A stretch of DNA of 64,000 nt from Branchiostoma floridae (Eukaryota; Chordata; Leptocardii; Amphioxiformes; Branchiostomatidae): assembly GCF_000003815.2 (NCBI RefSeq), contig NC_049991.1:18067347-18131346 (forward strand), written 5' to 3'. A model generated the notes under the pieces. The model was given only the letters and a program-made list of their open reading frames with translations. It was not told the DNA's origin and did not search any database. Each line of letters opens with the position of its first letter. Positions within the stretch are counted from its first letter, which is position 1. Below, piece after piece: positions 1 to 64,000 of the stretch. Made by a program: the position numbers and the translations under genes.

Positions 1-838
1 TAGAGCTGGCTCCATGAAACTTGTTTTTCGTTTACAAGGGCGGCCCCATAGCGGGCAATATAAATATTTTTTCCTGTGTGCTGAGCCAGTGGTGAGACGT
101 GGATTCAAAGTTCGTAGAGCTGGCTCCATGAAACTTGTTTTTCGTTTACAAGGGCGGCCCCATTGCGGGCAATATAAATATTTTTTCCTGTGGTGACGAG
201 AACCAATTGTATACATTCAAAGTTCATAGAGCTGGCTCCACGAAACTTGTTTTTCGTTTACAAGGGCGGCCGGCCCATAGCGGACTATATAAATATGTTT
301 TTCCTGTGGTGACGAGAACCAATTGTATACATTCAAAGTTCGTAGAGCTGGCTCCATGAAACTTGTTTTTCGTTTACAAGGGCGGCCCAATAGCGGACTA
401 TATATTTTTTTCCTGTGGTGACGAGAACCAATTGTATACATTCAAAGTTCATAGAGCTGGCTCCATGAAACTTGTTTTTCGTTTACAAGGGCGGCCCCAT
501 AGCGGACTATATAAATATTTTTTCCTGTGGTGACGAGAACCAATTGTTTACATTCAAAGTTCGTAGAGCTGGCTCCATGAAACTTGTTTTTCGTTTACAA
601 GGGCGGCCCAATAGCGGACTATATAATTTTTTTTTCCTGTGGTGACGAGAACCAATTGTATACATTCAAAGTTCATAGAGCTGGCTCCATGAAACTTGTT
701 TTTCGTTTACAAGGGCGGCTCTATAGCCAACTAAGATTTTTCCTATGATGACGTGAACTAAATGTATGTATTCAAAGCGAAATATAAATTTCTTTTGAAG
801 GTGACGTGAACCAATTGTATGTATTCAAATTGTGTGGA
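1..838. repeat. Minisatellite, ~112-bp tandem unit, about 7 copies
   Basis: A unit starting AGAGCTGGCTCCATGAAAC recurs at about 2, 116, 228, 344, 453, 565 and 677, with decayed copies to about 838. Each contains a GTTTACAAGGGCGGCC block, a TATATAAATA-like block and ACCAATTGTATACATTC. Copies alternate between CGTAGAGCT and CATAGAGCT at their junctions for part of the array, hinting at a two-unit higher-order repeat. Short reading frames across it come from the repetition and are not genes. The array runs off the left edge, so its full length is unknown. Confidence 0.95.
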
Positions 839-870
839 GCTGGCTTTATGGAGCTGGTAGGTTGGGAGCA

Positions 871-938
871 GGGTTGTACTAATAGCTCCATGGAGCTGGC
901 TCCATGGAGCTGGCTCCATGGAGCTATTAGTACAACCC
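871..938. repeat. Near-perfect palindrome
   Basis: GGGTTGTACTAATAGCTCC at the left is the exact reverse complement of the right end. Perfect arms of about 26 bp flank a core of alternating TGGAGC and GGCTCCA words. The same GAGCTGGCTCCA word occurs in every unit of the adjacent minisatellite, so the palindrome and the satellite are probably related in origin. Confidence 0.85.
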
Positions 939-985
939 CTTCTCGTTACAGCCGTGGACAGCGGAGTTTGCGTTACACAGACTAA

Positions 986-1196
986 CTGACTCCTAGTGTG
1001 TCATACAGTAGGTGGCATTGTAGGTGTTTGATGGACCCTATATCGGTGAGATTGCTATGATTGTATTCCTAAAATCTAAAATTGTTTGTCGTCAGTTCAG
1101 ACTTACCGTTGGATGTTAAATCTCGGTGACTGACTCCTAGTGTGTCATACAGTAGCTGGCATTGTAGGTGTTTGATGTACCCAGTATCGATGAAAC
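986..1196 (+). repeat. Direct repeat pair, ~67 bp, 144 bp apart
   Basis: CTGACTCCTAGTGTGTCATA begins a block at 986-1052 that recurs at 1130-1196 with a few substitutions. This is a local tandem duplication including the 77 bp between the copies. No coding content is recognised. Confidence 0.85.
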
Positions 1197-1610
1197 ACGC
1201 GTCTCAAAGTTACACCGCCCACCCAGGTGTAATCACGATCAATCTACTCTCCTCACTGGCCCCATTTGTCACCGTTGTCTGCTCTAATTGGGTTTCTCCA
1301 CCGGTTATTTACCAATTTAACGTGCGGTTTGAGGCTTTCAACGGGACCGCATGTCGTTATGGCAGGTTAAGTAAAGAGAGTGCCAGCCCTTTCAAGCCAT
1401 TAGTCCTTATTCCGAGGACTGATTTGCCCTGGATCATTGCAATTTCTCCCGCCGCGAAGTTTTGTGAGAAATTCATAATACCTAGCATTGTACTAATCAC
1501 CTATTATTATCATAACGGCTTGGCAATTGCATGCTTTTATCTTTTGATATATAGTTAAGAAATCTAGGACATAAGAACGACAATAGATTCGTTTTTCCTA
1601 TATGGGTTAC
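1197..1610. other. Unassigned single-copy DNA
   Basis: A plus-strand open frame (1142-1558) crosses this stretch but has no recognisable domain, signal peptide or splice context. Composition is balanced and no repeat was recognised. It could be non-coding or regulatory. Confidence 0.4.
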
Positions 1611-1821
<211 letters not shown>

Positions 1822-1985
1822 TGTACCGGCAAAGTAATAATATTTCTTTTTCACATTTTATCACATTTGAGTTACTTTAGAGTAGAACGATGCCGAAAAC
1901 TCGGCATTTTGGCACAATATGTGCGAGTGTTTATAGTTAAACTGAACCGCTGCATGCTGTAAACGAGCTATTCCGCCCCAAAGCT

Positions 1986-2318
1986 GAGGGCACAACCCGC
2001 CGTACGCGCAAATACGTGCTGTCTACGTGACAAAACGTAGGCAATCTTTTTTGGATCCGTAAATGGTAAGTATCGCCTCCATACGAACTCGTAGGGAATC
2101 AAAAGGAATTTGAAGCACGTAGACACGCCGTAGAACTAAACGTGCAGGCAAAACGTTGTGTGCCATCGGGCTGCGAATTCGCCCCTCCCCCCGTACGTGC
2201 CAGTACGGGCGACGCGCGTACCCTGTACAGCCTGAACGTATTCAGAAATACGTGGCGGACGTTACCTCCCAAGAAAAAACGTACAGACAAATTGCACGTA
2301 CGGCGGGTTGTGCCCTTA
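1986..2318. mobile_element. MITE with GGGCACAACC terminal inverted repeats, copy 1
   Basis: The left end reads GGGCACAACCCGCCGTACG and the right end is its inverse. The inverted match may extend outward through AAGCT. Interior sequence is rich in TACG words and is closely similar along its length to the element at 32241-32576, which sets the boundaries. There is no transposase. The superfamily is not clear, since target duplications cannot be separated from the palindromic ends. Confidence 0.85.
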
Positions 2319-2560
2319 GCTTTACTGTGCTCTGTGACAAATCGCTTCGTGATCCTGTTCTGCGCCGCATATCTTCAGGGGTTAAATGATAAACAATTGA
2401 CGTCACCGAAGGGAAATCAGCAGAGAAAACGTATTATCTACAGTTGCGCCCGTTGCTAGAATGAGAGAGAGTGATCACGAGGTAATGAAGACCTGTGCCG
2501 TTCGCTAACAGACGCCGTTATTTCTGCTATCAGTCCGCTGCCCACTCCATGCTGGTTGAG

Positions 2561-2968
2561 AGGCCAAACATTTTCATAATGTCTTCGTAGGTTTCATGGC
2601 ATGGGGGGCACGCCCCATGTAGCTATAATGCCCCCGTTCCACCGAACGGCGATCGCGATGCGCTCTCACGACGACCTAAGACGGACTTGTGTAACCTTCC
2701 ATTTCATACTGGGTATATCAAACAAAATGTAAAAGTGTGACTGTAAAGACAACCAAACACACAAAGCGTTAAAATATTCGATTTTCTTCTATAACTTTGG
2801 CGTTACATGTTATACAACTCGTTGAGCGATCCTTTAAATTTCAGGTCGCAGAGAAAGCGCGGTGAGAGCACCGTCCTAGTGGAAATGGGCCGGGGTATAA
2901 AAGGCCAACCATTTTTATAATGTCTTTGTATGTTTCATGGCATGGGTCGTAGGTCTATGTAGTTATGA
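2561..2968. repeat. ~68-bp direct repeats flanking an inverted-repeat element
   Basis: GGCCAAACATTTTCATAATG... (2561-2630) recurs as GGCCAACCATTTTTATAATG... (2902-2968), including a shared TTTCATGGCATGGG block. Between them, 2631-2895 has imperfect terminal inverted repeats (CCCCCGTTCCACCGAACGGCG against a right end containing GACGGTGCTCTCACC inverted). It looks like a MITE related to the one at 30333-30610. Confidence 0.7.
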
Positions 2969-3530
2969 GTGATTATCACTGAAGTATCGCCCACCTTTTG
3001 TGTGTTTTCTTGCGTCTTTAATTGTGTGCCACATTTTGCAAATGCTTTAATGTTGTTATTTGTGACTCAACATCCGAGCTCTGCCTCCATCATAATGCAC
3101 AATCTGCAACCGGTCAGCAATCAACACTTTGTCAGATTGCGTAATGAATTCCGTAAATAAAACATTCCATTACGATTTGTGTGTTTTTATGCCCTTTAAA
3201 TGGTATTTGTACGTCATATTTCAATTACAGATTGAAGCATTTCAAAATCTTTTTTGTTAAAAAGGGGAGGCTAGTCCTGTCAATCCTCCTTCAGAAAATT
3301 TCCTTGGATCTCAGAAAGATGCTACAAAAATAATTGTAATTTTACATGGCAGGGATTTATTATGTCCGAGGAGGTTGCGAACTTTTTCAACGCTTGGTGA
3401 GCATCTATTTGGGATGACAAACACTGGACTTGCATGTCAGTCATGTGCGTGAAAACCTGATAATTTGTCAAAGCAACTCTGAGAACGAAAGGGCACGTCC
3501 TTTGTTAGCATCAATCATCATCATCATCGT
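2969..3530. other. Unassigned DNA
   Basis: AT-rich, with no gene, tRNA or inverted repeat recognised. It ends in a short (ATC)n run just before the MITE at 3531. Confidence 0.5.
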
Positions 3531-3676
3531 ATGGACCGATCCCAAAACCCCGCCCCCTGTTCGATCATGGTTCTATTTCGAACACCTCCGTCAAAAATAA
3601 CCATTCTGACGGAGGTGTTCTAAATAGAATAGGGGGTTCTATTTGTTCGATATGGTGTTCGACAGGATCGGTCCAT
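3531..3676. mobile_element. Palindromic MITE with ATGGACCGATCC ends, copy 1
   Basis: The terminal inverted repeats are ATGGACCGATCC and GGATCGGTCCAT. Inside, CGAACACCTCCGTCA is inverted as TGACGGAGGTGTTC, so almost the whole element folds on itself. A second copy lies at 29093-29255. No coding capacity. Confidence 0.9.
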
Positions 3677-3908
3677 TGGCAGGTGATCGTCCCACGAGTA
3701 AATTGCTGGCTTTGACTCTAACATCTGACTCTGAGGCGCTAAAATGTGAATGCATCTGTTGAGACAAGCACTGCCATTGTTCCAGCATGTGGGCTTCAGT
3801 CTAGTCTATTTAACAACCATCATCAGCATCATTCACCATGAGCCTCCCTAGACTGTTTCCGTTTAGTCCCTTATCTACAAGACGAAAATCAGTAAGTGGC
3901 CATATTGC

Positions 3909-4053
3909 TTATCTCCAAGCAGATCCACGGTGGCGTAATATAGTATCAAACCCTCCGGTGCCCGTTTGACTCCCTTTGGCCGGCTATACTCCTTGTCCAG
4001 CTTTGATACTATCTTATGGCACCGTAGGATCTGCTTTGAGATTACATATATAG
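3909..4053. mobile_element. Inverted-repeat element (AGCAGATCC family)
   Basis: ATCTCCAAGCAGATCCACGG...TAGTATCAAA at the left is mirrored by TTTGATACTATC...GTAGGATCTGCTTTGAGAT at the right, giving arms of about 40 bp with a few mismatches. A related structure is at 44070-44172. It is non-autonomous and of unknown superfamily. Confidence 0.75.
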
Positions 4054-5276
4054 CGCCCACTGATAGATTTATGTGACTCGGTATTTCAAACTTGGAATAT
4101 GATGCAGGATATCAAAGTCAAAAACACAAAATCTAAAAAAAAAAGAAAGAGATTTGTTCTTTGTCTATGAAATTCCTTCGCTGGAAAAAAATAGGACAAA
4201 TATAGCCAGATGACATGCCAGTGGAGTTCCTGGTCGCAAACCATACTCCCCAACAAGTAACTCGGAACTTCTGGCATGTTATGTGTCTATATCTGTCGTA
4301 TTTCTATTATTTTTCCAGTGACCTGTGGAGCCTAGTAGATGTCTTATTAAGAGTTGCACAAGGACCTAATATTGACTTGAGTATATACGCACGTATAAAC
4401 TTGGCTTTGATTTATTTCTTACGGGTGTATCTTGGCATTATCCAGGTGTTTTCAAGAGTGTGCCTTCGTATTGCTCTATAACTATACGTTTCTTAACATG
4501 AAATGAAACTATATGTGTGGATAACTCAAGATCTGTCTAGATATCTACTTTATCCGCGACACAAACTCATTCAAACCAACAAAGATTTTCAACACCAAGG
4601 TGCAATATTTCTCTTGTGCCATGTTCTTCCGTACCTTTCTCCATTTACCTGACCATTGTAGGTGTTATATTCAGGTGTTTCTACGACAATGAAAGCTGTG
4701 CCTGTGAAGAAAAAGCCAGGTTTGTCCACACCTAATACATTGCCTCTAGGTTTTACAATGGTTACATGTGATTATTGATGTCTTTTTTTACAATTCGGAC
4801 CAAGCATCCTTTTTGTATTTCATCTACAAAAGTCTATTTAATCAATTGATAATCTGTTCTCAATTTCGTAATACACACGTCAAAACTGACTAGGAATTTT
4901 GATACTTTTCTTCAATTCGTTCTCACTAATTTAGCAATATTGATCCATTGAACATACTCAACAAGTCCACTCTTGTAAATCATTATCAGTCAGTTCAGCA
5001 GTTCAATTCCAGACCCCATATGACGAATAGAAACGATCAAAACCTGAACCATTTGATTAGCTCTACACTGTTATATAATAGATAGATGCTAGTGTACGAT
5101 GTTCTTTTATCAAACAAGTATTCGATATCATATTCTCTACATCAAAGAAATGAAGGTTGTTGATACACCAATTCTTTCATATACACAATACTACCAAACT
5201 GACTGGCTTGGAGAAAGAATACGGCTAGGATCAGTATTCTGGAGAAAACTTAAAGGGAGATTTTGGCGTGAATCCG
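4054..5276. other. AT-rich intergenic DNA downstream of the SRYamide-type gene
   Basis: No gene, SINE or LINE is recognised. A short hairpin-forming inverted repeat around ACATGCCAG lies at 4213-4280. The word GTTCTTTGTCTATGAAATTC at 4155 is shared with several elements in this window. I found no AATAAA in minus-strand sense close to the stop codon at 5277, so the 3' end of the gene is undefined. Confidence 0.5.
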
Positions 5277-5882
5277 TCATGCTTTAGGCCACACGGGTTT
5301 GCGCATGTTTGGGATGAAGGGCATCCAGCGAGCTTTTCCTCCGCCTGCCTTTTGGGGTGGCTTCTGAGCAGCGCCGCCTGCTGGTTTCTTCAGGGAGTAC
5401 ACCATGGCCCACGGAGAAGGTCCCCGCTTGTCCTCTGCAGCTCCCAGAAGTTCATTCGCTCCGGCGTCTACCAGGAAGTCGCCGTCGACGTTGTGAGGGG
5501 AGGCGAAGCCGCCGTCGGTGTTTTCCGCCGCCGAGCCCTCGTCCATCTGCCGCCCGTACCTGCTGGAAGGGAGGGCCCAGAAGTCGCCGGCGTCTCTCCA
5601 CGGCCTCTCCGGGCCGTCCTCGTCTTCCTCCGACTCCCGGCCCAGCCTGCTGGAGTGAAGCGCCACGTCGGCGTGTCGGCTGGCCTCCTGTCTGGGGTCG
5701 CCGCCCACCTCGTCCGACTCGCGTCCGTAGCGGCTGTTGTGGAGGGTGATGTACTGGAGCCCGCTGGCGGGGCTGCGACTCACCCAGGCGTGCTGCCCGT
5801 CCGACGTCACCACCGCGCCGCCCACGTTCGACCCCTCGTGCGCCATGCTCACGAGGACCATCAGGGCTAGTTGGGGAATCAT
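5277..5882 (-). CDS. Putative neuropeptide precursor releasing SRYamide/SRLamide peptides
   Basis: This is a 201-residue frame in a GC-rich island, starting MIPQLALMVLVSM. That start gives a short hydrophobic, signal-like N-terminus (residues 1-14). Three similar blocks end in SRYGR (50-54), SRLGR (78-82) and SRYGR (107-111), each followed by an acidic spacer (ESDE, ESEED, QMDE). The 28-29-residue spacing indicates internal duplication. In peptide precursors Gly-Arg is a monobasic cleavage and amidation signal. The predicted products end YITLHNSRY-amide, VALHSSRL-amide and FWALPSSRY-amide. A Lys-Arg pair at 152-153 and Lys-Lys at 165-166 precede a basic, Trp/Pro-rich C-terminus. There are no cysteines. 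The tail resembles arthropod RYamides (FxxxSRY-amide), but the C-terminal cysteine pair usual in luqin/RYamide precursors is absent, so the family is unassigned. A splice acceptor probably lies 45 bp upstream of the ATG, so a 5' exon may be missing from this model. Intrinsic evidence for a coding gene is good; function is inferred. Confidence 0.75.
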   Translation of the reverse strand: MIPQLALMVLVSMAHEGSNVGGAVVTSDGQHAWVSRSPASGLQYITLHNSRYGRESDEVGGDPRQEASRHADVALHSSRLGRESEEDEDGPERPWRDAGDFWALPSSRYGRQMDEGSAAENTDGGFASPHNVDGDFLVDAGANELLGAAEDKRGPSPWAMVYSLKKPAGGAAQKPPQKAGGGKARWMPFIPNMRKPVWPKA

Positions 5883-6425
5883 CTTCGCTCTTTTCTTCTC
5901 ACGTAGTTGGTGCTGCTGCTAAAAGAACTGGAAGAGAAAGACAGATATGTTTTCCATTAGAAATCAACAATGATATTCGGCAAACTCATAAAACGAAAGC
6001 AGAGCTAGCAGGGGAAGTATCTTTGCTCTTCTCACCTAGTTGGTACCGCTGCTAAAAGAACTGGAAGAGAAAGACGGATAGTTAGGTTTTCCATTCAAAA
6101 ATTAGCAATTTACAATTACATCTGGCAAACTCATAAGACGGAAGCAGGGCTAGCTGGTGAATCATCTCCGCTATTTTCTTCTCACGTAGTTGGTTCTGCT
6201 AAAAGAACTGGAAAAGAGAGACAGATACATGTGGTTAGGTTTTCCATTCAAACATTGACATCCGGCAAACTCATAAAACCGAAGCAGGGCTAGCTGGGGA
6301 ATCGCTTCTCTGTTTTCACTTAGTTGGAGCTGCTACTAAAATCAAAGAACTGGATGAAAAGGGTAGATGGTTAAGGTTTCCATTTCAAAACCAACAATTT
6401 ACAGAAAGATCCAGCAAAATGATTA
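5860..6425 (-). repeat. Four tandem copies (~132-148 bp) of the leader/splice-acceptor/start region
   Basis: Each unit, read on the minus strand, contains a GGCAAACTCAT-type block inverted, a pyrimidine tract ending TTCCAG, TTTTAGCAG, ACTACGTGAGAAG and then the start-codon region. Acceptor AGs fall near 5929, 6061, 6209 and 6351. The unit nearest the gene supplies the real ATG. The third unit keeps an ATG followed by a frame starting MIHQLALL, which stops after about 27 codons. The second (ATA for ATG) and fourth (GCG-like) have lost it. The array therefore duplicates the 5' end of the coding exon and could supply alternative acceptors or first coding exons. Confidence 0.85.
5928..5941 (-). 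promoter_or_regulatory. Predicted 3' splice acceptor upstream of the SRYamide-type start codon
   Basis: On the minus strand the sequence reads CTTTCTCTTCCAG followed by TTCTTTTAGCAG, a polypyrimidine tract ending in CAG. It lies 45 bp before the ATG at 5882, implying a 5' non-coding exon upstream. Equivalent tracts recur near 6061, 6209 and 6351 in the tandem copies. Confidence 0.55.
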
Positions 6426-7130
6426 ACGGACGCACAAAGTAACGCATCCAAAAATACGAGCAAAAATAGGGCAAAGAATACAAAAACCGACAGTTCTGTT
6501 TCAGTACAAAGAAAAGACGTCAAGGGACCCAGAATCGACGTTGACTTTTGTCTTTTAAAGAGCCACCACAGCACCAATTATAATCACAATCCATTCAGAC
6601 CTTCTTTGGTTATGCTTAGCACAAAGATCCCGAAACACAGACGAAAATACACACACAAGGAAACGTTTTCATGAATGTAATAACAGCAACATGCAGTAAC
6701 AACATTGACAATAGATATGATTGTACAGCTTATTGTAAAAGAAACGTGCTCAGTTCACTTGGGGCAGAATGCTGAATGGAGACAACCTTTAGAACACAGA
6801 CTGAACGTCTTCTAAAATAAGTTTCTAAGCAGAATTTTAATAATCTTCTCACCAGCCAAAATCTTAAACAAAAACGTGCATCATAAAACAGGACTTCTGC
6901 CAGTGGACCAGATAATAGAAGCACGCAGAAGAAGAGGGCTAGACCCCGTATGCAGCCTGCCACCGGTAAACGTGACGAGAGTGTCATTATGATGGGCGTC
7001 ACCAGAAAAAAGAACAAAGAGCCGACCAAAGGAAAGCAGAGTAGAACGGTAGGAAGGGTGGCAATTAGAGGTAAGGAGCCAACCGAAGGCCATTCTTTGA
7101 GCCTCAAGCGTCACCAGGCACAGAAGAGTG
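6426..7130. other. Unassigned DNA upstream of the SRYamide-type gene
   Basis: Balanced composition, no recognised repeat or protein domain. As the 5' flank of the minus-strand gene it is where a promoter or first exon could lie, but I see no TATA box with initiator that I would defend. Confidence 0.4.
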
Positions 7131-7622
7131 AATGAGTGAGTAAGTGAGTGAGGAAGCGAGCGGCCGAGTGAGTGGGTGATTGAGTGAGTGAGTGAGGGAG
7201 GGAGCGAGTGAGAAAGTGAGTGAGTGAGCGAGTGAGTGAGTGAGCATGTAAGTGAGTGAGTGAGAAAGTGAGTGAGAAAGTGGGTGAGCGAGTGAGCGAG
7301 TGAGTGAGTGAGAGTGAGTGAGAAAGTGAGTGTGTGTGGGTGTGAGTGAGTGTGTGTGAGTGAGTGAGTGAGAAAGCAAGTGAGCGAGTGAGTGAGTGAG
7401 AAAGTGAGTGAGCGAGTGAGTGAATGGTTGAATGATTAAGTGAGAAAGTAAGCGTGAGTGAGTCAGTAAGTGTGATAGTGTGAGTAAGTGAGTTAGTGCG
7501 TGCGTTAGTGCGTGAGCGAGTGAGTGAGTGAGGATTGAGTGATTGTGTAAATTAGTGAGTGAGTGAGTAAGTGAGTTAGTGAGCGATTTAGTGAGTGAGC
7601 GAGTGAGTAAGTGATTGAGTGA
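7131..7622. repeat. Long (GTGA)n-type microsatellite
   Basis: About 490 bp of GTGAGTGA with GCGA, GAAA and GTGT variants. The 189-residue minus-strand frame across it (Ser-Leu-Thr-His repeats) is a translation of the tetranucleotide and not a gene. Confidence 0.97.
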
Positions 7623-8592
7623 GTGCTGTATTGCTGAACTAAAAAAAATGCCATGTACATAATGTGTCCTCATTCACCGTCTGCATCGCAGCGATAGAAC
7701 ACTACTAATCATCTGGTTGACCATTGACCTGCACAACCTGCCTTTGAAGCCGTCTATCATCATCTTGCCTCAAATCACCCCCGTATATCGATCAACAGGT
7801 CTATCGATTGAGTCTTCAAAGTACGCTGCATCCTGTCCTGTAGAGCGCCTCTCCATTAATTTGATTTGGACTATCGACCAAGCACAACGGTTCAAACTTG
7901 CAGTCGATGTCGGTGGGTGAATCTTACTCAACGGAAATCGACAATATCAAAGGTTATAAAGAATATTTCAAATCTCTTTTTAACTATAATCTTTTTTAAA
8001 ATCTCCCTAGACAGAACCACCAAATGTAGACAAAGGTGACTTAATTTCTGTTAAAAACACGAACTTTTGTACTTAGAGTTGCTCAAAACTTCGAGGTTTA
8101 AAAACCCGTCTCCGAGGAGACAGCTAGTGTTGTAGCGAGGATTGATAGGTCAAGTATCGGCGGATGGTCTGCTACTCTTCCAAAAGAACCGTTAAGACGT
8201 CCTTACGCAACATGAAGATCGATACATGACACTTTAACAACCAACCGTTCTGCCAAGTGCAATCAGTCTCTCCGTATAAAGCACTTTCTGACCTTACGGT
8301 AACGTTTTGCATACTTATAAGTAGCCATTGGAAACAAATGGAATGGGTTGTTACACGGAATGACGTATTGAGGTCAAGTTGAAGAGTTGTAAGCGTCTAT
8401 CATAGCCAAAACACATCAAAAAGATGTGAGAATCTGGTTGAAACGCAGTTGAGAGATGGCATTATACTTGCTAACAGCACATTTCAAGAATATAAAAGAA
8501 CATAACGTAGGGTAACAGCTGGCTCAACAGTAACCCAAGCAATTGGATATAACTGTAGAGTTGTTGTAGAGTCCCTATCAAATTGGGTACCT
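7623..8592. other. Unassigned DNA
   Basis: No convincing gene or known repeat. Local composition is balanced to AT-rich. Confidence 0.45.
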
Positions 8593-8837
8593 TAAGGTGC
8601 ACTCTTACTGCACTTGCGTCACTGCATGGTTCGAAAGGTATTTAACGAATTTCAAAAATAAAAGACGAAATTTCTTACTTTCTGTGTATTTCGTCGTCTT
8701 CTAACTCGTCTTCTACTTTAACGTATTACGCCATATCTAAATTATAAAAAAATCGGAAAGAATCACAAAACAGTGACGCAGTGATCGAACCCCGCAGTGA
8801 CGCAAGCTTGACGCAAGTTCAGCGAGAGTGTACCTTT
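8593..8837. mobile_element. MITE with AAGGTGCACTC terminal inverted repeats
   Basis: The left end TTAAGGTGCACTCTTACTGC is mirrored by a right end that reads TAAAGGTACACTCTCGCTGA in inverse, each continuing into CTTGCGTCA. The interior, read on the minus strand, shares GCGTAATACG, ACGAAATACACA and a TTCGTCTTTTATTTTTGAAA block with the MITE at 31538-31782. The two are thus relatives in opposite orientation. Confidence 0.8.
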
Positions 8838-11800
8838 ATCACCTGAATGTCTAACCTTTATCGATGTGTTATAAGGACTTGAGTTTTAGTTTTAGTTTTA
8901 GTTTACACTGTACTAGAGGGCTGGCCAGTATCAGCGTGCTATTTTGTACATCGTTAACTAAATCAGAAGCCTAAATGCAATTTGTAGTTTAAGCAGAATG
9001 GCAACTTAGCACAACATAGCAACTTAATAAAATTAAGCATAGCATCCAAAGATTCAAATTCAGAATTCTAAAAGGTCTGTGCTTTCTTTTAGCAAACACA
9101 GTGAGCATTTGCCTTTTTCTATCTCAGTCTTTTCAAAAGTGCTTTCTTCCTCGGTTTTACCCATTTTGCACACAATCCGTAAATGTGGCTTAGGGGGAAA
9201 AAGAAAATTGGGAATAAAATATAATACATCCAAAGATCTGTGCTCGTGTCAAAGAAAGGGAGGGAAACTTGATAAAAAAATTGATGAGCAGCAATTATTT
9301 TCCGCCCGTCCTATTTAGCTAGATGGCTCATTCATTTGCGAATTCCCTTGGGTGTCATCTTTGTGGTAAAAGAATAATGACCGATGTTGAGTAGTCCTAT
9401 CGGTAATTACCGTGGTGAGGGATAAAGACTTCACAATTACCAGATGGATTGGAGATAAAAGTTGCTGTCACTGGTCGTAACATTCATCATTCTTTCAGTT
9501 TGCAGCGCTGTTTTTCTTTCTTTCTTTTCGTTATTGACTGAATCAGCCACGCTGTATGCAATGCTACATTTTAGGTTTGAGTCGAAAGTTTCAGCTGGGA
9601 ATAAGCAGAATTCTAAGTTTGAAGGTCTGCGTTTCATTTTGGAAAAAAAAAGCAGTGGGATTTTGATCTCCTGATCATTTCTTTATATTCTATGGAGAGC
9701 TTTCACCCAGTTCCCATGTTGATGCATCATGTAGGCGCTGAACGTCGTGCATCGAAGCTTAACATTTCTGAAATTTCGCATTTCACCGAAGACTTCTACA
9801 ACGTTCTATACTCTCTTCTTTACTATCCAATTGTATAACGTGTGTTTTATCAATCTAATATTCTTCAATGCCTGGATGGATAATCTTCAAAAATACAAAA
9901 TTTCTATACCAAATCTTTTATTTTTATCTTATGGCACTATTAATTGTGAACTCTGAACATTTCATAGTAGTTATGGAAGGGGTTTAGAAGATACATTATT
10001 GGTCGTGGCCATACTTTATATCGCCAAAGTTTGCTATAGATGTATTCCCTGAAGACCTAAAATTCTTTTTCATGCATAGTTTAATATTAATGCACATTTA
10101 GTGTTATCATCTACAAAAAAACAACAACAGGTATACATTTTTTTTATCATTTGCAGTGGACGAGTCCAACTTTATATCATAGTACGTTGCCACCCGTATG
10201 GCCATTATTGTTTCAAGTACCGTTCACGGTGACATGTAGCATTGCTCTCTTGCCAACAAGTGGCCTTTCTATCAGAAACTACATCATGGCCAATATTGAA
10301 CAGAACAGGGAAACAAGGATGTGCTATGTCCAGTTCGAGCACTTTTGCGATATAAATACACATTGAGTCATGATTTGGAACACTTTTAAACCATCAAGTG
10401 TTTCTAAGCTACGCACCAGAGATAAGCAAGATAGTTAAGGCACTGTTAGTTGTTGCAAATTTGAAATTTACTGTCGACCAACGGGTACAACGTATGTTAA
10501 TAAGCGGCAGCAAATGTAAATGTTTACATTTTCATGTAACGAAATGAATGAATATAATATTACGAGAATAGACTGATATACTGCAATGATACTACCTAGA
10601 ACCGTCTGCTCAGTGGTAATTCTAAAAACACACCATTTGAAATTCAAATTAGCATGATCATTTAAACTAGATGTTAAATGAAGAAACTCATGATAAACGA
10701 TGTAAAACCAATAACCCTAGTTAAAAGAACGAAATGAAAGTGAACCTCAAATAGGAGTGAACGTTTCTCAAGGAATCACCTTCATATGGCTTCATATCTT
10801 TATGTAAGGTAAATTATAGCGTTGTTCATATTTACATTGCGGCAAATTCCCAAGGTGGTCATACCACAAACCCTATAAGCCATGATAGTTTGAACTAGTG
10901 CAAGCCTGGCTTATGTAGGCTTTTAAACAGATGGTGACATGTCATATGAATTATTTTTTATTGCAGTTCAAAGTTGTTTATCCAAATTAAAACTATAATT
11001 TTGAAGCGATATGAGATATTCATCTTTTTAATCATTAAGAACAGACGTGTCCAACTTGGCTTTTTTTCTCAATTTTTGCGAACTTTCGTCCTGAAATTGC
11101 GGTACACAATTAACTCAGCAATGCCTATTAGTAGCAACAGGCATTGGGAACGTCAACAGAAAATGAACACTAGAACTATGGCTTCGACATTACTTATTTA
11201 AGAAGTCAGATTGGGCAATGCCAAATCCGCAGTAGCGCACTTACAGAAGCGAAGCGGTGCGCCTAGAAATATATTCATTACAGTAGAAAAAATTATCAAA
11301 GAAGTTAAAATTCACGACAGAAAATATACCAAGCAATGAAATACGTAACCATAAGCTTTTAGTGTATTGAGAAAAGGATAAAACTATGAAAACAAGACCA
11401 CTCCTTTGCCAGGGGCCTTGTAGAGGTGGTTGTCACTGGCAGTTATTAGTCTCATTGCCTTGTAGATTACAGTTATGGCGCTTAAGCTGCTTAACCATAA
11501 GACATAGCACACAACTACGTCTGTTTATTTAAATTATTCAAAGCAGAATCGATCCTTGCACTGTCTTATTGTCTTATATTACCAAATCTAAAAATTAGTA
11601 ACGAAAAAGAGGAGAGACTTATATCGAAGCGAGTTGTAACCAGTAACAATCTGTGGACCATACCTGAAGTTGATCGCTGCTATGCTGCCGTTTCACTGTA
11701 CGAATGTGTGACACAACGCAGGGTTTGCTAGATATATCTATACATGTGACGTTGTAATGTACGTGTAGTAATGTTATAACAGTAAGGTAGTCATTGGTCA

Positions 11801-12430
11801 TTGGTACTTCGTATGAATGACGTTCAGGTCATGGCGTAACCATTACTAGTTGTTGATTGGTTGCAAATATGAAAGCAAAAGCTTCGAACCAGAACCGCCG
11901 TGTTTTTTGTTGTTGTTGTTCATTCGGTAAGGAAAAAAGCTACTGGTACGGTACATAACAGAGGTTAGATACAACTGCTCATGCATAAACATTTGCCATA
12001 TTCTTATCATCATGCACGATAGTGCAGATTTGTAGTACTAGCGTAAGTAGATACACCCAAAGTAAGTGCTGTTGACATATATTGGGAAGAAAATCAATGT
12101 GTCTGTTCTCTGAAAGCTCACGTCTGAATAATGTACAATCGGTATCGGAATACACAAAAAAAATATTGACTTGAAAGTTCATCCGTGTTGGTATAAGTCA
12201 TTATTGAACTGCAATATAAAAAACACAAAAATTGGACTCATCCAAATTTTCGACTGAACAGCACCAATGTTTTTCAAGGAATGAGCAATATATACTCAAT
12301 ACAAAATGGTAAAAAATAACAGAATAAACAGGTGGGCCTAGGGCATGGTTAAAATTTTCCCCATCGTTCAGGTTCCCCTTACGTTGAGAATGGATTATAT
12401 CTGAAGGCTAAGAGAAAAGGCACATATGCG
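8838..12430. other. AT-rich intergenic DNA
   Basis: Apart from a short (TTTTAG)n run near 8881-8906, I recognise nothing here. Short open frames are scattered on both strands and lack domains or splice context. Confidence 0.5.
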
Positions 12431-12433
12431 GCG

Positions 12434-12660
12434 TCGAATGGCAGAATGGCTAGGCTAGCGGGTACGAGATGGTGAGGTCTCGGGTTCGACTCCTGACATT
12501 CTTTAATGTACACAACTTTCCTCACTGCAATCAGGTGTAAAAATGAGTATAAAGGGTGATATGACTTAAAAGACGATGGAGAATGATGGGCTCCACCTTA
12601 CACCACCGTGCTCTGGACACAGTGGATAACAAACCACAGACCCTTCAACCTCAAAAGGCT
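12434..12660 (+). mobile_element. tRNA-derived SINE
   Basis: A tRNA-like head has an A box (TGGCAGAATGG, 12439-12449) and a B box (GGGTTCGACTCC, 12482-12493). It is followed by TTTCCTCACTGCAATCAGGTGTAAAAATG, equivalent to the tail domain of the SINEs at 26115 and 24011. The tRNA-like part has extra bases and no clean acceptor stem, so it is a SINE and not a functional tRNA gene. Confidence 0.75.
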
Positions 12661-14879
12661 CTAGGACTGCAAAATTACCTATTTTTAATGATCAAATTAG
12701 TTTTAAAATAGAAGATAAGACACGATTGTCCTAGCTGTAAAATTGCAGATTTTGTAGATAAAAGCAGACCTAATTATATCTGCTAAAAGAAGAACCCCTT
12801 ACTGGAACCGACATTCATGGCCCAAATGTCTCCAGCAACATCCATTTAACCTTTGTATTGATTCTTGAAAGACTTATCGTTACTCTTCTTCAGTGTGATT
12901 GTGAACAGACCTGACTGGCCAACTATCCGTTAACCTACTAACTTCTAAAGTTATATAATGAGATCTACTGGCCCATTTTCGTGTTTTTTTTTGTCCTTTT
13001 TGCTTTTGGAGAATAGCCAGTGAAGCCAATTTCCGTCTTTTGGAGTAGCACTTACACAGAGGAAGAGAATGAATAGAATGCATAGAGAAGCATTGCATGC
13101 GTTTTCAAATTTAAAGATAGAATTTCCATACCTCACATTGTCTCCCCTTTGTTCAGTTCCGTTCAGTCAAGTCTAGGTAATCCACCAAGGATGATGATAA
13201 GTAAAGCGTAACGAATTGTTTTGCAAGGAGAAAACGCTTTGCAGTCAAATTCTGTCTGTGAATTTGCGCGGGAGTCACAGTGAATGGTTTTACAAAATGG
13301 AATACTAGTACTCTTCTCCAGAGATTCTCCTGCTTTTTCAGGAAAATTAAAATATTAAATGATAAAGTAAAATCTGTATTTTCCATCTACCTAACTTTTT
13401 CCTACAATGACTAGCCCTATAAAGAAGCTGTCTTTCATTGGCTGTAATTATAGTACATTCCCATTTCGATAGTCATTGTGTTTGGCTATTTGTAGAAAAA
13501 GATGTTAGCTAATCACAAAAAAACAACACGATACGCCAATTTCTAGACGATTATACTTTTGGGAAAATACAGTCAATATGCATCTAGTCATTGACAAGTT
13601 CCTCATCAACACCTGATAGACAAGCATCAAGAATGTGTGATATATCAAATTGTTTTTAATTTTACCAAAATACATACGACAGTATTAAAGTGAATATTTC
13701 AAACAACTTCGTTTCTTTCGGAATCAAGCAATGGGTGCTAAAAGATAATTTTTCCTGGAGGTAAAAAATATCATATTTCCTTTTCATCATCATAGATGTA
13801 TTTTTCATAAAAGTCATAAATATTTGCCTTGTTCACTTCTATATTATATTTATATCTAATTTATCATTATTAGAATATTAGATATATGTTTGGCCAAGAA
13901 ATAGGAAAAAAAGCGTTGTTCATTACAGAAAAATTAATGCCGTGCGTCAGAACCCTGCTGACGAGAGCCAATGTACCTACTGCGGATCAACAGGTCTTCA
14001 GTCGGGTGTTTCTGACATCAGGGAAAATCCGCCCGAGAACGGAACAGGCCGTGAGCCAAAGTCAATGAGCCGGAGATAATAGAAACCAACGTAGATAACA
14101 CGAAGATCAAAGCTGAAGGCGTTCGGTTTGACTTTCTGGAAATGCCTTCTTCACGCCTTGTGGTCATTGCGGAATATCCAAACGCCACGCTGCATCATGA
14201 AAAGCATGACACAAGCGTTGGGAGACCGGCATCGCCCAAGGTGCATCTACTGGACAAAGCTTGAAAGACCATTGCTTGAAAAGTAAACATAAAGTCGTTT
14301 ATTTTCTTTGCAACGTACGAAAAAGTTGAAAGCAGGGCCAGTCCCGTGTGAAACGATAGATTAGCCGGAGGTGAAAAGGGTCATTCGACGATCAATGAAA
14401 GCAATATGAGAAAGTATTTCTATGGACGCCTTCCATATCGCCGGCATCAGTCTGTAACGATGGGATTGCCCGGGATAAGGCTAATACACGCCCCGAAACA
14501 GATCCTTAAAGCACTGGGGAATGCTGAGATAATACACCGGCTGAGATGCCCCCAATCATTCACTCAATGATTGATGGAATTTTATCCCACCTGTAATGAC
14601 GACCTGTTTTACTTTTTCAAAATGATCGTTTTTAGACTACAAGTTAATATATATACAATACTGTCAAGATATCACAATCAGCAAAAACCGTCGGATTGTA
14701 AGTCTGAGATCTTCGCCTGGTCCCTTTTTTCCTGCTTTAAAAGAAAAGTATCTTTACCATCCCTTACCTTATCTGGGCCCTCAAGAACAAGAAACAAGCT
14801 ACTTAAGATGGGAACGCACACACCAAACACAAGTCTTGATCGACGTACCTGGTCTTCTTCGCTCCTTTTCGGCGCGTAA
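12661..14879. other. Unassigned DNA
   Basis: No gene or repeat family recognised. The stretch 13400-13880 is strongly AT-rich; 14100-14560 is more balanced. Confidence 0.45.
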
Positions 14880-15130
14880 GTCGCTCCTGCTGCGATTTTG
14901 ACAACCTGTTGTCTGGTACGGAAGCCGAAGTTCTCAGTCCGCGGTCCTCCGGCTGCCGGCTTTATTCCTCCCGGCGATGATGAGATTTGTAAGTGGGCGA
15001 AAGCGTCACTCTCGCCTCTGTTCAGGCTCCGCCAATGCTATTAAACAGCCTGAGCGGTTGCCAGCCGTCCCAGCGGATTCTCGTATGGTGAAGACGTCAT
15101 TAAGCTTTAATTGATTTGATGCACTGCCCA
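14880..15130. other. Possible conserved non-coding / cis-regulatory DNA
   Basis: A GC-balanced, non-repetitive block with homeodomain-type words (ATTAAGC, TTTAATTG) and no open frame. It stands out from AT-rich flanks. The call rests on composition only. Confidence 0.25.
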
Positions 15131-16121
15131 ATGATATCCTGTGTTTTTGATGAGCTGTAATGAGGGGCGATGCGCTGGTAAAGCAAGCTTAAGTGCCTCT
15201 GCAGGGGTAATTAAGACTACTAAAGTTGTTATGGCAGTTCAACGGGGCTTTTATATACTGAAATGTTGACTAACTTTACCACTTCGTTAACAATGCACAC
15301 CGCCGGTTTAAAGTAGCTACAGGGCTGACATGTAAGACGGCCAATAAGGTACAATAAAAGTATTAGAAATAATGAATAACTCCATACATTAACATTGATT
15401 ACGCCACGCTTCTTGTTCTCCCTTTCTTCGAAAACAAAGCTTTCGTGACTTCATGAAAAAATCATTAGAGAGAGTATAGATTCCGACGTCATCGGGGATT
15501 TGTATCTTTGAATAAAAGACGAACCGTTTGGCCCGTAATTGACTTTTTACCACCCGTATCAATATTTCATACCGGACACAAGGAAACGTTTGAGTCATTT
15601 TGACCGTTTGCTGACCAAGCGAACGTTCCGAAATGCATCGGCATGTCAATGCAGCGCAGATCTTACATCAATATCAACTTCAATACACGTCACTGCGCGG
15701 TGACGCTACCGGAAGGGGATGGCTCCACGCAAAAACTACTTCCAGGCCTTTTCGGCCATTTTCTGTCCATGGAAGGGGGTAGTTTTCTCTGATGACTAAT
15801 GGACAGCGATAATGGAAGTGAAGGAAAGAAATTAGGGCTTATGGAGGAAGGGTTGTTGGGAACTGATAAGTGACCAGAATGCTTTCTCTCTAAACCATGA
15901 AGTCCTGGCTAGCATTTGGGAACGTTTTCATTCAAACATAGGAACAGTGCTTTGTGGTCACACGTGTTTGTGCATTGTACTTTGCATCTTTGCACGTTGT
16001 CGACTCAAGAGGCTCGGCTCAACAGTGAGTGCCTCATGTGGCAGAGACGGTTGTCAGACACAAAAGACACTGTTCAACCACAGGAGACGCTGCAGGGCGG
16101 ATATACAATATGGCCCGATTT
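15131..16121. other. Unassigned DNA
   Basis: Nothing recognised with confidence on either strand. Confidence 0.4.

Positions 16122-16147
<26 letters not shown>
16122..16147. repeat. (AC)n microsatellite
   Basis: A 26-bp pure CA run. Confidence 0.98.
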
Positions 16148-16152
<5 letters not shown>

Positions 16153-16479
16153 TATACATGTATATTCAAGTGCGTAGGAGGTCCGTATGGAACTCTCAGC
16201 CTCTACCAGGCTCCACAGGTCGCGATCGCTGGAGCATGGTTTGCTACCAGGTAACTTCTCTGGCTATACCAAATAGCAATCACTCAATCTGGATATGGTT
16301 TTGACCGTTTAATATCCACTTGACTTGACTTTATTTTGATCCACATCTTGCTTAACAATGTTGTCAGCTATTCTTCCTGTGGCCTTCCATGTAAAAATAC
16401 ATCAATACACACATAACTGACATGACAGAAAGATTACAAAAATAAACACACTAAACTATGTAAAGTACTTAGCTTTTAT

Positions 16480-16623
16480 TTGCCCATTCTCTATAGTTTA
16501 TTGTTATGTTTTCAACTGTGCTGGAGGTGTGGGTCCTGTAAAGGACGTTTAAATCATCCTGTTGCCCACACCTTGCAGAACTTTTTCTGTAAAGTTTAAT
16601 AAATAAATAAATAAATAAATAAA
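16480..16623 (+). mobile_element. 3' end of a non-LTR retrotransposon with (AAAT)n tail
   Basis: A block with a hairpin (GGTGTGGG ... CCCACACC) and AAGGACGTTTAAATCATCC ends in six or more AAAT units at 16597-16622. Simple tetranucleotide tails after a structured 3' UTR are typical of CR1/L2-type LINEs. No ORF is retained. Confidence 0.5.
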
Positions 16624-17243
16624 CTTACATCAGATCAAGTGTGTGTGCTGTGGTTAACATTAAGAAGTCCTTGCCCTTTCGTGCCTGCAAGAGAACGGGC
16701 CATCCCTGTGTTCGATTTTATGATTAGCAGGGCGACGAAACCACAGATTTGCTGTAATTAGATATTCCGGTCAATTAAGCCCGCGACAACCAGCTAATAA
16801 CAATATGCATGTTAAAACACGTGTAGGATTTAATTTTTCATGTCATTAGGCCATGTTTACAGCGACTTTGCATATTTGCCCAGTTTAGAATGGCTTCCAA
16901 TCGTCTGCCGCCATGTCTTCTCTGTTGGGCCCCGCTGATCACTCTTGTGCGTATTTTTAAGTCCGTATGAGTTGCGTATTGATATTTTATGGTGGATTCA
17001 CACGCGAGTATGTATACAGGTCTACATGAGGCCCGTATGGTTGTTACAAAGATAATTTGACAAATATAGACACATGACATGTTCTCTGTCTACATTTGTC
17101 CAATGTCTACTGTTTTTCATCAACCTGTGGAGTCTGATAGAGGCAAAGACCAAGCAGATACCAACTTCGCACGGAAGTAAAAATATACGGACGTGTAAAC
17201 CCGCTTTTAGGGTTTGGTTAAGGTTTGAATTTTTATTATATAT
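16624..17243. other. Unassigned DNA
   Basis: No feature recognised. Confidence 0.4.
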
Positions 17244-17484
17244 TTGTCTTGCAAAGGAAGATGCAAGACCCTCATGGCAAAGTGGGGTCTCAGCCCAGAT
17301 GGACAGACTGCTTGTGACTGTGGACAGGAGCAGACTATGAAACACCTTCTTGTCTGCCCCCTCCTGTCCGAACCATGTACCAAAGAAGACCTGGAAGCTC
17401 TGACCCCCAGAGGAAGGGAGTGTGTGGAGTATTGGAGCAGGAAAGTGTAGTGATGACACGACGAAGAAGAAGAAGCGGAGAATT
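17244..17484 (+). mobile_element. LINE ORF2 C-terminal remnant with (GAA)n tail
   Basis: The frame at 17244-17450 contains a CDCGQEQTMKHLLVCPL motif, the Cys/His C-terminal segment common in RTE/Jockey-like ORF2 proteins (CxCG....H.L..CP). The upstream reverse transcriptase is missing. Just after the stop codon comes ACGACGAAGAAGAAGAAG, a trinucleotide tail typical of target-primed insertion. This is a 5'-truncated dead copy. Confidence 0.85.
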
Positions 17485-17645
17485 TTTTCACTTTAACCCA
17501 CCTTTGTATACCCTAACTGAAAAAAGCTACTTCTTCGTCCGTAAACTTTCCGCAACTCGCGGATTTGAATATACGAAGGGGCATGACCGGGCTTAACTAG
17601 CAGGTCACAAATGTAGTGTCAGTGTAGTCTTCGGGCATTATTCAC

Positions 17646-18022
17646 CTTAACTTTTTATTGTCCATCGTGTATGTTTTATGTATGTTGAATCGTGTTTTTA
17701 TGCAAGTTCATTATCATATATTTATGTTCTTGAATAGAGGACTCCTCTTAAACAATTTGCTTCCATGCTCGATTCTCAATATATATAGATAAATACTAAT
17801 AACGTAACATAAAAAAATGCACAAATAAACATAAATGTGTCATTATCTACGTTTACTTTTTAATGTCCACCGTGTAGGTTTTATGTATTGAAATGTGTTT
17901 TTATTCAAGTTCACATATATTATTATCTTAACAATTTGCTTCCATGCTCGATGCTCAATATATATATAGATAAATGCTAATAACGTAACATTAAAAAATG
18001 CATAGATAAACACAAATGTGTC
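17646..18022 (+). repeat. Tandem duplication, ~200-bp unit
   Basis: A block starting CTTTTTATTGTCCATCGTG (17646-17841) recurs at 17852-18022, sharing AACAATTTGCTTCCATGCTCGA and AATAACGTAACAT. A diverged relative lies near 31211-31350 (ATGTATGTTGAATTGT, GCAATTTG, TGCTCGATCCTCAG). The unit therefore also exists as a dispersed repeat, perhaps a LINE 3' UTR. Confidence 0.8.
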
Positions 18023-19025
18023 GGCAGCAGATGCCTTTGTGTGATTTATCCCTAGTCCCACTGCGCACATTCATTCCGCCGTGAAACCATCCACAAAATT
18101 ACCCTCACCGCGCGGGGACCCGGCCTGTTAGTCATCGTGAAGGATCGCTCGGGCCATTGATTTTTCCTTATTCTTACCACGAGTCAAAAACGTCCATGTG
18201 CGGCTAAACTGTCCGACAATCGATCTTCTGACATCAGGAAGTAGTGGAAATTACTGGCCTTAAGAAGAAAAAAAAGGGACTTGCAAAGTTTCCTCTGTGT
18301 AGGGCGAGCAGGGTGGTCCTAATTTCATGCCAGTTGCGTAGCTTGTCAGCAGATTACATGGAGAAGAGAGGCAGTGGTCTATTATTAACAACTCGGCAAA
18401 AGACATGTAGGGGGACCACCGGTCGGTCGCAAAATGGCCCGCGTATCCATTAATAAAGACATTTACGTAATAAGGCCAGGGCGTAGGGGTTTGTGTCTTG
18501 AATAGTACTCTTTGAATTTGACTTACATAATGCGGCACGTACACAATTGTCACTCGCCCTTAGTTTCAGTGATCGAAATGCCAATACTCTTAACCGTATC
18601 TGATGCTAGACTCACATTCCAAACCGGGCCCCGGCCGGGTAGTTTGCGGTAACAAAATGTATGATTTGAAATACAACAAAATACACACAAAAATTGTAAA
18701 ACGTTGTAGCCGAGGGCATTACTTGTGTATATTCATTGGTATAGGTTCTTTTCTTTTCCGTTCCCGCAAACAGACCGGTTAGGAATCACATTAGAGGCAC
18801 CTAAAGCCACTAATAACAAGAGTTCGGAGACCTCATATCTCCATGAAATAGTCTGATCTATTCTTAGTTACGTACACCTGTAAATAACCTACGCTGGTTA
18901 CTACGTTGATTGTCAATTAATTTACCACATCGATTAATTATGGCACTGTTACATTAATTATGCAAATTAAGGTACTATTTGCATAATTGGTATCTGATGA
19001 CGTTCCACCTGCCACAAACTACATT
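18023..19025. other. Unassigned DNA
   Basis: No gene, SINE or TIR element recognised. Short ATTAATTA-type words cluster near 18910-18980. Confidence 0.4.
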
Positions 19026-19240
19026 TACTGTAAATGCCTCAAATTCGCGGTGGTTTTATGTTCGCGGTTTTCGCGCTGCAACTTTACCGCGAACTTAAAA
19101 CCATCGTGAAAATTTTCAATGGCAGTAAGAGACTACAGTGCATGGTGAAACGGCGAACTTAAAACCACCGCGCAAAGTCCTTTTCCCGCTACCGCGAAAT
19201 TAAATCCCCGCGAACTAAAATGTACATACAATTTACAGTA
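19026..19240. mobile_element. TTCGCGG palindromic MITE, copy A
   Basis: Starts TACTGTAAATG and ends ATTTACAGTA. The interior alternates TTCGCGGTGGTTTTA and its inverse, so the element is a long imperfect hairpin. Other copies lie at 27793-28004, 37994-38146 (partial), 38251-38457 and 39991-40202. TA at both edges fits a Tc1/mariner-type TA target, but this cannot be separated from the inverted repeats. Confidence 0.9.
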
Positions 19241-19828
19241 TGTATTTGAGTTCTATAAAGGAAACACTGCAAAAACAGATTTTCCTCATTAAATATGCAA
19301 ATTAATTGTCAGTTGACGTCATTTGTACTTCATGATGTGCATCTCTGTCTAAACTACCTACATACCAAATACCATGTAAATCTCATGTCTCTTCTTCAGT
19401 TATCATCATTTTTTGAGATTTTCCAAGATTTTGACAAAAAATTGCCCCTACAGTTCTAAAGCAACCTACTAGGGGGACCAAAAAAAAATAACCACATATC
19501 CCTTATGTCACAACCCATCTGCCATCCAAAAATCAAGACCATACCACATCCAGTTCAAAAGATTAAAAAAATGAATTTATGCTGCAGTACCAAGGTCACA
19601 TACCAGTAGGCCCAAAATTGACCTTGACCTTTGTTTTCCCACAAACTAAATAGCCACCGATCAGATTTTAGCACAAACTGGGTCAGGTTTCCAAATTATA
19701 CAGTGTATAAGCCAACAAGGTCTTCATATTGTCTTCTGGCTTTACAGTCTTTCATAGTCTGAATTAAGTGGAGCGTTGATTATCTATCCCGTGATCATTA
19801 CCTTGCAAACTAACCAGACTGTACTAAT
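19241..19828. other. Unassigned, likely repeat-derived AT-rich DNA
   Basis: No ORF. The stretch has low complexity and no clear termini. Confidence 0.35.
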
Positions 19829-19830
19829 TA

Positions 19831-20407
19831 CGAGGGGCGTTCAATAACTAATGTCCCTAACTCACTTTCAGCTGTCTGATTTAAATGAAATTTTGTATGT
19901 GTAATGATTCATATCTTTATAGATTATGTTGCAAAAAAAACTCTGAACTAATCGTGGTTTTTGATTTACTGGTGTTTGAACTGAGTCAGGTGTGAAATGG
20001 ACCAGGTGTGAAAAAGAGCCAGTTGAGTGTCGCGCAGTGATCCGGTTTTTGTATTTGAAAGGACGCACACCAAAGTAGACTTTTGCTGAAATGGAAGAAA
20101 CTTATGGTGATGATGCCCCATCATATGACCTTGTAAAACGCTGGCATCCTGAATTCAAACATGGCCGGAAGTCTGTGGAAACAGCTCCCAGACCTGGTCG
20201 TCCCTCTTCTGCCGTTGATGAGGCATCTGTTGGAGGACCAACCTGGGGTGTTCTACAAAAACGGTGTCCAGAGCTGCATCAAACGATGGGAGAAATGCAT
20301 AACTCTGGGTGGTTCCTATGAAGAGAAAGACTAATAACTGTGCCAAGTTTCATTAATCTCCTGCTATGGGAAATGGGTCAGGGGCATTACTTATTGAACG
20401 CCCCTCG
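19831..20407 (+). mobile_element. Internally deleted mariner element
   Basis: Near-identical 24-bp TIRs (CGAGGGGCGTTCAATAA at the left, its inverse at the right) are bounded by TA at 19829-19830 and 20408-20409. Inside, one frame encodes the transposase N-terminal DNA-binding domain (YGDDAPSYDLVKRWHPEF, then PRPGRPS), with an in-frame stop just upstream of the first methionine. In a shifted frame the sequence continues as the C-terminal tail (SCIKRWEKCITLGGSY) ending at a stop. The catalytic DD-D domain is gone. The product cannot transpose itself but keeps ends that could be mobilised. Confidence 0.93.
20091..20321 (+). pseudogene. Mariner transposase remnant
   Basis: A 76-codon frame covers the helix-turn-helix region of a mariner-type transposase, then runs out of frame into the C-terminal coding part after a large internal deletion. 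It is not expected to make active enzyme; a short DNA-binding peptide is conceivable. Confidence 0.85.
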
Positions 20408-20583
20408 TATCATAACTCGTTTTCAGCCGCTAATGGACGTCTATTGAAATGAGAAGATAGCAAAAAAGTGAAAAAATTTAGTACACGCACGTCTCTGCAA
20501 CAGGATGGATCGATAATCTATTCAAACAAGCAAAATGGTAGGCGAACAGTTAAGCAATTAACGAACTTGAAGACTTGGTTTTA

Positions 20584-20910
20584 CATAGTCAGTGTGACAT
20601 TAGTGAACTTATATTTTCGGTAGCTCAAATAATAGATAGGGTATAAATCCCACTCTTCAAAACATACTTTCGCCAGTGTTACTAACAAAGTTGATGTTAT
20701 CTGAGATGTCTGACCGTTTCCAAAATCATATCCAGTTGCTTGAGTTAGTTTTCCATAGTCAGTGTGCACTTATGTTTTCGGTAGTTCGAATTCAAATAAA
20801 AGATAGGGTATAAATCCCACTCTTCAAAACATACTTTCGTCAGTGTTACTAACAGAGTTGATGCTTTCTCTGAAATGTCTGATCGTTTCCAAAATCATAT
20901 CCAGTTGCTT
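20584..20910 (-). repeat. Tandem pair (170-bp unit) of a dispersed repeat
   Basis: CATAGTCAGTGTG begins units at 20584 and 20754. Both contain AGGGTATAAATCCCACTC and AAAATCATATCCAGTTGC. The same ending word or its inverse appears near 21000-21040, 30205-30240, 50066-50100, 53960-54055 and 63374-63450, often with TTTCGTCAGTG. This is a high-copy family of unknown class. Confidence 0.8.
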
Positions 20911-21180
20911 AAAAACGTCTATTTGGCGTGACTGGATGCACTCTCTTATACTGTATGTGATTTTGTTACTGAAGAACTTCCAGTAGTTCCTGTTAGACCC
21001 ACGAAAGATAGTGGATGCTATCTGAAACATCTGACCGTTACCAAACGGTTCCCACGCACTAGAGTGTTTCATACGCAGCTTGCACTTGTCTTCAGACTCA
21101 TACTTCGTCACTGATGAAAGATAATGGCTGAATGGATGAATGTAAAGCAATTTGAACTCATTCTTTAACCTAACCAACAT

Positions 21181-22944
21181 ATTTCACACCGCATTCGTCC
21201 CTGAGCAAGACATCTAGAGCCGCGTAGGTCCCATTTAAGAACTTTTATTCAGCCTGTCACCCTAGATAAATCTTTAGCGCATTCTTCTATTTACTTGATT
21301 TATGTTTTATTACCTACTTGCTTTGTGGTTCTGCGTTTTAATCAACGCCCACTAGTATTTCAACACCCACTTTTATTTTAGCACCCACTTGTATTACACA
21401 GAAAATCCTCTCCTCCGTCGACGTGTCGTCACAAAGCACTGTCACCAGACGTTTCGCTTCTGCAGGTATTACACGGTAATAATTTCCATACACGACTTCA
21501 TCTCTCACACTTTGATCAGCCGACCTATCGGGGAACCGCGGCGGACGCCGCATGCCGACAGAAACAGAATGATTCATCATGCTCGCCCGGCCCCTCCCTT
21601 CGCCTGCTGATAAGATTAAAGCCCATTAGGTGAGAGGAAATTGGGTGGGACATGCCTGGCGGTTTGGCTTTGTGGAACTTCCCGTTCTTAAACTGCTGAC
21701 CTTAATGGATTCGCTGACCAAGGGAACCCAAATCCCCATCGACCTTTTCGATAAAACACTGACGGTTGTTGAATAAAGATGTCTGCTCTTATGAAACCCA
21801 CGACTTTGGCTAAAACCTCCTTTCTACTTGACGGCAATCACTGAGCGACCCTGCGAAGATCAAAATGTTGATTTGTAACAACCTTGATTTTTCAATTAGA
21901 AAGGAAAGCAGGACTTAAAAGTCCAGAACACACACAGAAGGTGCAAAAATACGTTCTTTGTCTATGAAATTCGTTCAGTGAATAATCAAGTCTTTGGTCT
22001 TTCAGAGATCACAGCACGGTCGGAGGATCTGGGTAGTGGAAAAGGGCAGTTACTTCAGGATTCTGAAGAGCGCGTCAATACCACTCGACTTAAATGCACT
22101 TCTGCACTTACTCTGTCATCAAGTTCAACCCAATGATCCTTTGCCCTTGCCAAAAATAAAGGTGTTCCTAAATACTATGTTTTGAAGTATAAATCACTTA
22201 CTAATAAATGCATTAAAAGTTAAACAGCCAGAATGACTCCAGTGCTGCGCTCCCCGCAAAGGTGGCGATCTTTATTGCCAAAACTGAAATAAATTTTATT
22301 TGCAAGTACATGATAGAACCATAGGAGACATGTATGTGAAAATATACAGTGTAACAGTAGATTACTCCATTACTAGTGTTGATTATCAAGACAATTTGAC
22401 TGGGATTTCTTTTTCGGGAAAAGGAGGAGGACAAAAATTCCAATTTCCCCATATAATGTGTTGGTTCTGTACTCATAAGTGAAAACTTTCACAACTACAA
22501 CCAACATTTTTGCATACCTTTAGTGTAAGCTGCTAATTTGTGTCATGAACACAAACCATTGCATTGATTTGATATTGAAAGGTTGAAATAAATCTCCCAT
22601 GCCGTTAGGTTGATATATGTGTGGTAGAGTTCATCAATCTCAATTAGACCATGACCTGTTCTGGATTGTGGGGGTGGTATAACAATGCATTTATCTTTTC
22701 ATCAGTGCTTCAAGTAGGTACTGATAGTGAGGATGAAATATTTTGAGTTCCATTTGTAAGAATTTGGTTATTGGTTATTGGGTGGGCCGACTACAATATC
22801 TTGGCAGCCAGGGGCTGAATCGCGAGGAGCTTACAATAGGCGGGGCTAAATCACAAGGGTCTGGAGCGAGCTGCCATTCGGCGCCACTCAGGTGACCTCA
22901 ATAAGATAGTATTTGCCCCAGGTGCGGCCATGGGACTGTAGTTT
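21181..22944. other. Mostly unassigned DNA; possible regulatory block 21480-21790
   Basis: The block 21480-21790 is GC-balanced, non-repetitive and lacks a long frame, which fits conserved non-coding DNA, on composition only. Around 21952-21976 is the TTCTTTGTCTATGAAATTCG word shared with several MITEs. 22780-22944 may be the tail of a SINE continuing across the piggyBac-like insertion. Confidence 0.35.
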
Positions 22945-22948
22945 TTAA

Positions 22949-23920
22949 CCCTCAAACACCAGAGTGGGGTCCATTTGGACCCCAGGCGTACATTTTGAAG
23001 TGCCATTTAAACATTTTTGACCTGAAGAAAAAATCCTTCCGTGACTTTGTCAGTCAACATGTCTTATACCTTCTCCCAAGTTTTCGCAAAGATTGGTACA
23101 ATAATGTGGAAATTATAAAGAAAGTTTGTGTTCAGTCCCCCTGGGGTCCAAATGGACCCCAGCAAAAATGTGCAGTTTTTAAAACAAACTTTGGAGACTA
23201 ACTCCCTAACCACTTACAGTATGACTACCAAACTTTCAGACAATACTAAGAATGTAAACCTAAATCATCAAAAAAATTTCTGTGTCATCAACATGTAATG
23301 TGACGACATTATGACGTCATTTGCCTAATCAGGGCGGCCATTTTGGATTATGACCAATGACGTCATGAAATTAGCATGAATTATAAATTTTAAGTCATTA
23401 AAACTACATTGAATTTCATAGAATTTAATTGTTGTCAGAAAACAGGTGTAGTTTACCAAGAAAACCTTGTTTAAATTGAAATTGTCAAATTTTGGCAAAA
23501 ATATGCCTGTTATAATATGGTTGCCATGGCAACCCCCAAAAATTATAAACTTACTTTATTAACCAAAAACTTTTGCAAACAATATTTTGTGTTAAATTAC
23601 CAAGTTTCGTAGCTTTAGCTCTAGCCGTTCATGAGTTATGCGACAAAAATGTTGCTGAGGGCCTCAAAATTCCCCTATCTGGTCGGAATAGGTTTAGTGC
23701 AAAACGTGGTCCTTCTGAACTTTTGCATAAATTATGATAATGAGTTGGAATTAGCAACACCTTAACATCTCAAAATCTTCCTCTTACATTGACGAAGCAA
23801 TGTATATACAATGATCGCCGATAAGAAATGGTACTGAGATTTTATGAACAAAACATTTTGGGGTCCGTTTGGACCCCACTCGGTCATTTTAGTCGCAAAA
23901 AAAGGTCGGGTGCTTGAGGG
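22949..23920. mobile_element. Non-autonomous piggyBac-like element
   Basis: TTAA target duplications (22945-22948 and 23921-23924) flank matching termini CCCTCAAACACC and GGTGCTTGAGGG. TTAA duplication plus CCC-starting TIRs is the piggyBac signature. Subterminal palindromes of GGGGTCC...GGACCCC type occur near both ends and once internally (around 23140). No transposase frame is present in the 972 bp. Confidence 0.9.
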
Positions 23921-23939
23921 TTAAACCACTCACACCGCA

Positions 23940-24197
23940 CCATCGCACGTGTGGTGGGTTCTCAATTAACGTGCCTGGGGTATGGCTCTCCCCAGACACG
24001 GGACCTCCATTTAACGTCCTATCCGAGGGACGGCCCTTGCCGAAGCTAAGTACTTATTTTCACCTGAGTAGAGTGAGAAAAGTCGTGTAAAGTGCCTTTC
24101 CCAAGGACACAAGATTAGTGACACGGCAACCGGATTCGAACTCGAAACCTCTCGGTCCCCAGGCAAACACACTGCCGCTGCGCCACACGCCACACTG
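23940..24197 (-). mobile_element. tRNA-derived SINE (minus strand)
   Basis: Read on the minus strand, an A box (TGGCGCAGCGG, 24175-24185) and B box (AGTTCGAATCC, about 24132-24142) precede GTGTCCTTGGGAAAGGCACT and TTTACACGACTTTTCTCAC. These match the SINE at 26115. The 3' region runs toward the piggyBac-like element, which may have inserted into or beside its tail. Confidence 0.85.
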
Positions 24198-24771
24198 TAG
24201 TAATCAGCAAAGAATGTATCTACTGTGTAATGGGAGACCTGTTAAAGATTGTTTGTAATCAAATGTATTTAATTGTATCGAAGATTTTACCCTAGTATGT
24301 GCTAGAGATTTTGCTACTAACGCAAAATACGAACGTGTGGGCGAAAGTTTGGTATGCCCTGGTGTAGATGCTACAGTTTGACCAGGCTATCATTTGAAGC
24401 TATATCAAAGAATCAAACTACGCATGCAGCACTGGGAGAAAGCTTCCGTCCAGGTATCATAACGGAATTTCTAAATAGAAAGGCTGTTTTCTCATACGAA
24501 GTTCTTGGATAAAGTGCCAGGTTTGCATAAATACAAAATAAAGAATATAAAAGGCATGGTAGAAACAGGCATGTAACAGTGACGATTGTAATTCGGAAAA
24601 ATGCAAAATCTGGTCATTACTTTTAAAATCTAACAAACCAGCAAAAATCGTCTTTATTTTCTTCGTCAAAATACGTCACCTGATATCTTAAAATTGAAAT
24701 TCATATGCCTCCTTGTATGCTATAAAGAGCAGAATATCACTACACTGGTTCACAGTAAAGTTAGTCCTTCC
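24198..24771. other. Unassigned AT-rich DNA
   Basis: No feature recognised. Confidence 0.4.
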
Positions 24772-24977
24772 GCGGTCACATAGGTCGTGCGATCATCGTA
24801 CTATCGCTAACGTGGGGCATTTTGGGGGACAAAATGTACGTCTTCTGCATAGTTCAACTGCCTTGGTACACAAAATGCTGTTTTGGATCCATGTTGATGG
24901 TTGGTTCTGTCACAGCCTGCTTGAAAATCCTATGGCACCAAAATCGCACGACAATCGCACGACCTATTTGTGACCGC
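24772..24977. mobile_element. MITE with GCGGTCACA(AA)TAGGTCGTGCGAT ends
   Basis: The left end GCGGTCACATAGGTCGTGC is mirrored at the right by GCACGACCTATTTGTGACCGC. The right arm repeats the ATCGCACGAC word. No coding content; superfamily not determined. Confidence 0.85.
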
Positions 24978-25005
24978 GCCCTTGGTTGAGCTAGTCTCTT
25001 CCTTA

Positions 25006-25821
25006 TACCCCCTTCACATTATATACGATCTTCGGACGTTCTTCGCGATCGCAGGAAGGTCGGCTGATTTTAAGATCTTAAGATGGTCTTGCGTATTTTT
25101 CGCCTCAAAACTGTCCCCCTCACATATACGCGAGGCTCGTGAGATCGACGGTGAATAAATCTATGATAATAAACCTCCCATGATCTCTTGCATGCGGACA
25201 AGGTAACACAAAACGTTCCTCAAAAAAGGCAAGAGATCAATAAATGTTGCTTATTTTGTTGTCGGAATCTTTTTAACCAATGAATGGAATGCGCGGGCAT
25301 AATAGAAATGACGCAAGAAAAGAAAGTGTGTCACAAAGCCAGCCTACATACTGCCACAGGGGCCACAATGTTAGAATTACCCTCACATTCCCAGAAATTC
25401 AATATTTGCAAACAAACGGAAGTCGGGCGAACGTCGCCCGAACGTTGCCCAACTGACGGGCGTTCGCCATCCGATTTGCGCTCGATGATTAATAACTATG
25501 TCTTTGCTCGCCTATCGGTCTTCAATCGTTGGATTGACGCAAGACTATTGACCGATACCCTTGCAAGGTACACACGATTTGTACGCACAATCTGCGACTC
25601 GGTAACGAGCTGTGCGATTTTGGAGATTTCCTTCGACTAGTCGCATATGTTAAGAACATGTTTCGCTGCACCGCGACCGTCGTAAGACTCCTGAAAACTG
25701 CCGGCGATCCGTAAAAATCGCAAGATGATCGTGAGAACACCGGACGTCTTACTCACGAAAATGTCATTCAGAGTTCGTAAACTAGTCTTCCGATCGAATC
25801 GCGCCTATTGTGAAGGGGGTA
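25006..25821. mobile_element. Non-autonomous Harbinger-like element
   Basis: Termini TACCCCCTTCACA and TGTGAAGGGGGTA form a perfect 13-bp inverted repeat flanked on both sides by TTA (25003-25005, 25822-25824). A 3-bp TWA duplication is characteristic of PIF/Harbinger. The interior (816 bp) has CG-rich inverted words (CGGGCGAACG) and no transposase. Confidence 0.8.
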
Positions 25822-26114
25822 TTAGGGACAAGGGATGACAGTTCAATACTAATTATGTATTCAGGAGCCCTGAGTGGCCTTCAGGTTCTGTGACGTAGAC
25901 GTATTTTGAAAGTATAAAGCTACCTCATGCAGCTGAACAGCATTTATCGTTCCACACGTGTTCATTACCTCCATGGCAAAGACGTTCTTGAGGATGGACA
26001 AATTGGCCTTGGAAAAACATGTGTGTCCGGGAGAACCTCATTAGAACGTAGCTTCATGGTTCCTTTAGAAAACTATGACTAAAGGAGAAGAGGACGAGTT
26101 GAAAGTGAATGGTT

Positions 26115-26300
26115 GTCGGGCGTGGTGTAACTGGTAGAGCGTTTGGCTCGGAATCTAGAGGTCCTGAGTTCGATCCCCGCCGTGACCCCGGCGTTGTGCC
26201 CTTGGGAAAGGCGCTTTACACGACTTTCCTCACTTCAACCAGGTGTAAAAATGGGTACCTGGCTTCGGTCGGGGAAGTGAAAGACTATCTTTACCTTTCG
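26115..26300 (+). mobile_element. tRNA-derived SINE
   Basis: A box TGGTGTAACTGG (26123-26134), B box GAGTTCGATCC (26166-26176), then TTGTGCCCTTGGGAAAGGCG, TTTACACGACTTTCCTCAC and CAGGTGTAAAAATGGGTACC. It is the best preserved of the SINE copies here. The tRNA-like head lacks a complete acceptor stem. Confidence 0.88.
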
Positions 26301-27792
26301 TCTGTACCGTGTATGTGGCACTGTTAACATGTAAGTTACAAAAGGGGGCATTGGTGTTACTTCCCCCAAACTTTAACCCTCTTGCGTCTTGTGTGCAGCA
26401 CATCTATCGGCAATGGGGAAAAACCGGCAAATGCTTAACAAACAGTCTCAGGATGTCACGTAACCTCCGTCTGCCATGTCACACAGGCTAAGGCTCACTG
26501 TTGTTAGCCAACTTTCTGATCCGTATACCGCATAAAGTACACATATATCAAGAGTGCAAGAAGAAAGGGACTAATAATCTATACGCAGACTTTGTAAATT
26601 GCTCAAACACGACTTCAAGTCACCTGCCACTGGGCATTTTTGTGCGTGGTTGGACCGGATTTTCTCGGCGGTGGGCGAATCCTGCTCCGAATGAATTTGT
26701 AGTCCTCTCCGATGTTGTAGTGAGAGTCCCCGGGGCCAGGCGCGGCGATTAAAGGTTGTATGGACAGGTGAGGATGTACAGGTGGTTAATGAGAGCACGT
26801 GGACTGCTTCAGACAAGGTGTCGCCTCTCACGTGCCTCAATTATAATAGCAAGAGGCTGCGTCTAAGGCACAGCGTTTTAATTCAAGCAACGTCACACAT
26901 GGTTATTACCTTAATTACAGCCACTGAGATCTAAAGGAAAACGTATGTTGAAACCACAAAGCATTGAAAAGTCTGTTCAGAAGAGCCTCATTAACAACAT
27001 GGCTTATTGGTTCCCGCAGAAAACTAACCACACTCTCCATGCACGATGCTTACAGAGCTCACACTGCACCCAAGCCCGTTACGCGTTTTTGTTTCTTCCA
27101 CTGTTTTGCATTACAAAAGAATAGATACGAATCATTCACCAGTGACATTGCAAGGCCGGAGGCAGCATGGCCTTCTTGATAACATTATGTTGAAAAATAT
27201 GAGCTTAAAGTTGTTGTTTTTTATTGGTAAACATATCAAAGAACAAGACAAAGTGGTAGCAGAGCTAATATCATCATCACCACTGGGGCATTTAAGAATA
27301 AAATAGACAAAGGACAATATTTTAAAGGAAAATGTTTAATCAATTTGGAAACGTTTGGTCTCATGTATATATGACTGGGTAAGCTGCATAATATTGCTTT
27401 TTGTTTCCTTTGATAAAGAGGGTGAACCCCTGAGTAAAAGTTAAGTTAGGGCTGGATCAGACAAGCTTAAAGTTATTGCTGCAAGCTTCGCCAGGAAAAC
27501 AAGCATCAGAGTATTATCATTCTTTTTTTTAATTTGGCCATGTCATGATCAACGCCTCAAATTCACTTGTATTGTCTTAAGCTTAGCTTTATTTTTGTTA
27601 GCAGAGCTAGCCTTGTTTAATGATAGCCAAAGGCTATATGAACAGCCTCTGTGGTGTGTTTCGAACAATATATGAATAAATAAAAGGTGGAGGTGGTCGC
27701 ACTTCTCCTTTTTTTGACTGGTAATTTCTTCGTACATCAATATTTCATATATTAGATCAACATTCTTATCTGTACACGGAATGGTAAGCTTA
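26301..27792. other. Unassigned DNA; possible regulatory block 26590-26910
   Basis: 26590-26910 is GC-balanced, non-repetitive and carries two CACGTG words and a GTACAGGTGG word, which could be bHLH sites. The rest is AT-rich with nothing recognised. Confidence 0.3.
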
Positions 27793-28004
27793 TATTGTAA
27801 ATGTATTTAAGTTCGCGGGTATTTGATTTCGCCGTAGTGGGAAAAAGGACTTTTCGCGGTGGATTTAAGTTCGCGATAACACCATAGACTGCAATCTAAT
27901 ATCATAATAGAAAAATGTTCGCGGTGGTTTTAAATTCGCGGTGAAGTGGTCACCGCGAAAACCACGAACATTAGTCCACCGCGAACATTTCTGCATTTAC
28001 AGTA
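27793..28004. mobile_element. TTCGCGG palindromic MITE, copy B
   Basis: TATTGTAAATGTATTTAAG at the left and CTGCATTTACAGTA at the right, with GTTCGCGG/CCGCGAAC words throughout. Same family as copy A, in the opposite overall arm order. Confidence 0.9.
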
Positions 28005-29092
28005 TTTTGCCCAGTGCAATCTTTTATCAGATTAGACTGGCCACAAAAATGTAAAGGGTGAAATGTTTTTAATCTCTAATCATTTTACCAATGCATGCAT
28101 ATGCATACGTGATGTCGTAAAATATTAATCAAATAAATGGATGTCGCTTTTAAAGATCCGCTCGGTTAAAAGCTGTATGTATATGTTATTGCTTTTCTGT
28201 GCATAGACATGTGTAATATTGCTTACCTACAGCATTCGGTAAAAATTGAAATGTATACGGCCACTTGATGGGAAAAACAACACGTGGATATATTTCAGAA
28301 ACATTGATATATATCGTCTATATCGTCATGATAGATGGACTGAGATAGAAATCTCACATTGTGTCACATTTGATACGATCGCTTCGATTCACATGCAAAG
28401 GAAGATTTATCTATTTTTTCTTCTATTTTTCAGACAACTGGATAGCCCATTCAATCCTAGTGAATCGATTTTCAAGGGGGCTGGTAAACAATGGAGTTAT
28501 CATCATGAGTTACTTCATTCGAAATTGAATTTAAATTCTGATATATTCATGAATCAAACTGACATAACTTTATTTACTGTTATTAGAGCAGCGCAGCTGG
28601 CTAGTTATCACAACTTGTACATATATGATGTAATAGTAACAGAAAACAACCATAGTTGAGTCATTGTACAAAATTGAAGAATGAACAAGAATATTGTTCC
28701 CTGCTTTATCACTAAGAATATTGTTAATGTTTCATTATCCTTCCAATGCCAAATTCCATTGGTAATGTTTTTGTAATAGCCACATTCTAGTTACATGTAG
28801 GCAGCCTTGGCTGTGCGTGCTGAACAACCAAACCAATAAACAGACACAGTATTTGTATCAGGGTTGATGAATTAATGTTGTCGTAACTAGTCACCATGAC
28901 AGACCCTGCCCACCTTGGAACTTACAGAGGAAATCCTGACGGCCTGGCATTATGCTGACATTTCGGCAAAAAGACAGGATAGGGTTTTCCCTGTTACGAA
29001 TACAACCCTCTGATAACCCTTGATAAACCGGCAGCGCTTATCCGTCATGTGGTAAATTGGGCGGATAACTCAACAGTAAGATCGACAAGGTC
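28005..29092. other. Unassigned DNA with one orphan plus-strand frame
   Basis: The frame at 28246-28659 (137 codons) is AT-rich with no recognisable domain, and its codon content looks like chance. No other structure is evident. Confidence 0.35.
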
Positions 29093-29255
29093 ATGGACCG
29101 ATCCCAAAACTCCTGCACCTGTTCGATCATGGTTATATTTCAAACACCATCGTAAAAAAACATTTCTGTCCAATGGGGCAGTTTGTGACGGAGGTGTTCG
29201 ATATAGAATAGGGGGTTCTATCCGTTCGATATGCCGTTCGACAGGATCGGTCCAT
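29093..29255. mobile_element. Palindromic MITE with ATGGACCGATCC ends, copy 2
   Basis: Same termini and interior words (GTTCGATCATGGTT, GACGGAGGTGTTCG, GAATAGGGGGTTCTAT) as copy 1 at 3531-3676, with a slightly longer centre containing GGGGCAGTTTGTGACGG. Confidence 0.9.
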
Positions 29256-29509
29256 TGGATAGATATGTACAGTGACGTAGGTGTCGTCATGGTGCCAGAG
29301 TTTGCTACATTGCTGAACCGCAAGGGTGTATGGAGAATGACAGGGGCTATGTGCAATATTCAACCTTACAGTATAGTTCTTTACACAACCATTTTATGAA
29401 TAGTACCTGCTGACGTTTCGCTGCCTATCAGACATCGTACTCAGAGCTTCCAACTGGAGTTCTGCTTTCCGCCGCTATATGTAGCCAATATACGTGGCGT
29501 TATTTTTCC

Positions 29510-29640
29510 GAATTTTTTTATAATTTAAATATTGCGTAATACGTAAAAATGGCGACAAAATGAACCAAAAGTAATAAAATTCGTTCTTTATTTCTGAAAT
29601 TTATTATTTCTGAGTCCCTGTCCCTGTGTAGTCTCAGTGA
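29510..29640 (+). repeat. Module shared with the 31.5-kb and 8.6-kb MITEs
   Basis: TTGCGTAATACG followed by TTCGTTCTTTATTTCTGAAA matches the interior of the MITEs at 31538-31782 and 8593-8837. The terminal repeats of those elements are not evident here. Confidence 0.55.
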
Positions 29641-29851
29641 GGTCGCCGCACTATTTGGATGAGATGATTGATTTTGTGCTACGTCGTGTATTTTGAACAT
29701 TATATGAACCACGTAGAAGTACTTGGTTTCCTCTTTCGTCAAAGAGTTTTTAATTTGGGGTCTGCCAGTTGGTTGGTTTGTCGTCAGCATACGCTGGAAG
29801 TTACAGAAATCTGACACGAAAGCTGGCGATGTCAAAAGGATAATTACGGTA

Positions 29852-29975
29852 TCAGGCGCTTATGCGGTTTTTGTTGATACTGTAGTATATGCTGTGTTTT
29901 TAGAGATTTTGAGAGGCGCTCAAGCGGATAACGTTAGTACTGCAGCATATCCTGTGTTATTTAGGATTCTGAGAG
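29852..29975 (+). repeat. Two-copy ~68-75-bp tandem repeat
   Basis: GATACTGTAGTATATGCTGTG...GAGAGGCGCT is followed by GTACTGCAGCATATCCTGTG...GAGAGGCAGT. It is a short diverged tandem duplication. Confidence 0.7.
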
Positions 29976-30332
29976 GCAGTTGCACGTGCTGTATAGTACG
30001 TACGTTGCAAGAATGCTTTGCGCGCCCCCTGGCGCTATGCCTAATAATTGCTTCATACTGAAACACCAGTATACCGCAATTTTCAGCTAGCGACAATAAA
30101 CATAAAAATCTTATAATTTTTTAAAGTCTTACTCTCAAAATATTTCAATCTCTCAATATATTCCAAAATATTTTTTTGATTATGCGATAAAATATGTACT
30201 CAAACAACTGGATGTGTAAATATATCCAGTTGCTTGAGTAATTTAATTTAACTATCATCAACGTTAAAGAATGATACCTGCAGAAGCACAATGCAATCTC
30301 ATGCTTGAATTACGTGCAAACAGACTGTTTCT

Positions 30333-30610
30333 AAGGCCCCCATTCCACTGAGACGGTAAGAGCGCAGCGAGAGCTCGTTGGGAATGCTGTAAGAAATTTC
30401 GTTCTTTATCTCTGAAATCCGTTAAGTAATCTTTCGAATCTTTGGCCGTCCTTTGAAGTTGCTGATATTTGAGTTTTTCGTCGCCAAGAGCGCGCTTGGG
30501 TCGCTGGAGACATTTAACTAGAGCTGCTTTTTCTGGCATCGCGGCGCTCTCGCAAATTTGCCATCGTAGCGAGAGCGCCGTGAGAGCGCCGTCAAGTGGA
30601 ATGTCCACTT
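30333..30610. mobile_element. MITE with CATTCCACT terminal inverted repeats
   Basis: The left end AAGGCCCCCATTCCACTGAG is mirrored by the right end (inverse AAGTGGACATTCCACTTGAC). GAGAGCGCC words lie just inside both ends. It contains TTTCGTTCTTTATCTCTGAAA. It sits in one copy of a duplicated sequence whose other copy (about 30840-30950) lacks it, which gives an approximate empty site. Confidence 0.75.
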
Positions 30611-31537
30611 AACAGGTGCTGGGAGATATTTGCCAGGCGATAGCAATGGTTACCGCCAGGTGGCGCCTTTGATATCAAACTACCTAGTAACTGTGTGTTC
30701 AGTCCTATGGTCAACATTCCTGACCACTTAGAATTCATACCAAATCCAACTTTTGGGGGTATTTAAAAAAAATCACACTCTCCCTTCAGTTTTGGATTTC
30801 CCAGAAGATGCCATCCATAAAACCAAATCAACATGGCCTTATGCTTGAAATACGTGTAACAGGTTTAGTAGTGGGAGCCATTTGCCATGAGGTAACAATT
30901 ATGGTGGTTACCGCTATATGGCGCCTTTGACCTCAAAATGCACTGATTTAAGTGATAGGAACAGATCCAGATGTCAAGAACAGGTCATAGTTTAAGATTT
31001 TCCCCTCAAATACCATGGTAACCATGGTAAAACTTTCAGTGTGTCTTTACAACTAAATATTTTGTATACCTGGTAACTGTTGTAGTGATGTCTGCCCGAA
31101 TACCAATAGGGCATTTTTTTCTTTCTCGATTCTCACGATTAGACTCTAAAAAGCATTTATCGATTGAAGGTTTTCGTCATTCATCCTATACCAGCTTGTC
31201 TCGTTCACGACATTTTGTTTTTTCTATGTATGTTGAATTGTATTTTTACTCAATGTTATTGTGCTTCATGTCTGTGCTTATTTAGCAATTTGTATCAAAC
31301 TGTGTCTAATAGGCAATTTGTGCTTTGCTCGATCCTCAGTAGTTACATGGGAACGAAATAGAACGCAACAGAGCAAAATAGTAAAATAGAAATATATGTA
31401 CAAAATGTGTCTCTCTGTCAGCTTTTGGGTGTGGGTGTGCAAGGAAGATGTGAGAGAAGCTTAGGGAACACATGAATATTCCTGCCTCGGACTGACGCAC
31501 CATGTGCTAATATTACAAAAGAACTAAGAAAATCTCT

Positions 31538-31782
31538 TAGGGTGGTACCTCACTGCACTTGGGGCAGGGTGCGGCACTGCGGAGATCGCTCACTGCGGCA
31601 CTGTTGTAATATTTTCGCCATTTTTTTAAATAATCTAGATATAGGGTAATACGTATGACCTAGAAGGCAACGAAATACACAAAACGGTCAAAAATTTGTT
31701 CTTTTTCTTTGAAGTTCGTAGAGTTATCTACTAACCCTGCAGTGCCTCACCGGTGCCCAAAATGCGGTGAGATACCACCTTT
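31538..31782. mobile_element. MITE with AGGGTGGTACCTCAC terminal inverted repeats
   Basis: The left end TTAGGGTGGTACCTCACTGC mirrors the right end (inverse TAAAGGTGGTATCTCACCGC), both running into a TTGGGGC/TTTGGGC word. The interior holds GGGTAATACG, AACGAAATACACA and TTGTTCTTTTTCTTTGAAG. Confidence 0.8.
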
Positions 31783-32240
31783 ACAGCAGGACAATAAAGA
31801 GGACAGCAAAATGTACGCTATAGTGTACATTTAGGAAAGCGTGGACTGCAACAATGTGACTTATGTAAGTGAATGTTGCAGCTAGTAATGAAAAAAGGGT
31901 TTGTCCCGGCCGATATAATCTGATATTTATCATCTCATCTTCAATGTGTAGGCGTATCATATAACATAATATCATTAGCACATGTGTCATTTACATTGCA
32001 TCAATTCGGCCAATTTTTGTCCTTTCATTTTATCTTTATACTTCATGTAGGATAAGATACAATTACGACAGTTTGTAAGATTATATTTGGTGCAATGGCG
32101 ACGTGAAGACTTGCCTTTGTCTGTTATAAGGGGCTACCTAAGACCAAAGTGCATAAAACCTTCTTTGTATAAGAGATAGCGACTATATTGGTATCCACAA
32201 GGATAGGTCAGGGTCAGAGCGTACTCTGTAAAGCTAATTA
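31783..32240. other. Unassigned DNA
   Basis: No feature recognised. Confidence 0.4.
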
Positions 32241-32576
32241 TAAGGGCACAACCAGCCGTACGTGCAAATACGTGCTGTGTACGTGCCAAAACGTGGGCAA
32301 TCTTTTGGGAGCCGTAAGTGGTAAGTACCGCCTCCGTACGAACTCCTAGGGAATCCGACGGATTTTGGAGCACGCAGACACGACGTAGAACTTTACGTGC
32401 AGACAGAACGTTGTGTGCCATCGGGCTGCGGATTCACCCCCGCACGTGCCTGTACGAGCGACCCTCCCGCCCTGTACAGTCAATGAGCGTCCCCACATTT
32501 TCAGAAATACGTGGCGGACGAAGCCTAAAAAAAACAACCTACGGAAAAATTGCACGTACGGCGGGTTGTGCCCTTA
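32241..32576. mobile_element. MITE with GGGCACAACC ends, copy 2
   Basis: Left TAAGGGCACAACCAGCCGTA and right TACGGCGGGTTGTGCCCTTA. Interior alignment with copy 1 at 1986-2318 is near-continuous, including AAAACGT.GGCAATCTTTT and ACGTTGTGTGCCATCGGGC. Confidence 0.88.
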
Positions 32577-32784
32577 GCTTAAGGGTCGCATAGACTGTCC
32601 CTGAGTTTCCTTTTTAAGGAGGCAGCCGTGGTAGCAGTACGAGTGGCAGTAGAGAGCCCTGGTACTCCAGAGTGATGTCGATCGGTAGTTTAAGTGAGTT
32701 CAGATTGCAGGTGGTCGCTGTGTCTGAGGGAGTAACGTGACTCAGTAGCAGATGCACGGGTTCTGAGTACCAGCGCATGAAGAT

Positions 32785-32812
32785 GTGTGTGTGTGTGGGG
32801 AGGGGGGGGGGG
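32785..32812. repeat. (GT)n followed by poly-G
   Basis: GTGTGTGTGTGTGG then a run of about 11 G. Confidence 0.95.
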
Positions 32813-33300
32813 TTCAGTGTCCATTGAGGAGCTTGTACAGGGTGACAGCTGTATGGAATCATCTGCAGTACCGAAGTGACGAGAGTGTTTGGTGAACCGA
32901 GCTTACTGTGAGGGATGCGGGTTCTTCACTGATCAGCTATTTGGCATGAAACTGGATGAAAGTACCCTTCGATTCACTCTTTCTCTAATTGGATCTCTCC
33001 TTTCCTCTCTCTCTCTCGCATGTGTGTGGGAGAGAACGAGTTTTGTTTAAGAAATCGCAAATGTTGTTAAAGATGAAAACGGCATGCTTCTGCCAATGTT
33101 TGTCAGCATTGATCTTTGAGCAAATGATGCATTTTTCTCAGAAGACAGTATCAAAAGCCGGAAGAAAACCAAATTATCGGATCAAACTATTTTCTAGAAT
33201 CAAAGGAAAATACATGAAATAGAAACGCCGTCCGGTTAAATGAAATGTCAGAGAGACGTAACTTAATCTCTTCTTCCTTTCAAGCATCTGTAGCCACTGC

Positions 33301-33972
33301 CGCGTGGGTAGTTTGTACTTACAAGGCGGAGCTGTAAGAAATAAGTTAAGATCATATAGATTATTCCAAGCTACATACAATGAAGAAAAATATCTAAGTA
33401 ATGACAATATGAGGGACAGGAATGCTGTCACAAGACTAAGGATTAGCTGCCATAAACTTCATATTGAAACAGTTAGGTATGACGGATCGTTCAGTGTAAT
33501 ATAACCAGCTGCTGCCGCACCGCGTGCCTGCGAAGCTGGTGTGTTACGCCGAATGGCGGTTATACCGGCTATACAGATACAGATACAGATACAGGAAGAC
33601 ATACCAGCACCCCTCTGGAACAAATACTATTGTAATTTAGATAGAATAGAGGACGAACGTCATTTTGTAGTAGAGAGTAGATTAGATTGTATACCGTAGA
33701 TAGAAATGAACTGTATAAGGTTATACAAAACCTATTTCCTTATTTCATACACCTAAGTTCTGTAGAAAAATTCATATTCCTAATGAAACTAGACAAACCA
33801 TCGATTATGAAACATATCTGCTCCACTATAACAGAAAAGTGAGGAGAAGTTAAATTTATCTAGCACCAGTCTCGTTTTGTGTCTGTGAACTGTATCTTTT
33901 CAACATGTTTTGTTCTGACCTGTACTTAGCCCGGTGTGGCAAAAATGTGCAATAAAGGTCTTCATCATCAAT
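33301..33972 (+). mobile_element. 5'-truncated LINE with ORF2 C-terminal remnant
   Basis: The frame up to 33504 carries KLRSYRLFQATYNEEKYLS and TRLRISCHKLHIETVRYD, the conserved C-terminal region of a CR1/L2-like ORF2. After an insertion (33505-33594) it resumes with CNLDRIEDERHFVVE, the following conserved segment, then accumulates stops. The 3' end GTGCAATAAAGGTCTTCATC carries a short (ATC)n-like tail near 33970. Confidence 0.85.
33505..33594 (+). mobile_element. Short retroposon with (GATACA)n tail nested in the LINE
   Basis: GCTGCCGCACCGCGTGCC...GGCGGTTATACCGG ends in CAGATACAGATACAG. ATAACCAGC at the left and ATACCAGC at the right look like a target duplication. It splits two LINE ORF2 segments that would otherwise be adjacent. 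Confidence 0.65.
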
Positions 33973-34500
33973 AATAACGGCCCAGGTCACATAAAACTCC
34001 GCAAACCACTCTTGTTGAAAGAAAAGTAAGGTTTGGAGTTGCTCGTTCTGGTTACATAATGTTACATGATAAATCCCTCTCTCGTCCTGTTGACGTAAAA
34101 AAAAAGTTTAGTCGTCATGGCGACGTGTTCATTACGGTCACAATTACATTACAGACGGTACTACAAAGATCTGCAATCTGACGTGTAATTTATCATACAG
34201 GGATCTACCGAGGGATTAGATTGGCTTTGATGAACCTGAATTCACGGTTCAAAACAGATTATTCACTGTAGCAACACATCGTTAGAGGCCAGCCGAAACC
34301 GCACCACTGGCGGCACTTGCGTAATGTTATAAGAAGAAGATATGAAAAAAAAAACTGTTTTGAAGAAACGAGGTTGACCTGACGTTTACACGTGAGCCCA
34401 CCACACGTTATTTCCAGTTTGTAGTTGAAGAGTCTTGAGTTTTTGTGAGTAGCAAATTGACGCACTTAGTTTCCCAACGAATCTGGTGATATGAGTCTTC
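33973..34500. other. Unassigned DNA
   Basis: No feature recognised. Confidence 0.4.
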
Positions 34501-34501
34501 C

Positions 34502-35040
34502 CACTTATGGTCATGTGTATCTGCAATAACTCCTCTGTCGAGACCTCACAGAACTTGTTCATTTCCATTTTCGCTCGTATTACTACAGTTCTAGTAACAC
34601 TTCAGTTCCCTTTAGCTCTTGATACATATGTCAAAATGACAGGCGATTTTGAAAAAAAAAGTATATGCGCCGTGACATCGGGAAAAATGCTCATGTCCAT
34701 TTTGATCTGGTGAACTTGAAAATTAATATGGAAAATGATGCATTGTTTTAGATTGTAACGTTAGTGCCGTTTCTTAACTTCATCACTTATGGTCATCTGT
34801 AATTCGTTCTCTGTTTGGACCTCACAAAGCTTGTTCAGTTCCATTACGCACGTATCACTACAGTTCTAGTAACACTTCAGTCCCATTTAGCTCTTGACAC
34901 CCTTACATATGTCAAAATGACAGGCGATTTTGACAGAAAAAAATATGCGCCATGACAGAAGGAGAGAGTGCTCATGTCCGTCTTGGTCTGACGAGCTTGA
35001 AATCAATATAAAAAAAATGTGTGCTGTTTTAGATTTGTAG
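34502..35040 (+). repeat. Tandem duplication, 282-bp unit
   Basis: CACTTATGGTCAT begins copies at 34502 and 34784. Both share CTACAGTTCTAGTAACACTT, GTCAAAATGACAGGCGATTT and ATGCTCATGTCC-type words. The copies have diverged by substitutions and small indels. No coding content. Confidence 0.88.
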
Positions 35041-37993
35041 TGACATTTCTTGACTTGCAGGAAATCTCAGGAAACTTGAGTGACACAAAATTTGATACAG
35101 TTTTCGGAAATGTCTAATACCATTATAGCGACACAGACATGGGGTAACCAAATGGGTCCCAAGGGACCTGGCTAGACAAGGATGGTTGATAGGGAAACGG
35201 AAACAAACTGACATATTACAGAGAATCACACCAGAAGGATTCTAGGAACTGTCTCATGCCATGGAGGGTTTCAAAGGCTACCTGATATCCCAACCATTAG
35301 TGGAAGATAAATGAGTATCTAACTCAAGTTGTTTTAATTAGTGTCTCCAAAGGGATTTGGGCAGAGACGTTTTGCTGTATCCTGGACATCTCACCGAAAA
35401 TGGAACATAACACACACAGTTCCCGAAGATCTATATAACATCTATAAGAAGCCAGTAAGACCAAAAATACACTTAAGGACCGAAAATAGATCTAGACCTT
35501 TGAATCTAGGATTAAGTAGAGCAGACTTCAGATACTCGTGTTTATGCACCGCATCCCATAACTCGCGTGGGGGCTTTTGAGTTATCTGAAGTCCGTATCA
35601 TCCTCTTCCTCACCAACGATAACACACGCGTTGCTTCGTGACCGTGTTCAGGCTTGCATGCCCGGCCAGGCCTACTATTCCACTTTGAAGACGTTAACAT
35701 GTATCTGATTTAACTACGATATAATGACCAACGCTTCCTGGTTGTGTTCATCCGCAAGCCTCAATAACTTAATGATACGTTGCAGACTTAGACATTGATT
35801 TCCTTCATGACGCTGATTCTTAAAAAAGAAATTCTGATCTTTGACTTTGATGCTTACGCTCATTCTTACGATGCTATGCAAGGGGGTTATGCGAGATCTA
35901 TTCTAGTATCGCACGACGTTCAGCTGTGAGTGTTTTCTTCGTTGACGACTGAGAGGGTTTCGGACTTTATCAGTAACATCAAAGTGTCGTCATCATTCGG
36001 CTGTATTACCCTCGGCGATTAAATCCCACCCTTACGAGCCCCGGAAGAGAGAGCGATCCCATTTCGTACAAGCACATCAACTCTTTGAACTGCATTGATA
36101 TTACGCTGCAGGCCGGAAAGCCACTTTATTGAGAACCCTCTAGCACGTCCCTTTGAAACTCACCGAGAACACAGCTCTAGGCTTTGTAATTCTAGTTTCT
36201 TCACGGCCATTTCCAAGGGGACAGCATATTTCTTAGGAGAACCTTGCCACGCATAGACGTGCCTACGTGACTGACAACGTAATGTTCAATATCATCACAA
36301 CTTAAAAGAGAAACTTTTCCCACACGCAGCACCTAATGGGCCATGAAGCACTTCTCTCATTTTTGCCCGACCATTTTTTGTATATCCTCTTGGCACACAA
36401 CTCCTGAAGGTTAAGAGTAATGCACAGCTACTTATTATAGACCCATGTATTTAGATTCAGCATGGTATTTGCTAGAAGCGAGGAAATTTACGTCGTTCAG
36501 AAAAACGACGCCATTTGCTCGCGCAAGCATGTAATTAAAAGTCGTTGGCAAACACCAACCGCAAATCACAATTGATTCGCTGGTTTTTAGATCTGTGGAA
36601 GTGAAACGTTTATCAGCATATCTTCCCTAGCTGCGCACTTCAAAAAGACTTCACATCCAATAAAGGTGGCTTTCGATAACTATGGACTGCGATTCATTGA
36701 GCTGGCGTTGTTACTAATCTAGTGTAGACAGAAGAATTGCTGATATCGTGGCACCTGTACTTGCATTTGCAACAGACCGTTTAACTAGCTAACATAGCCA
36801 CAACTTGTAACTTTGACAATACGACTCATCTCAAGTGATGGGAACTGGGAGAAACTGGCTTCCAAAGGACATCAAAGTCGCATGCCGCCAATTTTGAGAA
36901 CATGAAATAAAATCCCATTTGTTAGTAATAAATATTGCATTCAATTGATATGAAACATCTTTATGATCATCGTGATCTACGCAGTAATTAACTGTGGTAT
37001 CAGAATCTCATTTCTTGCTTCGTTGCATTTTCCCTTTCGTTTGACATAAAATGGTAAAAAGATAGAGATCATCTTCAAGGTGGCGCTTATTGTGAGTATG
37101 GCTACGAATCAAGTAATCAAAAAAGGATCAAGATTACTAATTGTTATACTACTAGTGTAATAAGAGAGGCTTGTTGTGTGCTGTTTTGGACTGGAATAGA
37201 CAAAATGAATGACGTCCAACGAGAACATATCCTAAAAGATCTATTGACTGCAAATTCAGAAATACATGTCCAAACAGAACTATGGACTAAAATCGAGAAA
37301 TACTCGCTCTGTGCGTATTCTTTTATGCAGCTGATAGCAGCCCTTACCGACCACTCCTATATTAAACTTTAAATTGTTCACAAATAAGAAATGTAGCCTG
37401 AAGAAACATGACGTGAAAGGTAAAGTGATAAGAATAAAATCAAATCTATATCCAAATAGAGAAAATACTCGTCCCTTTGAAGGTAAGTATATTTTTGATG
37501 CGATACTCAGGATGTGTAATTCTGTCAAATAAGAAGAAACCATGTGTGAAATGGTCCTGAGATCGGATTATCCTGCTTCTATTCAGTCCCAAACATCATG
37601 CCTTGCCAGAGGACTCACTGTAGCTGCATGGAATCAAATACCACAGGAGTGAAGACTCCAGAAAAGTCAAAAGGTTGAAGATTTATTGCCGCCACGAGCA
37701 CAATTATCCTAACAAACGCTTCCTGTATCTGTAGGCAAGACGTCGACGTAGTCGGGCTACAGCGTCTACTCGTCCTCATCGACGCTAACAGCCGACAAAA
37801 CGGCGCCAGAAACTGCCATTTTGTTTTGCATCATTTGTTACTACTTGGAAAAATCATCATCGTCGACCGTTATATTTGTAGACAGCAGGGTGCCCCGGGC
37901 ATTTTCTGTTAATGTAAGTTGTTAAGAGAATGGAAATTGCGCCTTTAACTTCAAGAGATAAGACGGTTAAATGTCATAGACCATAAAACATAT
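35041..37993. other. Unassigned DNA
   Basis: A ~3-kb stretch with no recognised transposon or gene. 35990-36700 is relatively balanced and could hold regulatory DNA; there is no direct evidence. Confidence 0.4.
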
Positions 37994-38146
37994 TTCACCG
38001 CGAACTTAAAACCACCGCGAACATTTTCCTATTATGGTATTAGGCTGCTGTCAATGGTGTTACCGCGAAATTAAAACCACCGCGAAAAGTCCATTTTCCC
38101 GCTACCGCGAAATCAAATCCCCGCGAACTTAAATGCATTTACAGTA
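37994..38146. mobile_element. TTCGCGG palindromic MITE, copy C (left-truncated)
   Basis: Begins inside the element at TCACCGCGAACTTAAAACC and ends at CATTTACAGTA. Together with 17 bp of flank (CCTACTTAGGTCGCAT) it is nearly identical to 38303-38474, with about three differences over 170 bp. Confidence 0.9.
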
Positions 38147-38250
38147 TCCTACTTAGGTCGCATGAATCCTTTTCCACTTTCTGTGTTTTGTTGTCTTCGC
38201 AGTCGCACTCGTTTTTGTAATATACACGGTGTAAAAGTGAAGGTTAGACA

Positions 38251-38457
38251 TACTGTAAATGGAGAAATGTTCGCGGTGGATTAATGTTCGCGGTTAATGA
38301 CCACTTCACCGCGAACTTAAAACCACCGCGAAAATTTTCCTATTATGGTATTAGACTGCTGTCAATGGTGTTACCGCGAAATTAAAACCACCGCGAAAAG
38401 TCCATTTTCCCGTTACCGCGAAATCAAATCCCCGCGAACTTAAATGCATTTACAGTA
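38251..38457. mobile_element. TTCGCGG palindromic MITE, copy D (complete)
   Basis: Complete from TACTGTAAATGGAG to CATTTACAGTA. Its right two-thirds plus flank is the source or product of the duplication that made copy C, 311 bp away. Confidence 0.92.
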
Positions 38458-38474
38458 TCCTACTTAGGTCGCAT

Positions 38475-39990
38475 TAAGGCGCAGCGATCATCATATAGCG
38501 GAAAGGGGACCTAAGATAGAAGCGATGAAAAAAAAGATTCTACGTACGTGACGTAAATGCGAACCATTAAATTGAGATATTGCTCATCTTGGCCAAGTAA
38601 GCAGCGTTAACTTGTGAGCCATTGTGGAGATTTACCAGCATTTAATTCTGCTGGCTGTTTCCTGATGAATGGTAACTGTCGCTACACTTGCAAAGTTATA
38701 CCTTGAAGCGACTTTTTCATACACGTTTTAAATGACTCATGATTCACGGGTTGTAGGAAAACCGTAAATTTACTTTTATCTGAGGCGGTCCTTTTCATTT
38801 GATATTTGAATAGATGATGGAGGTAGATAATGGAGGTAGAGTGATGTTTATGGTTTATATAAAATGAAAATTTCATTCATCAAGCTTAATTTTTATCAGC
38901 TTTACCAAATGCCGTTGAGCTTGTAAATCTTGCAATTCATTCAGTTATAACTCTGGTGCTTAAAAAGGCTGGGTCTAAATCTCACTCGTGAAAAAGCTAT
39001 CGTATGAAGCTGAATGAATAATTACCTATTGTAATCATAACCTAACGAGGACGTCATCTAATAAAAAAAGCTGGTATCAAGAAATCTGAGACATTTAGCG
39101 CACTGTTTTAAAAACAACATGGCGATGAAGGCAGCGGTTGCTAAAATTAATGACCACAAGTAACAATCTTAGACATAAAGCAAAAAGAAGAGCAACTTCG
39201 TATTACCCTGCTGCACCGGGGCTTTAACGGGTTCTAGCGGTTCAAGGATACAAAGAGCCTTGGCCCACAGTGGATCCGAGCATGACCATTAAATCTGTCC
39301 GCATTCTTCTCCAACGTCCAATGACAGACTTCTAGCGCCCGGCTAAGATTGCAGACGCCATCATTATACAGCCATGTTGATGTTTGGACAGTTTAAAGGC
39401 TTTATGTTACAGCATACAGGAGATATAGCAGAAATCAATCTACACATATCATATAGCCAATGTAGAAATCACTCAGGCTGGGAGACCACTAAAAAAACAG
39501 TAAACCTTAGGGATACCAAGTGATTTGGACCGGGACAATTCTACGAAAAATTATGAGTTTATGATTTTTCGTGTTGACATGGCAACGATTTTCTTTACCA
39601 ACTTTACTAATTTCAATTTAGATAATGAGGTTTCAAGTTTTATTGCTGAGCCACGCGTTTTTTTCTATATCATTAACATCCCATGTAATCTTATGTATTG
39701 TATGATTAAGTATTCCTAATTTATGCTAATTTGATGACGCCATGAGCAAAAATCCAAGATGGCGGACCATGTCATTAGTGACGGTAAAATCTACTGAAAT
39801 TCCGTCAACATTTTTACCTTTTTATAAAACACATTCATATGAACCTTTTATTCCCCAAAAACCCCTTAAATCTATTGGATGTACACGGCGATAACTGGTT
39901 TATAAGGATGTCATGTAAATCATTTTCTGTCAAGACAGTAAGTTTACGTGGTCTACATGTATGCCGTAAATGTCGGTAATCTTAAAGATA
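38475..39990. other. Unassigned DNA
   Basis: No gene or repeat recognised; composition AT-rich. Confidence 0.4.
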
Positions 39991-40202
39991 TACTGTAAAT
40001 GCATTTAAGTTCGCGGAGATTTAATTTCGCGGTAGCGGGAAAATGGACTTTTCGCGGTGGTTTTAATTTCGCGGTAGCACCAGGCACTGTAATCTCTTAC
40101 TGTTATGGAGAAATGTTCGCGGTGGTTTTAAATTCGCGGTGAAGCGGCTGCCGCGAAAACCGCAAACATTAATCCACCGCGAAAGTTTCTGCAGTTACAG
40201 TA
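39991..40202. mobile_element. TTCGCGG palindromic MITE, copy E
   Basis: TACTGTAAATGCATTTAAG at the left, TCTGCAGTTACAGTA at the right, with the full set of GCGGTAGCGGGAAAATGGAC and GTTCGCGGTGGTTTTAA words. Confidence 0.92.
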
Positions 40203-42535
40203 TACTAGCTGAAACTGCCTGAACCAATTCATGGTAATTGACCCAGCACCGAGTACTAGAAGCGCTCGGATCAAAACATATAATAAGGTCGCAGAGTGCT
40301 CCCTAAATATCTCCTACAAGTGACATTTTAAGTTTCCGATTTGGGAGGAATTATGCATCTCATCCGGTGAGTGTGACGTCATGATGACTCCCTCGCGACG
40401 GTGGGGGTGTTTGGAGGACTGCCCAACGGCTTATGTAAGAAGTTAGAGATTTATGATATATCGACATGTGGGCGTAGTTATTGCACCCTCTGAACACCAT
40501 TTATGGATTTAGATTCATTGCAATTGCAGACAACGCAATACATAGCAAACCCAGGCAGCTTAGCTGATACTGGGTGCCGATACATACGTACATTACACAT
40601 CTCATAGAATCGACTCAAATTTTTAACGTATACTTTAAATAGAACAGCAAGAAGCGTTACGAAAAACCTATTATTTTTCAACTAATTCGGAGATCTCTAA
40701 CAAATATTGATAGGCGTCAAACACACAAAAGCATGTGAACTTTTTTGCACAAAACTTTCCAGGTTTTTCCCATTTGTAGTATAGTGATAGTCTGATGCTT
40801 TAATTTTGCGTAAATGGCCATTTCGATGGAAGCTCCTTCATGCAAAATTGATTGCATATATATAATTCCAGATATACCATCCTAATGATAAATTCTATGA
40901 CATTCATTGAAATATTCCATACTGTACAAATACAGGTACATACATCAAATTATGTTTAGACATTAGAACCAGTACTGTCAATGATATATAATATAAACAA
41001 ATAAGACAATTACACTAAAACGAATTAATGATTGTACGCAGTTAATCTATTTGCAGTCATTTGTGTGTTTTTATATATCTATAAATGTAGAATACCAAAT
41101 GAAACTGTCTGAGTGTACTTTGTGTTGTGTCAATAGTGATTCCGTTTCAAACATTTGCGGTTACCGTTCCAAAGCGTCTTACATTTATGTAAAATAGCTC
41201 GGCTCTGTTGCCGCGACAGTAATCGCCCTCAAAAAGCCGATCAACAATGACGGTCTATGAGGACCCAAGTCATCGGTGACATCCGGGCCCGGCGGCCACG
41301 TTTAAAGTCCTCCGCTTTGTCTGCCGACAGAAACCCCCTGTGATCTCATTTTGGTGCTTTGGAGTCATTACCGAGTGGCTGGCGCCAGATCCTTCAGCGT
41401 AACCTCGACTGTCTTTTATGAGCAGAAACTTTTACTTTGTGACGTCTTGTTTGCGCGGAAGGCGCTCCCGGTGCGGTATACTCCGCCTCTGACCCGGTTT
41501 GTCGACCCTGCTCGGGTCCACTGCTCCCCCGTCTCTTATCTATTCCCGTGCCAAGGCCGTTCGCAACAGATGCGCGATCTTGTTAGGAGAGATTTGATTG
41601 TTTACCCAAGCGATACGCTTCTCCAATTGGTGGTGATAACTACAAAGATTGCGTCTGACCTTACCGTAAAACCATGGCGTTAATTGCAACTTTATTGGCT
41701 TCAAGTGTGAAGATCTTTTAAAGGCAGGATTAATAGTAAACACTATTTCTGTGCATAAAGAAAAACACTTGCCAACAGGCTTTCTATCACATCCTTCCTA
41801 AATTGAAATCACCCGAAGCCTATTTAAATTCTGAACTGTCATGTATGATAGAACTTAACAAATCACAACGTTTGCACGGTTGATAAGTGCTTTAGTCCTT
41901 TTCGGCGTTTGTTGAGTTTTGTTCGACTTGACAGAAGTTCTAAGCACTTCTATAGGCATTGACACTGCTCCAGTCCAGTGCATCTGTGTCGCACAAAATC
42001 ACACAGTTTAAGGGCAACGACCTTTTATCAGTAAAGGATCATCTCCCAAAATGTTATTTGCTTATCAGTCTCTGCAGAGGCGTCGCAAAACGCTGTCCGG
42101 TCGTGGCAATCCATCGGCCGTACAGACCTTGATGTTTATCTGGTGGCACGGACATAGATCTATCGCATTATCGGGGGTGCGGTATAAGTGCGCATACGGT
42201 ACAGAAGGCCACAAGGGTATATCTGCCATGGACTCAGTGAGTTAAGTCACTTTTTTTACCCGTCTGCCTAACTAACTAATCGACCAACTTTGATGTGCAG
42301 TCGAAAGTTACTGGTTACTGGAAAATCATCAACATGGAGTGGAGCTACATACCCACAACACCGTTTTCAGACCATAAGGATTTCATTCATTCAAAGCCCA
42401 CTTATATTGAAATATTGAATATGATAAGCGCAGCTTAACTTTATCACTTATATTCCCTCGGCACTACACCCCACAGCATATTTTTTGCAAGAATGTGATA
42501 TGTATGTTTTTAGTAAAAAGCACTCTATAATGTTC
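40203..42535. other. Unassigned DNA
   Basis: No confident feature. 41190-41690 and 42040-42245 are GC-balanced, non-repetitive blocks with short frames of no recognised identity, and might be conserved non-coding DNA. Confidence 0.35.
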
Positions 42536-42603
42536 AGGTGGTCCCAGATCCACTACTATGACCATAACTGGAAATTTGCACAACCATGGGATCCGGACCA
42601 CCT
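42536..42603. repeat. Short inverted repeat (AGGTGGTCC)
   Basis: AGGTGGTCCCAGATCC at the left is mirrored by GGGATCCGGACCACCT at the right around a 36-bp loop. It may be a small MITE remnant. Confidence 0.65.
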
Positions 42604-43149
42604 AGACATTTTTGATGCTGTATGCAACGATTTTTTTTCTGATTTTATTTCCGTTGTATATTATCAAGTACTTATTGGACGTCGACCGCTTCTGTATGAA
42701 ACGCATCACCGGTAATACAATCAACAGGTCTCCATTAGCACCTTAATTGTTGCCGTACGTACATCGATTCGATCGTTTAATCCATTTTGTGTCTAATCAG
42801 CGTGGGTATAAGGTACGCTCTAATGGGTACGACCAGGCAATTAGCTCACAACAGAAGACTCGAAGCTTTAAGCTGTAGTAAATAGTGATTTCTATGCACC
42901 CATAGGATAGTACAGGCAAAGCTACTTTAAAGCCATTTTACCCCTTTAGGAAGATCACGAGCCCTTCCCGTACTACTTAGTAATGTCGTGATTACATGGG
43001 AATTGGGCTCTTGTAGTGGGTTACGTGGTGCTTCGAAATCATTAAGATTTGATTCGAGAAGCGTTAAACGTTCTGTCAAAATTGAAAGCTAAACTATGTT
43101 TTACGATGTTTGGTCATGAAGCGTATGCTGATCATCAACCAAACTGTCA
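42604..43149. other. Unassigned DNA
   Basis: No feature recognised. Confidence 0.4.
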
Positions 43150-43320
43150 GATCCTTGATGGCATACTAAACGCTAAGGGTTTTGGGTTGTTGACCTAGAA
43201 CTTGAAGGTTCCGAGTTCCAAACGTTGCACGTTGAGCCGTTGGAAAGGCACTTGACACAAATTCCGTACACTGGTAGAGTATCAACCGTTTGTAAGGGAA
43301 GTTCTCTCGGATGAGATGGA
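43150..43320 (+). mobile_element. Degenerate SINE remnant
   Basis: Retains a decayed B-box-like CCGAGTTCC, then GTTGGAAAGGCACTTGACAC and a TACACTGGTAGAG word corresponding to the GGGAAAGGCGCTTTACACG region of the better SINEs. Confidence 0.45.
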
Positions 43321-43819
43321 AAACTATCTTGAGGTCTTAATGTTTGAGAAAGACACCAGAAAAACTTATGTAGAACCAACAACACTTATCAAAAAGTATA
43401 TTGATAGGCTCAAACCTTATTAGACTGGTCTCATCATAGTCAGCTGGTGCCAAAATACCCGGCCGTTGGTTGTTTCCAACTTTATCCAGGTGTCCATGAA
43501 GACGTGGAACACTTTAGGGGGCATTACAATTAAGCACCATTCTTCTAAACATCAATCATTAACAACAATGAGTCTCTTAACGACCGCGATTTGAGATTAC
43601 ACATGATAGGAATTTTATTTTATTCAGCTGTAAGACCAGTTGATCTATGCTTTTTGAAATTTATTGAGATAAAGTTATTTTAGACATTGAAGTCATATAT
43701 ACTAATTAACCAATGAATAATAATTGTGAGATTCACTTTTGGCACACAAAATTTCATACCCTTTAAAGTTGATAAATTGTCACTTATAAAGTCATATTAA
43801 CTAGACTCGCCTTTTTCCC

Positions 43820-43900
43820 AACAGGAACATCTTAGATCATAGGAACATTTCTGCTCACAGGAACATTCTTGCTCACGGCAACATTTCTGATTCGTCAAAA
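43820..43900 (+). repeat. Short tandem repeat, ~20-22-bp unit, four copies
   Basis: Four imperfect units of the type CACAGGAACATTTCTGCT follow one another between 43820 and 43900. Confidence 0.75.
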
Positions 43901-44069
43901 CATTCATCAAAAGTGATAACAGCCAACTCAAGGATTGTCAGCGTGACTTAATGTATCTTTGGGTAATATAATTTTACTTGATCTCAGAAGATTCGTATCT
44001 TTAAGGTTTTCGTCTTGAGTAGTTGTAGTAGATACATTTATCTCCCTGGGCTGCCTATTCTATCCTCAT

Positions 44070-44172
44070 ATCCTAGCAGATCCTACTATAGCATAGGCTA
44101 GTATCATAAAGCTGGCAGGAGTTATGGAACAACATCATGCCGGCCCGCCACTGTAGGATCTGCTTGGAAATT
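44070..44172. mobile_element. Inverted-repeat element (AGCAGATCC family), second locus
   Basis: TAGCAGATCCTAC at the left and GTAGGATCTGCTTGG at the right, with TAGTATCATAA inside. It matches the arms of the element at 3909-4053. Confidence 0.7.
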
Positions 44173-46499
44173 AGTTCTATCCCATCCCAAATAAAGTGTT
44201 TATTGTTGTAATCAATATCTCTGGTGCATTGACGCTTTCTAATAGTTGGATGTTACTTTGCCATCGGTGTACCATTGAGTCGCGGAGGTACATTGTGAAG
44301 GTTTTGCCTTAAAATGACATATAAGACTATCATTTCACCTTATCCCATACTACAACTCCTGTATTAGTTAGATAAGCCTTAAGCTTAGCTATAGAACTGT
44401 AGTTATTTAAATGTCATACTTTGTACCTTGTGGAATTGTTGTGCAATAAATTTTATATATTTCATCATCCCTGACATGACGTATGGCCTGACATGGCCAT
44501 CCTCTTTGGTTAGTTTTGAATCAACGTTACAGTTATCAATCGGTGAAGAGACTAGTTCTCTCAGGCATTGCCTAGAAGAATCAGCAACTTTACTCGCTTT
44601 CACGTAAATTGTTCCTTCTCCTGCCAGATCACACTTATGATGTAGGGATGATCGTACCCGTAGGGTTTGTTTCATGTCTCTTCTGAAGCGAACACGAGAG
44701 ATAAAATGTACCAGTTTATTAAGCGGACATTGTAGAGGCTCAAGATGTCTGGAAGTGATAAAATGGCTTGAATACCAATTTACGTGCCCCGGTGAGCACA
44801 AGGAAAAAAACACCTACCGGGCATGTATAACTATATATATTCTTATAGCGGTTCACCTGAGTCCAAAACATGCCTCTCTACTTCTCACTTCAAGTATTGC
44901 CGCCCTGTCTCGTTTGGTTTCCTTCAGAGTGTCTTAAGATTCTAATCTTGCCTTAATCCCCGCAATTCTGTGGTGCCGCTCGCAGGATTCATTCGTTCCA
45001 GTAGCTGGCATCGACGGAAATTGTTGTTTGCGGCTTTACGTATTGCACTTTGTGATAAAAGGCGTGAAATTCATATCTTAAACCTTCAAACTCATGTATA
45101 ATAAAGGATGTGTTTTCAATTCTCCAAGGTAGTTTTCGCAATTTAGAAGGATGTTTCTGGCCATTTTCAAGACGCCCTTGGCGCAGCAAACTTAACCTTT
45201 CGTTCCGTTACAATCTTCGCCCATCCTCTGGTGTTTCTACTTGCCTAAGTCGAGTTCCACGCCCATTATCAACCGCATTTTGAGAACAGATATTGCCTGA
45301 AAATGTAACTCTATTAAGGCCATATCTCTTCAATCAACTCCAGAGATAAAACCTCTTTCGTGCACGAGTGTAATTGGGACGATACCTAATTGCTACTCTT
45401 TGGATGGGTTTCCTCAGGGTCGCTCGCTGTAGTGTTCTAGTGCATTCTACCTTGCGTTGAAGGACGAGTCTGTGCTTGCATATACCTGCAAAGGGCAGCA
45501 ACCGCACGCTACCGACGCGAAACGATGATAGCTTTGAAGATAGCAACAATGTAAAAGACGCAAGAGACACATTTTAGCGGTTTGAAACATTCGTCCGGTG
45601 TAGTGTGGTCTATAGTGGTCCTAAGTGGTCAGTTTTCGTGGCCATAATTCAAGATTAGATGAGTATATTCTGGAGAACAATGATCCGTCTAAAACATTGC
45701 CGACATGAAATCGATCGTGCTTCTTCACGAGATAAGAGCATGTCTTTGTAACGAGTGTGGAGACCCCCCTCAAAAATACGGATATGGTTCTTTCCAAGCT
45801 TTACTCCATACGGACTATACGTACTGGATACAAGCCAACATCAAAGCTCATTTGGTGCAAGATGAATGAAGTACGTAGGGTCCATTAAAACGTAAAAAAA
45901 AATGACGTGCCAAATTCCCCATGCTTAATAGGACGGTAGAGAATCTGGTAGAAATGGTAAAGAAACTTCGGTACATTTATCAACTACAAGTATCGTGCGG
46001 GTAGATGGGCGATAGAGAAACAAAGATAGTCCAAATCTCTTCAGGGACTAGCGTCATGTCCCCTTCCGTGTCCTGCTAGATGGGTTCAGATAATACATAA
46101 ACTAGCTGTCAGCTCAGCGGTTGAATCTGATCAATTTGGTCTCCCGTGAAGTTTTGAAGAAATGTGGAGACATGGTGGGTCCAGTGGCAAAGCCATAAAT
46201 CAATCCGTATGTCTTAGTTACAGACAGATGTAGCATATGATTTGATTTACTTCCAACGAACAGAAGTCAAAGAAGAGCCGTACCATGAAAGGAAATGTCA
46301 TTATAATGCGAAAACGCTATGCTTGAACTATTCAGTTCTCTCCCATGCGTTTTGTGTTTCTGATGAGTATCTTTTTGATATGTAAGAATTTTACAACCAG
46401 CCGATTTCTATCAGAACACCATACCACAACATAGCGGTGTAAGTGCATCGAAACTTATCCCCATAGATCGGTAAGTTCCTCAAGCCTTAACTATAGGGA
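44173..46499. other. Unassigned DNA
   Basis: Open frames on both strands around 44403-44937 overlap each other and have no recognised domain. No transposon ends were seen. Confidence 0.35.
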
Positions 46500-46790
46500 G
46501 TGTGTGGGAGTGGACGTGTACATGTTAGCCGGGTGTCGCGTGATCCAACAGTCTTTGATCAGCCGACCCAATGCCTTTAAAGAGGAGAAGGGTGGTAACA
46601 AAATTACACCTTGGTGTCTTCGCATCACTTTGAAATTTGAGTCGGCAACATGTCTAATTATGAAGGGTTGCTGTTTAAAAGCAACCCTAATTCAGCGGCA
46701 CCGTCTGCTATTCATGTAATTGAAAGGTGCGGCCGAAGATACCCAATTACGGGGTAATGATTTTCCGCAATACTTAGTCTGACCAGTGCA
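46500..46790. other. Possible conserved non-coding / regulatory block
   Basis: GC-balanced sequence with homeodomain-type words (CTAATTAT, CATGTAATTG, CCAATTACGGGGTAATGA) and a short inverted repeat (GGGTTGCTGTTTAAAAGCAACCC). A 71-codon frame crosses it but looks incidental. It lies about 1 kb on the downstream (3') side of the RFamide gene. Confidence 0.3.
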
Positions 46791-47745
46791 CAAACATACA
46801 TAGACGTGTAGAGAGATGGATCTAAATTTTGGATTCTTTCTGCTAGAATAATTGGTTTGCAGAAATTATTTCGGTTTCAGGGCTGCGAAGATGTGATACT
46901 TGTGCCCTCCCTCACTCCGTTTGTTCTTGACTCTTACCACCCTTGATGTTCTCCGATATATGCTCCAAAGCACAGCATATCAATTTCAACTTCTAAAGAC
47001 TTTTCGACGGGTGAATTAATCGTAGAGTAGTGCTACACTCCCCAAACCCACCGAATGCCAGTTTATCCTCTAACATACGAGCAAGGATTTCATTCAAAGT
47101 GAAAGCGGCCGCAAGGGAAGAAATATCAACCTATAAAAGCCTTTCACTACTGCGTCGTAATCGCTAATGTTCGGAGGGGAAACATGTAATTGAAACCATT
47201 TGTCAAACGATAGAACAGGGCATAGCACAAGCGAAATAAAGCAACAGGCGGTGGATATAAATCGTTCATCAACTTCCAGAGCGTTTAATTGGTGTTCCAA
47301 AAAGTCGCCGTAAATACAATAGCTATCCACTGCAGCTAAAGCAATCAATGCGATGTGCGTCTGCAGATGCAGTTTACACGCAATTAACATCAGTATCTTT
47401 TAAAACCTCATTTGTGTAATTACAAACATCAATTTGGCATCTTTTAACGGAGAGCTGGAAAAATATAGGTACAATAATGGACGGGTATTGAAATAGAGTC
47501 ACATCTGGTTGAAAATACGTAAACTATTCTCTTTAGCAGTTATGCACAATATATGATCTCTTCAGTGTCAGTTTATCAGCAAAAAGATTCGTTCTCAATC
47601 CTCGACTACCCTTACCGCAGCTTCACAGGACGAGACTTCATCATCTTTGCTAACAAATCGTCTCCGAGCAGGTTCGTTCGTAGGCCGCTGTGGTTAGAGT
47701 GTCTGTACTGTAGACATGTGTTCAAATGTGGTCGGTCTTCGCTCT

Positions 47746-48120
47746 TCAATTGTCCAACAGGTCCTGCTGCCTCGCCTGAATCAGGTCCGCCACGAGACGC
47801 AGAACGGCCGACCGGGTCAGTTGGTCCGTCGGGTCTTCTCTGAGGTTGGGCAGCCGCATCCTGGCCATGGGTTCCCTCTGGGGCGGCAGCGTGAATCTCG
47901 GCTGGGGAGCGGTGTATTCTGGCCACAGGTCGGAGTCGGAGTCGTCCTCGGAGAGGGAAGAGGGCGGGCTGCGCCGGCCGAAGCGGAGCGGCTCGAAGGC
48001 CTCGTTCCAGTTGACGGCCGTCATGGGCTTGGCCTGGCTCCTGCGAACAGGGATGGACTCCGCGCCGTCTAGGTACACCAGGCAGCTCAGCACTGCAACT
48101 AGGGCGGTGGACAACTTCAT
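47746..48120 (-). CDS. Putative RFamide neuropeptide precursor
   Basis: A 124-residue product starting MKLSTALVAVLSCLVYLDG, a classic signal peptide (cleavage near A20-E21 or S22). Arg-Arg at 26-27 and Gly-Arg-Arg at 48-50 bracket a single 20-residue peptide ending NWNEAFEPLRF, with the glycine as amide donor. It is therefore expected to be secreted as an RFamide. The rest is an acidic, Pro-rich spacer (54-72), a QPRF word without amidation signal (73-76), and a Leu-rich helix-like C-terminus (100-122). The NWN...LRFG spacing recalls kisspeptin (NWNSFGLRF) with two extra residues, while PLRF recalls LPXRF/NPFF-type peptides; neither assignment is secure. A methionine 20 codons upstream is in frame, but the TATA/initiator pair puts transcription start just upstream of it and MKL gives the better signal peptide. 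No intron is needed. The region is GC-rich relative to its flanks. Confidence 0.85.
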   Translation of the reverse strand: MKLSTALVAVLSCLVYLDGAESIPVRRSQAKPMTAVNWNEAFEPLRFGRRSPPSSLSEDDSDSDLWPEYTAPQPRFTLPPQREPMARMRLPNLREDPTDQLTRSAVLRLVADLIQARQQDLLDN

Positions 48121-48181
48121 AGCTCTGGAACACCGGGTACTGAAATGCGACGATAGCGACCTGTTAGTGTTGGTCCTCAAC

Positions 48182-48228
48182 TGAGCTGGTGCGCCGAACT
48201 TGGGAGGCTTTTATACCTGCTCGTGACG
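48182..48228 (-). promoter_or_regulatory. Core promoter of the RFamide precursor gene
   Basis: On the minus strand a TATAAAA box (48209-48215) lies 33 bp upstream of an initiator TCAGTT, whose A is at 48182. That gives a ~61-nt 5' UTR before the ATG at 48120. A CGTCA/TGACG half-CRE is at 48224-48228, just upstream of the TATA box, as often seen in peptide-hormone genes. The order and spacing support this start site and a single-exon model. Confidence 0.7.
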
Positions 48229-50419
48229 ACAGATCTAGAGGAGCTCCAGCGCAGAGCCTCTCGAAAGCCACGCCTGGCCAGGTCGTGTGATGTGCGTCGC
48301 TCATCAGATATCATGACTCATTATATACAATTTCGCTTCCTGTTAGTTAAAACTCGCTCTATTTCGGATTCTCCACGTCTGAACGGCCCGCCCAATTTCA
48401 ACCTACGCATGTAGTCAGGGCCCGCATGTGATATCCTTGTTTTCTGACCCAAACCTTTCAATTCTCCGGAGTCTCTTCATTTACGGTTTTCAATCTACAT
48501 TCAAATGTATCACATTCGAAGGAGGGCATACGAGGGATATGGATTGCGGATTTTATGTTCGCTTGACATTCAGATCGAACTAGTAAAGGAGTATATAATA
48601 CGAGTCATGGATCATTTTATGTCAGATGAAATATGAAAAGTACAAATTGGTGCCTAGTTGCAATCTCGCAATTACCATCTGGCATTACAGGAGGCCAATA
48701 AAATTCGCACACACCTGTTGGAATCACGGAGTCGTGGGGATGTCTGCTCGGCACGGCTTTTCACGGCAGACGACGTCGCTCTTCTTAGGGAGTCGGCTCA
48801 GAATGAGAGCCGGGGACCTGTGCTGGCGCTTTTGAAGAAAGAAACTTCGTCAGGAGTTAAGTTCGTTTAGACTAAAAAAGAACGCCAAGCGACTGTTGTA
48901 TTTTGCCCATCCGTGTTTTGTAACCAGGCGCCGTGTGACGTCAGCGGTCCTTGCATTTCCTAATGACATTATCGACATGCGCAGTTGCAAAACTAGTACC
49001 TAGCATTAACGTCACCACTACAGGAAGTGCCCACGTAACGAGGCATGTTCAAACATTGAAGGTCCCTATCAAGCATTTTTAAGATGCCGATCGACCAATC
49101 GAAGAGACTAGAAAAATAGACCTTTTGCAAATTAGGAAGACGTCATGCTGTCCAAGGTATCAATTACTATAATTGCTACATTCGTCATAACTTGAGACAC
49201 CCCGGGAACGCCCTTAAATTACTCACTGACGTCGCTTTGGATCGACAAGGGAGAGAAGGCAACGCCTGGAGACTTTCGAAGTCGAACGCGTTCCACGTGA
49301 TTGCCACATCTGCCGTAGCCATGTTGCCGCTTACATTAACAAATAAATTCTTTTAAAAAATAACCCATTTTTCTGCCATGTTATGACAAAAGCAGAAAAC
49401 ATTAGACGGGGACACCTGGCGATAAAAACGCTGACTTGACAGAAAGAGAACATCTTCTTATGAATGATGATTTTTCGTCTTCTTCGATGTTAAAGATGCT
49501 CTTATTGGTGACAGCAGACAAATAACCTAAGATCGAAAAAACATCGAAAATGCTAACCTACAGTAATGTTGCCGAAATGGAAAAATACGACCGGAAACTG
49601 TAAACAGAATTTATTACCCTGAAGGTGCAAGGTAGAAAGATACCCTAGATGCCCATAGCTAAATGGATATATATATCTCATACATCTGATAGCTGGTCGT
49701 ATCACATATCGATGAGCAAAAATCGCCTTATGGCAATTTTTATACTACTATACTGAATCAAAAGCATGATAGTATCTAATAGTATGTACTACCTTAATAC
49801 CATAATAATTTTAACATTGTCAAATTATTTGCCTTGCGTGCATAGTCATGAATCTCAACAAGAATCTTAAGGCAGTTAAAGAGAAAACAGCATACACCGT
49901 GTCCACTCTCACATGAAGATTATACAGACATCGTTCCAGGCCGCTTGTCCTTGCACTAAGCACCGAGTATTACACTAAAAGCACAAGGGATTGATGTACT
50001 AACGGTTTGGCAAGAGACACCGATGCAGGTTGGACATCCAGGTAATACGATATGGCGGTCATGGACCGTTTCCAAAATATCGCCCTGTTGCTTGAGCGAC
50101 TGCTTTTTTGCAATTGGACAAGAGAGTCTTTGTTGTAGTTTTGATGACCGGTTTTGTTGTATATGCATACAGATTAAGCTCCTTTGTAACACACATAAAT
50201 GGCGGGCTGATCAATTAGTCTCCTTGATTGCCATGATGGGAAATCTGGGATCTTGATATCAGAGTGTGCAGCTAGATGCTCTATATGCAGCGATGGTTTG
50301 CGTATCAATTATCGTCTTTGATTGTTTAATTAGGGACTTGGGGAATTAATCTGTTCTTTGCCCACTTCAATCGGATTGACCGATGGTCATGTTACACCAG
50401 ACCGTTGTCCAAGAAACGG
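48229..50419. other. 5' flank of the RFamide gene; otherwise unassigned
   Basis: No other gene recognised. 48700-49350 is GC-balanced and non-repetitive and could contain regulatory DNA for the gene. 50066-50100 contains a diverged member of the AAAATCATATCCAGTTGC family. 50200-50400 has ATTAATTA/TTTAATTAG words. Confidence 0.35.
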
Positions 50420-50702
50420 TTTTGACAGTTTACAATGTCCTTATAGCGCATCGCAATCCTAATTGCTTCCTAGCAGGACATCTCTTCAGCGATGTAACTT
50501 CATCAATCATCAATCCATCTCTTATTCCTTGAAATAGCAATCAGTTGTACAACAGAAAGTTTTGACAGTTTACAATATGTCCTTATACTACATTTTACAA
50601 TGACCTTATAGCGCATCGCAATCGTTTCCCAACAGGACAATCTCTTCACAAATGTAAATTCATCAACCTTGTCTCTTATTCCTTGAAAGAGAAATCTTCT
50701 GC
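50420..50702 (+). repeat. Tandem duplication, ~140-bp unit
   Basis: TTTTGACAGTTTACAAT begins units at 50420 and 50559. Both contain CCTTATAGCGCATCGCAATC, AACAGGACA/AGCAGGACA and TCTCTTATTCCTTGAAA. The second has an internal partial repeat (TTTTACAATGACC). Confidence 0.85.
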
Positions 50703-50740
50703 CCTGGCCGTTCATTTAAGACAGGTCAGAGGCTTCTCGT

Positions 50741-50900
50741 AACGTCACGATGTTTGGCTATAAGCCCAGAGGTGTCAGGTTCGAGTTACCTGATATGGCT
50801 CCGACGTAGTGTCCTTGGTAAATACATTTTACACAAATGTATTTACTTCACTCATGTGGAAAGTAGTAGCTAGCTTTGGTTAGTAGGGACGACCCTAGGA
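50741..50900 (+). mobile_element. Degenerate SINE remnant
   Basis: A B-box-like AGGTTCGAGTTAC is followed by GTAGTGTCCTTGGTAAATAC and TTACTTCACTCATGTGG, corresponding to the tail of the SINE family elsewhere in the window. Confidence 0.5.
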
Positions 50901-51407
50901 TAGTATCATAAACGGTGGCAACGTCTTTTATAGAAGAGCCACACCTCAAACACAAGAAAGATACCATAAAATTTATAAATACCGAAAAGAGTAGGTTTTT
51001 TTCCAGTTCAAGTGGACCGATTAAATCTGTCCGTCTATGCAGCCTGTACTCTTCAGGTCAAACACGGTGTGGTGCACCATCAGGCGGTTTTCTGGATGTG
51101 CCATACAAACAAACATAACATATGTAGGATATAGACATCATGCATCATCATCATAAAGACAGGCATTTGCAATGATACATCTGTAGACATTCAATGTTCA
51201 TACTCAGTAAACAATAATTGGTTTTACAAGAGGCATGTTGTCATGTGGGAAATATCTGAACAAATGAGGTCATTTTTCGCACTACCGAGGGGAATCATTA
51301 CTTCTAATCTGCTAGGAGCATAATTGGTTTATTGTAGGGCACATCAGTAGATTGTATTATTCAACGTACCATCAACTCCAATTTACAAGGCATTTCGAAT
51401 CATTTCA

Positions 51408-52081
51408 TCACAGACATATGCCGGTAATATTTCGAAAACCATGTAACGTTACTAGTAGGGAAAAATTGAAATGATAGGATATTTCTGGTATTTTGTCAAC
51501 GATGTAGGGAAGACAGATGAAAATGCATTGTTTCCTCCCTTCTGAGAACGTTGATGACCTGGGCATAACAGAAGAGTTTAATGCCTCCGGCAGTCTTGTC
51601 ATTAGAAACTTGTTCGATCCAAAACAACTCCAGGTAGGCTTGGCAGTGTCTCACCGCAAACCACACGGGACAAGAACCATTACCTACAAAGTATGCTGTA
51701 CTGGAACCTTTATTATTGCCCCCTCTCAACAGGTCATTGAACGGAGCACAGAAAGACTGCTTTTATTGCTGAAGCAGATTCTTGAGGATTCATGAATGGT
51801 ATCCTGTTGCAATCATTTCGACAAACAAGGCTGCCCTTGCACATCCATTTTTCCTGAATTACTGGAGCTGTCTCTACAACTAGCCACGGGTGGCCATAAA
51901 AAGACCATGAGTCAGCCATGAGGTGATTTACTGCCTCTGCTACAAGTTGTGACCGTAAGAAATTGCAGAGGCCTTCAGATTTGCTATGCTTCCACCAACA
52001 TAAATAACTAGTGGGGGTCTTCTCACAGGGTAGTAGATGTTTCGGTGCTGGGTAGTACTTAAGGTTGACTGACCGAGACAA
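51408..52081. other. Coding-like stretch of unknown identity
   Basis: Long frames run on the minus strand (51734-52081, 51496-51729, 51408-51602) and on the plus strand (51517-51795), in a block less AT-rich than its neighbours. Minus-strand frames are broken by stops and shifts, which fits a decayed gene or retroposed coding piece. No domain is recognised, and neither strand has a clear start or splice context. Confidence 0.25.
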
Positions 52082-52844
52082 AATTTCGCATTAAAAACAT
52101 ATCTTTAATTTGTTTCTTAAGACCATATAGATACATTAATTTGGACTTAATTTGGCCCCCCTTTCTCTTCGGCATTTTCTTTACATGCTCATACGGAGAT
52201 ACTTAAAGTTCAAGTTCATAGCTGGAATGCTTTAGATTCATCCCCATCTTTTAGAATGCACGAACGTCAATGTCTAGAGTGATGCACTATGAAATATTTA
52301 CCAATGACATACAGGGTAAGTTTTCTAATATTGGCTATTTTGATTGCACAGGCAAATCGTGCTCTTTATGTTATACGACAAGTATCTTAATTCCCATCTT
52401 CCAGTACATGTGCAGATGTCTTGGAAAGCGATGAGTGAACCTGAACACCCTGCTATACGTGGTAGTCATTGATAAATAGAACTTTAGATAGAACTTCATT
52501 GCGCGACAACTATAAATGATACAATGTGGGGTAACTTGCACATGCGAAACAGTTTAATTTCTTGAGTTGCTAATATCTCGCCGTTTTAAGAAACAGATCT
52601 ATTTTGTGAATAGTAATATTATGCACAATCAAGCTAGCATTTTGTGTTGCCTAAGGGAAACATTATATTGTCTTTTTTTAATTGACCGACATAGGCATAT
52701 ATATCAACAGGACATGACAGTAACATATCAAACATTTCTGTCTTGGTATGACAACCCTTTTTCACAGTAATTATACTTCCGTTTTATCACCATGACTTTG
52801 CTTGTAATTGTACTCAGTTTATAAGGTCTTGTACGAACACCGAA
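52082..52844. other. Unassigned AT-rich DNA
   Basis: No feature recognised before the gap. Confidence 0.4.
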
Positions 52845-52944
52845 NNNNNNNNNNNNNNNNNNNNNNNNNNNNNNNNNNNNNNNNNNNNNNNNNNNNNNNN
52901 NNNNNNNNNNNNNNNNNNNNNNNNNNNNNNNNNNNNNNNNNNNN
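52845..52944. other. Assembly gap (100 N)
   Basis: Exactly 100 unknown bases, a common placeholder length, so the true gap size may differ. Frames reported across it are not meaningful. Confidence 0.99.
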
Positions 52945-53939
52945 TGATCCACTCCCACCTTCTTGTACATAAAACAGATACATGCAGGTTTTCTGCGGAT
53001 CTCTTTCACAAAGGTATATCAAATTGGATGGGTGCATACATATCCACACGTAAACATTGAGTGTATTCTTAAATTCAGGTTTAAACATAAGCTTTGTTGC
53101 GCGTATGGATATTTCAAAACACCAAAATGACAAAATGACGCAAACCCAGTTTGCATATTTTATTGCATCTGACCAATCAACGTCAACTGGACAGGTGTTA
53201 ACTGCATGCAATTAACATCAGCTTAATGATATGGAAAATCCGTGGAAACTGACGAACCATCACTGCAAGATAAACTATCACATTTCATGATCTCTACCGA
53301 GGTAAATTCTTCTTGGCAATTTCATTAATTCGCACGTAATTCTCTGTAACTCCATGACCTTTATCTGTGTCTCACATGATCTTTATCCACAGCGAGACAC
53401 AGATGTTGTGACGATCACGTTGACTCGCCGCTTGTTCATCGTTGGCCTATAAATGTTAAACTACTTCCTTTTTTCAAGCTTCCTCTGCTGGTACTGTATT
53501 CTGATAAACGCAGCTCGCCGGCTGAAATGTCACCCAAAGGCCTTCAACTATGAAGCACTTTGGCTCTTGAATTGGCAGACATTCAACGGCTTGCCGCTGC
53601 CACTTTTCTTGTAGGGTAACATAATTAGAGTGTGCTCTATGCACCGGTGGTCAAGAGGTTATACGCTGCAGTCACGATACGTTTCCCCTGATGCTACCAC
53701 TGGGATTTCTACTGTCGGAGCACCATAGGCTAGTCTAATCTCATAAAGGAAGCTTTTTAAGTGAAGAACGGACTTCTCTCAAACGGTGTCCTTCAGCGGT
53801 ATCACGAATTCCGTGGCACATTACTCGTGTGATCCTCTGTGAATATGAGCACCTTGTAATACATCAGGTTACTGCAATTGGATTTTATTGATAACATCCC
53901 CGAAGACTAGGAATTTACGATGAGCGTACAAAGATACTG
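52945..53939. other. Unassigned DNA
   Basis: No confident feature. The words GGTGGTCAAGAGG and GGTGTCCTTCAGCGG (53648-53800) might be a very decayed SINE. Confidence 0.3.
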
Positions 53940-54060
53940 GTAAAACATACGCCAAAAGCAGTTACTCAAGCAACTGGGTATGATTTTGGGGACGGTGTCA
54001 CTGACGAAATATAGTTATAGAATCTGAAACGTTTCCAAAATCATATCCATGCAGTTAACT
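53940..54060. repeat. Inverted pair of the AAAATCATATCC family
   Basis: CAGTTACTCAAGCAACTGGG...TGATTTTGGGGACGG is followed about 60 bp later by the opposite orientation, CGTTTCCAAAATCATATCC. The pair surrounds a CACTGACGAAATA word shared with other copies. Confidence 0.7.
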
Positions 54061-54374
54061 GCTCTTTGGCTTATCTTGTTACCTGGATTTCTATCCTTCA
54101 TCGATGTGGTAAAAACATTAATTTTCACAATATAGACCATAAACGTTGAAACAAAAATATCAGCGATACAACATGGAATAACGGCCAAAAATGTTTTCAA
54201 TCCTGTGATTGCCTAGCATACCGAGTTGGCAAGTACACTGAAGGCTACAACAGTTCTATAAATTCCATATTCATCACTAGAGTCACTTCGCACTCTCCCA
54301 GTACAAATCCGCCACACGATACTTTCCCACTTCCAGTCTTTTCTCGCCATGCTCCCCGAAGGGGTGCGAGGTTT

Positions 54375-54685
54375 NNNNNNNNNNNNNNNNNNNNNNNNNN
54401 NNNNNNNNNNNNNNNNNNNNNNNNNNNNNNNNNNNNNNNNNNNNNNNNNNNNNNNNNNNNNNNNNNNNNNNNNNNNNNNNNNNNNNNNNNNNNNNNNNNN
54501 NNNNNNNNNNNNNNNNNNNNNNNNNNNNNNNNNNNNNNNNNNNNNNNNNNNNNNNNNNNNNNNNNNNNNNNNNNNNNNNNNNNNNNNNNNNNNNNNNNNN
54601 NNNNNNNNNNNNNNNNNNNNNNNNNNNNNNNNNNNNNNNNNNNNNNNNNNNNNNNNNNNNNNNNNNNNNNNNNNNNNNNNNNNNN
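54375..54685. other. Assembly gap (311 N)
   Basis: 311 unknown bases; the non-round length suggests an estimated gap. Confidence 0.99.
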
Positions 54686-57600
54686 CTGGTCAATATTGAC
54701 CCGGGCACAGCGTATTAAAATGATTCTTTAATTGTCACTTCTTGAACGTTACAATAAAGAAGGGACAAAGAGGCAGAAACGATATCATAGAAGCATCCAT
54801 GCAAATGCACATCGCGACACTGCCAGTGGTAGATTGGGCATCCTTCTGATATACAGAAGAAGAACTTTATTGCGCAACGATCGTACACGGTACTATGTAT
54901 GGCAAAAAAAGAAGAAACAATCTTATCATCCTAATTACTAAAACAAGTATTAAGCATAGTACATATGCAGATTATGAATATAGAATAAAATTTGACATCC
55001 TAATTTCTAGAACAATAAGAGCTAGCCTAAATCATTGGTATTGCACTACAATCGAGTGGGGCTAATTATGAGTTTCGGCATTTTTTCTTATGACAAAGCA
55101 GTTTTTTATATATTTACCTAATTTAGCATTGTGGGAGTTGTTACATCTGAATATATAATCAAATCTCTCTGTAGCATTGAGTCTCTTAAAATCTGTTGTA
55201 CTTGATTCGAGGAATGTGAATAACTCATTACGTTAAGCATTGTACCTACTGCACATTATAACAAAGTGAAATTCATATACACCTGCATAGCTTCATGGGG
55301 GGGGGGTATTGTTTCAATTCTGTTTAGTCCAAAGAAATGATAAAATTATAGTACCTGGCCAAAATACCCCATGCCTGTTAATATTTCTCATCAGTTCTCT
55401 CTATCTTCAGTGCTGTTCGGATATCGGATTACAGAAACATCAGTGTGCTTCTTGAAGATAAAAATGGCGCAGCGAATGTTGTTATTCTGATTCGCTCGAA
55501 GGCATCTTATGTTCCTAACGTCTGTGGTTTAGAAAGCGCCAGAGAAACTGCCTGGCTTATACGGATACACCGTGTGACAAATGATCTTCCCATTACTTGT
55601 GCTCTTCAAGAAGAGGTTAAGCTTCAGCTGCTTTTGACGTTTATTAGCGTTTTTATCGTGCTTTCTATTTTGTACTGTTTCTTTATGCATCGCAGCCGGA
55701 GCCTAACCTCTGCTAGGAGATAGAGTACATTATTTTTACTTGCGTTATCCACTTTTGTGGAGGGACAAATCTACCTAGAACAAGTACGTATACACCACCA
55801 TACCACTAAGTTGTAGATACATATGAAGATTTATGACAAGGAATAATAAAGAACAGAAACCACAAGTATATGGAAATATGAATGAAGCATGAATCTGGAC
55901 ACATGTGATCTGCATGTTTTTCTAACCATACAATTTATTTGTATGTCCGCCGCTACTATTTTTCAGTGTCTAAAATGCTGATCGGGTAAGATAGCAAATA
56001 AATCTAGTATGCCTCTAAAGCGCCAAACAATATTCTGCAATATGTTTTTCTGATGTCAATCGTTAAACCACTTCGTTCCGCATCAGTTACTTTGCTCCCA
56101 GTTCTCTGTAAGCTGATGGAGTCTGTATAAACGCAATTATCGTGCGATCGATGCTGGTTGGGGATCAGTAATAGAGCCATGGATAGATCTTCTAGACCTA
56201 CTGCAAGGTTACATATACGTGTTACCAGCTGGACATAACGAGTTTGATAAGATTCTATTCTAGTGAATTGTAGTTGCATATCTAGGGTGACTTCCAGGTG
56301 TAACCATGGTGCTATCAACACTGTTAGAGATCGGTAAAAGACCCGTATGGTGATTTACTAGGACTAATTCGTACGTTTTATTAGCCACAACTGAATTGCT
56401 GACTCGTTTTACGAGCTCTGCGTTGTATCCTTCATTCGTCCGATTCAGTGCCACCTTGGCGATAACAGTGAGCGTGTGTTTAATGTGAATCTGCAATTCT
56501 CTGTCTTTAAAAATTTTATTTTCCCTGTGTGTATCTTAAAATCAACAACAGCTTTGCGAGGGATTACTTTAATCGTACGTCGGTTACGATGCCTAATGGG
56601 AGATACGCGTGTAAGGGTTAGAAACACGTGTTAGGGTTACTACAGGGTAGACTAAAGTCTGGCTGAAAGCTGGAAATCTTCCAGAACCTGTAGTTGGAGA
56701 CAAATACCTTATATAATTTTGAAAATGTTTATGAAGAAAAAGCTTGAGATGATTTAATTTTAGTGACTTTCATGGCATCGCAGTTAAAGCAAGTGCGGTC
56801 GTTAATCTTTCTGATTAAGGTCGCTTTAGTCGTAGATGTAGTCAAACCGTTTAGTTAAGTGGGGCAAGTCTATAATAGAGCAGTGGTTACGAAATGTTTT
56901 TAGTCGTGAAGATCAAAGTAAATGGTTGGTAGAAGGCGTGCCCCAATCTCTCGTTATCTCACCGGGATATTATGCTGAAGACACCAAAGCGAAAAATAAT
57001 TATAGTTGTTGAAAGATACATTATACATACATAGAACCCACTTTCGCCGGCGATGGTGTGAAAATGCGTTCTTCTTTCTCTATTTCGCCGTCACTTTAAC
57101 TGGCCAATTCCTGAAACGCTACTTTGAAGACTACCTGGAGTAAAAGGGGAATCTATGAGGCAGCTTGGCACAAACTCTAGACGTCTGTATGATGATTACT
57201 CTTTCACCTTAGCTTATCTTAATTAGCGAAGTAAGCTTATCTTAACAACATTGCTGAAGCAGAGGGCATTATTGATTTTACCGAAAGGCTTGGACAAACA
57301 GACTACCAAAAGAGCTATTTTTACCTTGCAATATTACCGAATTCAGGGCACGAAAGATATTCTTGTCAAACTGAAGAACGGTGATAGTTGCAGAAAGCAA
57401 GGCCCCTGGTCAAGTTTGAGTAGTATCAGGCGTACCAAAATAAAACATTATCGGACCTTCCCCTTCACATAAAGAGCCTTCAAGGCAATCTCAATTCTAA
57501 GTTGATACTATTTCAGAAGGGCTGTATGTTTTACGTAAGCGCTTAAGCGTACGAAAATGCACTCTGGGATCACATGCAACATCACACTAGTCAACAAAAT

Positions 57601-58390
57601 GAATGACAGCGGAAGCCACTTGGAGGGGATACCTCAGGCAAGCTCAAGAACATGAGACAGATGATGTTTTCTCTACAACTCTGTGCAGCATAAGCACGCA
57701 CATTTATATGGATGTATACATCTTATTAACTTTAAATCTGTTTAGCGTTTAATGGTTTGTGATTGTTTCTAAACTGTTGAAGAAAGTAATCTATTGTCTT
57801 TGAATACAGCCAGTGTCACGTCATCGGGTGGATTTAAACGCGGCAGTAGATGTAAGTTAATGTGTTACAACTCATACGATACATGCCATGCGTACTAATA
57901 GGCATTCCGTGCATGCATGTAAGCTTGCATTTGGTATGGTTACACCGAAATATGCTGATACTAGTTGCAACTGAACTGAGCAAATGGGAAAAGTGCAACG
58001 CTTTATGTTCCTGTCACAAAAAAAGTTCTTCACCGTTAGCCGGCCTTTTAGGAAGTGCAACATATTTTTCCTTTGCTTCTAGGTTAGAAAGATGATTGAA
58101 CTGATGCACATTAAGAAAATGTACGTGTACCAGTCTCATCATGTGAGCATGAAGGCTCTCCTTCGTCTTCTTCTGTCTTACTGCCTAGCCTCTAAATTGA
58201 GAGATTATTGGCAGACTACGCATGGGTTAATTACAATACAAATGATCGACCGGTACAAATAGACAAGGGAAAATGAAGGAAAAATGGGAAAAAGGGAAAT
58301 GAAAACAAACTGATTTTGTGTGTGCAAAAGACAGGACAGGGGAATTAAGTGGGTTAATAGAACATATATTTACATATATACAAGACGTGT
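54686..58390. other. Unassigned DNA
   Basis: A ~3.7-kb stretch without recognised genes or element ends. A poly-G run lies near 55298-55306. Open frames at 55445-55723 (+) and 56004-56321 (-) have no recognised domain, though the former has a hydrophobic stretch near its end. Confidence 0.35.
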
Positions 58391-58639
58391 GGGGGTGGCT
58401 CAATGCAGCAGAGTCCTCCCCAGCTCAGTTTTAAACTGGGAGAGAGACACCGCCTCCGCCACACCAGGCTCAAGTTCATTCAACTCTCTGATGGTCCAAG
58501 GGAAGAACGAGACCCTGTAGTAGTTGTTCTTGCACGCGATGGCCTGCAACGTTTGTGAGTGATTGGTACGACGTGAGCATCGAGCCACCGGGACAAGCAT
58601 GGTCGTGTGAGGCTCTATCCAAGTTGATTTTGAGGGCAA
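58391..58639 (-). mobile_element. LINE ORF2 C-terminal fragment
   Basis: The minus frame ends with YYRVSFFPWTIRELNELEP...SLSQFKTEL, matching the FFPRTI..WN.LP......FK..L terminal motif of many non-LTR ORF2 proteins. It lacks the reverse transcriptase and is truncated. Confidence 0.8.
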
Positions 58640-58779
58640 TATAGTAACAGGAGAAGGAAGATCTCTACAGAGCTCTGTAGAAGTTTAGAGAAGCTCAGAA
58701 GTGCAACACTTCTCTGTAAGTAAGGACGAACAACATAAACAATACTAACAAAATGACGCTGTCAGAAGAAGAAGTAGTG

Positions 58780-60860
58780 TATATCTCAAACGCCTTCACG
58801 AAATTTCATCTGCGGAGTCCATACTACATATCAAGTCTGAAAGTGTTTTAAACAGGGTTTTTTTTCTGGAATAGACGTCATCGTAATCATGAATACTCTT
58901 TTCCACAAGCAAGAACGAACACAACAGATGATAGAGGCACTGTGAAACGAGTTTGGAGTGCACGTGTCTAGTTTCGACATACAAGTAGTGAATATCCAAA
59001 TTGTCTTCACCAGAAAAAAAACTGCAGGTGATGTTTTGAAGTCATTCTCTCCTTTCTGAAAACTCTTGTCCTTGGGGAGAGAGGGATGAGGGGGCGGGGC
59101 TCATGTGGTAAAGTATGAATGTCTCAAGTATATTTATGTCAATGAAGCTTTAACATTAATACATTTTGGGGTAAAAAAAAAACTACAATTGCAACTTTTT
59201 CTATCATTTCTTGAAAATACTTCTTTCCTGAAAGACGTGAGACACTTACGACGGTGTCTTCACTGGTAACGACTCTTAAACATATCGTTTTCCTGAAAGG
59301 CAGCAGTGTGAAAGACGTCAGACAATTACGACGAAGTCTTTGTCGTTAGCAATGTTGAGTCGAAACTATAGTCGTCATCGGAAAAAGTCGTCATCGTAGT
59401 CACGAATACTCTTGTCCAAAAGCAAGGTCGAACACAACAGATGATAGGGGAACTGAAACGCGTTTGAGGAGCACGTGGCAAGTTTCGACATTGTCTTTAA
59501 GAGAATTATTAAAAGAGGTGACTTGAAACGACAAACTACGGAAATAATACTTAAATATAGAAACATGTTGACAATGTGCGAATGACAGCTCTTGGATTCA
59601 TCGGTCGGTAAAAACAAAACAAATGAGTTCTTCTAATGGTAAAAAGACGATTTTGCAAAGAAGTCAGTACGGTCATTAAACCATTTCTGAAGACGCAACG
59701 ACAGGCATGTTGTATTGTCTGATTTTACGGGACACTCAGAACGTGAACCCAAATCCTGATGTCGTGATGTGTCCTGAGTGCAGTTCAGGGACACACATTT
59801 ACGTAACCGACACACGCGGACACATAAAGGGCAACTCACACGAAAACCTTGACATTTTTGAGAGCGAAGACCTTGGCAAGGTTTGGAGCGAAGCACGTGA
59901 AAAATACAGCATTGATTGCACGTGCCTTTACAAACAAAGGGACTTTCTACTTTTTTCTGAAAGACGTTGATTAGGTGGTACTTGCACTCACAAAAAATCT
60001 TGTCTAAAAGCAAGCGAACAAAAGATGTCGCAGGTACACGGATGGGAGAGAGCACGTGGCAAAGATCGTACATGTACCAAGTGCATTCACATCAAGACAG
60101 AATTCATCCTAAAGTAAAAAAAAATGCAAATGGTTTCATTTGATGGCAAAAAATCGTGACGACTGAGACAGAGTCAATGGAGCTTTCGCGAGAGTTCATC
60201 TGATGAATGGTGAAGAACTACAATCACAAGTGTTTGTATTAGTTTTTCATGATACGTTTCTAAAGAAATACGTCATAGCCGATACTTGTTCACGAGCAAC
60301 AGAAATAATGAGAACATCTTGACACGGTTGAAAATGAAGCACGTGGCAAGCGTAGCATATTTAATGCACATCATGGTAACGTTTGGAATTACTTTGTTGG
60401 TAAGAAAAAAACTCTAAACAAAGTTAGAAATCCATAGGCATTCTTTTTTGAAGATCTTATGATGGTAAAAGAAAGCTGAAAGAGCCATTCTTTCTGAAAA
60501 TGTGTTGTTTTCCGCAAGACTCCAACACTTTTTTCAGGTGTAACGGCGAACAATACGAATAACATAGGAACAATAAGAGACATATTGGCACGATTCAGAA
60601 AAAACGTGGAAAGGTACGTAGTACATATCTCAAACGGGTCTTTGTGCCAATGTCGCTTTGACGAGACATCATCTGATAATTAAAAAAAACTAATGACGTT
60701 GGAACCTGGAGCCTTTTTTTTTCGAAATTTAACGAAAACACTTGTTCACAGGCTACAATAGTGACAACTTGGCACGTGGCAACGTTGTCCTATGTCAAGG
60801 TTCTAATTTGCTGTCACTAAATGAGCGTAAGAGGGAACTTAATGAACAGAAACAAAATGT
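58780..60860. repeat. Degenerate repeat array with a recurrent GCACGTGGCAA core
   Basis: Related segments recur at irregular 160-510-bp spacing. Each has an ACTCTTGTCCAAAAGCAAG-type block, AACACAACAGATGATAG-type block and a GCACGTGGCAAG core (near 58959, 59471, 59892, 60051, 60339, 60603 and 60771), often followed by TTTCGACAT. A CTGAAAGACGT word precedes several. Read on the minus strand, two units encode similar stretches (YHLLCSTLLLDKSIRDYDD and YHLLCSFLLVEKSIHDYDD), but others are frameshifted, so coding is doubtful. The unit at 59640-59970 contains extra, more GC-rich sequence. I do not recognise the family. Confidence 0.65.
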
Positions 60861-61274
60861 CAAGGGGTGCTTCAGGTAGGATTCTGTCTTTTCATCACAA
60901 GTTGTGACGTAGCTATAACGCTATAGATGTTTAAGGAGCAGAAAAACAACTTTGTTTACGTTTAACTTATATCTTTGGGGTCTGGCTCTGCCATAGAAAT
61001 TGCGATTTCTTATTCTTTCTTCACAACAGACATTAGAATAAGTCTTTTGGGGTGGCGGTACCATAGGGGACCGGTGAAGTGAGGTGCCATGCTATGATGC
61101 TGTACAGCTAGGAACTGGCTTTTCCATATCAACTGTCTGGCCACTTTAACATTACTTGGCAAATGCAAGAGACAAGAGACTATAAAACAGCTGTATAAAG
61201 TAGCAGGGTGCTTTTCTTTTTTCAAAGATTCGAATTCCGAATTTTACCTGCTGCTGTGTTGCACAGAATAGTAT
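60861..61274. other. Unassigned DNA
   Basis: No feature recognised. Confidence 0.4.
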
Positions 61275-62079
61275 TTCATCACCCCAATTGTAATTGTTGT
61301 TTATTGTTGTTTATTAAGAAACCTTTTAGCCCTCACGGGCTAATCTTCCAAGGTTCAATCAACATGAATACATACATTTAAAAAAATACAACAATCACAA
61401 AGTATTTACAATAGAGTACAATAGAGTACAGTGTCTAGAGGTCAGAGGTCTAGATGACAATGTTTGAGATAGCTTGTTTAAAACTGGACAATGTACACAG
61501 TGACTTAACGTCAGATGGCAATGAGTTCCAGAGCATAATTGCTCGGTACAGAAATGTACGTTTTCCACTGTTTGTTTTAGCTTTGGGTAGTCTGAAGTTG
61601 TTGGATACAGAAAATCTAGCATTATACATGTGGGATGAATTAACTGGTATGAAGGAATTATACACATTTTGTGGTTCGTGGCTAGTGAGGATTTTGAAGA
61701 ACATAATCAGAGTACATAAAGAGAATCTCTTTCTCACTGTGGGCCAACCAAGCTCAAGATGCATCCGCCTAACAGATGTGTCCGATGAACATTTTAATAA
61801 CAGTCTACACGCTCTATTTTGTACTATCTGCAGTTTTCTCATATTTGAATCTGACATACTGGCTAGCACTGGTGAGCAATATTGCACTACTGATAGCACC
61901 AGGGCTTGAAGTACCGGCTTACACACATCATCAGGTATATAACAAGCATATCTTCTAACATAGGCTAAGTTTCCTGAGAGGTTTGTTACAAGATATTTGG
62001 CATGAAGATTCCAAGTTAGTGACGGGTCCATATGTAAGCCCAATAGGACTGCTTCGATTACTTGTTCAACTTTCTCTTA
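61275..62079 (-). mobile_element. 5'-truncated non-LTR retrotransposon (ORF2 C-terminus and 3' UTR)
   Basis: The minus frame (61450 to about 62079) encodes the end of a reverse transcriptase: VIEAVLLGLHMDPSLTW, then QYCSPVLASMSDSNMRKLQ, QNRACRLLLK, a LGW..VRKRF segment and the terminal MLWNSLPSDVKSLCTLSSFK. These are the conserved thumb and C-terminal motifs of Jockey/CR1-type ORF2. An in-frame stop at the upstream edge and loss of the finger/palm domain mark 5' truncation. The 3' UTR contains TTAGCCCGTGAGGGCTAA, a hairpin, and ends in AATAAACAACAATAAACAAC, a simple-repeat tail, at about 61290. Confidence 0.93.
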
Positions 62080-63359
62080 GTTACATAACTAATATTGCCA
62101 TTATATCTATCCTGAATGTTACACCTGCAATTGCAAAATATTTGCAAAGCTATAACATGCTAGTATTCTTGACAATCTTGGAACTTGAACGTTGAACGTT
62201 GGCAATAGCAAGAACAGCAAAGAGACGAGAACGGTTATCATCTCATCATGCGATGTTTCATCATGGAGCACACCTGCTCCACTAGGCGCTGCTTTACAGG
62301 TGGGCCTCAGGGCACGTGTGCGCCACACGTATTACCTTAATTAGATACTTAACAGAGGCGACAGCATGATATGAGGTGAGAACAACTGTCAGGTAATTTG
62401 CAACACGGTATCACAAAATTGGCAGAAGCTGACAAAACGCTATGCCAATCCAAACATCAAAATTCGAGCGGGTTTCAACCAGCGTATCTTTCTTCAAGAA
62501 TCTAAAGTATATACTTTGAAACAGTGTGTAAAGTACATAGGAGCTTTTGTAACAGTGCTTTTCGCTTTGTCTCTTGTTCTTCAATGCTTTGGAACGCCAC
62601 ATCTGGCAATTATACAATTACAGCACATGATTTGTACTGCCTCCCCCAAAATGAACTAAATTAGTGGTAGAATTACAAAGTATTTATCCTCATGGGACCA
62701 GAGAATTAGTTGCCAATAAAACGCGTAAAGCATCCAAACCATATTCTGAATAGTGTTTTGATGTCAATGATTAACGGTTTAATATATCTTATAAGGAAAA
62801 TTGCGAAAATTTGTTATTTGTCACCATGTCGTGACGGAAACAATAAGGTAGTGATTACTGTTATCTCCATTATTTGATGCATAAAAGATATGGGAAGCAA
62901 CCATAATGCCTTACCCTGTAATTATTTCACGCTCGTGTCGGTTGTACTGAATGGATTACAAGGTAAGGGTTTGCAGAACCCACGTGTTTCGTTTTGTTTC
63001 ATCTTTTCGTAGCGATTAGGATCATACGTAGTAAGCTGGTTCGAGGTTTACATTGCGCATGCGAAGCAAGAACACTGTGGGCAATACGTCAAAGTTGCAA
63101 GGCTCCTACTAACAAGCAAATAACGTGTGGACATGATGTCAAACATGGACTACACAAGACATGTTCACTATCAAAATATTCCGCACAAATTCCAACCATA
63201 AACCTGTTTATAGAGCATTAATTTTTCTTAAATATGCCTGACGTTATCCGATACTTTTTTTTTAAGAACGTCATTTGAAATACATACTAGACAAGCCAGG
63301 AAAAAGACACATGAGGTATCGATGAAGGTTAGACAATACGTATTCGACAGGTAATAAAA
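62080..63359. other. Unassigned DNA
   Basis: No gene or element recognised. Confidence 0.4.
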
Positions 63360-63460
63360 TACGCCAAATAGCAATTACTCAAGCATCTGGATATGTTTTT
63401 TGAAACGGTCAGACGTTTCAGGCAGAACCCACTACCTTTCGTCAGTGACACTGATTGATA
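63360..63460 (+). repeat. Member of the AAAATCATATCC dispersed family (inverse orientation)
   Basis: ACGCCAAATAGCAATTACTC, AAGCATCTGGATATG, GAAACGGTCAGACGTTTCAG and TTTCGTCAGTGACACTG are the family's characteristic words in order. This is the least interrupted copy here. Confidence 0.75.
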
Positions 63461-64000
63461 AAGATATCTGATTGGAGAGCAAGTTTATATATCTTAAAGG
63501 CATACTACGCAGTTTTTTGCGCTCAAATTTGAAATATTCTAGAATTAAGAAATATCAGATTTACTACTACTTTTTGTCACTTTTTGACACTTTTGTGTCA
63601 TTATTTCACGTTTGCAACGTAAAGGATTAGCCTACAAACATTCCGCTCTAGGCACCCTGTAACCTTGTGTCCCCCCAAGTTAGACCCTCCAGGTCTTGCT
63701 TGCCACTGGTAGGTCCCCCGGGGTGGGGTAATCAGTTAGCACATGCATAGCAGACTGCAGATAAAGAACACAATGGAGATCTTCTTTGGAAACACCTATA
63801 TCTAATCATTCTAAAATAGCATATAATCATGAACCTATTAGTCTATTTTGTAGGATATCAACAAGCTAAGGTCATATTCCCTTCAAAACTGCAAGAAACC
63901 TTGTACAGAAAGCTAGTCTACTGTACTCAGAGGAACTGTCAACTGGCCCCCCACTGGGAAGCCAGGCTGATAAGCAAGAAACAACAACACACAGAGGCAG
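63461..64000. other. Probable repeat-derived sequence running off the right edge
   Basis: TTAAAGGCATACTACGCAG followed by a low-complexity T-rich stretch and CACCCTGTAACC...CCCCCGGGGTGGGG resembles the start of a larger element, but only one end is in the window. Confidence 0.3.

Follow-up and report, generated by a model that had tools for sequence, protein, structure and literature searches.

A candidate single-exon precursor of SRYamide and SRLamide peptides in Branchiostoma floridae that matches none of the neuropeptide families tested

An uninterrupted 201-codon frame runs from 5882 to 5277 on the minus strand of the window (the whole 64,000-nucleotide stretch of Branchiostoma floridae DNA analysed here). 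An earlier note on this DNA had given these coordinates without a strand, and they prove to be the exact Met-to-stop span. The features of the locus, and of a second, separate neuropeptide-like precursor, are listed below.

5277..5882, minus strand: proposed precursor coding sequence, 201 amino acids plus stop, uninterrupted (open reading frame list; frame-specific conservation of the units)
5841..5882, minus strand: proposed signal peptide, MIPQLALMVLVSMA (hydropathy rank; its end placed, conditionally, by the -3,-1 rule)
5727..5774, minus strand: predicted peptide 1, SPASGLQYITLHNSRY-amide, with the amide glycine and an Arg next (basic sites, mass)
5643..5675, minus strand: predicted peptide 2, HADVALHSSRL-amide (basic sites, mass)
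5556..5594, minus strand: predicted peptide 3, DAGDFWALPSSRY-amide (basic sites, mass)
5391..5423, minus strand: GPSPWAMVYSL, between KR and KK, the sole stretch bounded by two dibasic sites
5862..6424, no strand assigned: tandem array of about 140-bp units in four copies that match in part; it extends over the opening codons of the coding sequence and holds the upstream acceptor-like sites
47746..48120, minus strand: second neuropeptide-like precursor, 124 amino acids, single-exon, with NWNEAFEPLRFGRR (PLRFamide)

The encoded protein, MIPQLALMVLVSMAHEG...PVWPKA, contains three amidation units: SRYGR at residues 50-54, SRLGR at residues 78-82, and SRYGR at residues 107-111. The full units are, in order, ITLHNSRYGRESDE, VALHSSRLGRESEE, and WALPSSRYGRQMDE, spaced by 28 and 29 residues; after them come, in turn, acidic spacers with net charges of -3, -5, and -9. 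They end in NSRY, SSRL, and SSRY, with RY in two of the three and RL in the third. Repeated peptide-Gly-basic units separated by spacers are the general mark of an amidated neuropeptide precursor, and the frame has them. The frame, which the earlier note had called secreted-looking, has a hydrophobic start, ranking third by N-terminal hydropathy (a hydropathy measure only) among the 78 ATG frames of at least 60 amino acids. The putative signal peptide is short, which counts against the precursor reading.

The words R[YFWL]G[RK] occur 13 times in the six frames of the window, and the three in which S precedes R are the three units themselves; another match, LRFGR, falls in the second precursor. 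Shuffling the residues of the protein 200,000 times never gave two or more SR[YFWL]GR words and gave one such word 271 times. In a control blind to the motif, some four-letter gapped word had to recur at least three times; 12 of 5000 shuffles did this, which is not a vanishing proportion.

The strongest coding test is the internal, frame-specific comparison of the units. Over 14 aligned codons (42-base units), BLOSUM62 scores between units are 51, 39, and 34 in this frame and at most 32 for any pair in the other five frames. The units agree at 27, 32, and 21 of 42 comparisons at codon positions 1, 2, and 3, and pS between units is 0.45-0.72 against a pN of 0.27-0.33, on small numbers. They are also similar when their last two residues are left out (p = 0.0003, 0.021, and 0.015). 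Because the BLOSUM62 scores are frame-specific, the codon positions agree unequally, pS exceeds pN, and the upstream residues are similar, we conclude that the units were kept as peptides, in a selection-like pattern of conservation. GC at codon positions 1, 2, and 3 is 0.68, 0.52, and 0.80, close to the values for the second precursor (0.64, 0.50, and 0.85, taken on 47762-48120, without its last five codons). A codon table trained on the second precursor only gave this frame the highest score of the six, 103; with 94 for the best antisense frame, this test has little discriminating power by itself. The claim of SRYG, SRLG, and SRYG units in one cysteine-free frame is thus borne out by translation, shuffles, and frame-specific conservation, and the frame is very probably a real precursor of amidated peptides.

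The start codon has an A at -3. Between 5853 and 8000 there is no TATA-like word, and the ten acceptor-like sites of that interval all fall within 5916-6350, inside the tandem array; an intron of the 5' UTR could plausibly end beside the start. Past the stop, candidate poly(A) signals occur at distances of 435 and 861 bases. The copies of the array contain acceptor-like sites, a GTGAG donor-like site in three of them, and vestiges of the opening codons of the coding sequence; the array is apparently a multiplied 5'-UTR/acceptor region. Elsewhere in the window are a satellite-like array at 1-727 (112-bp unit, 6.5 copies), a long GAGT microsatellite at 7126-7625, and a 208-residue open frame at 61453-62076 on the minus strand that gave no Pfam match and looks like the terminal part of a reverse transcriptase from a non-LTR retrotransposon.

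Neither the 201-residue protein nor the second precursor matched a Pfam family at E values up to 10. Ten other open reading frames of the window had no Pfam match at the curated cut-off, and two of the six frames of 1-15001 had sub-cut-off matches only, a coverage in which flanking genes may have gone unnoticed. Each of two PDB queries returned a single unrelated match (E = 2 and 0.18), no Rfam family or tRNA was found, and three queries found no relatives in viral contigs. In the open-access literature searched there was no neuropeptide paper containing the peptide strings, and among the matches listed for 'SRYamide' and its variants there was no neuropeptide work.

After removal of the signal peptide from the prepropeptide, a furin or prohormone-convertase enzyme would cut after single arginines. 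A carboxypeptidase would then trim the Arg, and the glycine would be converted to the amide, giving SPASGLQYITLHNSRY-NH2, HADVALHSSRL-NH2, and DAGDFWALPSSRY-NH2, of 11-16 residues, with computed amidated [M+H]+ values of 1805.929, 1204.655, and 1483.696. The N-terminus of peptide 1, after WVSR, is the least certain of the predicted ends. The RYGR, RLGR, and RPWR sites have an upstream Arg at P4. In amphioxus the PQRFa peptides, identified by mass spectrometry, are reported to be flanked by KVSR, RSGR, or RFGR (PMC4077772); the RYGR and RLGR sites here are of the same kind, and WVSR is like KVSR except that the basic residue at P4 is missing. Cleavage at a single arginine is also described for Daphnia RYamide (PMC7041311). 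The earlier argument that monobasic processing marks a separate family therefore fails, because the amphioxus PQRFamide precursor and Daphnia RYamide share such cleavage.

GPSPWAMVYSL is a possible fourth, non-amidated product, with a computed [M+H]+ of 1207.582 as the free acid. A likeness to spexin, noticed by eye, was rejected together with galanin on a shuffle test, in which 86 of 600 shuffles did as well against spexin and 117 of 600 against galanin; for kisspeptin-10 the figure was 551 of 600. None of these three comparisons gave the stretch a family.

The three predicted peptides were each compared with 13 reference sets, leaving out the last two residues. None of the 39 comparisons reached p < 0.05, the reference peptides being few, only some of them taken from papers, and the power on seven residues being little. 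The lowest values belonged to peptide 2, with 0.074 against insect RYamides and 0.084 against amphioxus PQRFa.

The frame could be an NPY-type or PrRP-type candidate of B. floridae already in print, or an orthologue of one. Reports on this species describe an NPY-type peptide with an RYamide end, a candidate of the PrRP type with an RFamide or RYamide end, and PrRP-type receptors; the candidates were compared by description only. The RY-amide end is common to the NPY/NPF family, and a YI-L can be seen by eye before it in unit 1. PrRP-type precursors of deuterostomes share the RF/RY-amide end, followed in starfish PrRP by a monobasic site (PMC7314547). According to that paper, NPY/NPF genes have an intron between the second and third base of the RF/RY Arg codon, and in PrRP genes, also in that of B. 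floridae, a phase-one intron interrupts the part coding for the peptide. In the genomic sequence our frame is continuous through all three units and their Arg codons, with neither intron, and identity with the NPY-type RYamide candidate is disfavoured because the NPY intron rule does not hold here. The predicted peptides are three short units, unlike the PrRP-type peptides of 20-31 residues (PMC7314547), and they lack the 36-40 residues and the conserved P, Y, L, Y, and I of NPY/NPF. Their alignment to NPY and PYY is not significant (363 and 973 of 2000 shuffles were as good, using human sequences), nor do they resemble starfish or human PrRP (p 0.12-0.89 in six comparisons, the B. floridae candidate not being among them). 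We think it unlikely that the frame is one of these candidates.

The second precursor raises a relationship of another kind. It starts with MKLSTALVAVLSCLVYLDGAES..., carries the single peptide NWNEAFEPLRFGRR, and lies 42 kb from the frame at 5277-5882 on the same strand. Some 90 bases before its ATG, at 48215-48208, stands the word TATAAAAG. Its WNEAFEPLRF aligns without gaps to WDEAWRPQRF of amphioxus PQRFa-1 (p = 8e-5), against p = 0.019 to 0.19 for the four other references in the same test, and the precursor is probably of the GnIH/NPFF type. Two NPFF/GnIH-type precursors with PxRFamide and LRFamide peptides are reported in B. floridae, and the second precursor fits that pair, matched by description only. 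By itself, and indirectly, the likeness to PQRFa-1 makes a lancelet host likely. The SRY/SRL precursor might then be a far-diverged lancelet paralogue of the NPFF/PQRFamide type. Besides the nearness of the PLRFamide precursor, the Branchiostoma japonicum PQRFamide precursor, of the GnIH/NPFF type, is similarly built, with a 624-bp ORF, three amidated peptides, and RFGR, RSGR, and KVSR sites (PMC4077772). B. floridae is also reported to have an expanded set of NPFF-type receptors, along with three of the PrRP type. The C-terminal PxRF-amide is absent from all three units; amphioxus PQRFamide peptides end in WRPQRF-amide, and the SRY/SRL peptides show no significant similarity to them (p = 0.83, 0.08, and 0.63) or to the neighbouring PLRFamide precursor (p = 0.27). 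Such a paralogy seems to us improbable.

A luqin/RYamide-type precursor kept in a chordate after loss of its cysteine pair would account for the SRY-amide ends, which are common to Daphnia NPERFFIGSRY-amide (PMC7041311) and C. elegans LURY-1-1, PALLSRY-amide. Arthropod RYamide precursors can likewise hold several peptide copies, and Daphnia RYamide is cut at single arginines (PMC7041311). Luqin precursors typically have two cysteines, a C-terminal pair usually 10 residues apart, and some flatworm and tardigrade precursors are reported to have lost one or both. As the earlier note held, the pair is absent here: the 201 residues contain no cysteine, and C-x10-C shows no excess in the downstream minus-strand frames (the first 5 kb hold 2, the other bins 1-8). 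The note had also likened the units to arthropod RYamides ending in FxxxSRY-amide. The published motif is FXXXRY-amide (PMC7041311); the SRY-amide is shared with Daphnia, but the F position is L in all three units, which leaves the last three residues to carry the likeness to arthropod RYamides, and one unit is SRL. Molluscan luqins end in WRPQGRF-amide and ambulacrarian luqins in RW-amide, as reported, and here two units end in RY and one in RL. The predicted peptides show no significant similarity to nematode, insect, mollusc, and starfish peptide sets (p 0.07-0.97). That luqin signalling is absent from chordates, another statement of the earlier note, agrees with published accounts in which a luqin receptor is not found in chordates. 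We judge luqin retention very unlikely, and we give slightly less credence still to the broader proposal of a luqin/RYamide system that survived in some chordates, with a cysteine-free SRYamide/SRLamide precursor of three copies retained in lancelets by descent from luqin.

That the frame is no expressed gene, being instead a degenerating copy or a frame left open by chance where the DNA is GC-rich and open on both strands, with a start codon at the edge of a tandem array and a codon score only slightly above the antisense one (103 vs 94), is highly improbable given unit conservation confined to this frame with pS above pN, the lack of any stop or frameshift, and a coherent precursor layout.

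We consider it likely that 5277-5882 encodes, within one exon, a neuropeptide prepropeptide that belongs to no family tested. It is an orphan by family because it has the defining features of none of those families; on the features compared, membership in the luqin, NPY, PrRP, and NPFF families fails, which does not bar the predicted peptides from functioning like those of these families. The first interpretation of the locus thus stands as to a secreted-looking, cysteine-free precursor with two SRY units and one SRL unit, and falls as to its monobasic argument. Its suggestion of a separate, convergent family is the reading we prefer, on other grounds: the cysteine pair is absent, the residues before the last two are not significantly similar to the peptides compared, and there is no NPY- or PrRP-type intron. 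Judged from its sequence, it is best read as an orphan RYamide precursor, perhaps confined to lancelets, whose peptides would act through a receptor of the RFamide/RYamide type. We infer that they might act on a rhodopsin-beta GPCR of the clade binding RFamides and RYamides (NPFF-, PrRP-, or QRFP-type). The SRL unit may be more or less potent than the other two, or it may be a copy undergoing drift.

If expressed, the frame would add an RYamide precursor to a lancelet in which, by the accounts available, receptors for RFamides and RYamides outnumber the described ligands. It would supply three defined peptides to set against the NPFF- and PrRP-type receptors of lancelets, and it would bear on the choice between repeated origins of RYamide ends and a remnant of luqin signalling in the chordates.
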